Below, piece by piece: positions 1-64,000 of a stretch of DNA of 64,000 nucleotides (the stretch's first letter is position 1; each line of letters begins with the position of its first letter). A model generated the notes under the pieces. The model searched no databases. It had not been told where the DNA came from and saw only the letters and a program-made list of their open reading frames with translations. The DNA is taken from the NCBI GenBank assembly GCA_001701135.1, contig DAAN01000025.1, positions 14,744 through 78,743 of the forward strand. Direction: 5' to 3'. Both the position numbers and the translations under genes were made by a program. Source of the stretch: Bacteroidales bacterium H3. GTDB taxonomy: Bacteria > Bacteroidota > Bacteroidia > Bacteroidales > Muribaculaceae.

Positions 1-310
1 CTTTGAGCGGAGTGCTGCCGCGCACGACGGTCACCTTCCCGGTCTTCTTGTTCACACGCTCACGGTCTTTGGTCTGCATCTCCCGACCTGTCTTTTCCTT
101 TACCATCGCGGCTATCTGATTGTAGCGTTCCGACAGCGATGTGCCGCCGAAATCAGGTGCCACCCATGTCTCGTTTGCCGCCATGAGGTCGGTGCGGACA
201 TAGAACTTTTCCTTGCCGATATGTGCGAGGTATTCCGCTGTCCGCCTGTTGTGCGCCTCGCTGCTTCCGATGTTGCAGGGCTTGATGTTGATTGATGTCT
301 TCTGTGCCAT
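1..310 (-). CDS. MobV/Pre family relaxase, N-terminal part (runs off window)
   Basis: The reading frame is open from an ATG at 308-310 to the window edge, giving about 103 residues that begin MAQKTSINIKPCNIGSSEAH. The conserved N-terminal pattern of plasmid recombination/mobilization (Mob_Pre, MobV) proteins of Bacteroides mobilizable elements is recognisable: the SEAHNRR segment, NETWV, and a helix ending KEKTGRQMQ. This class nicks oriT and pilots the strand into a recipient, using conjugation pores supplied by another element. The C-terminal remainder is off-window. A MobV-like oriT lies upstream at 550-591, as expected for this family. I am confident of the family and cannot judge completeness. 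Confidence 0.8.
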   Translation of the reverse strand, partial: MAQKTSINIKPCNIGSSEAHNRRTAEYLAHIGKEKFYVRTDLMAANETWVAPDFGGTSLSERYNQIAAMVKEKTGREMQTKDRERVNKKTGKVTVVRGSTPLK

Positions 311-352
311 AGGCATGATGATGTTTACAGATTTACAATAGGGAAAGGGTTA

Positions 353-543
353 TTAGGGCGGAGCCTTAATCGGAGGGTGCAGGGAGAGGGTCACTTCCTG
401 CTCGGGGTTCTCAGGGGTCGAGACCTCTGAGCGGAGTTTCCAAAGAGAGGGTCACTCTTTGGTCAGGGGTGTTGGGGGCTGACAGCCTCCGACCGGGTTC
501 TTAGGGCAGAGCCATAAGTGGGACGGGGCAAAGCCCAGCCCCT
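353..543. repeat. run of seven consecutive short hairpins between oriT and mob
   Basis: This gene-free stretch is almost entirely short inverted repeats: 353-369, 379-401, 410-431, 440-462, 471-493, 500-518 and 526-536. The first and sixth share the palindrome TTAGGGCnGAGCCnTAA. The second and fourth share the loop text AGAGGGTCACT. They sit in the leader between the oriT candidate and the relaxase start, so they could act as relaxosome binding sites, as structure in the mob mRNA leader, or in lagging-strand priming. No function can be assigned from sequence alone. Confidence 0.7.
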
Positions 544-549
544 CGGGAG

Positions 550-591
550 AGCCCACAACTACGGAAGCGGAGCGTGTAGTTATAGTGGGCT
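550..591. other. candidate oriT of the MobV island
   Basis: An imperfect inverted repeat (AGCCCAC at 550-556 with GTGGGCT at 585-591, and AACTAC at 557-562 with GTAGTT at 576-581) forms a hairpin upstream of the relaxase gene. The right arm and following bases, AGTTATAGTGGGCTATA, resemble the pMV158-type MobV nick region, which reads roughly AGTATAGTGTGTTATA. Position and likeness both point to the transfer origin. The exact nick site is inference. Confidence 0.6.
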
Positions 592-674
592 ATATCTGGG
601 CAAGCCCAGTCAGCCACCCCACAACAACGGAGTACCGCTCAAAACCGCGCTCTGCGCTTCCCGGCCTGCCGAGC

Positions 675-1427
675 CTATGCCGGAGTAGCCTCGCCGCCAT
701 CCGTGCCGTCCTGCGCCTCGCTTTGGCTTCCTGTGCCGTTCTCGCCGGATGCTTCGTTACCGCTGTCTTTGATGTGCCGAGTAGCGGCTGTGTCCGCCAT
801 GAACATATCGGACGGCGGATTATGGCTGTCGCCGTCATGCACATCGGCTGACGTATTGGAACTGCCCGACAAAAGAAGGGAAGAAGGAAGGGATGTCGCG
901 CCTGTCGCAAGGCTGTCCGTTTCCTTCCCTCTTGTGTGGCAGTCAGCCGCTGCGCCTCCCGGTTCGTCCCCTGACGGCAGACTGTCGGAAACAGGTGTCC
1001 GCACATCGTCCGTCTGTCCTTTGGCGGTAGCCGAGGGTCTGACATAATGGGGATTGGTGACAAGGACACCTCCGACATACCAGCCAGTGAGAAAATGCAG
1101 GGAATGGACGGAAGTGCGGTTGTTGGTTCGGGTGGTCAGCATACCGAGGCGGTTGAAACTGTCGATTAGCTTGCCGACCGTCTTACGGTTGCAGTCCAAA
1201 AACTCTGCCAGTTCCACATCGGATGCCGCCACCTGTCCCACCTCCAGCACAATATCAATGCCCTTGATTTTATAAGCGGTTCTTGTCCGCACAGCACCGT
1301 TCATCAGGCGGTAGAGGCACTTTTGTCTGAGAGGGGAAAACCTGCCTTCCAAAAGAAAATCCCACTGTCCGGCTGAGAGTATGGTGCAGTAGTGGATGTT
1401 CTGTAAGTCTTGTCTGTTCTTGCACAT
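675..1427 (-). CDS. winged-helix-like protein of the mobilizable island, function unknown
   Basis: This 250-residue protein has two parts. Residues 1-120 are ordered, with a predicted helix-turn-helix around VAASDVELAEFLDCNRKTVG followed by a wing-like segment ending HSLHFLTGW. Residues about 130-250 are low-complexity, rich in S, T, G, D and E, and probably disordered. It is the last gene of the integrase-HTH-this gene run and sits 12 bp after the excisionase-like gene. It may be a replication or excision regulator of the island. I do not recognise a named family. Confidence 0.65.
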   Translation of the reverse strand: MCKNRQDLQNIHYCTILSAGQWDFLLEGRFSPLRQKCLYRLMNGAVRTRTAYKIKGIDIVLEVGQVAASDVELAEFLDCNRKTVGKLIDSFNRLGMLTTRTNNRTSVHSLHFLTGWYVGGVLVTNPHYVRPSATAKGQTDDVRTPVSDSLPSGDEPGGAAADCHTRGKETDSLATGATSLPSSLLLSGSSNTSADVHDGDSHNPPSDMFMADTAATRHIKDSGNEASGENGTGSQSEAQDGTDGGEATPA

Positions 1428-1439
1428 AGCCTGATGATA

Positions 1440-1844
1440 TTATGGTGCTACTGCGGACATCCGGCTGTTGCCGTCCGTCAATGCTTCCGGCTTGCGCTTC
1501 TTGCCGTTGCGCAGTTCCTCAAGCCGTCTTTCAATCTCGCTCTCGCTTGCCACTCCCGATGTGCCTCCCTGTTCAATCCATGCGATGATTTCATTCTTGA
1601 AGAAATAGAGCTTGTTGCCCCGCTTGTGGTACGGGATACGCTTGTCGGAAGTCATGGCATAGATGGTGGATGCCGATTTGCCGAGAAGTGCCGCGACTTC
1701 ATTAAGGGTGAGCAGGGTGCGACACTCGCCATGCTGCTGCGGTGTCATGCCGAGCACTTTCTCCACCTTGTCGGTGAGCAGCCCCACCTTTTCAATCAGC
1801 ATGGAGACCGCCTGCGGCAGTTGTTCAAATGTTATGTTGTTCAT
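1440..1844 (-). CDS. excisionase-like HTH (MerR/HTH_17) DNA-binding protein
   Basis: The 134-residue protein carries an HTH_17-type excisionase domain at about residues 43-95: a LTLNEVAALLGKSASTIYAM helix-turn-helix followed by IPYHKRGNKLYFFKNEIIAWIE. A short coiled helix precedes it. Proteins of this kind sit next to Bacteroides tyrosine integrases and act as directionality factors or transcription regulators. It lies 14 bp downstream of the integrase gene and is likely co-transcribed with it. Confidence 0.8.
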   Translation of the reverse strand: MNNITFEQLPQAVSMLIEKVGLLTDKVEKVLGMTPQQHGECRTLLTLNEVAALLGKSASTIYAMTSDKRIPYHKRGNKLYFFKNEIIAWIEQGGTSGVASESEIERRLEELRNGKKRKPEALTDGNSRMSAVAP

Positions 1845-1858
1845 ATACCGTTGTGTGT

Positions 1859-2971
1859 TTATTGCTGTTTGAGTGTAATCTGTTCGGATGCCTTGCGCTT
1901 CAGGTCGCTCACGACATCGACATAAATCTGTGTCGTTCCCACGTTGCTATGCGTAAGCATCTTTGAAATGGTGTAGAGGTCTGTTCCGGCGGCGAGTTGC
2001 AGGGTCGCGTAGGTATGCCTGAACCCGTGGAACGTGATGTGCTTCGTTATCCCGGCAGACTTAATCCAGTCCTTCAGATAGGTGGGCAGGATTGTCTTTG
2101 TCAGCCCCTTGAACACCTGACCCTCGCCGCGCTCGCCGCACAGTGCGAGTGCTTCGTCCGACAGCGGCAGCACGGCTTCCGTCCGGGTCTTCTTGGTGAC
2201 GATGTGCATGCACCAGCCGCCGTCCGCTCCCTTGACGATATTCTCCCATTGCAGACGGATGATGTCGCTGATTCGCAACCCTGTGAGGCAGGAGAACAGC
2301 GCGGCACTCCTTATGACAGGCTTCTCGCAAGGGGTCTCGGCAAGCATCCGCACCTCTTCAAGCGTCAGGAACTCGCGCCTTGTGCTGTCTTCCTTTGCGT
2401 GTTTCAGCCGTGGGGCGATGTTCTCCTTGATGCGTCTTTCCTCGTATGCGATGCGGAGGACGCATTTCAGCTTGTTAAGGTTGTTGTTGGCGGTCGAAGC
2501 CATCATCTTCCCCTTGGTCTGGGTGGTGAGCGACAGCAGGTAGGTAAGGAATCCCTGGCAGTATTCCAGTGTCAAATCATCGAATGTGCAGCTCCCGCAG
2601 CAATACTTTTCAAAATGCTTGTAGGCGGTGTTCCAGTTCCTGAAATTGTCATCGTCCGCCATTTTTGAGCGGAAGTATTCAAGAAAGCTCTCCTTGCCAC
2701 GGTTGCGGTCGAGGAAGCCGTACTCCTCGTTGATGATGGCTTCGGTTCTGCGACACTTGATAAGCTCGGCATTGCGGAGCATGGTCTTGTTGAACTCTGT
2801 CTCGAATTTGTCTTTCGGGTCGGCATAGATGTATATGCCGAGATATTCCCGTCTTGTCGGTTTTCCTGTCTTCGGATGCCGCACAGCCGGGTAATAGTCA
2901 AGGTAAAGAGATACCTGACCGTTCTTGATGGGTCGCTTCCTGACCGTCACTTTCGTGCAGATGTTTGTCAT
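1859..2971 (-). CDS. tyrosine recombinase (integrase) of the mobilizable island
   Basis: This 370-residue site-specific recombinase has the layout usual for Bacteroidales elements: an Arm-DNA-binding domain (about 5-85), a SAM-like core-binding domain (about 92-185) and a C-terminal catalytic domain. The catalytic residues are visible: Arg233 in TGLRISD, Lys about 260, His315 and Arg318 in HGFRHT, His341 in LTHSNVGTT and the nucleophile Tyr350 in QIYVDV. It should integrate and excise the island now sitting in traG. All catalytic residues are present, so the island may still be mobile. Confidence 0.92.
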   Translation of the reverse strand: MTNICTKVTVRKRPIKNGQVSLYLDYYPAVRHPKTGKPTRREYLGIYIYADPKDKFETEFNKTMLRNAELIKCRRTEAIINEEYGFLDRNRGKESFLEYFRSKMADDDNFRNWNTAYKHFEKYCCGSCTFDDLTLEYCQGFLTYLLSLTTQTKGKMMASTANNNLNKLKCVLRIAYEERRIKENIAPRLKHAKEDSTRREFLTLEEVRMLAETPCEKPVIRSAALFSCLTGLRISDIIRLQWENIVKGADGGWCMHIVTKKTRTEAVLPLSDEALALCGERGEGQVFKGLTKTILPTYLKDWIKSAGITKHITFHGFRHTYATLQLAAGTDLYTISKMLTHSNVGTTQIYVDVVSDLKRKASEQITLKQQ

Positions 2972-2985
2972 ATCGGTTGTGATTT

Positions 2986-3822
2986 TTAATTGTTGTCTGA
3001 TTCATTGTCCGGCTCTCGCTTGGCTTTCGTGCTTGCGCTTCTACCCTCGGCAACCTTGCGGGCAGCGTCCCAGTCAGCTTTGAGGTAGTACAGGCGGTTG
3101 CCGTGGATACGCTTCGTCCTTACCCCGTGGGTGAGCGCGAACCTGCGGACTTGGGTCTTTCCCAGCCCGAACAGGCGCATGATGTCGAAACAGGAATACC
3201 AGTGCTCCGACAGGTTGCTTCCCAGCCGTTCCGCTTCCTCAGCCATAGCCTTGTCAACCTCGGCTTTCGGGAAGCACTTGGTGGCGTTGGCTTTGACACA
3301 GGGTATCGAGTAGCGCATACGGAGATTGTAAAATCGCCCGTAGGTATAATTGTATTTCTGGCAAATCTCAGCCATCGTATAAAGGTCGCCTCCGGCACTT
3401 TCTTTGCCCGTGAACGTGTCCCTTACCGACTGTTTGTAACTGGATGCCGGAATGAGCTGCCGTTTCGGGCTGCCCTTCGCTTTCTTCTTTCCCTCCTTTT
3501 GGGAAAGGTCTTTTTCGGTGTTCGTTGTATCTTCGTTCATCTTCTTCTTTGTCTTTTTACGCTGCCCGGCGAAGATTGAAGCACTCCGCTTGCAGTAGGT
3601 TGTCTCCTTAATCATCAGAAAGAAATCCTCTTTGGTGATGATTGTGATGTGGTATGTCAGCCTGCAAGCCCGGAGAGTACCTTTGTATATGAGGTTATAC
3701 ACTGTGCGGCTGCTCACTTGCAGGATGTCCGCCACTTCCCCGATTGTGAGGAAAGGCTTGTCAGTCATGCCCCAGTCTGAGGCTGGCTGAACTGTTAAAA
3801 TGTGTTCAATTTGACGGTCCAT
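2986..3822 (-). CDS. HTH_17 domain protein upstream of the integrase
   Basis: From ATG 3820-3822 the protein is 278 residues. An in-frame ATG at 3919-3921 would add 33 residues of poor quality. An excisionase-type HTH near the N-terminus (FLTIGEVADILQVSSRTVYN, then ITKEDFFLMI) is followed by a basic Lys-rich linker and a second DNA-binding-like half that includes a FGLGKTQVRRFALTHG helix pair. Genes of this kind lie directly before integrases in Bacteroides mobilizable elements and probably control integration or excision. It ends 15 bp before the integrase. Confidence 0.75.
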   Translation of the reverse strand: MDRQIEHILTVQPASDWGMTDKPFLTIGEVADILQVSSRTVYNLIYKGTLRACRLTYHITIITKEDFFLMIKETTYCKRSASIFAGQRKKTKKKMNEDTTNTEKDLSQKEGKKKAKGSPKRQLIPASSYKQSVRDTFTGKESAGGDLYTMAEICQKYNYTYGRFYNLRMRYSIPCVKANATKCFPKAEVDKAMAEEAERLGSNLSEHWYSCFDIMRLFGLGKTQVRRFALTHGVRTKRIHGNRLYYLKADWDAARKVAEGRSASTKAKREPDNESDNN

Positions 3823-3835
3823 TATCGAAGAAATT

Positions 3836-3875
3836 TGTTGCACGCTCTTGAAAGCTGTTGCACGTTGCTGAAAGG
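3836..3875. repeat. two 20-bp direct repeats at the island end
   Basis: TGTTGCACG occurs at 3836-3844 and 3856-3864, each followed by a variant of (T)nCTGAAAG, giving two copies with 20-bp period. They lie between the HTH gene start and the predicted island end about 170 bp away. This spacing would suit arm-type integrase sites or an autoregulatory operator. Confidence 0.45.
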
Positions 3876-3989
3876 AAGTCGTGCCGTGTGACCCCTCTCG
3901 CGTGGTACAATAGCGGTACAAAAATACTCCGAAAAGGACGAATCGCCAAGAGGCGAAAATCTCGTTTGTTAAAATCTATTAGCTGAAAA

Positions 3990-5342
3990 TCAAGGTATTA
4001 TAACGTCGATTTTTGCAGCCGTTTGTCGCAGTTTTGCCCTTTGAAACTCCATGTGGAATGATTTGCCGCTGCCGCTTGGTCCGATACAGAAGAAGTTGGC
4101 GTTGTCGGTCATCTTTACCTTGCCCTCCTTGCCGGTTATGTCGATGCAGACAGGTAGCCCCCGGCGGTCGGTGTAATATGTGGTGAGCGGCGTGTCCTCA
4201 CACCCTTTGAGGTGTTCCTTGAAGACGAGGCACAGGGCGGCGTCCGATAATGTGAGGAAGAGGTCATAGTCGGGGTTGAAGCCATATGCGTTCCCCGGAA
4301 AGGAGTCTATGAAAAGCTCAAGCTGGTTGTAGGCCGTGCGCGACGGCATTATGCCGCACTCGTATAGCTTGGTTTCGAGGAACGAGGTCACTGGTGTTAC
4401 CTTGTCGGGCGCGCAACTCACTATGATGTTAAAGTTGGTGTTTACAAGCAATGATGAATCCACGGCCAGAATGTTCAGCACTTCCTCGATGTCGGCCTTG
4501 GCGATCTTGTTACTGGGGTCGGGCATCGAGCCGTGACGCTTCGCCTTGCCCTGTAGTTTGCGGAGCAGTTTCCGCTGGCCCGGTATCTGCACAACCTGGT
4601 TGAACACCACGCAGTCGGCGTGCGGCACTTCGGCGAGAAACGAAAGCACGTCGGTGGCTATCGGGTAGCCGTTGACGCTTGTTTCGGTATATGGCCTCAC
4701 CACCGACGGCAGGTTTATCTCGTCTATATCCACCAGAGGATACGAGCGGATTATGCGGTTCCCTGTTCTGAGGTATTCGTCGGAGGCCTTGAAATTCGTC
4801 ATGGAGAAAGCCCCGTGCCTGAAATGGAAGGCCATGAAGCGGTGGATGTACTCGGCGACCTCCGGCTTTGAGAGCCTGCGGTGCGCGATGCCTTTCTCCG
4901 AAAGTATGTCGTCCACCTTCGACACCTTGGAATGGAAGTCGAGCCACCGCTTGGGGTCGTACTGTACGAACTGCCCCCTTGGAGCTTCCTGCGTTATGAT
5001 GAGATATGTCGTTATCTCGGTGAACTCCCGGCCCTCGAAATATGCGAAATAGCTGCGCGTCAGGTATTCCGCACAGTCGGGCACCTCGTGGCGGTAGCTC
5101 TGGCGGCAGAATATGTCCTGCTTCTGAAGGGCGTACCCTTCGCCGAGGGTCTGCACGATATTGGCGAGGACGTCCTGAAAGAGCATATACCGCTCCGGGT
5201 CGGTGCATAGTCGCGGCACCGGGTTCGTCATGAAGAATACCACCGAGGGGGAGCCCTTGGCGTCGAACAGCACCACGTCGCCGCCCGTTTCCTCCAGTTG
5301 GGCGAATATGCCGTCAAAGACTTTTTTATGCGTTTTTGCCAT
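3990..5342 (-). pseudogene. traG: TraG-like (VirB4) conjugation ATPase, N-terminal half, interrupted
   Basis: The frame runs 450 residues from ATG 5340-5342 and matches the N-terminal half of Bacteroides TraG, the VirB4-class ATPase that powers the mating-pair channel. Members are usually about 800 residues. The segment reaches the Walker A motif GPSGSGKSFH at residues 421-430 and then switches to about 20 unrelated residues and a stop. Walker B and the C-terminal ATPase core are therefore missing here. The abrupt end coincides with the start of the MobV island, so the gene is split by insertion. Its 3' part should lie left of the window. Without TraG the ICE could not conjugate by itself unless the island excises precisely. 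Confidence 0.85.
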
Positions 5343-5345
5343 CTG

Positions 5346-5633
5346 TCAGCGTTTGAACAGGTTGTGATAAATGAAAATTCCACGGTCACGTTTCTTGTTG
5401 TGGAGTCCGCCGCGCTGCTTGACATAGATTGTCACCAACCCGACGGCGGCCATGACAAGCATGGCGACAAACCCGGCGAGCTTCCCCAGCGCGATCGAGA
5501 ACACGATGAACCCCACGAATGACACGCCTATCGCGGCTGCCGCCAGCGTCAGGAAGCGTCCACGGATTCCCATGAACTCCAGTGGTTTCTGTAACCCTTT
5601 GAAAACAGGGTAGCCATCGTTGTATGCCGCCAT
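5346..5633 (-). CDS. traF: conjugation protein TraF-like (DUF4133)
   Basis: The small membrane protein of 95 residues has two hydrophobic segments (about 27-52 and 53-72) and a KGLQKPLEFMGIRGRF motif before the first. This matches DUF4133 (TraF) proteins that sit between traE and traG in Bacteroides conjugative elements and are thought to be VirB3-like inner-membrane parts of the mating apparatus. It ends 3 bp before traG starts. Confidence 0.85.
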   Translation of the reverse strand: MAAYNDGYPVFKGLQKPLEFMGIRGRFLTLAAAAIGVSFVGFIVFSIALGKLAGFVAMLVMAAVGLVTIYVKQRGGLHNKKRDRGIFIYHNLFKR

Positions 5634-5657
5634 GAATGTAAGGTTTTCCGCTTCCGG

Positions 5658-6014
5658 CTACTTGAAGAAGAGCGGCAACGCCTCGCTCAGTGCGATGAAG
5701 GCGATACATCCACCGATGGTGAGCATGATGGTTTTCTTCACGTCCTGGTCGCCGTTCTGCATCTTGAAATAGACGTTAAAAGCTCCTACCAAGACAATTA
5801 CGGCTGCGATTGCCTTCATAAGATTGGAAACAGGGGTCTGGTAGGAGCTGACCTCCTGCGTGGCTTTCGTGAAGCCGGCCGCACCCTTGCTGGCAGCCAT
5901 AGCGTCGCCGGCGGCCACTGTGACGGCGGCGAGCGCGAGCGTGCCCTTGCGGGCGAAACCTGAGCGGCTGAAACGTGCCAACGCCCTCAGGCATTTTGTT
6001 TTGATCTTTTGCAT
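5658..6014 (-). CDS. traE: conjugation protein TraE-like (DUF4134)
   Basis: From ATG 6012-6014 the protein has 118 residues. An upstream in-frame ATG at 6060-6062 gives a less plausible leader. A Lys/Arg-rich start and a hydrophobic stretch (GTLALAAVTVAAGDAMA) look like a signal peptide. Two further hydrophobic helices follow (MKAIAAVIVLVGAFNVYF and MLTIGGCIAFIALSEAL). This is the DUF4134/TraE pattern, a VirB2-like pilin-sized membrane protein. It is the next gene upstream of traF. Confidence 0.85.
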   Translation of the reverse strand: MQKIKTKCLRALARFSRSGFARKGTLALAAVTVAAGDAMAASKGAAGFTKATQEVSSYQTPVSNLMKAIAAVIVLVGAFNVYFKMQNGDQDVKKTIMLTIGGCIAFIALSEALPLFFK

Positions 6015-6179
6015 TTGCGATGATATTCGTTTTTGAAAAAAGTTATCGGGCGGTAAAGACAATGCAGTGCGTTAAAGACAGCTTCGGGCGATAAAGGCAG
6101 TATTACAAGGAGATAGTCATAAAGCCGAATTGAGAAAAGTTTACATAGTGATAAGTCAGATTGGTGGTCGGAGTCGCAA

Positions 6180-6548
6180 TCATGCGGCAGCCTCACATTT
6201 CGCAACTATCAAGCCGAGACCCAGGAGTTCGACATCCTCAGTTTTAGAGATATTGCGGGCGCGGTTGACAAGCATATCCACAGGTATGCCGTTTGTCATC
6301 ACAGGCTCCCTCGTTTGCGTCGCTTCGGGCACCGCCTTTTTGCCGGATGCTTTCGGGGAATGGCTGTCACGCAGGATTTCAACAGCCTTGAAAGACCCGG
6401 CTTCACCGGATATGTCTATCTCCGCCTCTTCGGGTGTAACACCCTCTTTCGGCAGGGCCGCCGGCTTTATGAAAAGGTCGAGGCATATAAGCCCTATATA
6501 GTACAATATAAGTATGGCGGTCAGATATGACAGTATTGTTCCGAACAT
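6180..6548 (-). CDS. TraD-like conjugation protein with one N-terminal membrane helix
   Basis: The 122-residue protein starts with a transmembrane helix (about 5-26, LSYLTAILILYYIGLICLDL) and continues with a polar domain ending in a short conserved-looking segment (DVELLGLGLIVAKCE). Position between the HTH protein and traE matches traD (DUF4122-like) of Bacteroides elements. Sequence support for that family is weak, so the name is positional. Its start overlaps the upstream gene by 28 bp, indicating translational coupling. Confidence 0.65.
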   Translation of the reverse strand: MFGTILSYLTAILILYYIGLICLDLFIKPAALPKEGVTPEEAEIDISGEAGSFKAVEILRDSHSPKASGKKAVPEATQTREPVMTNGIPVDMLVNRARNISKTEDVELLGLGLIVAKCEAAA

Positions 6549-7141
6549 TTTGTTTGCAGATTATGGTTTTGTGAATTATGTGTTTGCGGCAATGGCCGGA
6601 ATACCAGACCGAGCGAGGTTCCCGTGTCTTCCCTCCGGGTACTTCTCGCACTGCCGGGGGTGAAATATATTATGTCGCTGCCTCTCTCGACGATATATCC
6701 CGATTGCTTGAGGCGGTGGCGCAGGCATACACGCCTCCGGTCGGCGGTGACTTTCACTTTGGAAACAGGGGCAAGCCCTATGCGCATACGCAGCCTCTCG
6801 CGCCTGACAATTTCCCTGCGCTTCGCGGAAATGAATCCGGCGGAGTCTGAGGTGGCTCGTGCCAGACCGTGGCGGTCGGCTATGCGGATCACTGTCCGCA
6901 CCGACACACCGGCCATGCGTGAAAGTTCGGAATACGGGTGGTTCCCATAATTTTCAAGTATCGTCCTTGTCGCTGCGGCGCGTCGGGACCCGTAAACTTT
7001 TTCAAGCCCGAGTTCGGCGGCTTTTGCCGCGACCAGCCTCGTCCCTATGCCAAGCCGTGCTGCTATGGATGCATTGGTAGCTGTCGGGAACAGTCCGCGT
7101 AGTGTGCGCAGCATTTCTTCGTTCCAGATTATCTTTCTCAT
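6521..7141 (-). CDS. DNA-binding HTH protein in tra operon, function unknown
   Basis: The 206-residue basic protein carries two helix-turn-helix-like segments: residues about 5-50 (NASIAARLGIGTRLVAAKAAELG) and about 60-95 (YSELSRMAGVSVRTVIRIADRHG). A third basic region, SAKRREIVRRERLRMRIGLA, follows. It occupies the traC position of the operon but is not obviously a DUF3408 protein. It may regulate tra expression or contribute to partition or relaxosome binding. The pattern resembles homing-endonuclease-associated HTH repeats, without a visible nuclease domain. Confidence 0.65.
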   Translation of the reverse strand: MRKIIWNEEMLRTLRGLFPTATNASIAARLGIGTRLVAAKAAELGLEKVYGSRRAAATRTILENYGNHPYSELSRMAGVSVRTVIRIADRHGLARATSDSAGFISAKRREIVRRERLRMRIGLAPVSKVKVTADRRRVCLRHRLKQSGYIVERGSDIIYFTPGSARSTRREDTGTSLGLVFRPLPQTHNSQNHNLQTKCSEQYCHI

Positions 7142-7157
7142 AATATGATTGGTGTTA

Positions 7158-7526
7158 CTATGTGATGTCGAGTAGCGAGCGGTTGTTTCTCTTGTACTGC
7201 CGGAGCCTGTCGATATACCGTGTTATGAATGTCCTGACTATCGCGTTGACTATATCGGACCGGCATTTTCGGTCTATGTCGCAGGCGTCCAGCGAGTCTG
7301 CAAGATCGCGGTCGAGCCTGCATATCATACGTTCGTCCTTGCGCTCCCTGAAATTATACAGGTCGAGATTGCGTCTGAAAAGCTCCCAGTCGTCATCGGC
7401 CGGGGACTCTGCCGGAGGAGCCTGTGCTTCTGGCATATCCGGAACGGGTGCGGATGTGCCGGGCACAAGGTTTCCGAGACCTCCAAGCAGCTCGTCCAGT
7501 TTGGGGTAGTTCGTTTCCTGGTTCAT
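7158..7526 (-). CDS. DUF3408-like TraB/ParB-type partner of the ParA protein
   Basis: The 122-residue protein has a Pro/Ala-rich N-terminal half and a C-terminal ribbon-helix-helix-like segment (ERMICRLDRDLADSLDACDI then a helical SDIVNAIVRTFITRYIDRLR). This resembles the small DNA-binding DUF3408 proteins encoded right after traA in Bacteroides conjugative elements. It overlaps the ParA-like gene by 4 bp. A role as the DNA-binding partner of the ATPase is inferred from this arrangement. Confidence 0.6.
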   Translation of the reverse strand: MNQETNYPKLDELLGGLGNLVPGTSAPVPDMPEAQAPPAESPADDDWELFRRNLDLYNFRERKDERMICRLDRDLADSLDACDIDRKCRSDIVNAIVRTFITRYIDRLRQYKRNNRSLLDIT

Positions 7527-8218
7527 TCTTCTGTGTTTGGTGTTCCTGTGATATCATTATATATGTGGTCGAAAGCCGGTGACACTATGAGAAGCTGGCC
7601 GTCCATATCGAAAATTGTGCTGAAACGGCGCAAGGACTGGCGTTTATATACCGTCGGGGCTATGCGGACGTGCTGCCTGAATTTCTCGTTGACAAGGCTC
7701 CACAGTCCCTTCTCCTCCTTTGTCCCCACACCCGGCTCCTCCAGATTGGGGATTATATAGTGGACGGTTGTCATGGCATTGCCGAGGCTGCGCCTCAGTT
7801 CCACAACCACGGCGACGAACACGGCGGTCGAGGGAACGGTCAGGTTGTCGTAGTGGAACGGGGTCAGCAGATAATCGGAATTGGCGAAAAGAGCCAGCAA
7901 CGCCTGGTCGTTGAGACTCCCGGCGGAATCGAAAAGGACGAAATCGACGCTCCCGGCGTTGCGTAGGTTGCCTATGAGGGAGAGTAACGCCTGTTCGTTG
8001 GTGAGGCTGAAGGGATATACGCTGTAAGGCAGAGGCATCCCGGCGTATGCGGCAGAATCGGAGGTCCGCTTCTTCACGATTGATTGCTGGGGGTCGGTGT
8101 CGAACACCGCCACACTGTGACCCTTGCTGACGAGATAGCTCGCGAAAAGTGCGCAGAGGGTGGTCTTGCCGACGCCCCCTTTCTGGTTGGCGAATGTGAT
8201 TATACAGGTCTGGTCCAT
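7523..8218 (-). CDS. traA: TraA-like ParA-family ATPase
   Basis: This 231-residue protein has the deviant Walker A of ParA/MinD ATPases (KGGVGKTT at residues 13-20), a DTDPQQS switch and a FVLFDSAG Walker B region. In Bacteroides conjugative elements the first tra gene encodes such a ParA homologue. It may support element maintenance or positioning of transfer DNA. It is the first gene after the promoter cassette at 8240-8290 and overlaps the next gene by 4 bp. Confidence 0.9.
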   Translation of the reverse strand: MDQTCIITFANQKGGVGKTTLCALFASYLVSKGHSVAVFDTDPQQSIVKKRTSDSAAYAGMPLPYSVYPFSLTNEQALLSLIGNLRNAGSVDFVLFDSAGSLNDQALLALFANSDYLLTPFHYDNLTVPSTAVFVAVVVELRRSLGNAMTTVHYIIPNLEEPGVGTKEEKGLWSLVNEKFRQHVRIAPTVYKRQSLRRFSTIFDMDGQLLIVSPAFDHIYNDITGTPNTEE

Positions 8219-8239
8219 TTTGAGACTGGCGGTTGGTTT

Positions 8240-8290
8240 GCGGCAAAATTATCACGGGGCGATTGCTAAATTGGAAATTCCGAACATTTT
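8240..8290 (-). promoter_or_regulatory. tra operon promoter/operator cassette
   Basis: A minus-strand -7 box TAATTTTG (8244-8251) lies 26 bp before the traA start. The surrounding 50 bp are 38/50 identical, with no gaps, to 10624-10673 upstream of the mob operon. Shared blocks include ATGTTCGGAATTT and TTAGCAATCG, while the segments between them differ. Such conserved blocks suggest one regulator binding both sites. Confidence 0.65.
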
Positions 8291-8393
8291 TCATTATTCT
8301 ATGACAGGATAATGTGTTGAAAATGTCATCGGATTATATGATAGCACCGTCATGGCGCACCGTGTGTCACCGGATAGAAGTCGCAGTTGTCCG

Positions 8394-9950
8394 TCAGCGT
8401 TTCATTGAGGTATCTTCGTCTATGCGGTCATAGTCGCCTTTGTAGCCGACCTCCCACTCCCGGTTGTCGCCCCTGCCGGCTCCGGCATCGCGAATCTGCC
8501 TTATTCCGGAATTGCCCTTGCGGGGTGACAAGGCATCCTGTTTCCGTCCAAGCGTATTCTTCCGGTATTGCAGCCTCCTTATGTCGAAGCCTTCGGACAC
8601 GAGGTTTATAAGCACATGGGCTTTCAGGTCAACAGCGTAGGTGTAGCCGTCTATGTCACGGATTGAAAAGCCGGCATCGCGGAATATCCGCCGGGGTATA
8701 TACCCGGTGCCGTTGTCGAATATCTCTTTAAGATCAAGAACCCTGTTGCCGTATGCCGCGCTTCGAGGACTTGAAATATCCACAAGGTGCGGAGCCGTAA
8801 TCCTGCCTATGCCGCACAAAAAGTCTCGCTCTGCTTCGGTGGCCGGGGAGAACGATTCGACCCAGCGGATACGGTTGTTCCGCTTCAACGCTTCCCACAT
8901 ATGGGGCCGGAGCTGCCGGGGCTCTCCATTGCGGTGCAGACAGCCTCCTTTGACATATGCGCGGTACTGTCGTGAGAGAATATCGTTCAGTTCCGGAATT
9001 GTCATTTTGGGGTTGTCTGCAAGCAGGGTGTCTATCTGCGCCTCGATGCGCGAGAATCTTTCATCGGCTGTCGAGAAGTCAAGCAGTTCCTTTATCGGAT
9101 ATATCTTGCCGCCGTTGATTACCGATTTCTTGTTGTGGTCGATTATCATGTAGCCGTATGGAGAATCGGATTTGCCGAAAAACACAAGCTCGATGCCGAA
9201 TTTACGCCTCATTTCCTCTGCAAGCTCCCTGCGGTTGGCCGTCAAGTCCCGGTATTTGGAGAACAGAGCCCTGAGCTGCCGCCTGCGCTGTCTGTCAAAT
9301 GTAGTTTCCCGGAAATGGCGGCTTATCTCCTCCAACGGCACGTCAAGGCACACCGCGCCGCCACGCTTTATCGACACTTTTCTGTCATTCTCGTAACATT
9401 CATATCCGAGGGAGTTCATAAGGGCCTTGTACTGGGTAACCGATGCGAATTTGTAGCCCAGGGCTGCCTCCATGTCCTGACGGGCTTTCTCCCGGGCATC
9501 GTTCCCCAATATCCTGTCGATAACGCGCTGCGACCTCACGCGCTCGTGGCTGTGGTCTATCTTCCTGCCGTCGGGTGCCACGCGGGATGTTATCACATGG
9601 ATATGCGTGTTGTCAGTGTCGGTATGGCCGTAAACAAGCAACGGCTGGCTGGGTTCGCCGTAACCCATCTGCCGCAGATACTCGTGCGCGAAGTCCAGAA
9701 GCTCCCGCTCTGTGTTCTCATGCCCCTTGCAGGAGAAGGCTATATGAAACTGTGCCTTGCGGATTCTCGTGTTTCTGGCCGAGTAGCTTTCAAGATACGC
9801 AGCGAGGTCGTCAGGAGTCGGACGCTCCATCGCCTCGACCAGCCCGAAGTTCTTTATCTCCAGCAGGTGTGCCACACCCTTTGCCACCTTCCGCTCGTTG
9901 TAGCCTACGGCATGGAAGGTTGTGCTTGAAGGAAGTATTGTCGCTATCAT
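8394..9950 (-). CDS. mobB: ICE relaxase (MobB-like, MOBP relaxase/mobilization nuclease)
   Basis: The 518-residue relaxase has the three-histidine metal motif at H109, H116 and H118 (HTDTDNTHIHVITSRV). A nearby tyrosine-containing N-terminal motif (HAVGYNERK) is a candidate nucleophile region. This enzyme nicks the ICE oriT and leads the transferred strand. It lies 96 bp downstream of the MobA-like gene, as in other Bacteroides elements where mobA and mobB form an operon. A candidate oriT sits upstream at 10507-10564. Its C-terminal part (about 250-518) has no motif I can name. Confidence 0.85.
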   Translation of the reverse strand: MIATILPSSTTFHAVGYNERKVAKGVAHLLEIKNFGLVEAMERPTPDDLAAYLESYSARNTRIRKAQFHIAFSCKGHENTERELLDFAHEYLRQMGYGEPSQPLLVYGHTDTDNTHIHVITSRVAPDGRKIDHSHERVRSQRVIDRILGNDAREKARQDMEAALGYKFASVTQYKALMNSLGYECYENDRKVSIKRGGAVCLDVPLEEISRHFRETTFDRQRRRQLRALFSKYRDLTANRRELAEEMRRKFGIELVFFGKSDSPYGYMIIDHNKKSVINGGKIYPIKELLDFSTADERFSRIEAQIDTLLADNPKMTIPELNDILSRQYRAYVKGGCLHRNGEPRQLRPHMWEALKRNNRIRWVESFSPATEAERDFLCGIGRITAPHLVDISSPRSAAYGNRVLDLKEIFDNGTGYIPRRIFRDAGFSIRDIDGYTYAVDLKAHVLINLVSEGFDIRRLQYRKNTLGRKQDALSPRKGNSGIRQIRDAGAGRGDNREWEVGYKGDYDRIDEDTSMKR

Positions 9951-10046
9951 GTTGTTATCTCTCTATGGCTTTATCGCTTGCCGTGGCAAGAGAATATCAG
10001 ACTGTTACAAAATCGGAGTATCGTATTATGCAGTTATCCCTCACTG

Positions 10047-10448
10047 TTACTTTCTGTTTCTCAGGATACCGCGTACTGTCATGCTCACAATATCGGAGTG
10101 TTCGGCTATCATTTTATCTATCGCTCCCTTTATCTGTTGTATGGACGGTAGCAATAACTCTTTATAATATGTCTCGTTCATCAGACCTGCAACTGCAAGC
10201 TCATTGGCGCGTTTCATGGCCTGATTGAGATTGCCGCCGGCCCATCCGAGTTCATCCTTGTGTTTGCGGTAGAAGGAGGTCATAAGTTCCACGGCTTCCA
10301 TACGGCTCTTCATATCCCTGTCGGAAAACTCCGCTATTGCCAGACGGATATATGAGCTTATACTGCTGAAGCCCTTGGCCCTCTCTTTGAGCCGTTCAAG
10401 CTCCGTGTCGGTGAATAGTATCTCTATTCTGTTGGTTCTCTTCTCCAT
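10047..10448 (-). CDS. mobA: MobA/MobC-like relaxosome accessory protein
   Basis: The 133-residue protein starts with a ribbon-helix-helix-like segment (NRIEILFTDTELERLKERAK) followed by long helices containing a conserved-looking GNLNQAMKRANE motif, characteristic of MobA/MobC relaxosome proteins. Such proteins bind oriT and help the relaxase melt it. It is the first gene of the mob operon, with about 170 bp of leader containing the oriT-like hairpin. Confidence 0.85.
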   Translation of the reverse strand: MEKRTNRIEILFTDTELERLKERAKGFSSISSYIRLAIAEFSDRDMKSRMEAVELMTSFYRKHKDELGWAGGNLNQAMKRANELAVAGLMNETYYKELLLPSIQQIKGAIDKMIAEHSDIVSMTVRGILRNRK

Positions 10449-10506
10449 GATTCAAGTGATTAAAAATCGGCGAGTCGCGAGCTGATTTGCCCCGGACGGA
10501 ACGGGC

Positions 10507-10564
10507 GGCAAGTTACTTTTCATCGGTAAAACGCAGTTTTATCCGGGGAAAAGTACAACTTGCC
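10507..10564. other. candidate ICE oriT (nested inverted repeat)
   Basis: An outer inverted repeat (GGCAAGTT-ACTTTTC at 10507-10521 with GAAAAGT-AC-AACTTGCC at 10548-10564) encloses an inner hairpin (CGGTAAAAC at 10524-10532 with GTTTTATCCG at 10536-10545). It lies 59 bp upstream of the mobA start, the usual place for an oriT in Bacteroides conjugative elements. No T-run follows on either strand, so it is unlikely to be a terminator. Confidence 0.55.
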
Positions 10565-10623
10565 TGACAAATTCTACACCATAGGTTCGCCCCGGTCAGG
10601 TTCGCTCCAGCCTCTCCTTCGGT

Positions 10624-10673
10624 CGGCGAAATTAGCACGCCCCGATTGCTAACACACAAATTCCGAACATAAT
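10624..10673 (-). promoter_or_regulatory. mob operon promoter/operator cassette
   Basis: This is the second copy of the cassette described at 8240-8290. Its -7 box reads TAATTTCG on the minus strand (10627-10634). Transcription would start near 10617 and run through the oriT-like hairpin into mobA. Confidence 0.6.
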
Positions 10674-11007
10674 CTTTGTATCACTATCCCGAATATCACG
10701 GTTGCCGATTACCGTATAATCGGATAACCACGGTATATGATATTCACATTATCCGATGGCTCGTTTATCCTTCAAAACGGTTATGGCATATCATTTTCAA
10801 TATATAATCACATACAGCCATAATGATGTGGAAAAGCATATTATTATCGGATTATCAAGGTATTAAATGATAAAATAGTTGCTTTATTTCTTGCATATGT
10901 CGTTGAAAATTAGTATATTTACATACTTGGAGCGTCGCTTCGAGCGATAGTCCGGCTATGTGGCAGTCACATTGTCGGACAGTCATAACATCATAATATC
11001 TCTGACT
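10674..11007. promoter_or_regulatory. AT-rich ICE control region with repeated ATCGGAT sites
   Basis: This gene-free stretch contains several relatives of TnATCGGATnA: 10716-10727, 10748-10757 (inverse) and 10842-10854. A further related site lies near 8328 before the tra operon. They may be binding sites of an element-encoded regulator. A weak plus-strand promoter (TATATTTAC near 10914) could drive the small membrane gene that follows. Confidence 0.4.
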
Positions 11008-11220
11008 ATGTTTCAGCTTCTATTGATAATATATCTGTTGCCCGTAGTGATAATCGCGGTATTGCTTATCCGCCTTATCCGACGGCTGCTCTCGCTCGCC
11101 CTGCGGTTCATACGTTGGGCTGTGCCCCGATTATTCCGGCTTGCCGTGCGGCTGCTTGTGCTTGGTTGGCATGGGGGGCGTTATCTGTGGCGGTATTACC
11201 GTCGCCGGACTGCGCCGTAG
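11008..11220 (+). CDS. small cationic membrane protein of the ICE, unknown function
   Basis: The 70-residue protein (86 if the ATG at 10960 is used) has a hydrophobic N-terminal helix (MFQLLLIIYLLPVVIIAVLL) followed by an unusually Arg-rich amphipathic tail (RLIRRLLSLALRFIRW onward). It is the only plus-strand gene in the visible ICE and lies just outside the mob operon, divergent from it. I do not recognise a family. It could also be a chance reading frame. Confidence 0.45.
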   Translation: MFQLLLIIYLLPVVIIAVLLIRLIRRLLSLALRFIRWAVPRLFRLAVRLLVLGWHGGRYLWRYYRRRTAP

Positions 11221-11333
11221 AAATTTCGCAGCGAGGGAAAAGAGAGGAACGGGCTTAGACTTCTCCCTTTGGCGAGTCTCTTGCGATCGTGCGTCACGGA
11301 GGCTTAAAACCGCCGCTTTTCGGGGATATGTGC

Positions 11334-11559
11334 GCCACCTTTTCAGCCACCTTCACCGACACCTTTCCAGCCACTTCTTCCGCCACCTTTTCGGACACCT
11401 GTTCCGACACATCTACCGACACTGATACTGACACTTTTACATACACCCTTGGGGACACTTCTTCGGACACCTTTGGGGACACTTTTGGGGACACCCTTAC
11501 AGACACCTTTTCCGCCACTTTTTCGGCCTATGTGCGCCACCTTTTTAGACACCTCTTCG
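11334..11559. repeat. 12-bp tandem repeat array near the ICE end
   Basis: Sixteen consecutive 12-bp units of consensus GACACCTTTTCC (variants GCCACC..., GACACTTTTGGG) fill 11334-11525. After a 10-bp interruption there are two or three more units to about 11559. The motif TATGTGCGCCACC precedes both blocks. Because 12 is a multiple of three, reading frames stay open on both strands (tetrapeptides like DTFS on plus, EKVS/KVAE on minus), so open frames are not evidence for a gene. The array diverges between units, which argues for an old expansion. Confidence 0.85.
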
Positions 11560-11897
11560 GACCCCTTCGGCAAGCCTCCAAATAGCCCTGATTTACCCCC
11601 ACCACGGAGTGCGAACTCTTCCGGTCTTTCGGGCGTTTCCATAGCAGAAGCCGCCCTTGCTCAGTGTTAAATATTGTTTAATTGGGCTATATTTGTAAAA
11701 TAATTGTTAAATTTGGACATTGGATTGAAGATGGCTGAAATCGAGGTAAAATCGGGGCCTGAAAAAGTACCGAAATGTGGTACATCCCGTGGTACATTGC
11801 CACTCTATCATGTTCTATAACAAATTGGAGATCAAAATAATAGCCGAGGCAAAACGAAGCGCACTCGGATCACCAAAGGGTCCATCAGACCACAGAA

Positions 11898-11938
11898 GAC
11901 CTCTGAAAATCGCTGATTTTCAGAGGTCGTTTCTTTTT
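11898..11938 (+). terminator. intrinsic terminator in ICE terminus
   Basis: A perfect 14-bp stem (11898-11911 with 11915-11928) with a 3-nt loop is followed by GTTTCTTTTT. It would stop rightward transcription about 370 bp before the ICE end. It may end a short transcript starting in 11700-11880, or insulate the element from the host gene. Confidence 0.7.
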
Positions 11939-11985
11939 GACCCGCCCCGCTACGGCGCAAAATATTGAAATATCCGGTGTGCATT

Positions 11986-12237
11986 GAGGGTGCAACGATT
12001 TCGGCACCTCAAATTGCACCCTTTTGTCGATATATTTCATTATTTTTCAGCGATTTGCATCAAACACACTCTCAAAGCGGCTGCACCCTCGGCGTGGGGC
12101 CGAAATGGGGTTCTGCAAGTGGGGCTTATCCATTTTCAAGGCACGGTCAGATTCGCGTTTAGATTTTTTAACGCTTTCGCCATTTTACTTAGGAATGAAA
12201 ACGGAGTGTTAAAAAAGGGTGCAAATCGAGGGTGCAA
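11986..12237. repeat. five GGGTGCAA-type sites, candidate integrase arm sites
   Basis: The decamer (A/G)AGGGTGCAA occurs at 11986-11995 (+), 12014-12023 (-), 12082-12090 (-, 9 of 10), 12215-12224 (+) and 12228-12237 (+). All five lie within 320 bp of the ICE/GH3 junction. Tyrosine integrases of conjugative elements bind comparable short arm-type repeats in attL and attR. That role here is inference. Confidence 0.5.
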
Positions 12238-12305
12238 ACCGGCGAAATCCGACGAAAATCAGCTTTCACCACCCTCTTTCCATTCCGATATTCATTTGTC
12301 TTCGG

Positions 12306-12653
12306 GTAGATGCATGGAATGCCGATTTCGCGCATCGACGCTTCCTGAATCTTGCCGATCACCTCGTTCCATTCCTGTGGCGTGAGCGAGTGCTGCGGCG
12401 CATTGAGGATGGATCCCACTTTGTATTTGCCTATGATGGAATCAAGCATCCCGGGGTGGTAGACAAGTTTGCCGTCGGGTTCCCGATGGCATATCAGGTC
12501 GATGGCAAGCTCTGTCATCTGGCCTATTTTTTCGTCAAGGGTCATGCGGGCGAGTGTCTGTTCCACCTGTTTTTCGATGGATACGTCGCGGGGTATCGCA
12601 GGAGCGGTGGCGCTTGCCGCAGCAAGAGCCACCGCTATTGCCATGCCCGTCAT
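12306..12653 (-). pseudogene. GH3 beta-glucosidase-like gene, 5' fragment cut by the ICE
   Basis: From ATG 12651-12653 the frame gives an N-terminal secretion-like segment (MTGMAIAVALAAASATAPA) and then the GH3 N-terminal hallmark: VEQTLARMTLDEKIGQM followed by ...REIGIPCIY. GH3 proteins normally continue for over 700 residues. Here similarity ends at the Tyr codon 12306-12308, and unrelated codons lead to a stop at 12189. The ICE end lies at this point. The gene begins 33 bp after the esterase stop and would have been its operon partner. Confidence 0.8.
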
Positions 12654-12686
12654 TGCTTTGCGGGTTTGTTCTATTGTGGATCTGTT

Positions 12687-13943
<1,257 letters not shown>

Positions 13944-14025
13944 TTAGATATGGCGCTTGGGCGCAAACCGCTGTCTGTGCCGCTATATTTGCCGAAGACA
14001 AAATTACTGAAATATTTGTGACGGA

Positions 14026-15360
14026 ATACTACTGGTGCGATAAAATCGCGTTAGTTTAGAAATCATCAAATAAAGAGAGTTCTTTGACATTTTGATTTGA
14101 ATTGATTGACAAGTCTTGCTTGGTTAGAAGTTGTCGTAACTCGACACGTTCCAAAGCAGAGATTCTGATCAGGGTTGCCACTTCGGTTATAGAATAGCAG
14201 CTTTTATAATCGATCTTTATTCGAGCGACCGTGAGATAGGCAATGACAGCAGTCCAAAGATGGATTTTTACAGCGTTCTCGGAAAATCCCCAAAGGGTCT
14301 TAACGACAATATTCTGTTTAATCCATTTGAAGAAAACTTCTATATCCCAGCGATGGCGGTAGAGATTGGATATCACCAAGGCGCTGACCTCAAAGTTGTT
14401 GGATATGAAATCCACAATTGTGTCATTGTCCGGGTCATATACCCGTACAAACCGCATGTCATCAGGATAGAGTTTACTCGACTTATATCCGGTGACCCGA
14501 ATCCGGGAGTCTTCTATGATGCCGGACTTTGCATCGGGGATTTCCATTTGCCCGATGGTCATGAACTTCATGTTCTCTTTCGGACGAGATACCCAGAATG
14601 CCTGTGTCTGATGGAATCTGAATAAAGCCTTGAAGTCGACATAAGCCTTGTCCATCACATAGAAAGCGAATGGTTCCGGCGACAGCATGTCAAGTTCGTT
14701 GCTGTCATGCCATTTCCCATCGGTGATATGGATGTTGGCCGGTATGCTTCCACGCAAATCAAGCAATGTGTGCACCTTTACAGCGCCTTTGCTGTATTTG
14801 CCCAATGCCCATGCCGCAAGCTTTATGCTGGTTGATATGGTTGTAGAGTCCAAAGCATATATTACGTTGTCTATGGTTATGTCGGACAGTTTAGTCTTTG
14901 AATACATGGGTCTTACCAGTCCTATGAGATAAATGCCCAGCCCTTCAAAAATTCGATAGTCACGACTTTCGTTAGCCCGCGACAATGATGTGTGGTTGAC
15001 CGTTTTTCGAAAACCGAGATGATATAGCATTTTTGAATGAGCCTCCAGACATAGACAGATGTCTCGTGGCGAATCACAGCCTGTCAGCTGTCCGAAGAGC
15101 AGATGAAGGAGGAGATTGTAACTGTTGAGATTCTTTACATGCCAGTCTCCTTTATACACCCTTACAAGCTTATCGAACTGGTAGCGCGGTATAAAATCGA
15201 TTATCTGGGAGAAAACATACTTACCCTGATTCATAATCTTGATGTTTGGGGACAACAAGACTAATAAATCAATTTCAAATCAAAAAATCAATGTACTCTT
15301 GTATTTAATTAAATACTAATATTTTAATAACAGTGGTCAGATTTTTATCGCACCACTACT
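14026..15360. mobile_element. IS4-family insertion sequence
   Basis: One transposase gene is framed by terminal inverted repeats. The left end (14026-14045) and the reverse complement of the right end (about 15343-15360) share GGTGCGATAAAA preceded by ACTACT/AGTAGT. A long target duplication is not evident; only AAT flanks both tips. The element sits between the esterase gene and the GH20 gene. Confidence 0.8.
14056..15258 (-). CDS. IS4-family transposase
   Basis: This 400-residue DDE transposase has Asp137 (ALDSTT), Asp203 (YVMDKAY) and Glu307. The IS4 signature Y-(2)-R-(3)-E-(6)-K is exact at Tyr300, Arg303, Glu307 and Lys314. The N-terminal 80 residues match the DNA-binding region common to Bacteroides IS4 elements. 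All catalytic residues are present and the gene is uninterrupted, so the element may be active. Confidence 0.93.
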   Translation of the reverse strand: MLSPNIKIMNQGKYVFSQIIDFIPRYQFDKLVRVYKGDWHVKNLNSYNLLLHLLFGQLTGCDSPRDICLCLEAHSKMLYHLGFRKTVNHTSLSRANESRDYRIFEGLGIYLIGLVRPMYSKTKLSDITIDNVIYALDSTTISTSIKLAAWALGKYSKGAVKVHTLLDLRGSIPANIHITDGKWHDSNELDMLSPEPFAFYVMDKAYVDFKALFRFHQTQAFWVSRPKENMKFMTIGQMEIPDAKSGIIEDSRIRVTGYKSSKLYPDDMRFVRVYDPDNDTIVDFISNNFEVSALVISNLYRHRWDIEVFFKWIKQNIVVKTLWGFSENAVKIHLWTAVIAYLTVARIKIDYKSCYSITEVATLIRISALERVELRQLLTKQDLSINSNQNVKELSLFDDF

Positions 15361-15412
15361 AATTTTGGACATTAAATTAAGATCATTCAAAAAAAACAAG
15401 GTTGCATAGCGG

Positions 15413-15439
15413 TTGTTCGAAATCTTTTAATTAAATTTG
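15413..15439 (+). promoter_or_regulatory. promoter of the GH20 gene
   Basis: The -7 box TAAATTTG (15432-15439) is preceded by TTG at 15413-15415. The spacing of 16 bp is short of the usual 19-21. Transcription would start about 95 bp before the ATG. Confidence 0.5.
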
Positions 15440-15539
15440 TATCTGAGTTTTGCGCTGGTCGCATTGTCGGCATTCGCTTTCTCAGATTGATATTATTTCT
15501 GACATAACCATTAAACCCTAATAACCAAATCGATTCATT

Positions 15540-17192
15540 ATGTTTTCCATGAAAAAATTAGGCGTGCTTTGTATGGCGGCTCTGATGGCTTTCGGTGCAG
15601 GCGCGGCGGTCACTGCCAACTACCGTGTGGTGCCCCTTCCGCAGAAGATCCAGACATCGAATGCCGCCGGATTCGCGCTGAATGCCCGCACCGTTATCTC
15701 CTATCCGAAAGATCAGAAAGAACTGGCCAACGAAGCATCGTTTCTGCAAGAATATCTCAAAAAAATGACCGGCCTGAAGCTCGCCGTGAAAGCCGGAGCC
15801 ACAGGCGACAACTGCATCGCACTCTCGATCGATCCGGCCATCGGCAATGCCGAAGGTTACAGGCTGGTGGTCGACCGTTCGGGCATGAAACTTACCGGCG
15901 GCTCCGCTGCCGGTGTGTTTTACGGCGTGCAGACCATCCGCAAATCTGTCCCTGATATTACCTCGGAACCGGTGGTGTTCCCGGCAGTAGTAATCGACGA
16001 TTATCCCCGTTTTGCATATCGCGGCGCCCACCTCGACCCCTGCCGCCATTTCTTCCCCTTTGACTCGATAAAGAAATATATCGACATTCTGGCTCTCCAC
16101 AACATGAATAAATTCCATTTCCACCTAACCGAAGACCAGGGATGGCGGTTCGAGAGCAAGAAATACCCACTGCTCACCAAAATCGGCTCGTTGCGCGACT
16201 CCACACAGATTCACGCAGGCAAGGGCTGGGACAGCACCACCTATGATCCCACTCCCTACGGTGGATTTTACACCAGGAAACAGCTGCGCGAACTTGTGAA
16301 ATACGCAGCCGCACATCACATCGATATCATCCCCGAGGTTGACCTTCCCGGCCACATGCTGGCAGCACTGGCATCATACCCAGAACTCGGCTGCACAGGC
16401 GGCCCCTACAAAGTATGGCCTCGTTTCGGCGTGAGCGAAGATGTGCTCTGCGCCGGCAATGACAAAGTCTACACTTTCATCGACGACATTCTCGGCGAGA
16501 TCATGGAATTGTTTCCCTCGGAATATATTCATGTCGGCGGCGACGAATGTCCGAAAGTCCGCTGGGAAAGTTGCCCCAAATGTCAAGCCAAGATAAAGGA
16601 ATTAGGCTATCAGACTGATGACCAGAGCACAAAGGAACAGAAACTTCAGAGCTATGTCACACATCATGTCGACGACTTCATCACCTCGCGCGGCCGTAAA
16701 CTTATCGGCTGGGACGAGATACTCGAAGGCGGAGCCTCGCCCAACGCTGTGATTATGAGTTGGCGCGGTGTCGACGGCGCTCTCAAAGCCGCGCCGCTCG
16801 GTCACGACGTGATCATGACCCCCAATAATTTCTGCTACTTCGACTACCGCCAGAGCGACGACCCGGGAGAGCCTCATCCCGTCGGTCTCCTGCTCGACTT
16901 CGCCACAGCCTACAGCCTCGACCCGCAGCTGCCACAACTCACCGAAGAACAGAAAAAGCATATCCTGGGGGTTCAGGCCAATATCTGGACTGAATGGATT
17001 GTCGACTTCCCCGACGTGCAGTATATGGCGCTGCCACGCTTCGCCGCACTTGCCGAGAACCAGTGGAGTGCTGCGCCGAAAGACCTCGACGGCCTGATGA
17101 GACGCATGCCGCAGATGCTCGACCAGTATCGCGCCAACGGCTATAGCTTTGCGCCCCATATCCTCTCCGACCCCCGCGTAGCAGGCAAATAA
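15540..17192 (+). CDS. secreted GH20 beta-N-acetylhexosaminidase
   Basis: The 550-residue enzyme has a signal peptide (KKLGVLCMAALMAFGAGAA), a GH20b N-terminal domain (about 27-153) and the GH20 barrel. It includes the landmark segment NKFHFHLTEDQGWRFE (about 190-206), the catalytic Asp335-Glu336 pair in HVGGDE, and WDEILEGG plus the substrate-binding WTEW near residues 485-488. It would remove terminal GlcNAc/GalNAc from mucin glycans, glycoproteins or chitin oligomers in the periplasm or at the surface. It stands alone on the plus strand, flanked by an IS and a convergent phosphatase gene. Confidence 0.95.
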   Translation: MFSMKKLGVLCMAALMAFGAGAAVTANYRVVPLPQKIQTSNAAGFALNARTVISYPKDQKELANEASFLQEYLKKMTGLKLAVKAGATGDNCIALSIDPAIGNAEGYRLVVDRSGMKLTGGSAAGVFYGVQTIRKSVPDITSEPVVFPAVVIDDYPRFAYRGAHLDPCRHFFPFDSIKKYIDILALHNMNKFHFHLTEDQGWRFESKKYPLLTKIGSLRDSTQIHAGKGWDSTTYDPTPYGGFYTRKQLRELVKYAAAHHIDIIPEVDLPGHMLAALASYPELGCTGGPYKVWPRFGVSEDVLCAGNDKVYTFIDDILGEIMELFPSEYIHVGGDECPKVRWESCPKCQAKIKELGYQTDDQSTKEQKLQSYVTHHVDDFITSRGRKLIGWDEILEGGASPNAVIMSWRGVDGALKAAPLGHDVIMTPNNFCYFDYRQSDDPGEPHPVGLLLDFATAYSLDPQLPQLTEEQKKHILGVQANIWTEWIVDFPDVQYMALPRFAALAENQWSAAPKDLDGLMRRMPQMLDQYRANGYSFAPHILSDPRVAGK

Positions 17193-17211
17193 CCCAACTT
17201 CACTGAAACAC

Positions 17212-17263
17212 CCGATTAGACCGGTCAGGCTTATCATCCAATAAGCCTGACCGGTCTAATCGG
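17212..17263. terminator. perfect 23-bp stem-loop between convergent genes
   Basis: Arms 17212-17234 and 17241-17263 are perfectly complementary around a 6-nt loop. The structure covers the stop codon of the minus-strand phosphatase gene (17256-17258) and lies 20 bp past the GH20 stop. There is no strong U-run, so it may be an RNA-stabilising hairpin or a repeat element instead of a classical intrinsic terminator. The arm text (GATTAGACCGGTCAGG) recalls the 9-bp repeats at 37025-37075. Confidence 0.7.
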
Positions 17264-17795
17264 TACTATAGGCGGTGAGGAGGTTGGCGCAGGCGTTTTC
17301 GAGGAGGTCGAGCACGAGCTCGAAACCTTCGGCTCCTTCGTAGTATGGGTCGGGGATGTGGTCGAAGCGCGCGGGGCCGGTCAGATAGGCTGCCATCGGC
17401 ACTATTTTCTTCTCTGCCTCGACGGTGGGCGCCAGATGTTTCAAATTACGTATGTTGGCGGCATCCATGCCCACGATTAGTTCAAAGTCGTCGAAATCCG
17501 ACACTCTGACCTGACGACAGATATGCGTCAGCTCATAGCCGCGCCGACGCGCATGCGCCCGCATTCGGCTGTCGGGCAAGTCCCCTACATGGTAATTTCC
17601 CGTCCCCGCACTGTCAATAACAAAACGTCGACTTAGTCCTGCCCTATCAACCATCGACTGCATGATGCCATCCGCCGCCGGGGAGCGGCAGATGTTGCCG
17701 AGGCACACAAAAAGTATTCTTATTTTCTCTTTGTTCTTCAAAGAGTCGTTCTTAATAGCTTCATTGCCTTTGATATTCAGATTGTCCATATCCAA
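17256..17795 (-). CDS. low-molecular-weight protein-tyrosine phosphatase
   Basis: The 179-residue protein contains the signature FVCLGNICRSP (nucleophile Cys31, Arg37) and the acid loop DPYYEG near the C-terminus. The first 24 residues are extra to the core fold, and the true start may be a later codon. Bacterial LMW phosphatases often act with tyrosine kinases in capsule export, although no kinase gene is next to it here. Its stop codon lies in a long perfect stem-loop. Confidence 0.9.
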   Translation of the reverse strand: MDMDNLNIKGNEAIKNDSLKNKEKIRILFVCLGNICRSPAADGIMQSMVDRAGLSRRFVIDSAGTGNYHVGDLPDSRMRAHARRRGYELTHICRQVRVSDFDDFELIVGMDAANIRNLKHLAPTVEAEKKIVPMAAYLTGPARFDHIPDPYYEGAEGFELVLDLLENACANLLTAYSTD

Positions 17796-17885
17796 CAGGT
17801 TGCATTAGTTGCTGCAAAGTTACAAAAAACAACCGGCAAAATCAGCGGCACAATGTAAATCGCACGTTGTCAACGCTACAAAAAA

Positions 17886-17914
17886 AACAGGGTGCACTCG
17901 CGGCGCACCCTGTT
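17886..17914 (-). terminator. terminator of the rhamnose operon
   Basis: Stem AACAGGGTGC/GCACCCTGTT (17886-17895 with 17905-17914) is followed on the minus strand by a run of eight U. It lies 20 bp after the fucO stop. Confidence 0.85.
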
Positions 17915-17933
17915 CTATGGAAATCGGGAAAAT

Positions 17934-19088
17934 TCAAAGTAAAGAACGGTAGATTCCTGTCACATCTTCACCGGTGACCGGACGGGGATTGCCGGGGGTG
18001 CACACATCTTCAAGTGCCTGCGCGGTGAGAGCCGGTATGTCATTTTCGGTGATACCCAGCTCGGTGAGAGTTGCGGGAATACCGACAGTCTGCGAAAGCT
18101 GTTTAACGGCATCACATGCGGCTTGTGCAGCTTCGTCGTCATTCATCGCAGCAGTGTCGACGCCCATAGCCTCAGCTATTCTGCGATATTTTGCGATGCA
18201 GCAGGGCATATTGAATTCCATTACCGTGGGCAGAAGCACGGCGTTGGCAACACCGTGAGGGATATCAAACAGAGCACCCAACGGGTGTGCCATACCATGA
18301 ACGAGTCCGAGCCCGACATTGGAGAATGCCATACCTGCCACATATTGTGCGACAGCCATGCCGTTGCGGCCTTCGGGATTCTTGGGGTCGGCGACTGCCA
18401 CGGGCAGATAGCGGCTTATCATTCTGATGGCCTCGATCTCGAACATATCCGACAGCTCCCATGCACCTTTTGTAATATAACCTTCGATGGCATGCGTGAG
18501 GGCATCCATGCCTGTTGCCGCCGTAAGCCCTTTCGGCAGAGAATACATCAGTTCAGCGTCGATGATAGCAACGGCAGGAATGTCGTTGGGATCCACGCAC
18601 ACCATTTTCTTCTGCTTTTCCTCATCAATTATCACATAATTGATGGTAGTCTCGGCGGCCGTTCCGGCAGTTGTGGGAAGAGCGATGATAGGCACGCTTT
18701 TGTTTTTTGTAGGCGCGCAACCTTCAAGCGAGACAATATCGCTGAAATCGGGATTTGCGATTACGATGCCTATAGCCTTTGCAGTATCAATCGACGATCC
18801 TCCTCCGATGGCGACAAGGATGTCGGCCTGTGCATTTTTGAAAGCATCGATACCCGCTTTCACATTGCTCACGGTGGGATTGGGCTTGACTTCGCTGAAT
18901 ATCTCGTATGATAAACCGGCCTGATCGAGCACATCTGTTACCATCTTCGCCACACCGAACTGGAGCAGCCCCTTGTCGGTTACGATCAGTACTTTTGATT
19001 TGCCGATGCGCCGGATTGCCTCAGGCAGTTCCTTTCGGGCACCGGGTCCGAAAAACGATGTCTCGTTAAGTATGAAGCGATGAATCAT
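17934..19088 (-). CDS. fucO: lactaldehyde reductase (iron-dependent alcohol dehydrogenase)
   Basis: The 384-residue group III alcohol dehydrogenase has the NAD-binding motif GGGSSIDTAKAIG and metal-binding residues in DALTHAIEGY and HGMAHPLGALFDIPHG. FucO reduces L-lactaldehyde, the product of rhamnulose-1-phosphate aldolase, to 1,2-propanediol with NADH. It is the last gene of the rhamnose operon, 43 bp after rhaD, and is followed by a terminator. Context makes lactaldehyde the likely substrate. Confidence 0.92.
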   Translation of the reverse strand: MIHRFILNETSFFGPGARKELPEAIRRIGKSKVLIVTDKGLLQFGVAKMVTDVLDQAGLSYEIFSEVKPNPTVSNVKAGIDAFKNAQADILVAIGGGSSIDTAKAIGIVIANPDFSDIVSLEGCAPTKNKSVPIIALPTTAGTAAETTINYVIIDEEKQKKMVCVDPNDIPAVAIIDAELMYSLPKGLTAATGMDALTHAIEGYITKGAWELSDMFEIEAIRMISRYLPVAVADPKNPEGRNGMAVAQYVAGMAFSNVGLGLVHGMAHPLGALFDIPHGVANAVLLPTVMEFNMPCCIAKYRRIAEAMGVDTAAMNDDEAAQAACDAVKQLSQTVGIPATLTELGITENDIPALTAQALEDVCTPGNPRPVTGEDVTGIYRSLL

Positions 19089-19131
19089 AAATTTCTGTTC
19101 AAAACAAGTTAGGGAATATTTCCTGAAATGA

Positions 19132-19941
19132 TTACTTTGGAAGGTTGAACACTGTAGAGAGCTCCTGCATCTGGTCGGCTGTCATACCGTCGGGCACAAA
19201 CCCCATCGAGCGTGCACACATGTAGATGTTGGCGCTCTTGTTGAGGACGTCGACCTGATCAAAGGCTTTCATGATATCATCTTCCACAGCGAATACGCCA
19301 TGTTTCTCCCACATCACCACATCGTAGTTGTCATCGATGGATCTGATGGTTTCTTCGGCGAGTTCGTTGCTCGAGGGCATCATGTAGGGCACAATGCCGA
19401 GCCCGCGTGGCGCGAACGCTTTCGTTTCGGGAATCATCGACCACAGTAGCCGTGTGAGCACATCCTTCTTCAGGAACTCGGGATTGTGGCTCATTGCCAC
19501 AAGTTCGATCGGATGAGTGTGGAGCGAAGCCCTGTAGGTGCTCCCCTTGCCGATAAGATAATTGTGGACCGACAGGTGCGAAGGCAGCTCGCTCGTAGGC
19601 TTCACCGCTTCGTCGGCGATGATCTCGTAGTGGGCGCAGTCATCGAGAATACGTATCACCGAACCGTTCTCCATGGGACGGCGGGCAAGATCGCGCATTC
19701 TCTTCTGAGTGCCTTTGCAGAAAAAATAGCACCCCTTGAGGTTGGGCAGCGTGAAACCGATAGGGAAAACAGCGGATATGGCCGGCATATTCCTGATGCC
19801 GTCGTCGACATATTCGGTGATGTTGACGGTGATGTTGCCGCCATTGCGTTCCGCCCATCCTTTCTGCCAGAGATAGCCGGCGGCTTCGGCTATCTGGCCG
19901 ACGCACGCCGCGAGAGCGGGGCGGTTATCGAGAATTGACAT
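19132..19941 (-). CDS. rhaD: rhamnulose-1-phosphate aldolase
   Basis: From ATG 19939-19941, just past the rhaT stop, the protein is 269 residues, matching the usual class II aldolase length. An upstream ATG at 19972-19974 would overlap rhaT. Zinc ligands are visible in SLHTHPIEL and WEKHG, and the acidic residue in the N-terminal GNITVN region is in place. It splits L-rhamnulose-1-phosphate into dihydroxyacetone phosphate and L-lactaldehyde. Confidence 0.93.
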   Translation of the reverse strand: MSILDNRPALAACVGQIAEAAGYLWQKGWAERNGGNITVNITEYVDDGIRNMPAISAVFPIGFTLPNLKGCYFFCKGTQKRMRDLARRPMENGSVIRILDDCAHYEIIADEAVKPTSELPSHLSVHNYLIGKGSTYRASLHTHPIELVAMSHNPEFLKKDVLTRLLWSMIPETKAFAPRGLGIVPYMMPSSNELAEETIRSIDDNYDVVMWEKHGVFAVEDDIMKAFDQVDVLNKSANIYMCARSMGFVPDGMTADQMQELSTVFNLPK

Positions 19942-19942
19942 G

Positions 19943-20977
19943 TTAGATAATCTGAGGGATAAATGTTGAGACAATTAGAACTACGATGCCGATGACAAGC
20001 ACTGTCATGGTTTTCTTCGAGCATCCTTTCCACTCCTTGAGGATGATACCCCACACGTTGGAGAAAACCACATTGAGCGCCATGAGGATGCAGAACGAGA
20101 GCGTCATCAGCGTCGGCGACGAAGTGAGAAATCCTTTGCCGAGCGCGAGACCGAAGAACTGGCTGTACCACAGCGCCCCTGCCAACAGACAGAACAGCAG
20201 ATTGTTGCCCCACACCGAGCCTTTGCTGTAATCGCTCCAGGTGTGGTTCTTCTGATTCTGCCAGAAGCAGTAGACGGCGTTGGTGACAAAGCCGCCAAGA
20301 GTAACCAGGAAAGTTGCGGGCAGAGTGCGGAACATCGGGTTGGAGAGGTCGCCGAAGTTGATACCGCTGCCGAATTCAAGTCCCACATTGAAGCAGCCGC
20401 TCATGAAACCGGCGAGTAGCGCTATGGCAATGCCTTTGGGGAAATTGAAATCCTTTACCGCAGCTTTCTTCTCCTCCTCGCTCAGCGAATTGGCCTTCAT
20501 CGAGCCGGCGACGCCTATGATGGCGATGCCTACAAGCGTGGCAACTACGCCGAGAATCACAGAGTAAGTGAGCTGCGACACCGGGTCATTCTCGGGGAAA
20601 AACACCTGTAGCAGCAGAGGCCCCATAACGGTGCCGATGGCGGCACATGTTCCCAAGGCTATCGACTGGCCGAGGGCCACTCCAAGGTAGCGCATCGACA
20701 ATCCGAAAGTGAGACCGCCGACACCCCAGAGCACACCGAACAGGATTGTCATCCAGAAATTGAACGACGGCGCGTCGGCAAAAAGCCCACATAGCGAGCC
20801 GCCCGCCGGCACGGCCAGCAGCGCGCCTAAGAATGGAAGGATAAGCCATGCGAACACGCCCTGCACAATCCAGTAGCTCTCCCAGCTCCACGATTTGATT
20901 TTGTTGATGGGAACATAGCACGAGGATTGGCAGAAAGCGCCGATCGCAATGATGAGTAAGCCGATGATAATTTCCAT
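19943..20977 (-). CDS. rhaT: L-rhamnose/proton symporter
   Basis: From ATG 20975-20977 the protein has 344 residues, the same size as E. coli RhaT, and about ten hydrophobic helices. It begins MEIIIGLLIIAIGAFCQSSC, typical for RhaT. Its ATG overlaps the rhaA stop by one base (TAATG), showing tight coupling. A longer frame upstream lies inside rhaA and is not used. It imports L-rhamnose across the inner membrane. Confidence 0.92.
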   Translation of the reverse strand: MEIIIGLLIIAIGAFCQSSCYVPINKIKSWSWESYWIVQGVFAWLILPFLGALLAVPAGGSLCGLFADAPSFNFWMTILFGVLWGVGGLTFGLSMRYLGVALGQSIALGTCAAIGTVMGPLLLQVFFPENDPVSQLTYSVILGVVATLVGIAIIGVAGSMKANSLSEEEKKAAVKDFNFPKGIAIALLAGFMSGCFNVGLEFGSGINFGDLSNPMFRTLPATFLVTLGGFVTNAVYCFWQNQKNHTWSDYSKGSVWGNNLLFCLLAGALWYSQFFGLALGKGFLTSSPTLMTLSFCILMALNVVFSNVWGIILKEWKGCSKKTMTVLVIGIVVLIVSTFIPQII

Positions 20978-22230
20978 TATCGCTTGGAGGTGACTTCTTT
21001 TTCGTATTTCTGAACTTCGGCGATATAGCTTTCGCCTACGGGAACACCGTTGCGCAGGCAGAACATGTCGTAGACAGCGTTCCAGGGCAGGGTCTTGCAC
21101 TCTTCAAGCAGAGCGAGACGCTCGAACCTCTTGTCGGCCAGCTCATAAGCGCGGAGAGTGTCGAGGGGTTCGAGTAGCGCGCGGAGCATGCACTTCTGAG
21201 CGGCGCGGCTGCCGATCACGTAGGCACCGATGCGGTTGAGAGTGCCATCGAAGTAATCGAGACCATAGTGGACGCGGTTGAGGGCACCGGCACGCACAAT
21301 CTCGCTGAAGAGATCGAGAGTGGGATCGTCCATGATCGTAACATGATCGGAATCCCAGCGCACGGGACGCGACACATGGAGCATCAGCTCGGGCACGAAC
21401 AGCAGCATGGCGCTCACTTTGTCGGCGACCGATTCAGTGGGATGGAAATGACCGGTGTCGAGGGTGATCATCATGTCGCGCTTTGACGCGTAGGCGGTGT
21501 AGAAATCGTTGGAACCTACAGTGTAGCTCTCCAGACCGATGCCGAAGACCTTGCTCTCCACACTGTCTTTCATCCAGTCGTAGCGGTGTTCGAACACCTG
21601 ATCAAGCGAGTCCTTGAGCAGTTCGCGATACATGTAGCGGTTGACCGTGATATCCTTGCTGCCGTCGTGGATCCATGTGTTCATGATGCAGGGATCCTTC
21701 TGGGCCTCGCCTATGGCATTGGAGATTTCGCGGCAGCGTTTGCTGTGCTCGATCCAGAAATCGCGGATAGCCTTGTCGGGGTTTGCCAACGACAGATCGC
21801 CGCTCTTGGGATGAGAGAATGAGGTGGAATTGAAGTCGAGTTTGATGTCGTTGGCCAGACCCCAGTCGATCCAGCTACGGAAATATTCGGGGGTCACCTC
21901 GTCGCGGTCGACCACCTTGCCGCCGAAGTCGCCGTAAATCTCATGAAGATTCAGGCGGTGCTTGCCGGGGATGAGCGACATGGCGTAGAGAATATCGTCG
22001 CGAAGCTCGCCTATGTTGCGAGCCTTGCCGGGATAGTTGCCGTTGACCTGGATGCCGCCGGTCAGTCCCCCCTCGTGGGGTTCGAAGCCGGCCACATCGT
22101 CGGCCTGCCAGCAATGCATCGACAGGTGGAAGTCCTGCATCTGGTCGAGCACTTTATCGGTGTCGACGCCTACTGCGGCATAACGCTCGCGTGCTATCTC
22201 ATACGCTTTCTGTACATGATTTTCTTTCAT
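20977..22230 (-). CDS. rhaA: L-rhamnose isomerase
   Basis: The 417-residue protein matches RhaA from end to end: FHLSMHCWQADDV at the N-terminus and metal-site residues in DFNSTSFSHPK, MITLDTGHFHPTE and HVSRPVRWDSDHV. It converts L-rhamnose to L-rhamnulose. It follows rhaB by 13 bp. Confidence 0.96.
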   Translation of the reverse strand: MKENHVQKAYEIARERYAAVGVDTDKVLDQMQDFHLSMHCWQADDVAGFEPHEGGLTGGIQVNGNYPGKARNIGELRDDILYAMSLIPGKHRLNLHEIYGDFGGKVVDRDEVTPEYFRSWIDWGLANDIKLDFNSTSFSHPKSGDLSLANPDKAIRDFWIEHSKRCREISNAIGEAQKDPCIMNTWIHDGSKDITVNRYMYRELLKDSLDQVFEHRYDWMKDSVESKVFGIGLESYTVGSNDFYTAYASKRDMMITLDTGHFHPTESVADKVSAMLLFVPELMLHVSRPVRWDSDHVTIMDDPTLDLFSEIVRAGALNRVHYGLDYFDGTLNRIGAYVIGSRAAQKCMLRALLEPLDTLRAYELADKRFERLALLEECKTLPWNAVYDMFCLRNGVPVGESYIAEVQKYEKEVTSKR

Positions 22231-22243
22231 GGCAATGTTTTGG

Positions 22244-23650
22244 TTATTTGGGATTATACGTTTTTGTTTCTGTTGAATTGATGGCCACGCGCCTCATATC
22301 GTCAAGACTCTTAAGCGCGCCGGAGGCCTTGAGCTGGACGAGCACATTGCCCAAAGCGGTGCATTCCGTGGGGCCTGCGACTACGGGGATACCGAGTTCG
22401 TTGGCAGTGTCCTGCATCAGATATTTGTTGAGCGAGCCGCCGCCGATCACATGCAGGCGCTTGATTTCCACAGGGCTGAGCTGACGCAGCCAGTCGAGAA
22501 TCGTAGTGTAGCGCTGGGCCAGAGAACGATATATCACACGGATATAGTCGGCGGGAGTCTCGGGTTTGGCCTGCCCTGTCTTGAGGCAATAGTCGTCGAT
22601 AGCGGCGGTCATGCTTGCCGGATGTGCAAACGTCGGATCATCGGGATTGATGATTGTGTCGCAGTCCGAATCAAGACACAGTGCCGCGAGAGCCGATATA
22701 TCGGCCGGCACATTCTTGAATTCCTTGCGACACTCCTCGAAAATCCACATTCCGCAGATGTTTTTTAGGAAACGGGTAGTGCCGTCGATTCCACCCTCGT
22801 TTGTGAAGTTATACTGCCGGCTCAGGTCATTGATGATGGCCGTCGGCGATTCTATTCCCAGCAGCGACCATGTGCCGCAACTGAGATAAGCGTAATCTTT
22901 GTCGGGCGAAGGCACGGCGATTACCGCCGAAGCGGTGTCGTGACCCGCCACTGCAATCACCGGCACGGCACCATGACCGGTATATTGCTGAATCTGGGAG
23001 GTGAGAGTGCCGATCACAGTGCCGGGATTCACCATTTCCCCGAATTTTTCCCGGGGAATACCGATAGCTTTGAGCAACACCCCGTCGAATTCGCCGGTTT
23101 TGGGATTCAACATCTGCGATGTCGATGCCACAGTGTATTCACACACAGCGTTCCCCGTGAGCATATAAGCCAGGGCATCCGGTATGAACAGAATCTTGTC
23201 GGCCGACTCGATCACTTCAGGCTCATTCCGGTGAATCGTGTCGAGCTGGAAGAGAGTGTTGAAATCCATAAACTGTATGCCTGTCCTCGCATACACCTCG
23301 TCAAGCGGCATCTTCGACGCGAAACGCTCCACGGCCCCCTCGGTGTGCGGGTCGCGATAGGCATAAGGCAGATGCGACAGAGAGCCGTCGCGGTGAAAAT
23401 AGGCCACATCGCAGCCCCAGGTGTCAATACCGATCGAGGAGAGGCGGACGTCGGTTTTCTTCAGACCTTCAAGGATTTCCTGATAGATCAGCGGCAGATT
23501 CCAGTAAAGATGTCCGTTAGCGGGTATCATCGGATATTTGAATCGCGACACCTCGCGCATCTCCACTTTCTCACCGTCGAAAGAGGCGAGAATGGTGCGA
23601 CCCGATGTGGCGCCGAGATCTGCGGCGAAATGATATGATTTATTATTCAT
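22244..23650 (-). CDS. rhaB: rhamnulokinase
   Basis: The 468-residue FGGY-family sugar kinase has the ATP-binding start AADLGATSGRTI, the DTWGCD segment and the C-terminal VIGGGSLNKYLMQ. It phosphorylates L-rhamnulose. It is the first gene of the operon rhaB-rhaA-rhaT-rhaD-fucO, with a good promoter upstream (23775-23806) divergent from the LuxR-type gene. Confidence 0.95.
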   Translation of the reverse strand: MNNKSYHFAADLGATSGRTILASFDGEKVEMREVSRFKYPMIPANGHLYWNLPLIYQEILEGLKKTDVRLSSIGIDTWGCDVAYFHRDGSLSHLPYAYRDPHTEGAVERFASKMPLDEVYARTGIQFMDFNTLFQLDTIHRNEPEVIESADKILFIPDALAYMLTGNAVCEYTVASTSQMLNPKTGEFDGVLLKAIGIPREKFGEMVNPGTVIGTLTSQIQQYTGHGAVPVIAVAGHDTASAVIAVPSPDKDYAYLSCGTWSLLGIESPTAIINDLSRQYNFTNEGGIDGTTRFLKNICGMWIFEECRKEFKNVPADISALAALCLDSDCDTIINPDDPTFAHPASMTAAIDDYCLKTGQAKPETPADYIRVIYRSLAQRYTTILDWLRQLSPVEIKRLHVIGGGSLNKYLMQDTANELGIPVVAGPTECTALGNVLVQLKASGALKSLDDMRRVAINSTETKTYNPK

Positions 23651-23774
23651 GGTGTTTGATCACCGTCGGCAACGAGTCATGCCTGTCGCAGCTTACCGGT
23701 AAGCTACGGCCGGGGAAACATCATCGTTGGGCGGTTGATATTCAAATTTTGGTTACTGTTGGGTTATGCACCCA

Positions 23775-23806
23775 CGAAATTACGCACGATTTTTGAAATT
23801 ACCAAA
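23775..23806 (-). promoter_or_regulatory. rhamnose operon promoter
   Basis: On the minus strand TTTG (23803-23806), a spacer of exactly 20 bp, and TAATTTCG (23775-23782) match the Bacteroidetes -33/-7 pattern. The start would be about 118 bp before rhaB, leaving room for operator sites. The inverted repeat GCTTACCGGTAAGC (23699-23712) lies in this leader. Confidence 0.7.
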
Positions 23807-23832
23807 GATTCCGACCGAAAAAAGTAGTATTA

Positions 23833-23865
23833 TTAGTAATATATGCGATTTTGTCAGTAAATTTG
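23833..23865 (+). promoter_or_regulatory. promoter of the PAS/LuxR regulator
   Basis: A -7 box TAAATTTG (23858-23865) with TTAG at 23833-23836 and 21-bp spacing lies about 45 bp before the chosen ATG. It makes the upstream ATG at 23851 implausible as a start. Confidence 0.5.
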
Positions 23866-23910
23866 AATTGTAAAGCTAAAAGCGTTTTAAGAGCTTTTTA
23901 TAATATTACA

Positions 23911-24684
23911 ATGGATATACTCAGAAAAGAACTCAATCAGATATATCAGAGTCAGCTGCTCGGCCAGGAGATTCTCGATCCCACCAATATCGTGTTGTGG
24001 AAAGAGAAGATTGCATCGCTGGCAACTACCGGCGACGAGATGGATGTGATCACCGATGCATCGGCCGACCGGTGTCACATTTTTTCCGGCAAAATTGCAT
24101 ATATTCTCGGGCTTTCCGACCTGCCTCACTATATTGCGACCTATGAATCAAGCGACGAAGATGCAATTTATTCCCGAATACATCCCGAGGATCTCGTCGA
24201 CAAACGCATGCTTGAATATGAGTTTTTCAAATTCATCAATCCGCTGACGGACGCGGAAAAATTACACCACAAGGCAGCATGCCGCATCCGCATGCAGAAC
24301 CGCTACGGAGAGTACATCTACTTCGACAACAGCACCCAGATAATTCATCCGTCCCCCGCCGGCAAAATCTGGCTGATTCTGTGCCGATACTGCATTTCTC
24401 CTAACCAGGAGGAGATGACCGGAATTTCTCCCGTGCTGATCAACTCCGATTCAGGCGCCGTGACTCCGCTGTCAATCACCACCCGCCGCAATCAAGTGCT
24501 CTCGCGCCGGGAAAAAGAGGTGATGCGCCTCATCAAGGACGGGAAAGCCAGCAAACAGATAGCCGGTCTGCTCGGAATCAGTATCCACACAGTGAACCGT
24601 CACCGGCAGAATATCATCGAAAAACTCAGCGTAAGCAACTCAACGGAAGCCGTCGCGGCCGCCACCGCCATGAAGCTCCTGTGA
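23911..24684 (+). CDS. LuxR-type response regulator with PAS-like sensor domain, divergent from rha operon
   Basis: From ATG 23911 the protein is 257 residues. Residues about 30-160 form a PAS-like sensor (FSGKIAYILGLSDLPHYI, then YSRIHPEDL). Residues about 190-255 are a GerE/LuxR HTH (LSRREKEVMRLIKDGKASKQ, then ISIHTVNRHRQNIIEKL). There is no receiver domain. Proteins of this build are common in Bacteroidales and often lie beside carbohydrate genes. A role controlling rha genes is suggested only by the shared intergenic region, since Bacteroides rhamnose operons are usually governed by AraC-type RhaR. Confidence 0.85.
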   Translation: MDILRKELNQIYQSQLLGQEILDPTNIVLWKEKIASLATTGDEMDVITDASADRCHIFSGKIAYILGLSDLPHYIATYESSDEDAIYSRIHPEDLVDKRMLEYEFFKFINPLTDAEKLHHKAACRIRMQNRYGEYIYFDNSTQIIHPSPAGKIWLILCRYCISPNQEEMTGISPVLINSDSGAVTPLSITTRRNQVLSRREKEVMRLIKDGKASKQIAGLLGISIHTVNRHRQNIIEKLSVSNSTEAVAAATAMKLL

Positions 24685-24764
24685 CAGATGTGGTTAAAAA
24701 TCAGTATTGCGAGGTTTTGCATAAGTGCATAATTTTGCTGCACCATAACTTAGAGCAGTCACTT

Positions 24765-26471
24765 ATGAAAACCATCAATCTCATCACTTTGCTGATGCTG
24801 CTGTTGCCGCCCCTGTTCCCGGCGGCGAAAGCACCTGACAATTTCAGCTGGGGCAACGCCACGGTGTATTTTGTAATCACCGACAGGTTTTGCAACGGCG
24901 ACACAACAAACGACCTAAACTATGGCCGCATCACCGACTATGGCAATGAGCGACTTAATGCCGCCACCTTTCATGGAGGCGATTTCAACGGCATGCTAAA
25001 GAAAGCCAAAGAAGGCTATTTCACCGACCTGGGCGTTGATGTGGTGTGGATGACCGACGTTTACGAGCAGATTCATGGCTGGATGTCGGGTAGCGGCGCC
25101 GTCAACGACTTCCCGCATTACGGCTATCACGGCTACTATCCTTTGGATTACACACAGATCGACAAGAATTACGGAACGGTCGCAGAGTTCCGCGAGCTGG
25201 TCGACACCCTCCATTCGCAGGGCATCAGGGTGATGCTCGGGGCCAACCTCAACGACCCGGGCTACCCTACCCTGCTCGACGCCGTGCAGCAGGGCTTCGC
25301 CGACACGTGACTTACCGAGGAGCAGGCCGCGCGACACATCAGGGAATGGAGTTTCGACCGTTTCTTTGAGGGTCGCACCGGCTGGAACGGATGGTATAAT
25401 CGCGGCTGGATTCGAATGCCCGACGAAAACTGGAACGAAACAGATCCCCTTCAGGCTACCCTATTCGGCATGCCCGATTTCAAGGACGAGAGCGATGACC
25501 CGGTGAGAATTCCGCAGTTTCTGCATCGCAAATGGGAACGCGAAGGGAAATCCAACGACGCATGGGTGAACCCCTCGGCGCGCCCGCTCAGAGAAGACCG
25601 CGACTGGAATCCGATGCAATATGTCATAGCGTGGATAGCATCATGGGTAGAGGAATTCGGCATTGACGGCTTCCGTTGCGACATAGTTGAGAATGTGCAC
25701 CTCAACCGCTGGAAAGAGCTTAACGAAGCCTGCAACGCCGCGCTCATCCGCTGGCGCGAAAAACACCCCGGTGACAAAGCGGCGCAATGGCGCGACAAGT
25801 TCTATATGACCGGCGATTTTGATTGCGCCTCAATCGACTACAAACCAGGTTACGCCGACGCCGGGTTCTCCAGCATGGTCAATTTCTATTTTCCAAAACA
25901 TGGCGACCTCGACAACATCGTATACACCTGGCAGGCTTATGCCGACAGCGTGGCCGCACACTCTGACTGGCACCCCTTCAGCTACCTCAACAACTCATAC
26001 CACCGCGATGCCGATCAGACCAATATGATCGATTGCCTCACCTCTCTGATGCTGTCGCCTGGCGCCGTCCAGCTGTTTTATGGCGACGAGACCGGCCGCG
26101 GTCTAAACGACGCCCGCTTCAACGTCGATTCTGATCAGGCATTTCGCTCCGACATGGACTGGCACAGCGTCGATTCCGCCCGAATGAAACATGTGGCCAC
26201 ATTAGGCCAAATCCGTAGCAATAATCCGGTAATAGGCCGGGGACGTCAACGCACCATTGACACCCACACATGCGTACGCTATAACGACACTGACACCCTA
26301 CTCATCCGCATCCATGCCGATAACAGCAAGCCAATAACAACCGCAGATATATTCCCCGACGGCACTACTCTGCGCGACTTATGTACAGGAGCCACCTCGC
26401 AAACCCGCAACGGATCCATCTCTTTCCCCTCTTATTTCAACAACATCGCGATTCTCACTGCGACAAAATAA
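24765..26471 (+). pseudogene. GH13 alpha-amylase-like gene with in-frame TGA and degenerate active site
   Basis: The frame from ATG 24765 encodes a signal peptide (KTINLITLLMLLLPPLFPAA) and a GH13 barrel. It is broken by a single TGA at codon 182 (25308-25310), and the same frame then stays open for 386 more codons. Active-site regions are abnormal. Region I (normally DVVxNH) reads LGANLND. Region II keeps Asp in GFRCDIVENV. Region III (normally GEVW) reads TGDFDC, so the acid/base Glu is replaced. Region IV (normally SHD) reads NNSYHRD. The gene may be a decayed amylase, a non-catalytic homologue with a recent stop, or contain a sequencing error at the TGA. Confidence 0.75.
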
Positions 26472-26506
26472 AGTTACATTCATCTTTATCAACAGTCTCC
26501 CTATCC

Positions 26507-26534
26507 ATAGCCTCCGTCGCCGGAGGCTATTTTT
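26507..26534 (+). terminator. intrinsic terminator after the amylase-like gene
   Basis: Stem ATAGCCTCCG/CGGAGGCTAT (26507-26516 with 26521-26530) is followed by TTTTT. Confidence 0.85.
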
Positions 26535-26664
26535 GTATACAGAAAATCAGAGGAGGGGAAACCTTGCGGTAAAAATTCATTTCTCAGTGCAAAGACACCC
26601 ATTTTCAGACAATTACAAAACAGACTGCATACAAATTATCATCTCAAAAGAGAATATTGGGCAT

Positions 26665-27357
26665 TCAATCTTTAACTTTAAGAATGCAGGTGATCTGCGA
26701 ATTAAACGCCGCGCCGAAAATCGGAAATGGAGAATGTGATATACTGATGATTTCAAATTCGCGTTCGAGAAGCGGACGCAGATCCTTAAAATAAAAACCT
26801 ATATGGTCGAGATAACCATCGCCTTGACGAAATTCTGAAAGAGGACGAGCCAGCAGAGTGCGCCACAAATTACGCCACGTATACTGGTAACGCCGCTGTG
26901 AATCGGTGAGTTTACGCACAACACCCTTGAATAACCCTGACAAACCGCTCTCAACAGGCACGGATACAATAAGAATGCCACCGGGGGCAAGCACTGATTT
27001 GATCTGATTAATGAGCCGCCGTTGCATGTGTGGCGCGAAGTGCTCAAGAACTTCGAGACAAGTAATCACATGGAATATTTTGCCAGATGACAATATCTCG
27101 TCGAAGTTATCATAAATTGTCACTTCCGGATGAGTCAATTTATCGGGATACGGGTCATATCCACAATAGGTACAGCCTGTTGAATCACCATCGCCGAGAA
27201 GATAGATTAGATGCCCGTCGGCACATCCGAAATCGAGCATATCCTTACCGGCTCCGGTATAACGGGACAGAAGTTTGCAGAGCTGACTGAAACGACGCCG
27301 ATGTGAAAATCGGCGGATAGGATTTCGGGAGTTATATGTCCAGTCGGAGTAAGGCAT
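26665..27357 (-). CDS. class I SAM-dependent methyltransferase
   Basis: From ATG 27355-27357 the protein has 230 residues. Motif I is MLDFGCADGHLIYLL, followed by CGYDPY (acidic residue after strand 2), VITCLEVLEHF, and a post-motif APGGILIVSVP. This is the Methyltransf_11/23-type fold. The N-terminal WTYNSRNPIRRFSHRRR is typical of Bacteroidetes enzymes that modify cell-surface lipids or sugars. The substrate cannot be told. It is a single gene, on the opposite strand to the amylase-like gene. Confidence 0.85.
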   Translation of the reverse strand: MPYSDWTYNSRNPIRRFSHRRRFSQLCKLLSRYTGAGKDMLDFGCADGHLIYLLGDGDSTGCTYCGYDPYPDKLTHPEVTIYDNFDEILSSGKIFHVITCLEVLEHFAPHMQRRLINQIKSVLAPGGILIVSVPVESGLSGLFKGVVRKLTDSQRRYQYTWRNLWRTLLARPLSEFRQGDGYLDHIGFYFKDLRPLLEREFEIISISHSPFPIFGAAFNSQITCILKVKD

Positions 27358-27393
27358 AAAATATAAACAGATTGATTGCTGACATAATGGCAA

Positions 27394-27904
27394 GATGTGC
27401 TACAAATATACGAATTTAAATGCACAAAACAATATTCGCCATATTTTATATCTAACATTCATCTACATAAACTGGTTCCGACACTGAATGCAGTTTTTGT
27501 ATAAGGCAGCCACTTTTGATAACTTATATAAAATGGATAACAGGTCGATTCGGAAAGGTACAAAAAAAATTGATTGTCTCCCGACAACCAATCTTAGTTA
27601 ACCTTAAATCTAATACCATGAAAAACACGTTGCAAAGTTATGGAGATTTCACGAGGCAGCAAACGTTTTGACAAGAAAAATGCTTTAATTTAACATTATT
27701 TTACGCGATATTGATTAATTTACACCATATCAGCTTCTTTTTGTCAAAACTAACTGCATATCGCTGACATTTTGCTTTCCCCTATTATTCCTTTTCTAAA
27801 ATAGCCCGATCAAACTCGGTTAACATTTGTTAACACCATGCTGTAAATACGGCCACAGCACCTCTCTGAGGCCTTTGACACTGACCGTTTCCTCTACTTA
27901 TGTT
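27394..27904. other. AT-rich intergenic region, no gene seen
   Basis: The 510-bp stretch contains no convincing reading frame. Short inverted repeats (27571-27592, and GTTAAC...GTTAAC around 27820-27835) are visible, but I assign no function. Confidence 0.5.
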
Positions 27905-27907
27905 TAA

Positions 27908-28251
27908 GAGCTTGTTTAAAAATAAATGTTGCCGATAGGGTCGCATATCCAGAGACTGATTTCGTCGTGTGACGAAGGAGTGTACGTGTGTACACGACTG
28001 AGTAACAGGGCGAAAGCTGGCCGGGATATGCGAAACAAAGGTAACTTTTCACTAAAGATATTACTAATAAACATGAAAATAAATTTTAATAGATGTGAAG
28101 GTCATGAAAATAATACCTTGTGTCGGCCACTGTCCGGCATCTTTCTGTTTGCGCATCGGTCGTTATGGACCCCCATAACTCCCTCAACGCAAGCAGAAAT
28201 CTGCTCGAACAGTGACCGCCCTATCGATAACATTTATTATTAAACAAGCTC
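27908..28251. mobile_element. 344-bp MITE with 34-bp terminal inverted repeats
   Basis: The ends GAGCTTGTTTAA[A/T]AATAAATG... match over 31 of 34 positions as inverted repeats (27908-27941 and 28218-28251). They are flanked by TAA on both sides (27905-27907 and 28252-28254), consistent with a 3-bp TNA duplication as made by some IS5-family transposases. No transposase is encoded. Inside, TCGCATATCC (27941-27950) pairs with GGATATGCGA (28023-28032) and encloses further hairpins, so a transcript would be strongly structured. Confidence 0.75.
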
Positions 28252-28339
28252 TAAGGCAAGATTTAGAACTGTCGCGATTTCCGCAATAGTGAATGAGGGT
28301 GAAAGTTTTTGAAAAAATATTTAAAATCGACATGTCCCA

Positions 28340-28455
28340 TTGGGTATTATGTGTGGAAAATATAATTTTGCGGTGCAAATTAGTATCATTTACAACGGTA
28401 GCGTCATTTTTGGGGCACGTTCTGCCCGTTGTTTCCAAAAATGTTGCTAACTTTG
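28340..28455 (+). promoter_or_regulatory. two candidate promoters before the DUF6242 gene
   Basis: TTG (28340-28342), 20 bp, TAATTTTG (28363-28370) forms one promoter. A second -7 box, TAACTTTG, lies at 28448-28455, about 50 bp before the ATG. Confidence 0.5.
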
Positions 28456-28507
28456 CAATTTGAATGGTTGTAGGTAGTCACACCTACACCTATTTATATA
28501 CATACGA

Positions 28508-30001
28508 ATGAAAAAAGGATTTCTATCATATTGCCTTGCAGTGACGATGACTGCGGGTGCCATGGTCGCTTTCTCCGGTTGCAATTCCTCCGACACTCCC
28601 TGGAATAACGACCCGGCCAACTATTCCGGCACTCAGATCACATCGTTCAATCTTAAAGCCGACAAGGCGATTCTCAACAATCTCGATTCGGTGTTTTTCT
28701 CCATCGACTTGATTGATGCAAGGATTTTCAATGCCAATCCCTTACCCTGCGACACCAAGACCGAGGCGCTTAAGGTCAAGCTCAACTGCGATGAATGCCG
28801 TGTCATTCAGTTTATAGTTCCTGCAGCCGGTGAAAAGCCCGAACAGACGCTCGACTATCTGGCTGACCAGAATGTCGCCATCGACTTCTCACGCGGCCCG
28901 GTTAAACTGCACATGGTAGCCGCCGACGGATTAAACACCCGCGACTATCAAGTGTCGGTCAACGTCTACAGTGAAGTGACCGATTCGCTTTACTGGGACA
29001 AAGTAAATGCCGGAAAGCTGAAAGGCGTGACAGGAATGACACGTTCCAAAACCGTAAAGGTCGGCGACAACGCCCTGACTCTCAGCACCGCTCCCGACGG
29101 CTCCTTCGCCATAACCACATTCATTCCCTCGCCCACCACAGGCTCGGGTCAGTGGGCACAGACAATGATCAGCCCCGCTTTCCCTGCCCACGGCACCCTC
29201 GACACCAACTCGTTCACAGCCACTGCCAACGGCACACTGTTCGTCACCGACAATAACGGCCAGCTCTATATGAGCACTGACGGCGGCCACAACTTCTCAA
29301 TGGTCGACAGCAACTGGGAAGCAATCTCGGCACCTTACGAAGATGGCATTATCGGCGTGAAAAACAACGCCGGCAACCGCACCTACGCGGCATATCCCCC
29401 CTCGGTATGGCCCACAGCCGGAGCAGCCATCGCCAACCGTTTCCCCGTTGAGGGCTACAGCGCCGCCGCTTCATTCTCAACGAAATGGGCACGCAAACCG
29501 CAGGTTGTGATCACCGGCGGCAAAAATGCGGCAGGCTCCTACACCGGCACCTGGGCTTTCGACGGCTCGCGCTGGATCGAAGTCAGCAACGTTCTGCCCG
29601 AAGGCACAGGATGGCAGATGACCGAATACACCATCGCGGAGACCGACACCATCAACTGGCAGACCTCGCGAAAAAATGTGCTGATAGCTTTCGGCGGCAG
29701 AATCCCGCAAGGCATAAGCAGCGAGACATGGATATCACGTGATATGGGCGTAAACTGGAGCCGCGGCAGCAAGTATCTGCAGCTCCCGGCCTACATTCTT
29801 CCCCTGGCATCCGACGGTTCGCTCCTCGTGTTTGACAAGCTGCTCACCGAGGACGGCGCCACCACGCTCGCAGTAAAACCCATCACCGAATGGGAATGCC
29901 CCTATCTCTACATCTTCGGAGGCTACGACATCTCAGACCGCCTGCGTGACCAATACTGGAGCGGAGTAGTAAATCACCTGAAAGCCAAGCCACTGCAATA
30001 A
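28508..30001 (+). CDS. DUF6242-type lipoprotein
   Basis: The 497-residue protein has a lipoprotein signal ending in the lipobox FSGC (Cys25). It continues with a beta-rich N-terminal domain and repeated bow-tie-like motifs typical of beta-propellers (DNNGQLYMSTDGGHNFSMVD, TWISRDMGVNWSRGS, TWAFDGSRWIEVSN). The architecture and its place before a DUF6089 protein and uppS match the DUF6242 lipoproteins of Bacteroidales. Function is unknown. The neighbourhood suggests an outer-membrane or envelope role. Confidence 0.8.
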   Translation: MKKGFLSYCLAVTMTAGAMVAFSGCNSSDTPWNNDPANYSGTQITSFNLKADKAILNNLDSVFFSIDLIDARIFNANPLPCDTKTEALKVKLNCDECRVIQFIVPAAGEKPEQTLDYLADQNVAIDFSRGPVKLHMVAADGLNTRDYQVSVNVYSEVTDSLYWDKVNAGKLKGVTGMTRSKTVKVGDNALTLSTAPDGSFAITTFIPSPTTGSGQWAQTMISPAFPAHGTLDTNSFTATANGTLFVTDNNGQLYMSTDGGHNFSMVDSNWEAISAPYEDGIIGVKNNAGNRTYAAYPPSVWPTAGAAIANRFPVEGYSAAASFSTKWARKPQVVITGGKNAAGSYTGTWAFDGSRWIEVSNVLPEGTGWQMTEYTIAETDTINWQTSRKNVLIAFGGRIPQGISSETWISRDMGVNWSRGSKYLQLPAYILPLASDGSLLVFDKLLTEDGATTLAVKPITEWECPYLYIFGGYDISDRLRDQYWSGVVNHLKAKPLQ

Positions 30002-30037
30002 CCTCTCACTTTCACTCCATCGCTCTCTCACTCTGAA

Positions 30038-30721
30038 ATGAAACGAATATTCATCGCCATAACAATGCTCATCCTGACTTCGGCCATCGCGCACCGCGCG
30101 TCGGCTCAGGATGCCCCTTATAAGTTCGACTTCGGCGGACAGGTGGGCATGTCGGGCTACGTCGGCGATGCATCAAGCAGCATATTCGCACACCCCGGGC
30201 TGTCGGCAGGTCTCACTTTCCGCTATCTTCCCGACGTGCGCTGGTGCCTGCGCACACTCGTAGGCTACCGCACACTCAGCGGCAACACCGCCGACATGGA
30301 CGACGTCTTTCCCGACGGCGCGGAGTATTCCTTCAAATCCACTGTATTCGACCTGCAGGAGCGCCTGGAATTCAACTTCCTCCCCTACGGTATCGGCGAG
30401 ACATACAAACGTCTGCGCCGATGGACTCCCTATCTGGGCGTCGGATTAGGAGTATCGCTGTCGACATGCGACGGCAATACCAACCTCGGATTCAACATAC
30501 CCATGGCCTTCGGCGTGAAATACAAGGCACGCCCGCGACTCAATCTCGCTCTGGAGTTCTCAATGACTAAAGTATTTTCCGACCATATGGATGGTCCGCT
30601 CAGCGACCTGCACCAGATCAAAAGCTCGTTTGCGAGGAACACCGACTGGTATTCCGACATCACGTTCTCAGTGACTTATGAGTTCGGCGAGCGCTGCGCC
30701 ACCTGCCATTACGTCGATTAA
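30038..30721 (+). CDS. DUF6089-type outer-membrane beta-barrel protein
   Basis: The 227-residue protein has a signal peptide (MKRIFIAITMLILTSAIAHRASA) and alternating beta-strand sequence ending ...DITFSVTYEFGERCATCHYVD. Small barrels of this type precede isoprenyl transferase and bamA in Bacteroidales. The specific role is unknown. It is 36 bp after the lipoprotein gene and 14 bp before uppS, so probably part of one operon. Confidence 0.8.
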   Translation: MKRIFIAITMLILTSAIAHRASAQDAPYKFDFGGQVGMSGYVGDASSSIFAHPGLSAGLTFRYLPDVRWCLRTLVGYRTLSGNTADMDDVFPDGAEYSFKSTVFDLQERLEFNFLPYGIGETYKRLRRWTPYLGVGLGVSLSTCDGNTNLGFNIPMAFGVKYKARPRLNLALEFSMTKVFSDHMDGPLSDLHQIKSSFARNTDWYSDITFSVTYEFGERCATCHYVD

Positions 30722-30735
30722 TCCCACACCCGATA

Positions 30736-31497
30736 ATGAACCATCTGCCCGAAAGCATCGACCCCGCCCGCATCCCCGCGCATGTCGCCATCATCATGGA
30801 TGGCAACGGCCGCTGGGCCAAGCAGCGTGGTCTTGACCGCTCCGAAGGTCATGTGGAAGGAGTGAACACTGTGCGCAAAATCACCGAAATAGCTTCGGAA
30901 TTAGGCGTGAAGTGTCTCACCCTCTATGCTTTCTCCACAGAGAACTGGAACCGCCCGCAGGCCGAGGTCGACGCACTGATGCACCTCATCGGCATAGCCA
31001 TACAGCGCGAGACCCCCGACCTGATCAAAAACAATGTGAGCCTGCGCATGATAGGCGATTTCGACCGCATGCCTGAGGATCCACGCCGCCGTCTGCAGCA
31101 ATGCTTCGACGACACTGCCCACTGCAACGGGCTGGTGCTCAACCTTGCGCTGAGCTATTCGGGACGCTGGGACATTACCCGCGCCGCACAGCTGATCGCA
31201 GCCGACGTCGCCGCAGGGCGTATCAGCCCCGACGACATCGACGAGCATGTGCTGGCCTCACGGCTCTCCACCTCCACTCTCCCCTGCCAGGATCCCGATC
31301 TGCTCATCCGCACAGGTGGCGAGATGCGCGTCAGCAATTTCCTGCTCTGGGAAATCGCATATTCCGAAATCGTGGTCACCGACAAATTCTGGCCCGAGTT
31401 CAACAAGGAAGATTTCATCGAAGCCGTCAGACTCTATCAGAGCCGCGAGCGACGCTTCGGTAAAACAAGCGAACAGGTCGGCAAAAACCGGCCATGA
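30736..31497 (+). CDS. uppS: isoprenyl transferase (undecaprenyl diphosphate synthase)
   Basis: The 253-residue cis-prenyltransferase has the catalytic HVAIIMDGNGRWAKQRG motif, LTLYAFSTENWNRP and the C-terminal DLLIRTGGEMRVSNFLLWE. It makes undecaprenyl diphosphate, the lipid carrier for peptidoglycan and surface glycans. It lies immediately before bamA. Confidence 0.96.
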   Translation: MNHLPESIDPARIPAHVAIIMDGNGRWAKQRGLDRSEGHVEGVNTVRKITEIASELGVKCLTLYAFSTENWNRPQAEVDALMHLIGIAIQRETPDLIKNNVSLRMIGDFDRMPEDPRRRLQQCFDDTAHCNGLVLNLALSYSGRWDITRAAQLIAADVAAGRISPDDIDEHVLASRLSTSTLPCQDPDLLIRTGGEMRVSNFLLWEIAYSEIVVTDKFWPEFNKEDFIEAVRLYQSRERRFGKTSEQVGKNRP

Positions 31498-31534
31498 CAT
31501 CCATCATCACGTTTACAACGACATTCCATCATAT

Positions 31535-34162
31535 ATGAGATACAGGTTATTACCTCTCCTGCTGATTCTGATAGCAATTGTAGCCCCCGGCGCAGCCGCA
31601 CAGGCTCCCGCCGACACCATCTACAACCCCACCATAGTCTACACCGGCGTCCCCTCGAAATATGAGATCGCCGGGCTTCGCGTCACCGGCGCCGACAACT
31701 ACGAGGACTATATCGTCATCGGCTACTCCGGGCTGAAAGTGGGAGATGAAGTGGAGATCCCCGGCAACGACATCACAGCCGCCGTGAAACGGCTCATGCG
31801 GCAGGGACTTTTCGCCCAGGCCCAGATCATCGCCGAAAAGATGGCCGGAAACAAGGTGTGGCTGGTAATCAACCTGCGCACACAGCCCCGTATCTCGGAA
31901 ACACGCTATGGGGGCATGAAAAAGAGCGAGCGCGAGGAACTGCAGAAGCGCCTCCAGCTCATGAAAGGCAATCAGATCACGCAGAACATTGTCAACCGTG
32001 TAGAATTAATCACTAAAAAATATTTCGACGAGAAAGGTTTCGGCAATGCCCAGGTGAAAGTGTGGCTCGAAGAGGATCTCAGCCATAAAAACGAGATGAT
32101 AGTGCACATCGACGTCAACAAGCACTCCAAAGTCAAAGTGCACAAAATCTACATCGACGGCAACAATGTGCTTTCCGACAGCAAGCTCAAGCGGGTTATC
32201 AAGAAGACCAACGAATCGGGCAACCTCCTCAAGCTCTTCTCCCAGAAGAAGTTTGTAGAATCGGATTACCGCGACGACCTCAACCGCATTCTTGAAAAAT
32301 ATAACGAATTAGGCTACCGCGACGCCCGCATCGTCAGCGAATCCGTCGCCCCCTATGGCGAAAACAAGGTGGATGTATTCATCAACATCGACGAAGGCAA
32401 ACGCTACTACATCCGCAACATTTCGTGGGTGGGCAACACCCTCTACACCACCGACCAGCTCAACTATGTGCTCGACATGCACCCCGGTCAGGTCTACAAC
32501 CAGAAGCAGCTCAACAAGCGCCTGACCACCGACGACGATGCTGTGGCCAACGTCTACATGGACAAGGGCTACCTCTTTTATCAGCTCATGCCCATCGAGA
32601 AGAACATCGTGGGTGACTCCATCGACCTGGAACTGCGCATGTTCGAAGGCAATCAGGCCCGAGTCAACAAGGTGGTGATCGCCGGCAACGACCGACTGTA
32701 TGAAAAGGTTATCCGCCGCGACCTGCGTGTGAAACCGGGCGAACTTTTCTCAAAAAGCGATGTCATGCGCTCTCTGCGCGAAATTGCCCAGACAGGCCAC
32801 TTCAACCCCGAAAACATGGTTCCCGACGTGCAGCCCAACGAGGAGAACGGCACCGTCGACGTGGTCTTCAACCTCGAATCCAAGGCCAACGACCAGATAG
32901 AGCTTTCGCTCGGCTGGGGTCAGACCGGTATCATCGGCAAGGTGGCTCTTAAGTTCACCAACTTCTCCATAAAGAATCTTTTCCGCCCCGGCTCCTACAA
33001 AGGCATTATTCCGCAGGGCGAGGGTCAGACATTCACCATCTCGGCTCAGACCAACGCACGTTACTACCAGATGTACTCCGTGTCGTTCCTCGACCCGTGG
33101 TTTGGCGGCAAGCGTCCCAACTCGCTTCAGATTTCGGCATACTACAGCCGCCAGACAGGTGTAAACTCATCATATTATAACTCCAACTGGGCCAACCCCT
33201 ATCTCTATGGCGGTTATGGCTACGGTTACGGCTACGGCTCGAACTACTACAACGACTATTATCAAAGCTCGATCGAAAATGCCTACGACCCCAACAAGGT
33301 GCTCCAGATGGTTGGTGTCACCGTGGGATTCGGCAAGCGTCTTAACTGGCCCGACGACTATTTCACATTCACCACCGAGTTGAGCTACAACTGGTATTAC
33401 CTCAAGAACTGGGAATACCTCTACTATATGAACAACGGCACGTCGAACGCACTCGTGCTCGGCCTCACGCTGGCACGCAACTCAATCGACAACCCCCTCT
33501 ACACACGCCGCGGTTCCACATTCTCGCTGAATCTGCAACTTACGCCCCCCGCCTCGCTTTTCGGCAAAAAGAACTGGGGCAAGCTCTATCAGGAGAACAC
33601 CACAGAGGCCAAGAAGGAACTCTACCACTGGATCGAATATTGGAAACTCCGCTTTAAATCGCGCACCTACACCCCGCTGACCGATGTCGACGGACAGTGG
33701 ACACTCGTGCTGATGACCCGCGCCGATTTCGGTCTGCTCGGCAGCTACAACAAGTGGCTCCGCTCACCTTTCGAGACCTTCTATGTCGGCGGCGACGGCA
33801 TGAGCGGTTCCTACACCTACGCCACCGAGACCATAGCCCTGCGCGGTTATGAAAACGGTTCGCTCACACCATGGGGCCGCGAGGGTTATGCTTACACCCG
33901 CCTGGGTGTGGAGCTGCACTTCCCCTTCATGCTGCAGCCCTCCACCACTATCTACGGTCTGGTATTCGCCGAAGGCGGTAATGCCTGGACCACGGTTAAA
34001 GACTTCTCGCCATTTAACCTCAAGCGTTCGGCCGGCGCCGGCATCCGCATCTTCCTCCCCATGGTCGGAATGATGGGTATCGACTGGGCCTACGGTTTCG
34101 ACAAGGTATTCGGCGAGAAAGGCGGCAGCCACTTCCACTTCATCCTCGGCCAGGAATTCTGA
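31535..34162 (+). CDS. bamA: outer-membrane protein assembly factor BamA
   Basis: From ATG 31535 the protein has 875 residues. The open frame reaches further upstream but only in shadow of uppS. After a signal peptide (LLPLLLILIAIVAPGAAA) come five POTRA repeats (about 45-440, each with a G-Y/F-x-x-A/D pattern such as KYNELGYRDARI). A C-terminal barrel carries the conserved ALRGYENGSLTP lid-lock segment and ends in Phe. A Gly/Tyr-rich loop (YLYGGYGYGYGYGSNYYND) is typical of Bacteroidetes BamA. It folds barrels into the outer membrane, and two Skp-like chaperones follow. Confidence 0.96.
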   Translation: MRYRLLPLLLILIAIVAPGAAAQAPADTIYNPTIVYTGVPSKYEIAGLRVTGADNYEDYIVIGYSGLKVGDEVEIPGNDITAAVKRLMRQGLFAQAQIIAEKMAGNKVWLVINLRTQPRISETRYGGMKKSEREELQKRLQLMKGNQITQNIVNRVELITKKYFDEKGFGNAQVKVWLEEDLSHKNEMIVHIDVNKHSKVKVHKIYIDGNNVLSDSKLKRVIKKTNESGNLLKLFSQKKFVESDYRDDLNRILEKYNELGYRDARIVSESVAPYGENKVDVFINIDEGKRYYIRNISWVGNTLYTTDQLNYVLDMHPGQVYNQKQLNKRLTTDDDAVANVYMDKGYLFYQLMPIEKNIVGDSIDLELRMFEGNQARVNKVVIAGNDRLYEKVIRRDLRVKPGELFSKSDVMRSLREIAQTGHFNPENMVPDVQPNEENGTVDVVFNLESKANDQIELSLGWGQTGIIGKVALKFTNFSIKNLFRPGSYKGIIPQGEGQTFTISAQTNARYYQMYSVSFLDPWFGGKRPNSLQISAYYSRQTGVNSSYYNSNWANPYLYGGYGYGYGYGSNYYNDYYQSSIENAYDPNKVLQMVGVTVGFGKRLNWPDDYFTFTTELSYNWYYLKNWEYLYYMNNGTSNALVLGLTLARNSIDNPLYTRRGSTFSLNLQLTPPASLFGKKNWGKLYQENTTEAKKELYHWIEYWKLRFKSRTYTPLTDVDGQWTLVLMTRADFGLLGSYNKWLRSPFETFYVGGDGMSGSYTYATETIALRGYENGSLTPWGREGYAYTRLGVELHFPFMLQPSTTIYGLVFAEGGNAWTTVKDFSPFNLKRSAGAGIRIFLPMVGMMGIDWAYGFDKVFGEKGGSHFHFILGQEF

Positions 34163-34265
34163 TCCACGGACCGATGAAGAGGCACATCCGCCGGTGTTAA
34201 ACCTTTTCTCTCTCCGATTGTCTTAATAGGTAGACATTTAACTCTACACTAAAAACGAATTCATT

Positions 34266-34781
34266 ATGAAAAAAATACTCCTCACACTCACGGTGATGAT
34301 AGCCGCATGGCTCGGAGCTTCAGCCCAGAAGTTCGCACTGGTCGACATGGAATATATCCTCAAGCAGGTGCCCAACTACGAGATGGCCAACGAACAGCTG
34401 CGCCAGCTTTCGGCCCGTTGGCAGAAAGAGGTGGAGCAGGTCAGCCGCGACGCCGACACCATGTATAAAAAATACCTCGCCGACAAAGTGTTCCTCACCG
34501 AGGAGCAGATCAAGAAACGCGAGGAGGAAATCGTGGCCAAAGAAAAAGAGGCCACCGACCTCCGTTACAAATATTTCGGTCCCGAGGGTGAACTCTACAA
34601 GAAACGTCAGACTCTGATGAAACCGATTCAGGACGATGTCTACAATGCCGTAAAGAAAGTGTCGGAAGAACGCGGATACCAGTGCGTCTTCGACCGCGCC
34701 TCATCGGCCAACATCGTGTTCGCCTCTCCGAGAATTGATATTTCCAACGAGGTGCTCGCCAAACTCGGATATTCAAACTAA
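34266..34781 (+). CDS. OmpH/Skp-family periplasmic chaperone (first copy)
   Basis: The 171-residue protein has a signal peptide ending ASA and the opening FALVDMEYILKQVPNYE typical of OmpH. A long charged coiled-coil follows (about 45-120), with the C-terminal YQCVFDRASSANIVFASPRI strand. Skp-like trimers hold outer-membrane proteins on the way to BamA. It lies 103 bp after bamA and 26 bp before a second copy. Confidence 0.93.
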   Translation: MKKILLTLTVMIAAWLGASAQKFALVDMEYILKQVPNYEMANEQLRQLSARWQKEVEQVSRDADTMYKKYLADKVFLTEEQIKKREEEIVAKEKEATDLRYKYFGPEGELYKKRQTLMKPIQDDVYNAVKKVSEERGYQCVFDRASSANIVFASPRIDISNEVLAKLGYSN

Positions 34782-34807
34782 CAATCTATAATAGACCATC
34801 TGAAACA

Positions 34808-35323
34808 ATGATCAAAAAAATCCTCCTGGCCATCGTTCTGGCCCTCCCGATGTGCGCAATGGCACAGAAATTCGGCACCGTCGAAGCTGAATCAGTAGCA
34901 GCCGACATGCCCGAAATGAAAGACATCGAAGCTAAACTCGTAGAAGTCAGCAAAACCTACGAAGCAGAATATCAGAAGCTCCAGCAGGAAGTGGAAGCCA
35001 AGTACACCGAATTCCAGAATCTTCAGAAAGAGGGCAAAACTCCCCAGTCGATTCTCGACCGCCGTCAGCAGGAAATCAACGAGCTTGGCCAGAAAGCCCA
35101 GCAGTTCCTCATGACCGCCCAGCAGGAGATCAACCGCAAGCAGCAGGAGCTTTCCGCTCCCGTTCAGGAAAAAGTCATCAATGCCATCAAGGCCGTAGGC
35201 CAGGAAGGCGGCTACACAATGATTTTCCCTGCCGGCGTATCACTCTTCTCGTCGAAGGATGTGGTTGACGTCACTCCCCTCCTCCGCGCCAAACTCGGTC
35301 TCCCTGCCAAAGCAGCCAACTGA
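34808..35323 (+). CDS. OmpH/Skp-family periplasmic chaperone (second copy)
   Basis: The second Skp-like protein also has 171 residues, with a signal peptide (KKILLAIVLALPMCAMA), KFGTVEAESVAADMPEMK, a glutamine-rich coiled coil, and the terminal YTMIFPAGVSLFSSKDVVDV. It differs clearly from the first copy, so the pair is an old duplication and probably has distinct clients. Confidence 0.93.
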   Translation: MIKKILLAIVLALPMCAMAQKFGTVEAESVAADMPEMKDIEAKLVEVSKTYEAEYQKLQQEVEAKYTEFQNLQKEGKTPQSILDRRQQEINELGQKAQQFLMTAQQEINRKQQELSAPVQEKVINAIKAVGQEGGYTMIFPAGVSLFSSKDVVDVTPLLRAKLGLPAKAAN

Positions 35324-35385
35324 TCCTGTCGGCTGAAATTACCGGTAAACAACTGAATTTCATGCCGCTTGTCACGCACACCACA

Positions 35386-35440
35386 CTACCCGCCCGCTGA
35401 CACTCAGGCCAACCGCCTGTGTCGGCGGGCTTGCGGGTAG
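35386..35440 (+). terminator. terminator of the bamA-ompH operon
   Basis: A GC-rich hairpin with arms from CTACCCGC (35386-35393) and GCGGGTAG (35433-35440), plus inner pairing, is followed by TTTATCCTTTAT. Confidence 0.7.
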
Positions 35441-35487
35441 TTTATCCTTTATCCGACACACCTGCATTTCATCTCTAATTCACAGAT

Positions 35488-36453
35488 ATGCTGCCTATAC
35501 TGAAATTTATTCCCTGCTTCAAACCGGTAATATGGGGCGGCGAGCGCATCGCCCGCTTAAAAGGGATAGATTCCCCACGTCATGACATTGGCGAATCATG
35601 GGAAATTTCCCCGCTGCCCGGCCACGAATCGGTGGTAGCGGAAGGCACATACAAAGGCACCACAATCAATGAGCTTTGCGCCCGTTTTCCCGTAGAAATG
35701 CTCGGGAAACATGTCAGCGAACGATGGAAAGGCACTTTCCCGCTGCTCGTGAAATTTATCGATTCAAACGACACATTGTCGATTCAGGTGCATCCCGACG
35801 ACGAACTTGCACTCCGCCGTCACAACGCATTAGGCAAAACAGAACTGTGGTATGCGCTTGAGCCGCTCGACGATGCCTTTGTCTATCTGGGGCTTACGCG
35901 CAGAGTGAACCCTGAAGAATTCAATTCACTGGTGGCATCGGGCAATATCATCAGCGTGCTGCGCAGAATACCTGTCAAGTCAGGTGATGTGTTTTTCATA
36001 CCTTCCGGCCGCATACATGCTCTCGGGAAAGGCAATTTAGTGGTAGAGATACAGGAGGCATCAGACATCACATACCGCATCTACGACTACAACCGTCGCG
36101 ACTCGCAGGGCCGCACTCGCGAACTCCATGTAGAGCAATCAGTCGACGCCATCGACTTCCACGACACCGTGGAGGAGCATCACAACCTTCTCCCCTCCCC
36201 GGGACAGACTCTGCAGCTGGGCAAATGCCAGTATTTCACCACCGACGCCATCAATGTGGCCGGCGAGACATCGCTCGACTTCGCCCGGCGCGATTCTTTT
36301 ACCATTCTGGTGAATATCGGCGGCGATCTTAAAATCACTTCTCCCGACGGCGAAACCGTTTCATTCCCTCAGGGCACATCGGTACTCATTCCCGCCGAAA
36401 TCCCCTCCGTAACCATCACCGGCCACGGTCGCGTGCTATCAACCCATCTCTGA
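35488..36453 (+). CDS. manA: mannose-6-phosphate isomerase, class I
   Basis: The 321-residue cupin enzyme has the zinc-site segment LSIQVHPDDELA and the conserved IPSGRIHALGKGNLVVEIQE. It interconverts mannose-6-phosphate and fructose-6-phosphate, feeding GDP-mannose/fucose synthesis or mannose use. The size fits the short bacterial class I type. It stands alone between a terminator and a convergent Nudix gene. Confidence 0.94.
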   Translation: MLPILKFIPCFKPVIWGGERIARLKGIDSPRHDIGESWEISPLPGHESVVAEGTYKGTTINELCARFPVEMLGKHVSERWKGTFPLLVKFIDSNDTLSIQVHPDDELALRRHNALGKTELWYALEPLDDAFVYLGLTRRVNPEEFNSLVASGNIISVLRRIPVKSGDVFFIPSGRIHALGKGNLVVEIQEASDITYRIYDYNRRDSQGRTRELHVEQSVDAIDFHDTVEEHHNLLPSPGQTLQLGKCQYFTTDAINVAGETSLDFARRDSFTILVNIGGDLKITSPDGETVSFPQGTSVLIPAEIPSVTITGHGRVLSTHL

Positions 36454-36461
36454 AGCCAGAC

Positions 36462-37001
36462 TCATCTCCGCTCATCCGCAAGACGGTCGAGAAACCTCAG
36501 AGCGAGAATACGCGAAGTGGAGGTCGGTTTCTGATGAACGAGCGGCACTATCTCCTCCGGACGGTGCCATTCCGCACCATCAACCTCCGTAGATAGAGTC
36601 AGCGGGGCGTGACACCCCCCGGGAAGGCCGTCGTCATCCTTCACGCGGGCAAAAAAACCAATCATCAGCATATTCTTTTTGGCGAACCAGTTGGTGCACA
36701 CCGGCTCCAAAAGGTCAACCGTAAGGCCTGTTTCCTCCTTGATTTCGCGCACCATGCAGCTTTCAGCATCCTCCCCCGGCTTCATATATCCCGAAACAAG
36801 ATTGCAGAACTGCGTGGAAATGTAATTCTGACGAAGCAACAACACATCGTTGCGACAATTATAGACCAGACCTATCACAGCCGACGGGAACATGTCGAAC
36901 CAAGGTTTGCCGCAACGCTCGCACCAGGGCACCAGCCCCTCGTCGCCGAGCACGCGACCCGAAAGAAGCGCCCCGCAATCGGGACAATATCTGAATTTCA
37001 T
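36462..37001 (-). CDS. Nudix hydrolase with N-terminal zinc ribbon
   Basis: The 179-residue protein carries two Cys pairs at the start (YCPDCG and WCERCG), which form a zinc ribbon as in NADH pyrophosphatase (NudC). The complete Nudix box GYMKPGEDAESCMVREIKEE follows at about 91-113. It probably cleaves NADH or a similar nucleotide diphosphate. The N-terminal NudC domain is missing, so the substrate is uncertain. Confidence 0.9.
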   Translation of the reverse strand: MKFRYCPDCGALLSGRVLGDEGLVPWCERCGKPWFDMFPSAVIGLVYNCRNDVLLLRQNYISTQFCNLVSGYMKPGEDAESCMVREIKEETGLTVDLLEPVCTNWFAKKNMLMIGFFARVKDDDGLPGGCHAPLTLSTEVDGAEWHRPEEIVPLVHQKPTSTSRILALRFLDRLADERR

Positions 37002-37024
37002 TTTTCCTGAATTAACATTAAACC

Positions 37025-37075
37025 AATTAGTCTAATTAGTCCAATTGGTCCAATTAGTCCTATTGGTCTAATGGG
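37025..37075. repeat. 9-bp tandem repeats overlapping the amidase stop codon
   Basis: Five and a half units of consensus AATTAGTCC (variants AATTGGTCC, TATTGGTCT) lie between the Nudix and amidase genes and cover the stop codon at 37068-37070. Alternate units form weak inverted repeats, so the array could fold as RNA. Related text occurs in the long stem-loop at 17212-17263. Confidence 0.7.
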
Positions 37076-37970
37076 TAGTTTTGCTGTGGAGGGTGAAACA
37101 GTCGGCATCGCGGTCGGTGGGAAGCCACTTCCGTAGTGATGCCACGTTGTCATAATCAAATGTAGCAACAAGCACAGGTCCGTAATCGGTGGCGATCTCC
37201 CGGCCGAAGGCTACCGGAGGCGGACACCCCTCGGGAGCTTCGGTCAGCGGTGGAGTGATGCGTCGGCCAAGTTCGTCGCAGATCATCGCCAGCGAGCCAT
37301 ATTCGCCGTAGTCATCGCTGCCCGAGCGGTCGCACCCCACCATCACACACTGATTCTCGATTGCCCGCGCAATCAGCAGATGCCTCCATGCATAGCCACG
37401 CGCCACCGGCCAGTTGGCCGGCACGAGCATCACGTCGGTAGCCATATCCACATTGCGGTCCCACACCGGGAACCGGAGTTCATAGCATATGATCATCGAC
37501 AGATTCCAGCCACGGAAGTTCACAATGGGGGGCCTGCGATGTCCATGGGTCAGCAACCGGGCCTCCTCCGACAGACAAAACAGATGGTGCTTGTCGTAGA
37601 AATGTGTGGAACTGTCGGGAAGTACCATAAACCCGCGATTGTAATATAGCGTGCCGGCGCTGCTGTCATCCTTGCCGAGATACGAACCGCAAAGCAACAT
37701 GTCATATTCATGCGCCATCTGGCGGATTGCACGCATCGTTGCTCCTTCGCGAAACTCGGCACAGCCGAGCATCGCGTCGGTATCTTTCATAAAAGAGGTG
37801 GTGAACAGTTCAGGCACAACCACCACATCGGTTTCCTGCGGCAGCGCCTTGATCATGTATTCCACCCGCCTGAGATTCTCCGCAGGATTTCCTTTGGCGA
37901 TGTCGAGCGACAGGGCGGCCACAGTGAGCGGCTGCACTTTTGTCAGCGTGTTATCGGTACCGGCTGTCAT
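37068..37970 (-). CDS. nitrilase-family carbon-nitrogen hydrolase (omega-amidase-like)
   Basis: The 300-residue enzyme shows the Glu-Lys-Cys triad: Glu in VVVPELFTTSF, Lys in FYDKHHLF and Cys in MIICYELRFPVW. These context motifs fit the omega-amidase branch that hydrolyses 2-oxoglutaramate-type amides, but other small amides are possible. It overlaps the upstream acyltransferase gene by 4 bp. Confidence 0.9.
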   Translation of the reverse strand: MTAGTDNTLTKVQPLTVAALSLDIAKGNPAENLRRVEYMIKALPQETDVVVVPELFTTSFMKDTDAMLGCAEFREGATMRAIRQMAHEYDMLLCGSYLGKDDSSAGTLYYNRGFMVLPDSSTHFYDKHHLFCLSEEARLLTHGHRRPPIVNFRGWNLSMIICYELRFPVWDRNVDMATDVMLVPANWPVARGYAWRHLLIARAIENQCVMVGCDRSGSDDYGEYGSLAMICDELGRRITPPLTEAPEGCPPPVAFGREIATDYGPVLVATFDYDNVASLRKWLPTDRDADCFTLHSKTTH

Positions 37971-38509
37971 TCCGTAGTGAAATTTTCAGGATGCCGCCCG
38001 GTGAATGGCTTGTAATACTGCTTTATCACACGCATATCCGCCTCGGTGTCGCCTGTGGGAATAAACATATCGTTGATTATCGCCTTCTTCATGCGGAAAT
38101 CGATCACAGCCAGCATTATCGGCACATTGGCTTCACGGGCTATGCGAAGAAAGCCCGTGTGCCATGTCGCGGTGCGGCTGCGCGTGCCCTCAGGGGTAAT
38201 GGCCACCACCAGCCGCTGCTCGGCGTTGAATCGCTGCACCATCACGTCGACCAGCGACTGCTGTTTGTTGCGCCGCTTGACGGGTATGCCACCGAGAGCC
38301 TTGAACAGGCACCCTAACGGGAAGAAAAACCACGACGATTTCATCATGAATCCGGCTTTGCGCCCCACAGCGCGTATGGCCAGCTCACCGATGAGAAAAT
38401 CCCAGTTGGACGTGTGGGGCGCCACACATATTATGGCTTTGGGGAGGTCGGGCACCGACACCTCTACGCCCCACCCCATCCATTTAAGCAATCGTCGTGC
38501 TAAATTCAT
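37967..38509 (-). CDS. PlsC-like 1-acylglycerol-3-phosphate acyltransferase family protein
   Basis: The 180-residue protein has the acyltransferase HxxxxD motif (PHTSNWD) and a TPEGTRSRT motif, with a short hydrophobic stretch between (SSWFFFPLGCLFKALGG). It is shorter than classic PlsC and belongs to the small Bacteroidetes group. It likely esterifies a lysophospholipid or a related lipid at the membrane. It forms a two-gene operon with the amidase through a 4-bp overlap. Confidence 0.88.
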   Translation of the reverse strand: MNLARRLLKWMGWGVEVSVPDLPKAIICVAPHTSNWDFLIGELAIRAVGRKAGFMMKSSWFFFPLGCLFKALGGIPVKRRNKQQSLVDVMVQRFNAEQRLVVAITPEGTRSRTATWHTGFLRIAREANVPIMLAVIDFRMKKAIINDMFIPTGDTEADMRVIKQYYKPFTGRHPENFTTE

Positions 38510-38557
38510 ATGAAATTGTATGAAAATTCAATTTAGAGCCGGCCAGTGGGCAGATGC

Positions 38558-38911
38558 TTAGGCTTTTTTGACGGCATCGCGAGCCTCCTGCGGAATGGCG
38601 GCGTTCATATTCCTGACAATTTCGTTGACTTTGCCGTAAAATTTAGTACGCAGCGAAGCGTAGGCCTTCGCGAAGTAGGTGTGACGGGCCTTGTTGTATT
38701 CAGCACGGTTTTCGAAATCGTGCGGCAGCTTGTCGAAAGAGAAAGTCACATTGTCGACTGCCGAAATCTGGAGATCGGCCACATCGTTGATGACTGCGTT
38801 AAGAGCCTTTCCGTCGGCACCTTTGATCAGATATTTCGCCAGAAGACACTCGGCGGCGATGTCGCCGCACACTTTGCGGATTTCTTTCTTGAGTTCACGT
38901 TTGTTTGCCAT
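38558..38911 (-). CDS. conserved small protein, function unknown
   Basis: The 117-residue, highly charged, mostly helical protein starts MANKRELKKEIRKVCGDIA and has no signal peptide or membrane segment. I do not recognise a named domain. It lies between the acyltransferase and threonine synthase genes, on the same strand, with gaps of 48 and 33 bp. It could be part of the thrC transcript. Confidence 0.75.
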   Translation of the reverse strand: MANKRELKKEIRKVCGDIAAECLLAKYLIKGADGKALNAVINDVADLQISAVDNVTFSFDKLPHDFENRAEYNKARHTYFAKAYASLRTKFYGKVNEIVRNMNAAIPQEARDAVKKA

Positions 38912-38944
38912 GTTATATAGTATTGAGTTTAGGATTAAACAGTT

Positions 38945-40273
38945 TCATTCTTCAAGGATGACTCTGGCGAGAGCCGACGGCGACGGAGCGATCTTTGCCA
39001 CGGCTACCGGCACGGGAGCCACACCGGGCGCTTTGCGGCCATGGGGCAGATTAGGGTGACGGGGCAGCGCTACGCCGGTTCCGACCGCAGCCGCTACTGC
39101 TTCGGAAGCCATGGCAGGATGGCCCGTTGCCATCACTATGCCGGTGGTGTGGGCGTCAGTGCGCCCCTCCATGGCTTTGAACGCCGCAGCGCCCCGGGGA
39201 TCGAGCAGATAGCCGCACCGGTCATAAACCCGGCGGATCGTGTCGAGGATTTCACCGTCGGTGAGTGCCACGGCATCCACATCGCGCCGCAGGGCATCGA
39301 GGTCACCATGGTAGAGATCGGATATGCGGCTGAGGTTCCACGGATTCGCCACATCCATGGCTGTGACCATGGTGCGGGTAGCACGTGAACGGTCTGCAAT
39401 GCTGCCAGTCCTAAGATATTCAACAAATGTGTCGTTGACATTGTTGGCTGCAATGAAGCGGTCGACGGGCAGCCCCATCTTTTTCGCCATCAGCGCAGCG
39501 GAAAGCGAACCGAGATTACCGCAAGGGATGCTGAGCAGCACCTCGCGAGCATCGGGACGCAACTGCATGGCACGGGCATAGGCATGGAACACATATATCA
39601 CACTGCCGAAATGCCGGGCCACATTCACCGAATTGCCCGGCATCAGAGGCACGCGCCGGTTAAGGTCGGCGTCGAGCAAAGCGCTTTTGACAAGCCGCTG
39701 ACAGTCGCCGTAGCTGGCTGACACCTCCACGGGTTTGACATTGGGAGTGTCGGCAAACATGGCGAGCTGTTCGCGCGAAAGCGCCCCTTTTGGAAACACC
39801 ACGACCACACGCGTACCCGGCATGGCGCGATATGCATCGGCCACGGCACGACCCGAGTCGCCCGACGTGGCAAGAATCACCGTGCGGGTGCCTGCATCGG
39901 GAAGAATCAGCGGCACCAGACGCGCCATGAAGCGTGCGCCAAAATCCTTGAACGTGAGCGTAGGTCCATGAAACAGCTCCATTACATAAAGGCCGTCGGT
40001 ATCGTCGATCTGACGCACCGGCACCTCGAAATCAAGAGCATCATCGACAAGAGTCTTAATCTGCGCGGCACTCAGGGCGCTGCCGAAGATGGTGTTACAC
40101 ACCACATAGCCTATCTCGCAGAGCGACATTTCGGAGATGTTGCGGAAAAACGCACGCGGAATAGCGGGAACCGAATCAGGCATAAAGATGCCACCATCAG
40201 CGTCGAAGCCTATGGACAGGGCGTCGCGCAGACTCACATTGCTTAATTTACCACTGGTACTATGAAACAACAT
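38945..40273 (-). CDS. thrC: threonine synthase
   Basis: The 442-residue PLP enzyme matches the long-type ThrC. The N-terminal YHSTSGK-like motif reads FHSTSGKLSNVSL, the PLP lysine lies in TFKDFGARFM, and the phosphate-binding ATSGDSGRAVA loop and NSVNVAR are present. It makes threonine from O-phosphohomoserine. In many Bacteroidales thrA and the phosphoglycerate-mutase-like homoserine kinase precede it, but here it is alone behind its own promoter. Confidence 0.95.
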   Translation of the reverse strand: MLFHSTSGKLSNVSLRDALSIGFDADGGIFMPDSVPAIPRAFFRNISEMSLCEIGYVVCNTIFGSALSAAQIKTLVDDALDFEVPVRQIDDTDGLYVMELFHGPTLTFKDFGARFMARLVPLILPDAGTRTVILATSGDSGRAVADAYRAMPGTRVVVVFPKGALSREQLAMFADTPNVKPVEVSASYGDCQRLVKSALLDADLNRRVPLMPGNSVNVARHFGSVIYVFHAYARAMQLRPDAREVLLSIPCGNLGSLSAALMAKKMGLPVDRFIAANNVNDTFVEYLRTGSIADRSRATRTMVTAMDVANPWNLSRISDLYHGDLDALRRDVDAVALTDGEILDTIRRVYDRCGYLLDPRGAAAFKAMEGRTDAHTTGIVMATGHPAMASEAVAAAVGTGVALPRHPNLPHGRKAPGVAPVPVAVAKIAPSPSALARVILEE

Positions 40274-40291
40274 TCTCTTCTAATGTTTCCA

Positions 40292-40323
40292 CAAATATAA
40301 CACATACCCCACACAAAAGCAAA
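40292..40323 (-). promoter_or_regulatory. thrC promoter
   Basis: On the minus strand TTTG (40320-40323), exactly 20 bp, and TATATTTG (40292-40299) give a full match to the Bacteroidetes consensus. The start would lie about 12 bp before the ATG. Confidence 0.8.
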
Positions 40324-40401
40324 CATTTCTCCCCATATTTTTCCCTGCTCCTCACCTCTCCGTCGTTTTTAGCGACATTCCAAATATGGAACGACAATAA
40401 A

Positions 40402-40441
40402 AAACGTCCTGAATCAACTTGACAGTCAACTCAGGACGTTT
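40402..40441 (-). terminator. terminator after the cohesin-like gene
   Basis: Stem AAACGTCCTGA/TCAGGACGTTT (40402-40412 with 40431-40441) is followed on the minus strand by a U-run. It ends the LRR/cohesin transcript about 17 bp past the stop codon. Confidence 0.85.
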
Positions 40442-40457
40442 ATGAAAGTTTTGTCAA

Positions 40458-41576
40458 TTACAGTATTACTATCTTTTTGGAACTGCTGCCCACCGACAAT
40501 ACATATACTCCGGCTTGTTCCACTCTGATCTGCACCGGCCGTTCCCCGGACGCGGAGGCCTTGACCCTCCCGGTCAAATCAAACAGACGAACTGAAGCGT
40601 TTGCCGGCAGCCCTTCGACAATTATAGTCTTACCCTCAATGGTAACAGAGGCTATATCTATTGAGCTGGCTTCAATGCCTGAATTCTTAATGGCCGTCAC
40701 TTCTGTAATAGAATTCGGAAGGATGTATTCGCGGGCATTCGGCATTGTGAATATAACATTGTCCAATCGAATCTCTGATTTCTCAGCGATATTCTGATCT
40801 GCCACCACTGTGAAACTTACCAATGCGCCGTCGTTGCCCGAAAACGGGGTGTTGGACAAAGACAGACATGCGATACGGGTTCTTCCACCGCTGAAGTTCT
40901 TTGTAGAAACAGTGTGGTCGGAGGCGCGCTGACTGAGCTGGAATGAACCATCCTGAATTGTAAGACCTGCGGGCACTGTTATATCCGCCTGAAAAGCCGT
41001 GAAAGAAGTCTCATTTGACAGTTCGATGGATATTTGCGTGGCTTCACCGACCGCTATCTTGAAATCAGGGATAAATGCTTTATCGATATGTTCAGTTCCT
41101 AAAGATGTTGAGATTTCCGGGAATTCAACGTCCTTGTTGCCGGACCCGATAAACAATATATCCTTAACGGTCAGTTCACCTCCGGCAAACTCTGAGGCGG
41201 CTTTTACCTTGATATTCAACAGCGCTCCGCTGTTCCCCGAAAATGAGGCATGGGAAGTGGAGAAAGTGCCGAAACGCAGAGAACCGTCGGCCAGCGTATT
41301 GCCTACTATCTGGAATGAATTGTCTGCTCGCGACGAAAGCGTGATTGCCGGTTTCCCGTTCTCGGCTACCACTTCCAGCCCTTCGGGCAGTTTCAGATCT
41401 GCCTGAAAACCAAAATAAGGGTTCTCGTTATCAAGGCAGAAAACCAAAGTACGGGTCTCGGCAGGCTCGATATTGGCCGCCTCCATATAAAAGCGGTCGG
41501 CAGCCGATGCCGCCGACATTGCTCCGAAAAGCAATGCCAGCGTCAACAGCATGCGTTGCAATAATGATTTCTTCAT
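40458..41576 (-). CDS. secreted protein with two cohesin-like domains and C-terminal sorting-type domain
   Basis: The 372-residue protein has a signal peptide (LLTLALLFGAMSAASA). Two consecutive cohesin-like beta sandwiches follow (about 28-155 and 165-295), each with a PxGL strand and a FSGNSGALLNIKV/FSGNDGALVSFTV segment characteristic of the cohesin fold. The C-terminal domain (about 300-372) resembles Por-secretion-type tails (SVRLFDLTGRVKASASGE..., AGVYVLSVGSSSKKIVIL). It follows the 2108-residue dockerin-bearing protein by 14 bp. A partner role in a surface complex is inference. Confidence 0.8.
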   Translation of the reverse strand: MKKSLLQRMLLTLALLFGAMSAASAADRFYMEAANIEPAETRTLVFCLDNENPYFGFQADLKLPEGLEVVAENGKPAITLSSRADNSFQIVGNTLADGSLRFGTFSTSHASFSGNSGALLNIKVKAASEFAGGELTVKDILFIGSGNKDVEFPEISTSLGTEHIDKAFIPDFKIAVGEATQISIELSNETSFTAFQADITVPAGLTIQDGSFQLSQRASDHTVSTKNFSGGRTRIACLSLSNTPFSGNDGALVSFTVVADQNIAEKSEIRLDNVIFTMPNAREYILPNSITEVTAIKNSGIEASSIDIASVTIEGKTIIVEGLPANASVRLFDLTGRVKASASGERPVQIRVEQAGVYVLSVGSSSKKIVIL

Positions 41577-41590
41577 AGTCGTTTGAGCGA

Positions 41591-44500
41591 TTATTTAACC
41601 ATTATCTTTTCTGTTCTGTTGCCTGCGGTAACAACATATACACCGGGAACGACATTTCGGTTTTCCACATCGGAAGATGCTACGAAGTGTGAGAGTATCG
41701 TACCGTCCACTGCATAGATTGCAACCTCGGAACCCTCGGCATTGTAAATGTTGATGCCGTCTGCCGTTGCCTCAATACGTATGTTCGATATTCCGACACT
41801 GTCAATGCCCGACAGATCGGAATTATTACCGCCGATGGCAGTAAGGACATATTCATGAGCCTGCGCATCGGAAGCAAGGATATTATTGATCCTTATGCGG
41901 TGGGAAGCACTTCCATTCACTTTCACGACAAGTTCGAGGATTGCCTCATCGTTATCGGCAAAAATAGAATTATTGATATCAAACAATGCCACACGCATTG
42001 TTCGGTCATCTACACGCTTCATGGCAAGAGTGTGATTTCCTTCCGCACGATTGCCGATATTGACAGCGGCAAGCTTCATACCATCGGGGACTGTAACGTC
42101 AGCCTGGAGAGCGACATAATCGAGTGTATTGTCAAGAGCGACGAATACCGAAGTGGTTTCTCCGATTTTTGCAGAGTAGTCATCAATGACGAGCACATCT
42201 GTGTCGTGGCTTGTCGTACTGTTAAGAGCTTTATCTTTAGCCACCGATAAATCAGCAACAGGCTGATCAAGCACAATAGTGACTGTTCCGGAAGCATCGG
42301 CAAGAGTGATACGGCTGTCGGCATTCACATCGGCTGCACGGAAAACGAATATTTCGGGAGTTATCCCGACCGCATAATTCGCGGTATTGACGGCATCCGT
42401 AATGGTAACGCGGTCATCGTCGTTGGAGTCGCCGGATGTGGGAGGCACAACGTTCACACGGAAAGTAAATGAAACGCTCGAACCATCGTTGGCTGTTGCC
42501 GTTACATTTGCTGTTCCATCATAGACGGCAATTAGAGTTCCGTTTTCGTCAACTTTAACAGCTGAAGAATTGTCCGATTTCCATGAAACGCTTCTGTCCG
42601 TAGCATTTTCGGGATATACAGTTGTTTCGCACGTCATGGAGCGTCCTACTTTAATACTGATTTCAGACTCGCCTTCTATCCGCTCAACAAGAGTAGGCAT
42701 AACCTTTACTGAGCATGTTGCATAGATGCCCGAACCGTCGGCAGCGTAAGCGGTAATAACCACATCGCCAGGTTTCTTACCGGAAACAAGACCGGCGTTA
42801 TCGACAGTTGCAATTGACGTGTCACTCGAGCGGAAAAGCACGGTGGCATCTGTGGCATTGTCGGGCGATGCCGTGGCTGAAAGACGCAGTGTCTCGGTGT
42901 CACGGATAGTAGCCTCATTCTGACTCAGGGTTATTGCGGTTATAAACTCGCCATCTGTCATCGGACGAATCTGGAAGAATTCCCACCACGTATCTGAATC
43001 CTTATAATCCTGTACAGCATCGGCCGGAACGAACACTGTGCCGTTGTCAATCACATTCTGCGGGAACCCCGGAGAACCTACCGGAGGAATTGTATTGTAA
43101 GATTTGATATGGCCGACTTTTGTACAACCGTCAAAACAATTGACACCTAAGGATGTGACATTCGAGCCCAGTGAGATCCAGCCCACATTAGAACAGCCCT
43201 TGAACGCGCGGGCGCCAACCGAGCTAATGGATCCTTCCGGAATTGTAACTACGGATAATGATGTACAACCTTGGAAAGCCTCTACGCCAAGTCCGTAGAC
43301 TTTTGCAGGAATATCAACCGAAGCAAGTTTACTGCAATTCTCAAATGCTCTCGGACCGATGATTTCGAGACCCGAGTTAAGTTCAAGATTCACAAGGCTG
43401 GTGCATCCTGAGAAACAGCCGTCGGAAATTGCCGTTAATGTAGACGGCATTTTCACGTTGTCGAGCGATACGTTTTTGGCAAATGCTCTTTCTCCTAAGG
43501 AGGTCAACCCTTCTCCAAACGTAAGTCGAGACAAAGACTTACAATTATAGAAACTTTGCTCTCCAATTGATTCCACACCTCTTGGAATAACGACTTCCGG
43601 AAGTGCCGTGCAATTCATGAATAAATACTTGCCGATAGTTCCGACAGTTTCACCAAGAGTCAGTTCGATTAAATTCGACCTTCCTTCAAAAGGAGCACAA
43701 GTATACGAGTTTACATCGTAGGTAAGCCAGCGGCCAAGATGAAGTTTCTCAATAGGACAATCCCTAAACATACTTGTCGAGCCATTACGGCCTCGCCCTA
43801 CTGTCATCACCTCCGTGCCGTTTTCGACACGGAGATTCTTCATAGAAGTACATTTAGTGAAAACGTTGTCCTTTATTTCTGTAACAGATGCCGGAATGGA
43901 AAGGTTATCCAAAACGACACAGTTACTGAACAAATCCTTATTAAGAACCGGCAGCTGATTGGATAGCACTACCGATGCCAGTAATTCGTCATTTTGGAAA
44001 GCCCCGTCGCCAAGAGTGGTAACATTATTGGGAATTATACAGCTTTCAAGGGAACCCATATTGGCAAAAGCATACGCGCCAATGAATGTAAGGCTTTCAG
44101 GAAGAATGAAATTCTTTACGGAAGAACAGCCATTAAGCAAGTAGGGTAATAATTGCGTTACTGTTCCTGCCTGCGAGAATGTTACAGTTTGTATTGTAGA
44201 TAAGTCTTTGAATGGCGAAAAGCCGTTGTCTGCGTCGGAGGTGTATCTGAGATTACGCCCGATATAAACATTCTTTAAAGGATTGCTGTAGAACATTCCT
44301 TTGCCTTGTCCACCGATTCCGATGGTCAGCTCAGTCTCTGAATCGCCTATGGTGACATCGGTCAATGAGTTGTCACCGTAGAAAGCTCCCGTGTGTATCT
44401 CTGTCACCGAAGGCGGAATTATTATTGACTTTAACGCATAGCATCCTGAAAGTACATATTCGTTAAGGGCCGAAAGCTTCTCCGACAGATGAATCGACTC

Positions 44501-47500
44501 CATAGCGCTGCAGTACCGGAATGCACTTTGCCCCACATTTGTCACGTTGTCAGGGAGAGTCAGTGACGGTATCGAAGGATCATAGTAAAATGCGCAATCT
44601 CCTATCTTGGTTAATGTTGACGGCAGAGAGATAGTGGTCAATGCCGAATTTGACTCGAAAGCATAATCATTTATGACAGTGATTCCTTCGGGCAATGTAA
44701 GTGACGGCAACTTCTTAGCACCGGACAGGAAATAAGCCGGAATATTTGTAATATTCCCCTCTTGAGAGAATTGAAGATCAGTCAATTCTTCTTGCCGGGC
44801 GAAAGGAGCATGTTCTCGAGGATAAGTATATGAACCGACGTTATATGACAAATTTCTTCCTACATACAGTGACTTTATCGGACTATCGGAGAACATCGAG
44901 TTGGCGGTACTGAGAGACAGAGCCTTGTCACTGTTATTTATAATAATCTTCTCAATACCCGAACAACCGTCAAAAGCATGACCGCCGATGCTTCTTAGCG
45001 CAGACGGCAATGCTATTTCAGGCAGTGAGGAGCAGTTGCGGAAAGCATACTCATTAATTGAGACAAGGCTTTCCGGAAGAGTAATCGTCGTTATTCCCGT
45101 GCAGCCATCGAGAAGATAGTTATATACATTTGTCACGTTATCTCCCGTAAAGAGTACTCGGCGCAGCGTCGCCCTATCACGGAATGGCGAAAGCGTATTT
45201 GAATATGTGTAAGTCAGATTTCGCCCTATTCGCAGAGTCTTTAACGGCGAATCAGTGAACTGCGGTATCTCTACGCTATACTGGCTATTGCCAAACGTAA
45301 GCGAAGTTAGGGCGGTGCAGCCGTTAAAACTTCCTCCGCCTATTGTTCGCACAGTACCGGGTATGGTCATTGACAAGAGTTCTGAACATCCGTCGAAGCA
45401 AAAACCTCCTATAGTAGTTATTCCAGAATTGAGAGTGGCAAGTGCAAGCGTCCGACAGTTCTGAAATGCTTTTTCCCCTACGGTCACTGTTGTGCCGGGA
45501 ATCGAAATCTCTGTAAGGACTGAGCAGTTCCTGAAGGCGGAATTTCCTAATGAAGTCAGATTATCGCCCAACGATGCGTATGTGAGTTTTACGCAGTTTT
45601 CAAAAGCTGAAGTGCCGATTGATTTGGTAGTATTGGGCAATCTCACGGCGGTGAGGGCCTTGCAGTCCATGAAAGAAAAGGCGCCGATTGATTCTATTCC
45701 GTCTTTGAATTCAATTTGTGTTATGCTGTTTGCATTCTGAAAAGCTCGGTCGCCTATTGTTTTCAATCCGGACGGCAGGCTGACGTTGATTAAAGATGTG
45801 CAGTTGCGGAATGCTTCGTCCCCAATAGCAGTTTGTCCGTTAAAAGTAACGGCTGAGAGTTTGGAACAGCCATAAAAGGCTTTGCACCCGACTGTCTTAA
45901 CACTTTCGGGAAGCGTTATGGTGGTAAGATTTGTGTTGTTCTCAAAACCTTTATCCGCAACAGCCGTTACTGAGAAAGTTCCTTCCGACCAATTGACTGT
46001 TGCAGGGATTTGAATCGATTCAGGACGGTTTGTCGGATGAGCCTGTACCTCAGCTGTTGAGGCGGTTAAAGGAATGTAAGAACAGTTATCGTCATAGAAC
46101 CATTCCTTAATGTACTTGAGATCTTTCCAGTTGTTAGAAGAAGAATAAATTGATTTCCGTCCGTAAGGCACGTATGCAGTTGCATTGACTACCGTATTTG
46201 GATTGGAGCTTCCAATAAAAGTAGATGTTCCGACAGCTGGAACCGACGATGCCATGCTGATTATCCTGTCTAAGTTCTTGCATCCGTAAAACAAGTAATC
46301 AGGCAAGCTTGTCACCTTTTCTCCGATGGTGACCTTTATTAATTTAGACTGATTGTAAAACGCTGAATAGCTGTAGGACTGCGGATAACTCTCGAATGGA
46401 TAAGAAGAGCCATAAGAAGTAGAGGCCAGTTTGTATTTTATATTTCTTCCGAGATATACTTCTTCAAGCGGACAACAATAAAACATACCTCTATTATAAA
46501 TTGAGGCGCCAGTGTTGGAGTAATTATGCCATGATAAAGTTAGATTGGCTGTACCATCCTCAAAAACAATTGATTTAAGAGACGTACATCCATAAAATGG
46601 AAGATAGGTTCCCTCCAGACTACTACTGTTCCATTCAGTTTTTGTTCCTATTTCCGTCACACTTGCAGGAATTGTTATGCTTTCAAGTGACGTACAGTTA
46701 GCAAATGCAGCATCATCTATGGTTGTAACTGAAGAACCTATTTTGAGTTTCTTTAATCGTATGCAATTGTTGAAAGTTCCACTATTTATTGCTTTAACAT
46801 TATCTCCTATTATACATTCCTCAAGCATAGACGCACCACTAAAAGCGTATGCTCCAACATCGGTGGTGCCATTTCCAATGATAACTTGCTTAGTCTCGCA
46901 CGATCCAAAGGCACTTTCTCCTATGGTAGTAACCGTGGAGGGTATATTAATGACCGGGATGGCAGTTTCCCGGAATGCTCCATTTCCGATGTAATGCAAT
47001 CCCTCCGGAAAATCAATATATTTAAGAGATGTGCATTTGGCAAAGGCTTCTTTGGATATAATTCTTATTGACGATGGCATCTTGACTGTTTCCAAATTCT
47101 TATTGCCGCCAAAGGCACTTTCTCTTATTTCATACACCCCTTGAGGAATATCAATTAGAGAAATATCACATTCATTAAAGCAATGGTCCGGAATTTCCTG
47201 TAACTTATTGCCTAAGTGTACAGATTTAAGATTGCTACATTTATAAAACAGATAATCAGGCAAACTTGTCACCTTATCTCCGATTGTGACTTTTGTTAAT
47301 TTAGATTGATTGTAAAACGCAGAATAGCCGTATGACTGCGGATAACTCTCGAACGGATAAGAAGAGCCATAAGAAGTAGAGGCCAGTTTGTATTTTATAT
47401 TTCTTCCGAGATATACTTCTTCAAGCGGACAACAATAAAACATACCTCTATTATATATTGAGGCGCCAGTGTTGGAGTGATTATGCCATGATAAAGTTAG

Positions 47501-47917
47501 ATTGGCTGTACCATCCTCAAAAATAATTGATTTAAGAGACGTACATCCGTAAAAAGGAAGATAAGTACCCTCTTGGTCACTGCTATTCCATTCAGTCTTT
47601 GTTCCTATTTCAGTCACACTTGCAGGGATTGTTATGCTTTCAAGTGATGTGCGGTTCGCAAACGCTCCATCTCCGATTTTTGTGACCCTATAGGTCGTAT
47701 TTTCTATTTCGATTTGAGACGGAATGACAACATTTCGTGATAAACCGCTGAGGCTAGTGACGGTGGCGGTGCGATTTGAGCTGCTCGATGAAGTCGTATA
47801 ATAGTAGTATATACCACCTATGTTTACCGACTCCGCATAGGCGCTTAGCCCAATGCAGACAACAAGCGACAACAGAGCAAGACATCGCTTGAAAGTAGAT
47901 GTTGTAGATTGGTTCAT
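41591..47917 (-). CDS. giant BspA-like leucine-rich-repeat surface protein with Ig-like, dockerin and cohesin-like domains
   Basis: The 2108-residue protein has a signal peptide (ending SAYA). It continues with dozens of BspA/LRR_5 repeats (FxxCxxLxxIxLPxxVxxIGxxAF pattern) to about residue 1640 and two bacterial Ig-like (BIG2) domains (about 1660-1830). A dockerin module follows at about 1826-1890 with two full calcium-loop repeats (DSNDDDRVTITD and DVNADSRITLAD), then a cohesin-like domain (about 1905-2025) and a C-terminal sorting-type tail. Two segments of about 400 bp, 957 bp apart, are nearly identical. BspA-type proteins bind host matrix or other cells, so adhesion is the likely role. 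Confidence 0.9.
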   Translation of the reverse strand: MNQSTTSTFKRCLALLSLVVCIGLSAYAESVNIGGIYYYYTTSSSSSNRTATVTSLSGLSRNVVIPSQIEIENTTYRVTKIGDGAFANRTSLESITIPASVTEIGTKTEWNSSDQEGTYLPFYGCTSLKSIIFEDGTANLTLSWHNHSNTGASIYNRGMFYCCPLEEVYLGRNIKYKLASTSYGSSYPFESYPQSYGYSAFYNQSKLTKVTIGDKVTSLPDYLFYKCSNLKSVHLGNKLQEIPDHCFNECDISLIDIPQGVYEIRESAFGGNKNLETVKMPSSIRIISKEAFAKCTSLKYIDFPEGLHYIGNGAFRETAIPVINIPSTVTTIGESAFGSCETKQVIIGNGTTDVGAYAFSGASMLEECIIGDNVKAINSGTFNNCIRLKKLKIGSSVTTIDDAAFANCTSLESITIPASVTEIGTKTEWNSSSLEGTYLPFYGCTSLKSIVFEDGTANLTLSWHNYSNTGASIYNRGMFYCCPLEEVYLGRNIKYKLASTSYGSSYPFESYPQSYSYSAFYNQSKLIKVTIGEKVTSLPDYLFYGCKNLDRIISMASSVPAVGTSTFIGSSNPNTVVNATAYVPYGRKSIYSSSNNWKDLKYIKEWFYDDNCSYIPLTASTAEVQAHPTNRPESIQIPATVNWSEGTFSVTAVADKGFENNTNLTTITLPESVKTVGCKAFYGCSKLSAVTFNGQTAIGDEAFRNCTSLINVSLPSGLKTIGDRAFQNANSITQIEFKDGIESIGAFSFMDCKALTAVRLPNTTKSIGTSAFENCVKLTYASLGDNLTSLGNSAFRNCSVLTEISIPGTTVTVGEKAFQNCRTLALATLNSGITTIGGFCFDGCSELLSMTIPGTVRTIGGGSFNGCTALTSLTFGNSQYSVEIPQFTDSPLKTLRIGRNLTYTYSNTLSPFRDRATLRRVLFTGDNVTNVYNYLLDGCTGITTITLPESLVSINEYAFRNCSSLPEIALPSALRSIGGHAFDGCSGIEKIIINNSDKALSLSTANSMFSDSPIKSLYVGRNLSYNVGSYTYPREHAPFARQEELTDLQFSQEGNITNIPAYFLSGAKKLPSLTLPEGITVINDYAFESNSALTTISLPSTLTKIGDCAFYYDPSIPSLTLPDNVTNVGQSAFRYCSAMESIHLSEKLSALNEYVLSGCYALKSIIIPPSVTEIHTGAFYGDNSLTDVTIGDSETELTIGIGGQGKGMFYSNPLKNVYIGRNLRYTSDADNGFSPFKDLSTIQTVTFSQAGTVTQLLPYLLNGCSSVKNFILPESLTFIGAYAFANMGSLESCIIPNNVTTLGDGAFQNDELLASVVLSNQLPVLNKDLFSNCVVLDNLSIPASVTEIKDNVFTKCTSMKNLRVENGTEVMTVGRGRNGSTSMFRDCPIEKLHLGRWLTYDVNSYTCAPFEGRSNLIELTLGETVGTIGKYLFMNCTALPEVVIPRGVESIGEQSFYNCKSLSRLTFGEGLTSLGERAFAKNVSLDNVKMPSTLTAISDGCFSGCTSLVNLELNSGLEIIGPRAFENCSKLASVDIPAKVYGLGVEAFQGCTSLSVVTIPEGSISSVGARAFKGCSNVGWISLGSNVTSLGVNCFDGCTKVGHIKSYNTIPPVGSPGFPQNVIDNGTVFVPADAVQDYKDSDTWWEFFQIRPMTDGEFITAITLSQNEATIRDTETLRLSATASPDNATDATVLFRSSDTSIATVDNAGLVSGKKPGDVVITAYAADGSGIYATCSVKVMPTLVERIEGESEISIKVGRSMTCETTVYPENATDRSVSWKSDNSSAVKVDENGTLIAVYDGTANVTATANDGSSVSFTFRVNVVPPTSGDSNDDDRVTITDAVNTANYAVGITPEIFVFRAADVNADSRITLADASGTVTIVLDQPVADLSVAKDKALNSTTSHDTDVLVIDDYSAKIGETTSVFVALDNTLDYVALQADVTVPDGMKLAAVNIGNRAEGNHTLAMKRVDDRTMRVALFDINNSIFADNDEAILELVVKVNGSASHRIRINNILASDAQAHEYVLTAIGGNNSDLSGIDSVGISNIRIEATADGINIYNAEGSEVAIYAVDGTILSHFVASSDVENRNVVPGVYVVTAGNRTEKIMVK
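46283..47640. repeat. pair of near-identical roughly 400-bp direct repeats inside the LRR gene
   Basis: The segments 46283-46683 and 47240-47640 differ at only a few bases and are 957 bp (319 codons) apart, so recombination between them would delete or duplicate in frame. Both encode the same run around WNSS..EGTYLPFYGCTSLK and RGMFYCCPLEEVYLGRN. Confidence 0.85.
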
Positions 47918-47946
47918 GGTTGGTTTATGTTTTGATTTTTTGTTGT

Positions 47947-48453
47947 CTAAAGTTTTAGAAGGAGATTGAATAAGTTTTCGGCACAGATGGTATTCAGATG
48001 GATTTCATCAATGTATTGACCCCACCCATTCCATCTGACGATGGTCGTTGTCTCTACAATCCTGGCATTGTGAAGAAAACCGAAATCCCAAAGAATTTTA
48101 TAAACCGTGGGAGGTGTCTTGTAATATTGCGTGTGACTTGCGCCAATTACGGCATAACATCCCTGACTTAAACATTTGTTTAGAGCATTTTGAACATTTG
48201 CTTCACTCCCTTTATCTCCATAGGTGATTATGCCGACTCTGCCGAAGCCGGGGAAGTCCAGTATCACGAAGCAATCGCGATGTATATCCAAGGTGTACCC
48301 CTCGTTATGAATACGTGTTGCACCCTTACTAATGAGTAAATCTATCAGAAGATGAAGCGTAGGTGTTTTTCCACGGTTTCCGGCACCTTTTAATATGATG
48401 ACTTTTTCGGGGGGCTGTACGGCCACTTTTCCCGACTCAGCTGATTTTTCCAT
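47947..48453 (-). CDS. small P-loop protein of unknown function
   Basis: From ATG 48451-48453 the protein has 168 residues. The open frame extends to 48558, but those 35 extra codons read through a terminator-like hairpin and U-run and are unlikely to be translated. A Walker A-like motif (IILKGAGNRGKTPTLHLLI) lies near the start, followed by DCFVILDFPGFGRVGIITYG, which fits a Walker B/switch. It lacks other recognisable domains. It may be a nucleotide kinase-like or ATPase protein. Confidence 0.7.
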   Translation of the reverse strand: MEKSAESGKVAVQPPEKVIILKGAGNRGKTPTLHLLIDLLISKGATRIHNEGYTLDIHRDCFVILDFPGFGRVGIITYGDKGSEANVQNALNKCLSQGCYAVIGASHTQYYKTPPTVYKILWDFGFLHNARIVETTTIVRWNGWGQYIDEIHLNTICAENLFNLLLKL

Positions 48454-48497
48454 CTGCGTAAAAAATCGTGCCAACGCTCCCCACTGGCATAGTATTA

Positions 48498-48809
48498 GAA
48501 AAAAGAAAAAGCGTGAGAGCCATATCTGTTGCCCGTCACGCCTCTTGAGGCCTACCACAGCCCACCCTTGCAGACGAGCAACGCAGACCTCACGCCGATA
48601 TGATAATAAGCCGCCTCGCGATGGATCATCAAAACGAGCCGGGCGGTATTGTCATACCCATGAGCATCTATCGTCGCTTCATCCTTGGCAAGGGGTTGAA
48701 AGTGGTAGTTTCAAGAGGCCAAGAACAAGCGCAAATAAACGCTTTCCCAAAATGTCATTCCCTCACCTGCCGTGGCTGCTTGTGCGGCTTCTCCCGGACG
48801 GCGTGAGAA
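48498..48809 (-). ncRNA. candidate structured RNA of about 300 nt, class not recognised
   Basis: No plausible gene lies here, but the minus strand looks like an independent RNA gene. A -7 box TAATTTTG lies at 48816-48823. The predicted 5' end CTCACGCCG (48799-48807) pairs perfectly with CGGCGTGAG at 48589-48597, and AAGCCGC with GCGGCTT extends that stem. Inside are a long hairpin (CTTGGC..TTGAAA..TTTCAA..GCCAAG) and GGTAT-GACA-ATACC. The 3' end is a hairpin GCGTGA...TCACGC (48511-48541) with the U-run TTTTTCTTTTTTC. I did not match it to 6S, SRP, RNase P RNA or tmRNA, and the Bacteroidales-1 class should be tested. Confidence 0.6.
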
Positions 48810-48815
48810 CAGATG

Positions 48816-48844
48816 CAAAATTAGCAAATATTTTTTATATACAA
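48816..48844 (-). promoter_or_regulatory. promoter of the structured RNA
   Basis: TAATTTTG (48816-48823) has TTG at 48842-48844 upstream with 18-bp spacing on the minus strand. The RNA would begin near 48809. Confidence 0.55.
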
Positions 48845-48922
48845 TAGTTTTCTTAAGAAATGCGAAAAAAATGCGGGGAGGGAGTATGCCGACAAAATTC
48901 CCTTGCAGAGCGGGTGTGGGTA

Positions 48923-49501
48923 TCAGTAGTTGTTGTTGCGGATGCGGTAGAGGGTCTCTTTGGTGACGCCTAAGTAGGAGGCGATCTGGGTGATGGTGGC
49001 CACATGGAGCAGACGGGGATAGCGCGTGGTGAGCCACGCATAACGCTGCGGCGCGGTCATGGTCTGCATCATATAGATGCGTTCTTCAAGGAATTCGTTG
49101 TAGCGCATCAGCGCGGCATTGAGAAAAAGCAACGCCGGCACATCCTGTATCACCCCGTAGCTCTCCATTATATCCTTGATGGAGTTGTGGGGGATATATA
49201 TAACGTCAGTATCTTCGAGAAACTGCACCGAAATGGTGTCGGGCTGCACTTTGAGATAGTTGCGGCCGGGCACCACATATTCATCGTCGAACGAAAAAGA
49301 GATGGTCAGCTCCTTTCCCTGTGTGGTGACAAACACGCGGGCGGAGCCTTGCACTATATAATATCCGCTGGCCGAAAGGTTGACACTGCCACGGATGATG
49401 TCGCCTTTGCGGAACCGGGCGAATGTCATCATCTCCATCAACCTCTCCTCGATTTCGGGGGTGAGCCGGGCTATCTTTTTTATCTGGTCAATCGGGAGCA
49501 T
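48923..49501 (-). CDS. Crp/Fnr-family transcription regulator
   Basis: The 192-residue protein has a cyclic-nucleotide-binding-like beta barrel (about 10-115, including SASGYYIVQGSARVFVTTQG) and a C-terminal HTH (about 165-190, TITQIASYLGVTKETLYRIR). This short Crp-type regulator is common in Bacteroidetes. Its effector is unknown. Its start overlaps the end of the upstream secreted-protein gene by 14 bp. Confidence 0.9.
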   Translation of the reverse strand: MLPIDQIKKIARLTPEIEERLMEMMTFARFRKGDIIRGSVNLSASGYYIVQGSARVFVTTQGKELTISFSFDDEYVVPGRNYLKVQPDTISVQFLEDTDVIYIPHNSIKDIMESYGVIQDVPALLFLNAALMRYNEFLEERIYMMQTMTAPQRYAWLTTRYPRLLHVATITQIASYLGVTKETLYRIRNNNY

Positions 49502-50015
49502 TCTGAGAATCGCAAGCTACTGAAAATGAAACCGAATCGGCCGTGAGGGTAACATCGAATGGTTTTGCATTGCGCCGCGGACGCGGCCCTCCCACGTAAT
49601 AGTGTGTGCGCTGTGTATCCCATGAGCGGATGTCGATGCGCCTGATTTCCCCCGCGGGGATGTTCACCCGGTGGCGGCTTACCGTGCGCCGATGAATCAT
49701 CCGGCCGTCGGCATCGAGATATCTGATGGTGAAACTAACCGCCGTGACCGGCTGTCCTGTCAGATTCTCGACAAAAACTGTTTCGCGGGTGGCATTCACC
49801 GTCTTCTCGTAGCCAAACAGCCGCACGGCCTGTCGACGCCCCTCCTCGGCGGTTACAATCAGAGCCGAGACGGTGGTGTCGGGCACCGCCCCCTCGGGGC
49901 ACTCCGTCACAATCGCCTTCAGAGGCTTACGCGTGGTTCGCAGCCGGCGCGCATCGGCTGCGGCAGCGAACAGGAGCATGACCAGAACGGAGAATATGAA
50001 TGCTTTAGTTTTCAT
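49488..50015 (-). CDS. secreted protein, function unknown
   Basis: From ATG 50013-50015 the protein has 175 residues; an earlier in-frame ATG at 50118 lies inside the neighbouring gene. A signal peptide (KTKAFIFSVLVMLLFAAAADA) is followed by a beta-rich domain (TVFVENLTGQPVTAVSFTIRY, then GEIRRIDIRSWD) that resembles an immunoglobulin-like fold. Its role is unknown. It lies between a second secreted protein and the Crp gene. Confidence 0.75.
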   Translation of the reverse strand: MKTKAFIFSVLVMLLFAAAADARRLRTTRKPLKAIVTECPEGAVPDTTVSALIVTAEEGRRQAVRLFGYEKTVNATRETVFVENLTGQPVTAVSFTIRYLDADGRMIHRRTVSRHRVNIPAGEIRRIDIRSWDTQRTHYYVGGPRPRRNAKPFDVTLTADSVSFSVACDSQNAPD

Positions 50016-50032
50016 CCCACTATCGGCAAAAG

Positions 50033-50665
50033 TTATAATAAACGCGGCACTGCCGGATTCTCCGGCACAGGCCATTCTCTGATGAATCCATCGAGGTCGC
50101 GTGGCGTGTCGTCGTGCCACCGCAAAAAACCGCGGATCATGTAAGGGAGCAGGCGAAACGGATTGACCGACACCCCGCGATGGATTGCCGTCATGGTCAG
50201 ATGGCTTTCGTCGGCGAGGCGAAGTGTGAATTTTTTAGGCGAGGAGAGCCGACCGCCGTCGCGACGGGTATAGATCATCGCATTGTAATGTCCCGGTTTC
50301 GCTGAATCGGAAAACCATCCCATCAGAGTGCCGGGTTGCAATCCGGGTGAAGGATTGTCGAGGAGCACGATTACCCACTGCCCTGTGTGGTTGCGATGTT
50401 TTGCGGGTATATTCTCTCCACCCGATTTTTGCCACAGATGCGCCGGCATCAGCGCCACGGTGGCTCCGTCGATGGTGGCACGCCATATACCACAAGGATT
50501 CCCCACGGCATTTCCACGGCAAAGGCTCCGCGCAAGAGAATCCACATCGATGCCCGCAAACACTCCGGCACCGGCGCCATCGGGCGTGGCGGCATCGGCA
50601 CGGAGCGACCCTGTAAATATCACCAGGCCGGCTAAAGCTAAAATCATGATGTGGATGAATTTCAT
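50033..50665 (-). CDS. secreted protein, function unknown
   Basis: The 210-residue protein begins with a signal peptide (MKFIHIMILALAGLVIFTGS) and contains CGIWRATIDGATVALMPAHLW and GHYNAMIYTRRDGG segments, with a basic C-terminal end. I recognise no family. It is 17 bp upstream of the second secreted-protein gene and 32 bp after the acyltransferase-like gene, so the three are probably co-transcribed. Confidence 0.75.
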   Translation of the reverse strand: MKFIHIMILALAGLVIFTGSLRADAATPDGAGAGVFAGIDVDSLARSLCRGNAVGNPCGIWRATIDGATVALMPAHLWQKSGGENIPAKHRNHTGQWVIVLLDNPSPGLQPGTLMGWFSDSAKPGHYNAMIYTRRDGGRLSSPKKFTLRLADESHLTMTAIHRGVSVNPFRLLPYMIRGFLRWHDDTPRDLDGFIREWPVPENPAVPRLL

Positions 50666-50697
50666 GGCAATGGTGGGAAAAAGGCAGAGGATGGATT

Positions 50698-51657
50698 TTA
50701 GTGCGGATGCGTAAGTGGGATGGCAAACCTGTCGAAGACCACAGCACGACCGCCAAGGGTGATTTTCTGACGCACCAGACCTTCATTCAACAGATGGCCA
50801 TGTTCGAGGTTCGAGGTGCCGAAGTCGAGCCACCGGTAACCGGCGTCGCGGCTCATTTCGGTGAGCCTGACAAGCAGCAGATCGAGTGCACGGCAACCGA
50901 GCGCGGCGTCGCCTGCGGCGATATACTGCGTGCGCACCACACGCCCGCTTACATAGAGCAATGTGCCGGCCACCATTTCGCCATCTTTAAAAGCACAGAG
51001 CAGTCTGATATTGTCGGGGAACCGCCGCCTCAGCATCTCCATTTCGGCAATAGTGTGCACCGGCGCGGCGCCGTGGCGTTCGCGCAACACCTCCTCAAGG
51101 ATTTTCCAGTATGCGGCAAGATCGTCAGAGAAATCCACAGCTACCCCTGCCGCCGCGGCCTGACGGGCTTTGCGACGGCGTGTGGCATCAGGCCCCATGT
51201 CGGTATCGAGAGCGATAACTGTGGAGACCTGCGACGATTCCAGCCGGCCTCCGTTACGGAAAATCACGTAGCGGTCCTCTTCCGATGGGATGTCGCAATA
51301 GATATATGGCAACGGTTTATATAGCAGTTCGCGGAACCCGCAGTCGCTCAGATAACGCAATGCCGCTTTCTGAATCTCGAGCAGCGAAATCACATCGAAA
51401 TGCCGGTAGCATCCGATCCAGCCACCATACGTCAAGCCGCCGTGCGACTCGATGCGGTCGCCGGCGGCGTTGGCGGGCAGCAGCGCCACGATTCTTTGCG
51501 AACCGTCGCGCGCCACTAATGAAAAATCGTTGAACCGGTCGGCGTGGTAATCCATGTATCCGCGGCGAAACAGAAACGTGGCGTTTCTGGCACGGCTGAC
51601 GAAGTCGTCCCATTCAGCCGCCATGGATGGCGCATAACGCTCGACCGTGTAGGGCAT
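50698..51657 (-). CDS. FemAB/GNAT-like acyltransferase
   Basis: The 319-residue protein has the paired-GNAT architecture of FemAB-type aminoacyl/acyltransferases. The N-terminal part is WDDFVSRARNATFLFRRGYM, and the C-terminal acetyltransferase_6-like part includes CAFKDGEMVAGTLLYVSGR and RWLDFGTSNLEHG. Such enzymes modify cell-wall or surface-glycan precursors. The acceptor is unknown. Confidence 0.82.
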   Translation of the reverse strand: MPYTVERYAPSMAAEWDDFVSRARNATFLFRRGYMDYHADRFNDFSLVARDGSQRIVALLPANAAGDRIESHGGLTYGGWIGCYRHFDVISLLEIQKAALRYLSDCGFRELLYKPLPYIYCDIPSEEDRYVIFRNGGRLESSQVSTVIALDTDMGPDATRRRKARQAAAAGVAVDFSDDLAAYWKILEEVLRERHGAAPVHTIAEMEMLRRRFPDNIRLLCAFKDGEMVAGTLLYVSGRVVRTQYIAAGDAALGCRALDLLLVRLTEMSRDAGYRWLDFGTSNLEHGHLLNEGLVRQKITLGGRAVVFDRFAIPLTHPH

Positions 51658-51665
51658 TGCGTGCC

Positions 51666-52442
51666 TTATTTATCGGACGTCTCCTCCTGCACACCTGCCA
51701 GAGCGGGGTCGATGAGGATACGGCCGCAATATTCGCACACGATGATCTTTTTGTGCATCTTGATTTCGAGCTGCTTCTGGGGCGGGATGCGGTTGAAGCA
51801 GCCGCCGCAGGCGTTGCGCTGGATGTAGACCACGCCGAGACCGTTGCGGGCGTTTTTGCGGATACGTTTGAAAGCAGCGAGAGTGCGTTCGTCGATTTTA
51901 GGTTCGAGTTCCTTGGCCTGCTGACGCAGACGCTCCTCGTCCTGGCGGGTCTCGCTCACGATCTCCTCAAGCTCCTTCTTCTTCTCGGCGAGCACATGCT
52001 CGGAGTCGGAGATTTTCACCTCGGTTGCCGCGATGTCGGCCTGACGGGTATCGATCAGACGGCCATATTCGTTGATGTGCTTCTCGGCCAGCTCGATTTC
52101 GAGAGTCTGGAACTCGACTTCCTTGGAGAGGAGGTCAAACTCGCGGTTGTTGCGCACATTGTCGAGCTGCTCCTTGTACCGGATGATTTTATCCTGGGCA
52201 TCGGCGATCTTGGCCTTGGCGGCGGCAAGCTTCTGCTTGAGCTGGTCGATTTCGGCATTGTAGTTGCCGATGCGGGTGTGAAGACCCTCGAGATTATCCT
52301 CCAGGTCCTTCACTTCCAGAGGAAGCTCGCCGCGGATGGTCTTGATTCGGTCGATTTCGGTCAGGACGGTCTGAAGTTCGTAGAGCGATTTCAGACGGCT
52401 CTCAACAGAGAGGTTTTCAGGTTTGTTCTTATCAGTTGCCAT
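51666..52442 (-). CDS. coiled-coil protein with C-terminal C4 zinc ribbon (CT398/DUF164-like)
   Basis: The 258-residue protein has a long antiparallel coiled coil (about 10-185) followed by a zinc ribbon with CGGC and CEYC pairs (about 210-245). This matches the CT398-type family found next to Nif3 genes in many bacteria. It probably binds nucleic acid or assists another protein, but its function is unsettled. It precedes the FemAB-like gene by 8 bp and follows nif3 by 42 bp. Confidence 0.88.
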   Translation of the reverse strand: MATDKNKPENLSVESRLKSLYELQTVLTEIDRIKTIRGELPLEVKDLEDNLEGLHTRIGNYNAEIDQLKQKLAAAKAKIADAQDKIIRYKEQLDNVRNNREFDLLSKEVEFQTLEIELAEKHINEYGRLIDTRQADIAATEVKISDSEHVLAEKKKELEEIVSETRQDEERLRQQAKELEPKIDERTLAAFKRIRKNARNGLGVVYIQRNACGGCFNRIPPQKQLEIKMHKKIIVCEYCGRILIDPALAGVQEETSDK

Positions 52443-52484
52443 GCTAAATGATGGAGAATATTTACAGATTTTTGAGGGTGACAG

Positions 52485-53258
52485 TCAGACGTACATCACA
52501 GGATTCTGCTCAGACGTTGATTTCCAGACTGCAAAGTTAGGAAATTTTTCGGATATAGCACGCCTGAATATCTCTTTTGTGCACAACTCGGTCTCATAAT
52601 GTCCCGAATCTACGAGCAGAATGTCGGGAGCATGGTCGAGATACTGATTGTGCTTGCAGTCGGCCGTGACATAGACCTGGGCGCCACGCGCCAGAGCTTC
52701 CGGCAGAAACTCTGCTGCCGAGCCGCCGCAGAGTGCCACACGGCTAATCATCAGGCCGCTGTCGGCAGGACGGGAGCATTTGAGCACAGGCGCGCCGAAT
52801 GCGGTTTTCACATCTTCGAGAAAATCGCGCCACGGCATCGGAGCGGGCAGGTTGCCGATGACACCGAGGCCCGACGCCTCGTCAAGCACCGCGGTATCGC
52901 GCAGTCCCAGCATCTCTGCCATCCGGTGCGAAACACCGGCAGGAGCGCAATCGACGGCTGTGTGTGAGGAATACACCGACACACCGGCACGCAGCGCGGA
53001 TGCGATCGAGCGTTCCACTCGGTTACGCCCTATTATCTGTTTCACCCCTTTGAAAATCAGAGGGTGATGCGATATTATCAGGTTGCATCCGCGGTCAACC
53101 GCCTCATCGATGATTTCGGGCGTTACATCAACGCAAAGCAGCACTCCGCTGCATTCAGCGTCGGGATCGCCTGTCTGCCACCCCGAGTTGTCCCAGGATT
53201 CCTGAAGCGAGAGCGGGGCTACAGTCTCGATTACGTCGGTGATTTCGCGGTTGGTCAT
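52485..53258 (-). CDS. Nif3-like dinuclear metal-centre protein
   Basis: The 257-residue Nif3/YbgI family protein carries metal-binding motifs in ISHHPLIFKGVKQ, YSSHTAVD and the C-terminal VDSGHYETE. It is the short version without the inserted CutA-like domain seen in longer homologues. Family proteins form toroidal hexamers, and GTP cyclohydrolase activity has been proposed but not generalised. It is linked with the zinc-ribbon gene, a common pair. Confidence 0.92.
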   Translation of the reverse strand: MTNREITDVIETVAPLSLQESWDNSGWQTGDPDAECSGVLLCVDVTPEIIDEAVDRGCNLIISHHPLIFKGVKQIIGRNRVERSIASALRAGVSVYSSHTAVDCAPAGVSHRMAEMLGLRDTAVLDEASGLGVIGNLPAPMPWRDFLEDVKTAFGAPVLKCSRPADSGLMISRVALCGGSAAEFLPEALARGAQVYVTADCKHNQYLDHAPDILLVDSGHYETELCTKEIFRRAISEKFPNFAVWKSTSEQNPVMYV

Positions 53259-53285
53259 CGGTGATTGCGTCTTTACGGCCTGCGG

Positions 53286-55046
53286 TTATTTTTCTTTGAG
53301 GTCAACTTTGAGTTCAAGCTCGTCGAGCTGCTTGGGATCGAGCGGCGCGGGGGCGTCGAGCATCACGTCGCGGCCTGAATTGTTCTTCGGGAACGCAATG
53401 CAGTCGCGGATGGAGTCAAGACCGGCAAAGAGGCTCACCCAGCGGTCGAGGCCATAGGCAAGACCGCCGTGAGGGGGCGCACCATATTTGAAAGCGTTCA
53501 TAAGGAAGCCAAACTGCTCCTGCGCCTTCTCGGGAGTGAAGCCCAGAATCTCGAACATCTTGGCCTGGAGGTCGGCATTGTGGATACGGATTGAACCGCC
53601 GCCTACCTCAACTCCGTTGATCACCATGTCGTAGGCATCGGCGCGCACGGCGGCAGGATCGCTGTCGAGCAAGGGTATATCTTCGTTTTTGGGATGGGTG
53701 AAGGGGTGGTGCATGGCCATGAGGCGCTGCTCCTCGTCGCTCCACTCAAACATGGGGAAGTCGACAACCCACAGACATGCGAACTTGTCTTTGTCGCGGA
53801 GCCCCAGGCGGTTGCCCATCTCCAGACGCAGCTCGCAGAGCTGTTTGCGGGTCTTCATGGCGTCGTCGCCCGAAAGTATAAGAATCAGGTCGCCCGGCTC
53901 GGCGCCAAACGCCTCTTTCATCTTCTGAAGCACATCCTGCGAATAGAACTTGTCGACCGACGATTTTACGGTACCGTCGGGTTCCACGCGGGCATATACC
54001 ATTCCCTTGGCACCTATCTGCGGACGTTTCACAAATTCGGTGAGCTGATCGAGCTGTTTGCGGGTGTAGCCTGCGGCACCTTTTGCGCAGATGCCACCGA
54101 TATATGCCGCGTTGTCAAACACACCGAAGCCATATCCTTTGAGCAGGTCCATCAGCTCCACAAACTCCATTCCGAAGCGCAGATCGGGTTTGTCGGAACC
54201 GTAAAGGCGCATGGCCTCTGACCATGGCATCCGTTTGAAAGGTTCGTTGATTTCTATGCCGCGGATCTCCTTGAAAAGATGTTTTGCCATCCCCTCGAAA
54301 AGAGTGATGATATCCTCCTGGCTCACGAAACTCATCTCGCAATCGATCTGGGTAAACTCGGGCTGACGGTCGGCACGGAGGTCTTCATCGCGGAAGCACT
54401 TCACAATCTGGAAATAGCGGTCCATGCCTGAAACCATCAGAAGCTGTTTCAGCGTCTGGGGCGACTGAGGCAGGGCGTAGAACTGTCCGGGATTCATGCG
54501 CGAGGGCACCACGAAGTCGCGTGCGCCCTCGGGCGTGGAACCCACCAGCATGGGAGTTTCGATTTCGAGGAAGCCTTTTGAATCGAGGTAGCGACGCACC
54601 TCCATGGCCATCTTGTGACGCAGTTCGAGGTTTTTGCGGACAATGGGGCGGCGCAGGTCGAGATAGCGGTATTTCATGCGCAGGTCATCGCCGCCGTCCG
54701 ACTCATCTTCGATGGTAAACGGGGGCACTTCCGAAGGATTGAGCACTTCAAGAGCCGTGGAGATGATTTCAATATCGCCAGTGGGCAGATGAGGGTTTTT
54801 TGACTGGCGCTCGGCCACAGTGCCTGTGACGCGTACCACAAATTCCCTGCCCACATGGTTGGCCTGCTCGCAGAGAGCGGCATCAGTGGAGTTGTCAAAA
54901 ACAATCTGAGTTATACCGTAGCGGTCACGGAGATCGATGAATGTCATGCCACCCATCTTTCTGACTCTCTGCACCCATCCGGCAAGAGTCACTGTTTTTC
55001 CGGCATCGGCGAGACGCAACTCGCCGCATGTATTGGTCCTGTACAT
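53286..55046 (-). CDS. aspS: aspartyl-tRNA synthetase
   Basis: The 586-residue class IIb synthetase has an N-terminal OB anticodon-binding domain (about 1-110), motif 2 [14 protein letters not shown], the bacterial GAD insertion (about 290-400) and motif 3 GLAYGLDRW. It charges tRNA-Asp. It stands behind its own promoter. Confidence 0.97.
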
Positions 55047-55069
55047 GATATATCTATTATTTCAACCCA

Positions 55070-55101
55070 CAAAATTAACAATTTCCCCGTCCTTCTCCAA
55101 A
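55070..55101 (-). promoter_or_regulatory. aspS promoter
   Basis: On the minus strand TTTG (55098-55101), exactly 20 bp, TAATTTTG (55070-55077) match the Bacteroidetes pattern, about 24 bp before the ATG. Confidence 0.8.
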
Positions 55102-55149
55102 TATTTCCCCAAGAATGGATAGTTTATGACAAATTTTTATGGCCTTTTA

Positions 55150-55497
55150 TTACGACTTTGAAAAAAGGGAACCCAACCGGCTGAGAACCGATGAGCCGAG
55201 CGCCTTGAGATGCACACTCATGGCACCGTCGTCCTTCGATATGAACAATATGGAATTGGGGAGCACCACGGCCACCGCCTCGTCAAACTCCACTATCGCA
55301 TGAATATTGCGGATAGGAATGGCATGGAAAGGTGATGACGACTCTATTGAATTAAATACCAGCCGGTCGCCGTCAATTTCGATTGACGCATCGCCCGGCA
55401 CTTTCTCAAAAAGCAGAGGTATGTCGAGTTCATCGGGGGTTTCAGGTCTTTTCTTGAACTTTTTATATAATGTGTCTATGACTTTTTTCTGAATCAT
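55150..55497 (-). CDS. small conserved protein, function unknown
   Basis: From ATG 55495-55497 the protein has 115 residues; an upstream ATG at 55525-55527 is possible. It begins MIQKKVIDTLYKKFKKR and contains a beta-rich core (DASIEIDGDRLVFNS, VLPNSILFISKDDGA). There is no signal peptide. Nothing in the context indicates its role. It stands apart from aspS and the decarboxylase operon. Confidence 0.7.
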   Translation of the reverse strand: MIQKKVIDTLYKKFKKRPETPDELDIPLLFEKVPGDASIEIDGDRLVFNSIESSSPFHAIPIRNIHAIVEFDEAVAVVLPNSILFISKDDGAMSVHLKALGSSVLSRLGSLFSKS

Positions 55498-55617
55498 TAT
55501 TACTGCGGTTTTGAGGGCGATAATCAATGGTTTTAAATAATAACTATTTTAGTCGCGAAATTGTTGTGCAAACTATATTTTATTTAGATAACACCCTCCC
55601 ATCCGGGTACAAAAAAA

Positions 55618-55646
55618 GCGCTGTGTCAAGCATTTTGACACAGCGC
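55618..55646 (-). terminator. terminator of the methylmalonyl-CoA decarboxylase operon
   Basis: Stem GCGCTGTGTCAA/TTGACACAGCGC (55618-55629 with 55635-55646) is followed by seven U on the minus strand. Confidence 0.9.
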
Positions 55647-55675
55647 CCGTATCGGATTAATTTGTTCTCTAAACG

Positions 55676-56836
55676 TCAGGCAAGGAAGCCGAGGAGCACA
55701 CCGGCGGCTACTGCCGATCCGATCACACCTGCGACATTCGGACCCATGGCATGCATCAGCAGATAGTTGCTCGGATCATATTCGAGTCCGAGGTTATTGG
55801 AGATGCGGCTCGACATCGGCACTGCCGATACGCCGGCATTGCCGATGAGCGGGTTGATCTTCTTGGCCTTGGGGAGGAACAGATTGAAGAATTTAACGAA
55901 GAGCACACCCGAGGCGGAGGCGATGATAAACGCCATGAAGCCGAGGGCGAAGATGAAAAGTGTCTCCTTGGTCAGGAACGAGGAGGCCTGGGTAGAGGCG
56001 CCCACGGTCATGCCCAGAAGGATGGTAACGATGTCGGTGAGGGCGTTGGAAGCCGTCTTTGCAAGGCGGGTGCAGACGCCGCACTCTCTCAGCAGGTTGC
56101 CGAAGAAGAGCATACCCAGCAGAGGTATACCCGAGGGTACCACGAAGCAGGTGAGCAGCAGACCCACGATGGGGAAGATGATTTTTTCACCCTGCGAGAC
56201 GGCGCGGGCAGGTTTCATCTTGATCACACGCTCTTTCTTTGTAGTGAGCAGGCGCATGATGGGGGGCTGTATCACCGGCACAAGCGCCATGTAGCTGTAG
56301 GCCGACACGGCGATGGCTCCCATCAGGTTGGGGGCGAGTTTCGACGAAAGGAAGATGGCCGTAGGTCCGTCGGCGCCTCCGATGATGGCGATGGCACCGG
56401 CCTGGTCGGGCATGAAGCCTAACAGCAGAGCCACCATATAGGCTCCGAAGATACCAAACTGGGCTGCGGCGCCCACGAGCATCAGCTTCGGATTGGCTAT
56501 CAGCGCGGTGAAGTCGGTCATGGCGCCGATGCCGAGGAAAATCAGCGGGGGATACCAGCCGGCCGACACGCCGTTATAGAGGATATTCAGCACCGAACCC
56601 TCTTCGTAGATGCCGATTTCAAGGCCGGCATCGGGATTGAAGGGGATGTTTCCGATGAGCATGCCGAAGCCGATGGGCACCAGCAGCATGGGCTCGAAGT
56701 TCTTTTTTATGGCAAGCCAGATGAAGAAGAGACCCACCGCGAGCATCACGAGGTGCTCCCATGTGGCGTTGGCAAAGCCCGTCAGTTCCCAGAAGCGACC
56801 GATATTCTCGGCCATGAAGGATCCAAAATCGTTCAT
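55676..56836 (-). CDS. Na+-pumping decarboxylase beta subunit (methylmalonyl-CoA/oxaloacetate type)
   Basis: The 386-residue membrane protein has about nine or more hydrophobic helices. It carries the beta-subunit motifs GIGAMTDFTALIANPK and GGADGPTAIFLSSKLAP, whose Asp residue takes part in Na+ transport. It couples decarboxylation of the carboxybiotin formed by the alpha subunit to sodium export. It is the last gene of the operon. Confidence 0.95.
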   Translation of the reverse strand: MNDFGSFMAENIGRFWELTGFANATWEHLVMLAVGLFFIWLAIKKNFEPMLLVPIGFGMLIGNIPFNPDAGLEIGIYEEGSVLNILYNGVSAGWYPPLIFLGIGAMTDFTALIANPKLMLVGAAAQFGIFGAYMVALLLGFMPDQAGAIAIIGGADGPTAIFLSSKLAPNLMGAIAVSAYSYMALVPVIQPPIMRLLTTKKERVIKMKPARAVSQGEKIIFPIVGLLLTCFVVPSGIPLLGMLFFGNLLRECGVCTRLAKTASNALTDIVTILLGMTVGASTQASSFLTKETLFIFALGFMAFIIASASGVLFVKFFNLFLPKAKKINPLIGNAGVSAVPMSSRISNNLGLEYDPSNYLLMHAMGPNVAGVIGSAVAAGVLLGFLA

Positions 56837-56917
56837 TGTTATGGTATTGCAATTAATAAGCGGAGGCGATGACTCGCTGTGCTCGAAATGTATCTGTAGT
56901 TATGAACGAACGGATTA

Positions 56918-57352
56918 TCAGCCTATTGTGAGAAGAACCTGACTGTCAGCCACCGCGTCGCCCTTTGCGCAGTCGATCGATTTGACTGTGCCGTCGACAC
57001 CGGCTTTCACCGAGTTTTCCATCTTCATGGCCTCAAGCACGATCACCTGGTCGGAAGCCTTTACAGCCTGACCGACGGTAACGCAGATGTCGAGAACGGT
57101 GCCGGGCAGGGGGGCTTTCACGGGGGTTGCATTGCCCGAAGTCTTCACCTGAGGAGCAGCAATCACCTTTTCGCCGGTGGCGGTGCGGGGTGCTGCGGCA
57201 GCCTTCACTGATTTGATCACGGGGGCTTTGTCTTTCTCGATCTCTACCTTGTAGGGTGTGCCGTTGACCTCCACCTCGGCGATGCCGTTGTCGATGTCTC
57301 CGATACCCACTTTGTAAAGGTTGCCGTTGATTTTATATTTGTATTCTTTCAT
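56918..57352 (-). CDS. biotin carboxyl carrier subunit
   Basis: The 144-residue protein ends in a biotinyl domain with the biotinylated Lys in EAMKMEN (about 107-113), preceded by an Ala/Pro linker and a small N-terminal domain. It shuttles the carboxyl group between the carboxyltransferase and the membrane subunits. It sits between the OadG-like and beta-subunit genes. Confidence 0.95.
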   Translation of the reverse strand: MKEYKYKINGNLYKVGIGDIDNGIAEVEVNGTPYKVEIEKDKAPVIKSVKAAAAPRTATGEKVIAAPQVKTSGNATPVKAPLPGTVLDICVTVGQAVKASDQVIVLEAMKMENSVKAGVDGTVKSIDCAKGDAVADSQVLLTIG

Positions 57353-57388
57353 TGGTGTTCTGAAATTAAAAGTGTTTGGAGGGAAGTG

Positions 57389-58336
57389 TTAACGGTGGCC
57401 GCGGTGGTCGGGCATGTGGCGCAGAGTGTAGATGTGCGAGCTCCAGGGCGAATATGCCTTGCGGACACTGTTGATGGTGAGAATGGCGCTCTCGCGGTCG
57501 TGTGCCTCGGTGTGGTCGCGCAATGCCATGGCAATAGCGGCGATCACCTCGCCCGTGTCGGTATCTGAAGTGACGGCATCGGCAGTCTCTATACCGTGAG
57601 CCTCCAGTTTTTTGCGGGAGGCGCGGGCAGCGTTGAAGCGCGAGATTGTCCAGAAGCAGATGCTCAGAAGCAGCAGTGCGGTGAACACAATGCCCATGGC
57701 GGTTATGGTCATGGCAAAGCCGTCGGGATCCTTGTCCTGGAACTGCTCGATTTTGGGATTGGTACCTTTGATTTTGTTGGGCGAACCGGGGGTGATATAG
57801 TCACCTTCGGTGGCTGTGCCCGAACGGACCGACCAGAAGTCGGCTTCGACTTCATCGGTGCCGGGACGGGCGCCGACACCGTCGGTGATGCGGGCATAGC
57901 TCTGTCCCGGCTGGAGCACGGGAACAGTCACGCAATCGATCAGAGTGTTGCCGTCGGCATCATAAATGGCGATGACATTCTCCTTGTTCGGATCCAGGGT
58001 AAATGATGTGTGGAATGTGCCGTCGGTAGGACGGCCGTCGGCCCAGAACACCACGCTTCCGCGTTTGGGCACGCGGGTGCGCACGTCGCCTAAGGGCACG
58101 GGATAGAGCTTGTGATTGGTTGTGTCGTTGGTCAGAAACACGCTTGAGATCTCCATCGATGCGAAATTGGAGTTGTAAAGCTCAATCCAGGCCGAGCGGC
58201 GTCCGTATTCATCAATGGCGTTGGAGTCGTTAGACACCATCACTTCATTGATTTTAAGACCCTTGCGCGCCTGAGCGTGAATCGTGCCGCAGCACAGCGT
58301 CAACAGCCCTGCAAGTATCAGAATATGGCGTTTCAT
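57389..58336 (-). CDS. OadG-like gamma subunit fused to a lamin-tail domain
   Basis: The 315-residue protein has a signal peptide (KRHILILAGLLTLCCGTIHA) and a lamin-tail (LTD) beta domain (about 27-190, starting GLKINEVMVSNDSNAIDEYG). It then has one transmembrane helix (about 205-230, AMTITAMGIVFTALLLLSIC) with a cytoplasmic tail. Classic OadG proteins of about 85 residues have only the helix and tail. The fused periplasmic LTD is a Bacteroidetes variation whose purpose is unknown. The gene lies between the carboxyltransferase and the biotin carrier, the gamma-subunit position. Confidence 0.88.
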   Translation of the reverse strand: MKRHILILAGLLTLCCGTIHAQARKGLKINEVMVSNDSNAIDEYGRRSAWIELYNSNFASMEISSVFLTNDTTNHKLYPVPLGDVRTRVPKRGSVVFWADGRPTDGTFHTSFTLDPNKENVIAIYDADGNTLIDCVTVPVLQPGQSYARITDGVGARPGTDEVEADFWSVRSGTATEGDYITPGSPNKIKGTNPKIEQFQDKDPDGFAMTITAMGIVFTALLLLSICFWTISRFNAARASRKKLEAHGIETADAVTSDTDTGEVIAAIAMALRDHTEAHDRESAILTINSVRKAYSPWSSHIYTLRHMPDHRGHR

Positions 58337-58418
58337 TTCTTTTGAGTTTTTTGAGTGGTTGACCCCTCCTCACAGGTGGCCCGGGCTGCAGGTAAAACCG
58401 CAGCCCTGCCGCCGTGAA

Positions 58419-59984
58419 TTACAGAGGTATATTGCCGTGCTTCTTGGCAGGATTGGTCTGACGTTTGGTGGCCAGCTGCTGCAGAGCGCGGATTATGCGG
58501 AAACGGGTGTTACGGGGTTCAATCACATCGTCGATATAGCCATATTTGGCGGCGTTGTAAGGATTGCAGAAGAGGTCGTTGTACTCCTTCTCTTTTTCCT
58601 TGAGGAATTCAGCGGGGTTCTCGGCAGTCTTGGCCTCTTTGGCATAGAGAACCTCTACTGCGCCGGCACCGCCCATCACAGCAATCTCAGCCGAGGGCCA
58701 TGCATAGTTCATATCGCCTCGGAGCTGCTTGCAGCTCATCACAATGTGCGAGCCGCCGTAGCTCTTGCGGAGGGTGACGGTGACTTTGGGCACAGTGGCT
58801 TCTCCGTAGGCATAGAGCAGTTTTGCGCCGTGGAGAATCACACCGTTGTATTCCTGACCGGTGCCGGGAAGGAATCCGGGCACATCGACAAGAGTAACCA
58901 GAGGGATATTGAACGCGTCGCAGAAACGCACGAAGCGGGCAGCCTTGCGCGAGGCGTTGCTGTCGAGCACACCTGCCAGCACGCGGGGCTGGTTGGCTAC
59001 GATACCTACCGAACGGCCGTTGAAACGTGCGAAACCGATGATGATGTTGCGGGCATAATCGCGCTGCACTTCCAGGAATTCGCCATTGTCGATGATTGCG
59101 CCGATCACCTCATACATGTCGTAGGGACGGTTGGGGCTTTCGGGCACGATTTCGTTGAGGCTGTCCTCCATGCGGTCGATGGGGTCGGTGCACTCCACGG
59201 CGGGAGCATCCTCGAGGTTGTTGTTGGGAATATAGCTGAAAAGCTTGCGCACGATCTTGATGGCTTCCTCGCCATCCTCGGCTGCGAAATGAGCCACACC
59301 GCTGCGCGACGAGTGCACGCTGGCACCGCCCAGGTCCTCCTGGGTCACATCTTCGCCGGTAACGGTCTTCACCACCTTCGGACCGGTCAGGAACATGTAG
59401 CTGATACCCTTGGCCATGATGGTGAAATCGGTCAGTGCGGGCGAATAGACAGCGCCGCCGGCGCAAGGGCCGAGAATTGCCGAAATCTGGGGAACAACGC
59501 CCGATGCAAGGATATTACGCTGGAAAATCTCGGCATAACCTGCCAGAGCGTTGATACCTTCCTGGATGCGCGCGCCACCCGAGTCGTTGAGACCGATGAC
59601 GGGTGCGCCCATCTTCATGGCCAGATCCATCACTTTGCAGATCTTCTGGGCCATGGTCTCGGAAAGGGAGCCGCCGAACACAGTGAAATCCTGTGCGAAG
59701 ACATATACCAGACGGCCTTCGATTGTGCCGTAGCCGGTCACCACGCCATCACCGAGGAACGATTTCTTGTCCTGGCCGAAATTATGGCAGCGGTGGGTCA
59801 CAAACATATCCAGTTCTTCAAACGAACCTTCGTCGAGAAGCTGGGCGATACGTTCGCGTGCGGTGTATTTGCCGCGCTCGTGCTGCTTGGCTATAGCCTT
59901 TTCGCCTCCGCCGATACGCGCTTTCTCGCGCATGGCGATCAGCTCCTGAATTTTTTCAAGCTGAGTGCTCATTTCTTTTTGCAA
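58419..59984 (-). CDS. mmdA: methylmalonyl-CoA decarboxylase alpha subunit (carboxyltransferase)
   Basis: The 521-residue carboxyltransferase of the propionyl-CoA carboxylase beta/MmdA type has two crotonase-like halves, including [32 protein letters not shown] and the biotin-side [20 protein letters not shown]. It removes the carboxyl group of (S)-methylmalonyl-CoA onto biotin, giving propionyl-CoA. It follows the epimerase by 18 bp. Confidence 0.95.
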
Positions 59985-60002
59985 ATATTCTGATTTTATT
60001 GT

Positions 60003-60425
60003 TTATTTCTTGGAAGGATCCTCGCAGAGTTCCACGAGTGTTCCCACAGTGGATTTCGGGTGAAGGAACGCGATGTTAAGCCCTTCGGCGCCCTTGCGGG
60101 GAGCCTTGTCGATGAGCTTGCACCCCTTTTCTTCGGCCTCGGCAAGCGCGTTGGCCACTCCGTCCTCTACTGCGAAAGCCACATGCTGGATGCCGCCGCG
60201 GCCGCCGTTTTTCTCGATGAATTTTGAGATCGCGCTCTCGGGAGCGGTGCCTTCGAGCAGCTCGATCTTTGTCTGGCCGACCTTGAAAAATGCGGTCTTC
60301 ACCTTCTGGTCGGCAACTTCTTCAATGGCAAAACATTTAAGGCCAAGGATGTTCTCATAAAACGGAATTGCCTCCTCGAGCGAGGGAACTGCTATTCCGA
60401 TATGTTCGATATGGCTGATATCCAT
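60003..60425 (-). CDS. mce: methylmalonyl-CoA epimerase
   Basis: The 140-residue VOC-fold protein begins HIEHIGIAVPSLEEAIPFYE and has metal ligands in the first strand His, GGIQHVAFAVED and a C-terminal Glu. It interconverts (R)- and (S)-methylmalonyl-CoA. As first gene of the operon it links the mutase product of succinyl-CoA to the decarboxylase and so to propionate. A -7 box TAATTTTG (60507-60514) lies upstream. Confidence 0.95.
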   Translation of the reverse strand: MDISHIEHIGIAVPSLEEAIPFYENILGLKCFAIEEVADQKVKTAFFKVGQTKIELLEGTAPESAISKFIEKNGGRGGIQHVAFAVEDGVANALAEAEEKGCKLIDKAPRKGAEGLNIAFLHPKSTVGTLVELCEDPSKK

Positions 60426-60590
60426 AGCAAATATAAATTATTGGTTTAAAAATTTAGCTTCTCACAAGGGAGCCCGCCGGCGGGAGGGCATACCCCTTTC
60501 AAGCTACAAAATTAGCAATATTTCCACATATTCGCACCCTTTTTATAAAAAATTTAACCCTGACAGCCTACGAATCACCCCGACTTTCAC

Positions 60591-60598
60591 TAACTTTG
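60591..60598 (+). promoter_or_regulatory. -7 box of the DUF4924 gene
   Basis: TAACTTTG lies about 24 bp before the ATG at 60622. No good -33 TTTG is seen at the usual distance. Confidence 0.5.
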
Positions 60599-60621
60599 CC
60601 CTACAAAGAAACCACAACGAC

Positions 60622-61185
60622 ATGTACATAGCATCAGAAAAACGAAAATCCAACATCGCCGAATACATTCTATATATGTGGCAGATCGAAGACATCATCC
60701 GCGCCAACGGATGCGACATTGAAAAAATCAAGGCTTCGGTCATCGACCCCATGACACCTGACCCGGCCCGTCGGCAAGAATTGACCCAATGGTATGAATC
60801 GCTCATCGACATGATGCGTCGCGAAAATGTCACCACCTCGGGCCATCTGCAAATCAACCGCAACATCCTTAACCAGCTTGTGCAGCTGCATCAGACTCTT
60901 CTCAGCGACCCGGAATTTCCGGAATACACGGCCGAATTCTACCGCACTCTCCCCTACATCGTGGAGCTTAGAGCCAAAGCAGGAGAAAACAGGACGGGAG
61001 AAATCGAGACCTGCTTCACCGCCCTCTACGGCATGCTGCTGATGCGCCTGCGCAAACAGAATATCACACCCGAGACCACTGACGCCATCCATGTGATTTC
61101 CCGTTTTATCGCCCTGCTCGCCCGCAATTTCCACCTCGACGAAGCCGGCCAGCTTTTCAAACCCAAAGACAGCAGCACGAACTGA
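60622..61185 (+). CDS. DUF4924 family protein
   Basis: The 187-residue all-helical cytoplasmic protein begins MYIASEKRKSNIAEYILYMW and matches the DUF4924 family of Bacteroidetes, which is of unknown function. It is regularly found beside rfbD and prfC, as here. Confidence 0.85.
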   Translation: MYIASEKRKSNIAEYILYMWQIEDIIRANGCDIEKIKASVIDPMTPDPARRQELTQWYESLIDMMRRENVTTSGHLQINRNILNQLVQLHQTLLSDPEFPEYTAEFYRTLPYIVELRAKAGENRTGEIETCFTALYGMLLMRLRKQNITPETTDAIHVISRFIALLARNFHLDEAGQLFKPKDSSTN

Positions 61186-61202
61186 AAACTGAAACCCGCG
61201 TC

Positions 61203-61234
61203 TTTGCCCATCTCAGAAAAATTCAGTAACTTCG
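61203..61234 (+). promoter_or_regulatory. promoter of rfbD-prfC
   Basis: TTTG (61203-61206), exactly 20 bp, TAACTTCG (61227-61234) match the Bacteroidetes pattern about 52 bp before rfbD. Confidence 0.7.
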
Positions 61235-61286
61235 CACCTGAATTCACAATCAATTCCCGCTAAGTAATAATTTTGAACAGTTACTT

Positions 61287-62144
61287 ATGAAAATCCTTGT
61301 AACCGGCGCCAACGGTCAACTCGGCAACGAACTGCGTCTGCTCCTTGAAACCGAAATGCCCGGAACAACCATCTATACCGATCGCGACGAACTCGACCTG
61401 ACCGACGCCAAAGCCGTGGAAGCCTTCGTCCTTAACAACGACATCACACACATAGTCAACTGCGCTGCATACACCGCCGTTGACCGCGCCGAAGAGGAGA
61501 AACGACAGTGCGCTCTCGTCAACGTCGACGCCGTCCGCAACCTCGGAATGGCAGCCGACGCAGCAGGCGCGCGGCTGATTCATATCTCAACAGACTATGT
61601 GTTCGACGGCACAGGCCACCGGCCCTACCGCGAAAGCGACAAAGTAAACCCCATCTCGCAATACGGCACCACAAAACGGCAGGGCGAAACTATCCTGCTG
61701 GCTCTCGCACCCGAAAGCATCATAATCCGCACCGCGTGGCTATATTCATCATTCGGCCACAACTTCGTAAAGACCATGCTGCGGCTGGCCGACACGCAAC
61801 CTGAAATCAGGGTAGTCAGCGACCAGATCGGCACTCCCACCTATGCAAGCGACCTCGCGCGCGCAATCCTACGCATTCTCCGCTCCCACCAGTGGGTGCC
61901 CGGCATCTACCACTTCACCAACGAAGGTGCGGCCTCGTGGTACGACTTCGCTCACGCAATCTTCCGCCTCGCCAGGAAAGACGTAAAACTCACGCCTATT
62001 CCCACCGAGGATTTTCCCACCCCGGCGGCACGTCCCGCCTACTCCATTCTCGACCGACAGAGAATCAAAGCCACCTACGGCGTAGAAATACCACATTGGG
62101 AAGACGCCCTCGAAGATTGCCTGCGCAAACTCAACGTTCTTTGA
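61287..62144 (+). CDS. rfbD: dTDP-4-dehydrorhamnose reductase
   Basis: The 285-residue SDR enzyme has the NAD(P)-binding GANGQLGNELR, the catalytic YxxxK in QYGTTKRQGE and HISTDYVFDG. It makes dTDP-L-rhamnose for surface polysaccharides. The other rfb genes are not in the window. It precedes prfC by 36 bp. Confidence 0.95.
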   Translation: MKILVTGANGQLGNELRLLLETEMPGTTIYTDRDELDLTDAKAVEAFVLNNDITHIVNCAAYTAVDRAEEEKRQCALVNVDAVRNLGMAADAAGARLIHISTDYVFDGTGHRPYRESDKVNPISQYGTTKRQGETILLALAPESIIIRTAWLYSSFGHNFVKTMLRLADTQPEIRVVSDQIGTPTYASDLARAILRILRSHQWVPGIYHFTNEGAASWYDFAHAIFRLARKDVKLTPIPTEDFPTPAARPAYSILDRQRIKATYGVEIPHWEDALEDCLRKLNVL

Positions 62145-62180
62145 TCTCTACCCTAACCAACAACCGTCACAAACCATAAA

Positions 62181-63758
62181 ATGGGTCTTAACGAAGAAAT
62201 TGCTCGCCGACGAACATTCGCCATCATATCGCACCCCGATGCCGGTAAAACCACTCTCACCGAGAAACTCCTCCTGTTCGGCGGAGCCATCCACGTGGCC
62301 GGAGCCGTAAAATCCAACAAAATCAAAAAAACTGCCACATCCGACTGGATGGAAATCGAGAAGCAGCGCGGCATCTCCGTTGCCACCTCGGTCATGGGCT
62401 TCAACTACGGCGACTACAAAATCAACATTCTCGACACCCCCGGCCATCAGGACTTCGCAGAAGACACATACCGCACCCTCACAGCCGTCGACTCGGTAAT
62501 CATCGTGGTTGACGTGGCAAAAGGTGTCGAGCAGCAGACACGCAAACTGATGGAAGTCTGCCGGATGCGCAAAACCCCGGTCATCATCTTCGTCAACAAG
62601 CTCGACCGCGAAGGCCGCGATCCATTCGACATCCTCGACGAGCTCGAAGCCGAACTTAAAATATCCGTGCGTCCCCTCTCATGGCCCATCAACATCGGAG
62701 CCAAATTCAAAGGTGTGTACAACATCTATGAGCATGGCCTCGACCTTTTCACTCCCGACAAACAAAAAGTCACCGAGCGAATCGAAATCAACGACATCAA
62801 CGACCCTGCGATCGACCAGGCCGTTGGTCAGACCGACGCGCAGAAACTACGCGACGACCTCGAACTCATTGAAGGCGTATACCCCGAATTCGACCGTCGG
62901 GAATACCTCGGCGGAAACGTAGCGCCCGTGTTCTTCGGTTCCGCACTCAACACTTTCGGAGTAAAGGAACTCCTCGACTGCTTCGTCGAAATCGCACCCG
63001 CGCCCAAACCCGTCAACGCTCAGGAGCGTACCGTGGAGCCACAGGAACCCAACTTTACCGGATTCGTCTTCAAGATCCATGCCAATATGGACCCCAACCA
63101 CCGCTCGTGCATCGCATTCGTGAAAGTCTGCTCAGGCAAATTCGAGCGTAACGCCACATATAAGCAGATCCGCACCGGCAAGACAATGCGCTTCGCCGCT
63201 CCCACCGCTTTCATGGCACAAAGAAAAAGCGTGGTAGACGAAGCATATCCCGGCGACATCGTCGGCATCCCCGACACCGGCAACTTTAAAATCGGCGACA
63301 CCCTTACCCAAGGTGAAAACCTGCATTTCAAAGGACTCCCCAGCTTCTCGCCCGAGATGTTCAAATACATCGAGAACACCGACCCCATGAAAGCCAAACA
63401 ACTCGACAAAGGCATACAGCAACTCATGGACGAAGGCGTAGCCCAGCTCTTCACCAACCAGTTCAACGGACGAAAAATCATCGGTACAGTCGGGCAACTG
63501 CAGTTTGAAGTCATCCAATACCGACTCCTCCACGAATATGGCGCACAGTGCCGCTGGGAACCGATAAGCCTCTACAAAGCCTGCTGGATAGAATCAGACA
63601 ACGCAACCGAACTCGAGACATTCAAAAAACGCAAACACCAATACATGGCCACCGATCGCGAAGGCCGCGACGTCTTCCTCGCCGATTCCAACTATGTCCT
63701 TCAGATGGCACAAAACGACTTCCCCGCCATACGCTTCCATTTTTCGAGCGAATATTAA
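62181..63758 (+). CDS. prfC: peptide chain release factor 3
   Basis: The 525-residue translational GTPase has G1 SHPDAGKTTL, G3 DTPGHQDF, G4 NKLDRE and the RF3-specific C-terminal domains. It recycles RF1/RF2 after translation termination. It is followed by a terminator at 63816. Confidence 0.97.
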   Translation: MGLNEEIARRRTFAIISHPDAGKTTLTEKLLLFGGAIHVAGAVKSNKIKKTATSDWMEIEKQRGISVATSVMGFNYGDYKINILDTPGHQDFAEDTYRTLTAVDSVIIVVDVAKGVEQQTRKLMEVCRMRKTPVIIFVNKLDREGRDPFDILDELEAELKISVRPLSWPINIGAKFKGVYNIYEHGLDLFTPDKQKVTERIEINDINDPAIDQAVGQTDAQKLRDDLELIEGVYPEFDRREYLGGNVAPVFFGSALNTFGVKELLDCFVEIAPAPKPVNAQERTVEPQEPNFTGFVFKIHANMDPNHRSCIAFVKVCSGKFERNATYKQIRTGKTMRFAAPTAFMAQRKSVVDEAYPGDIVGIPDTGNFKIGDTLTQGENLHFKGLPSFSPEMFKYIENTDPMKAKQLDKGIQQLMDEGVAQLFTNQFNGRKIIGTVGQLQFEVIQYRLLHEYGAQCRWEPISLYKACWIESDNATELETFKKRKHQYMATDREGRDVFLADSNYVLQMAQNDFPAIRFHFSSEY

Positions 63759-63815
63759 GCAGAAACAAGATATACACAAGCGGCACACAAGGCATATACA
63801 TAATATCCCGAAAAC

Positions 63816-63851
63816 AAGCGCGATGAACCTCGTTAAGTTTATCGCGCTTTT
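63816..63851 (+). terminator. terminator after prfC
   Basis: Stem AAGCGCGAT/ATCGCGCTT (63816-63824 with 63841-63849) continues into a TTTT run. Confidence 0.8.
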
Positions 63852-63876
63852 GTGTGTATTTACGGTAAATTATGTG

Positions 63877-63884
63877 TATCTTTG
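63877..63884 (+). promoter_or_regulatory. -7 box of a gene starting at the window edge
   Basis: TATCTTTG matches the Bacteroidetes -7 consensus about 62 bp before the ATG at 63947. Confidence 0.5.
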
Positions 63885-63946
63885 CGGTGCGAAATTGGTG
63901 CGCAGCAGAATTGACGCACCACGCGCACCATTTCTGAAATTTGTAT

Positions 63947-64000
63947 ATGATGAAGAAAACCAAAGAACTTGTGTATCTATGTAAATACTCATTGAAAAGT
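63947..64000 (+). CDS. possible start of a gene running off the window
   Basis: From ATG 63947 the frame stays open to the edge (18 codons, MMKKTKELVYLCKYSLKS). The promoter-like TATCTTTG upstream supports a gene, but the fragment is too short to identify. Confidence 0.35.
   Translation, partial: MMKKTKELVYLCKYSLKS

What the first reader, a model, noticed from the sequence alone, without database searches (positions are those of the whole stretch)
1..12653. Three-layer nested insertion: mobilizable island in an ICE in a glycosidase gene
A MobV island lies inside traG of a conjugative element, and that element's end lies inside a GH3 gene. Each junction is marked by a conserved protein motif that stops abruptly (Walker A of TraG, the IPCIY segment of GH3). 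The island is therefore a parasite that has disabled the transfer apparatus of its own vehicle unless it excises precisely.
Basis: partly seen in the sequence, partly recalled or inferred. Interest (0 to 1): 0.72.

Follow-up and report, generated by a model that had tools for sequence, protein, structure and literature searches.

The report
Hitchhiker island that splits traG
A small mobile DNA island sits inside a larger self-transmissible element, cutting the gene for one of that element's DNA-transfer ATPases at its ATP-binding motif, and close relatives of the island sit at exactly the same spot in many different gut Bacteroidales elements.

Summary
Outer layer: a Muribaculaceae GH3 gene stops at 12306, where foreign DNA with an ICE-type terminal region begins; two relatives carry the gene uninterrupted. 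Inner layer: an integrase-bearing mobilizable island cuts the ICE's VirB4-type traG at a 9-bp core, 4050-4058 (TTCCACATG on the coding strand), directly after the Walker A codons. Of 18 relatives whose island junction could be read, 14 sit at this traG position in diverse ICEs and 4 elsewhere. In 9 both ends were delimited: islands of 6.8-10.2 kb, traG resuming beyond, the core duplicated in 8. One uninterrupted traG matches an occupied copy 500/500 bp on each side with exactly 9 bp between. Island and traG relatedness are uncorrelated (r 0.07), so insertion has recurred. I read it as a traG-targeting IME that must excise before its ICE can transfer; excision was not observed. The window's own far ends lie outside it and no genome is held. 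'MobV' is not supported by Pfam. Comparable Firmicutes IMEs, and one Bacteroides traG interruption, are published.

The parts
1..4049 (-). Part of the mobilizable island (integrase end present, other end outside the window)
   Evidence: DNA 94.5% identical to L001 over 4051 bp and 88.4% to L002 over 5390 bp, the latter running on into traG; boundary from 14 relatives
2..316 (-). First 105 codons of a mobilization (relaxase-like) protein, cut by the window edge
   Evidence: Homologues in L010/L002 are 526 and 518 aa with an HRDE...NLHAHI stretch; the L010 protein is 44% identical to a plasmid 'mobilization protein' and 68% to a plasmid 'hypothetical protein'; Pfam Relaxase below cut-off
539..606 (.). 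oriT candidate: hairpin-forming segment upstream of the mobilization gene
   Evidence: 94% identical in 7 plasmids, and at 81-92% wholly or partly covered in 4 more; upstream of the mob gene in CP103138; hairpin near 557-581 also in L001, L003, L004, L005, L007, L008, L155, L156; window 500-640 folds with z -2.96
675..1427 (-). Conserved island protein with weak HTH signal, function unknown
   Evidence: No Pfam/NCBIfam family at 0.001; homologue in L010 HTH only at E 0.018; counterparts in L010 and L002
1440..1844 (-). HTH_17 excisionase-type protein
   Evidence: PF12728 E 1.3e-14; TIGR01764 excise 4.5e-09
1859..2971 (-). Tyrosine integrase, 370 aa, frame intact
   Evidence: PF00589, PF13102, PF17293; 88-99% identical relatives in 19 loci, frame full-length in L001-L014
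2986..3921 (-). Second HTH/excisionase-like protein at the island end
   Evidence: PF12728 E 4.6e-15, TIGR01764 4.1e-08
4050..4058 (-). 9-bp recombination core TTCCACATG (traG codons Phe-His-Met after GPSGSGKS), attL
   Evidence: Same core at 13 of 14 traG junctions, CATATG variant at 1 (L006); at both ends in 8 of 9 islands delimited at both ends; position
4050..5342 (-). 5' part of traG (VirB4-type ATPase), cut after Walker A; the frame runs on to 3990 in island DNA
   Evidence: TIGR03783 8.4e-23, PF19044 positions 5-50; C-half of the L010 copy matches TIGR03783 and VirB4/TraC-type families
5346..10448 (-). Rest of the visible ICE transfer module: traF/E-type frames (names recalled from gene order), ParA-type (7523-8218), MobB-like relaxase (8394-9950), NikA-like (10047-10448, below Pfam cut-off)
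   Evidence: Pfam/NCBIfam; collinear with the L002 ICE to 11557 at 74%
11866..12305 (.). ICE-type terminal region (inverted repeat 11898-11928, GGGTGCAA repeats) up to the GH3 boundary
   Evidence: L135 71% over 11866-12314; L137 in pieces 11867-12049, 12205-12236 and 12291-12305; both run on into an integrase gene, not into GH3; repeats
12306..12653 (-). 5' part of a GH3 gene cut after IPCIY; host chromosome begins here
   Evidence: L064 and L065 carry the uninterrupted gene, alignments stop at 12306

Best explanation
[quoted passage not shown] It rides in its helper: it integrates into the ICE's own transfer ATPase gene, silencing that ICE's transfer while integrated; on excision by integrase plus an HTH excisionase one copy of the 9-bp core is left, traG is whole again, and the island circle can be nicked at its oriT by its own mobilization protein and leave through the pore of the same or another ICE, then enter an ICE in the recipient. 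Shown: site, precision, recurrence, variable cargo, natural uninterrupted counterparts. Inferred: excision, transfer block, mobilization.
For: 14 of 18 readable relatives at one traG position. 9 of 14 with both ends placed, 6.8-10.2 kb, traG resuming at Phe-His-Met; TTCCACATG at both ends in 8, CATATG variant in L006. L004 flanks 100% identical (500+500 bp) to uninterrupted traG L189 with exactly 9 bp between; L009 and L014 99.4/99.2% to L163. Same island (99.4% over 9755 bp) in traG genes 55.6% alike (L006/L009); different islands (88.6%) in the same traG (100%) (L009/L014); nearly the same island in two traG genes of one genome (L003/L017); r 0.07 over 105 pairs. The four off-site islands lie in genomes without an FHM-type traG site. 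Integrase, excisionase-like genes, mobilization gene and oriT-like hairpin. TTGTACC arm-like motifs about 137 and 148 bp from the core on one side (9 of 9) and 59 bp (51 in L006) on the other (8 of 9). A 67%-identical integrase also sits in traG behind Phe-His-Met (L098).
Against: No circle, attP or excision product was seen; relaxase and oriT roles rest on homology and a hairpin, and the plasmid protein annotated as mobilization protein (L155) has no Pfam relaxase hit either. Five of 14 traG loci lack a far end delimited beside the core: in L015 the traG C-half is on the same contig but about 28 kb away, for the other four none was found in the stretch held. Four of 18 islands are not in traG. 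Integrases of L015, L016 and L018 are broken. In 60 genomes of the genus of G001, 26 of 27 pattern sites were unoccupied (the pattern misses L098's occupied site), so the site is usually free. The window's own far end is unseen.
Confidence: 0.75

Rival explanations
1. Remnant: the islands are dead cargo trapped in decayed ICEs, and traG was lost because the ICE no longer transfers.
For: 3 of 19 integrases are broken: L015 split by another element, L016 broken near the same place, L018 with an early stop.
Against: Integrase frame full-length in the window and in 14 of 19 loci (L001-L014; L017 and L019 are cut by contig ends); island 99.4% identical between ICEs whose traG are 55.6% alike; occupied and uninterrupted traG 100% identical next to the core. 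Recent movement is required.
Confidence: 0.08
2. Split but working TraG: the N-part and a C-part started at the ATG of the core assemble into an active ATPase, so the island is neutral for its ICE.
For: The core ends in ATG, so the C-half begins with an in-frame start in L002 and L010 (ORFs of 514 codons).
Against: The cut falls directly behind Walker A, where the P-loop helix starts (general knowledge of the fold); no split VirB4 is known to me (recalled).
Confidence: 0.1
3. Chance insertion of a low-specificity element, traG being merely a neutral landing place.
For: Four of 18 islands lie elsewhere.
Against: 14 of 18 at one position in traG genes as little as 52% alike; off-site cases only in genomes where no FHM-type site was found.
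Confidence: 0.02

Closest known systems
Firmicutes IMEs in traG, maff2 or snf2 of Tn5252-family ICEs (PMC5357655, passages; PMC5704250, passages and section 3.5)
   Same: IME integrates site-specifically inside a conserved conjugation gene of an ICE and disrupts it; restoration by excision on ICE induction is proposed in those texts
   Different: Those traG-targeting IMEs use serine integrases and their traG encodes the VirD4 coupling protein; here a tyrosine integrase and a VirB4-type ATPase cut behind Walker A, in Bacteroidales
CTn214 of Bacteroides fragilis (PMC10865816, passages)
   Same: An 11-gene operon with tyrosine recombinases and mobilization genes interrupts traG of a Bacteroides conjugative transposon
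   Different: It carries btgA/btgB, two recombinases and a TonB receptor; described as one case. Position within traG not given in the passages I read, so identity of the site is untested
IMEs in the oriT of Tn916/ICESt3 ICEs (PMC7563843, search listing with start of abstract)
   Same: IME uses an ICE's own transfer locus as its site
   Different: Target is oriT DNA, not an ATPase gene; other host phylum
Tn4555, Tn5520, NBU1 of Bacteroides (PMC5704250, table passages)
   Same: Bacteroides IMEs; Tn4555 and Tn5520 listed with tyrosine integrases
   Different: Tn4555 is listed with two preferred sites and Tn5520 with AT-rich regions; for NBU1 only relaxase, helpers and excision needs were seen. 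None of these passages names a conjugation gene as site

Membership tests
Integrative and mobilizable element (IME) | Own integrase and direct repeats at the ends | tested here: met
   Integrase; TTCCACATG at both ends of 8 of 9 islands delimited at both ends, CATATG in the ninth. Tested on relatives; the window shows one end only
Integrative and mobilizable element (IME) | Own relaxase and/or oriT | tested here: inconclusive
   Homology to plasmid proteins 44-68%, one annotated mobilization protein; Pfam Relaxase below cut-off; oriT only as shared hairpin
Integrative and mobilizable element (IME) | No own mating-pore genes | tested here: met
   None recognised among the ORFs listed for L002 and L010 nor among cargo proteins scanned from 10 islands; not every island ORF was scanned
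Integrative and mobilizable element (IME) | Excises and is mobilized | not testable with these tools
   Only indirect: uninterrupted counterparts and recurrence
MobV relaxase family | Match to Mob_Pre profile | tested here: not met
   No Mob_Pre hit at E up to 10 for the L010 and L002 proteins (HMMER filters drop most weak hits)
Bacteroidetes ICE (TraA-Q type) | TraG/VirB4 ATPase, MobB-like relaxase and tra cluster | tested here: met
   TIGR03783, PF03432 and a MobB hit below its cut-off, synteny with L002; the ICE's other end is outside the window

The most novel reading that the evidence does not exclude
The island is a molecular lock on its vehicle. In all 14 traG cases it points the same way as traG, with its excisionase-like and integrase genes next in line, so induction of the ICE's transfer operon would read into the island, trigger excision and rebuild traG; the ICE can then transfer only from cells in which the island is free and ready to leave. 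Parasite and helper are synchronised by gene architecture alone, through the ATP-binding motif of the transfer ATPase.
Probability: 0.3. Interest if true: 0.75.

Novelty: new variant of a known kind. Interest (0 to 1): 0.6.

Why it matters
It extends ICE-targeting IMEs to Bacteroidales and to a VirB4-type ATPase, and offers natural pairs (same traG with and without the island, same island in different traG genes) that make the question of hitchhiker versus saboteur directly testable. Choosing codons next to a P-loop gives the element a target kept across ICEs whose traG genes are otherwise as little as 52-56% alike. It also warns that split traG calls in gut genomes may be reversible interruptions, not pseudogenes.

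Tried and rejected
Own genome: none held. Plasmid and phage DNA searches gave only the mob/oriT-like part. Viral contigs gave one 51% integrase, not pursued. Wider integrase searches: 34 of 393 genomes of the order and 23 of 60 of the genus of G001 passed E 1e-80, most of the matches at 38-54% identity; of the 59 loci fetched from them (L066-L124, about 1.5 kb of flank or less; some listed matches were not fetched) TraG lay beside the integrase in 3: L066 (= L002), L097 (= L010) and L098. L067, 67% identical like L098, showed none. A Bacteroides-type promoter pattern (consensus recalled) and a terminator scan found nothing on the coding strand between core and integrase (T-runs without a called stem occur in 6 of 15); a TAnnTTTG-like stretch is visible by eye in the sequences, so an own promoter is not excluded. 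The strict pattern for unoccupied sites matched 4 of 393 Bacteroidales genomes; 2 are TraG (L130, L131), the other 2 read GKW and were not examined; it cannot see occupied sites and gives no occupancy rate. The PDB search with the mobilization protein gave nothing useful. A special preference of the ICE for GH3 was neither shown nor excluded. My first check of the L137 end failed to find it (wrong pattern, and the frames printed for L137 there are not its flank); one search corrects it.
Full report
What is in the window. Reading on the minus strand, the window holds a host GH3 gene cut at 12306, then an ICE-type terminal region (to about 12305), the ICE's mobilization and tra genes (10448 down to 4050), and then an island that starts inside traG at the core 4050-4058 and runs off the window at base 1. 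Island genes visible: two HTH/excisionase-like proteins, a tyrosine integrase of 370 aa, a conserved protein of unknown function and the first 105 codons of a mobilization protein.

The traG junction. The integrase found 19 loci in 17 genomes, 88-99% identical. In 18 of 19 the island end by the integrase can be read (L019 begins inside the integrase). In 14 of 18 the DNA outside the island is traG, and the cut is at the same codon, after GPSGSGKS (GSSGSGKS in L015), with TTCCACATG (Phe-His-Met) at the joint in 13 and a CATATG variant in one, L006. L001, L005, L007 and L018 sit elsewhere. In 9 of the 14 the other end was delimited on the same contig: traG resumes at Phe-His-Met, and the island measures 6820 to 10150 bp. 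In L015 the C-half is also on the contig, about 28 kb away, because the island carries a further insertion. For the other four (L003, L012, L016, L017) no far end was found in the stretch held.

Uninterrupted sites. TraG genes of this type (FHM type) run through the site with a single core: 9 in 6 of the 17 island genomes, and 26 of 27 pattern matches in 60 genomes of the genus of G001, two of them (in G017) also among the 9; the 27th is the occupied G010. The frame stays open for at least 341 codons past the site in these 26, though three (L170, L171, L184) stop at 341-363 codons, earlier than their kin. That pattern cannot see L098, an occupied site with a 67%-identical integrase. The traG of L004 is 500/500 identical on either side to L189, with exactly 9 bp between; L009 and L014 are 99.4 and 99.2% identical to L163, again 9 bp apart.

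Recurrence. Over 15 traG-borne islands (14 loci and the window; 105 pairs) the identity of 2.2 kb of island end (1.9 kb for L017) and of 900 bp of traG does not correlate (r 0.07). L006 and L009 carry the same island (99.4% over 9755 bp) in traG genes 55.6% alike; L009 and L014 have the same traG (100%) with islands 88.6% alike; L003 and L017, both in genome G003, carry nearly the same island in traG genes 55.6% alike. The island therefore moves on its own, repeatedly, into this one place.

Specificity. No FHM-type site was found in any of the four genomes whose island lies off-site: G001, G005, G007 and G016 have 0 matches, and only full-length PF19044 matches (2 in G001, 1 in G007, 5 in G016) or none (G005). 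Three of the five in G016 were judged by score, not read; G005 is a 1.6-Mb MAG. The other common TraG type reads GKSFFTN or GKSFFMN and lacks the site. Off-site insertion thus looks like a fallback when no target is present, but four cases are few, and the L018 integrase is broken. Arm-like TTGTACC motifs lie at near-fixed distances from the core at both ends, as expected for a tyrosine integrase with arm sites (general knowledge).

Mobilization. The L010 mobilization protein is homologous to two plasmid proteins (44% and 68%) and only weakly to Pfam Relaxase (E 0.009; 0.034 for L002; below cut-off); Mob_Pre does not appear, so 'MobV' should be dropped. Upstream lies a 68-bp stretch shared with Bacteroides and Phocaeicola plasmids, beside the mob gene in CP103138, in a region that folds well. 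A strict hairpin pattern found it in 7 of 20 island copies (window and 6 of L001-L019, some of which do not hold that stretch). I call it an oriT candidate only. Cargo beyond mob differs between the 10 islands sampled: MFS and ABC proteins, a flavin reductase, DUF4377 proteins, a methylase with a restriction-like protein, and others.

The outer layer. GH3 in two Muribaculaceae relatives is whole (frames of 780 and 784 codons), and foreign DNA begins at 12305. The stretch before it is an ICE-type terminal region: L135 matches it at 71% to 12314, and L137 matches in pieces up to 12305, the last shared letters being TTTGTCTTCGG. In L135 and L137 an integrase gene follows at once, and L144 looks alike there. 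I read this as one element's end joined to the head of another (tandem or accreted), with 12305 a true end, but an ICE that lost its integrase side here is not excluded. The host is placed in Muribaculaceae by flanking matches of 70-79% DNA identity in the eight best (207 of 397 genomes matched, none close enough to be the same species).

How it works. Shown: precise, recurrent, directional insertion behind Walker A. Inferred: TraG is inactive while split; precise excision restores it; the island leaves through an ICE pore. A proposal of the same kind was made for Firmicutes IMEs (PMC5704250 section 3.5, read; PMC5357655, passages), and a review says that co-integration may let such elements control their helper's transmission (PMC11389934, passage). 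In all 14 traG cases the integrase points the same way as traG, so tra transcription could run into the excision genes; no terminator-like site was found between them on that strand, but such scans are weak and an own promoter is possible. This is the boldest reading left open.

Print record. Searches of the held library, and the passages or section read from five papers found by them (PMC6907783 had nothing on this point), gave IMEs in VirD4-type traG (Firmicutes) and one traG interruption in Bacteroides (CTn214, PMC10865816), but no family of IMEs aimed at a VirB4-type traG. The library lacks most subscription journals.

Noticed in passing
L128 about 3780 to L129 about 2721 (genome G013, same contig as L015): The integrase gene of one traG-island is itself split near its HxxR codons by an element of about 18 kb that carries further tyrosine recombinases; L016 is broken near the same place by other DNA.
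   Followed up: partly
window 11324-11538: Array with a 12-bp period in the ICE near its end, with similar sequence in the L002/L063 ICE.
   Followed up: no
window 11866-12305; L135, L137, L144: Terminal region with inverted repeat and GGGTGCAA repeats; the 671-bp stretch around it matches in 56 of 397 Muribaculaceae genomes, and in L135 and L137 an integrase gene follows directly.
   Followed up: partly
window 14056-15258: Frame of 400 codons that looks like an insertion-sequence transposase just beyond the GH3 gene (by eye, no family search).
   Followed up: no
L006 junctions: This island used an alternative core, CATATG, where its target reads TTTCATATG, giving a shifted junction; L018's off-site junction is also at a TATG.
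   Followed up: partly
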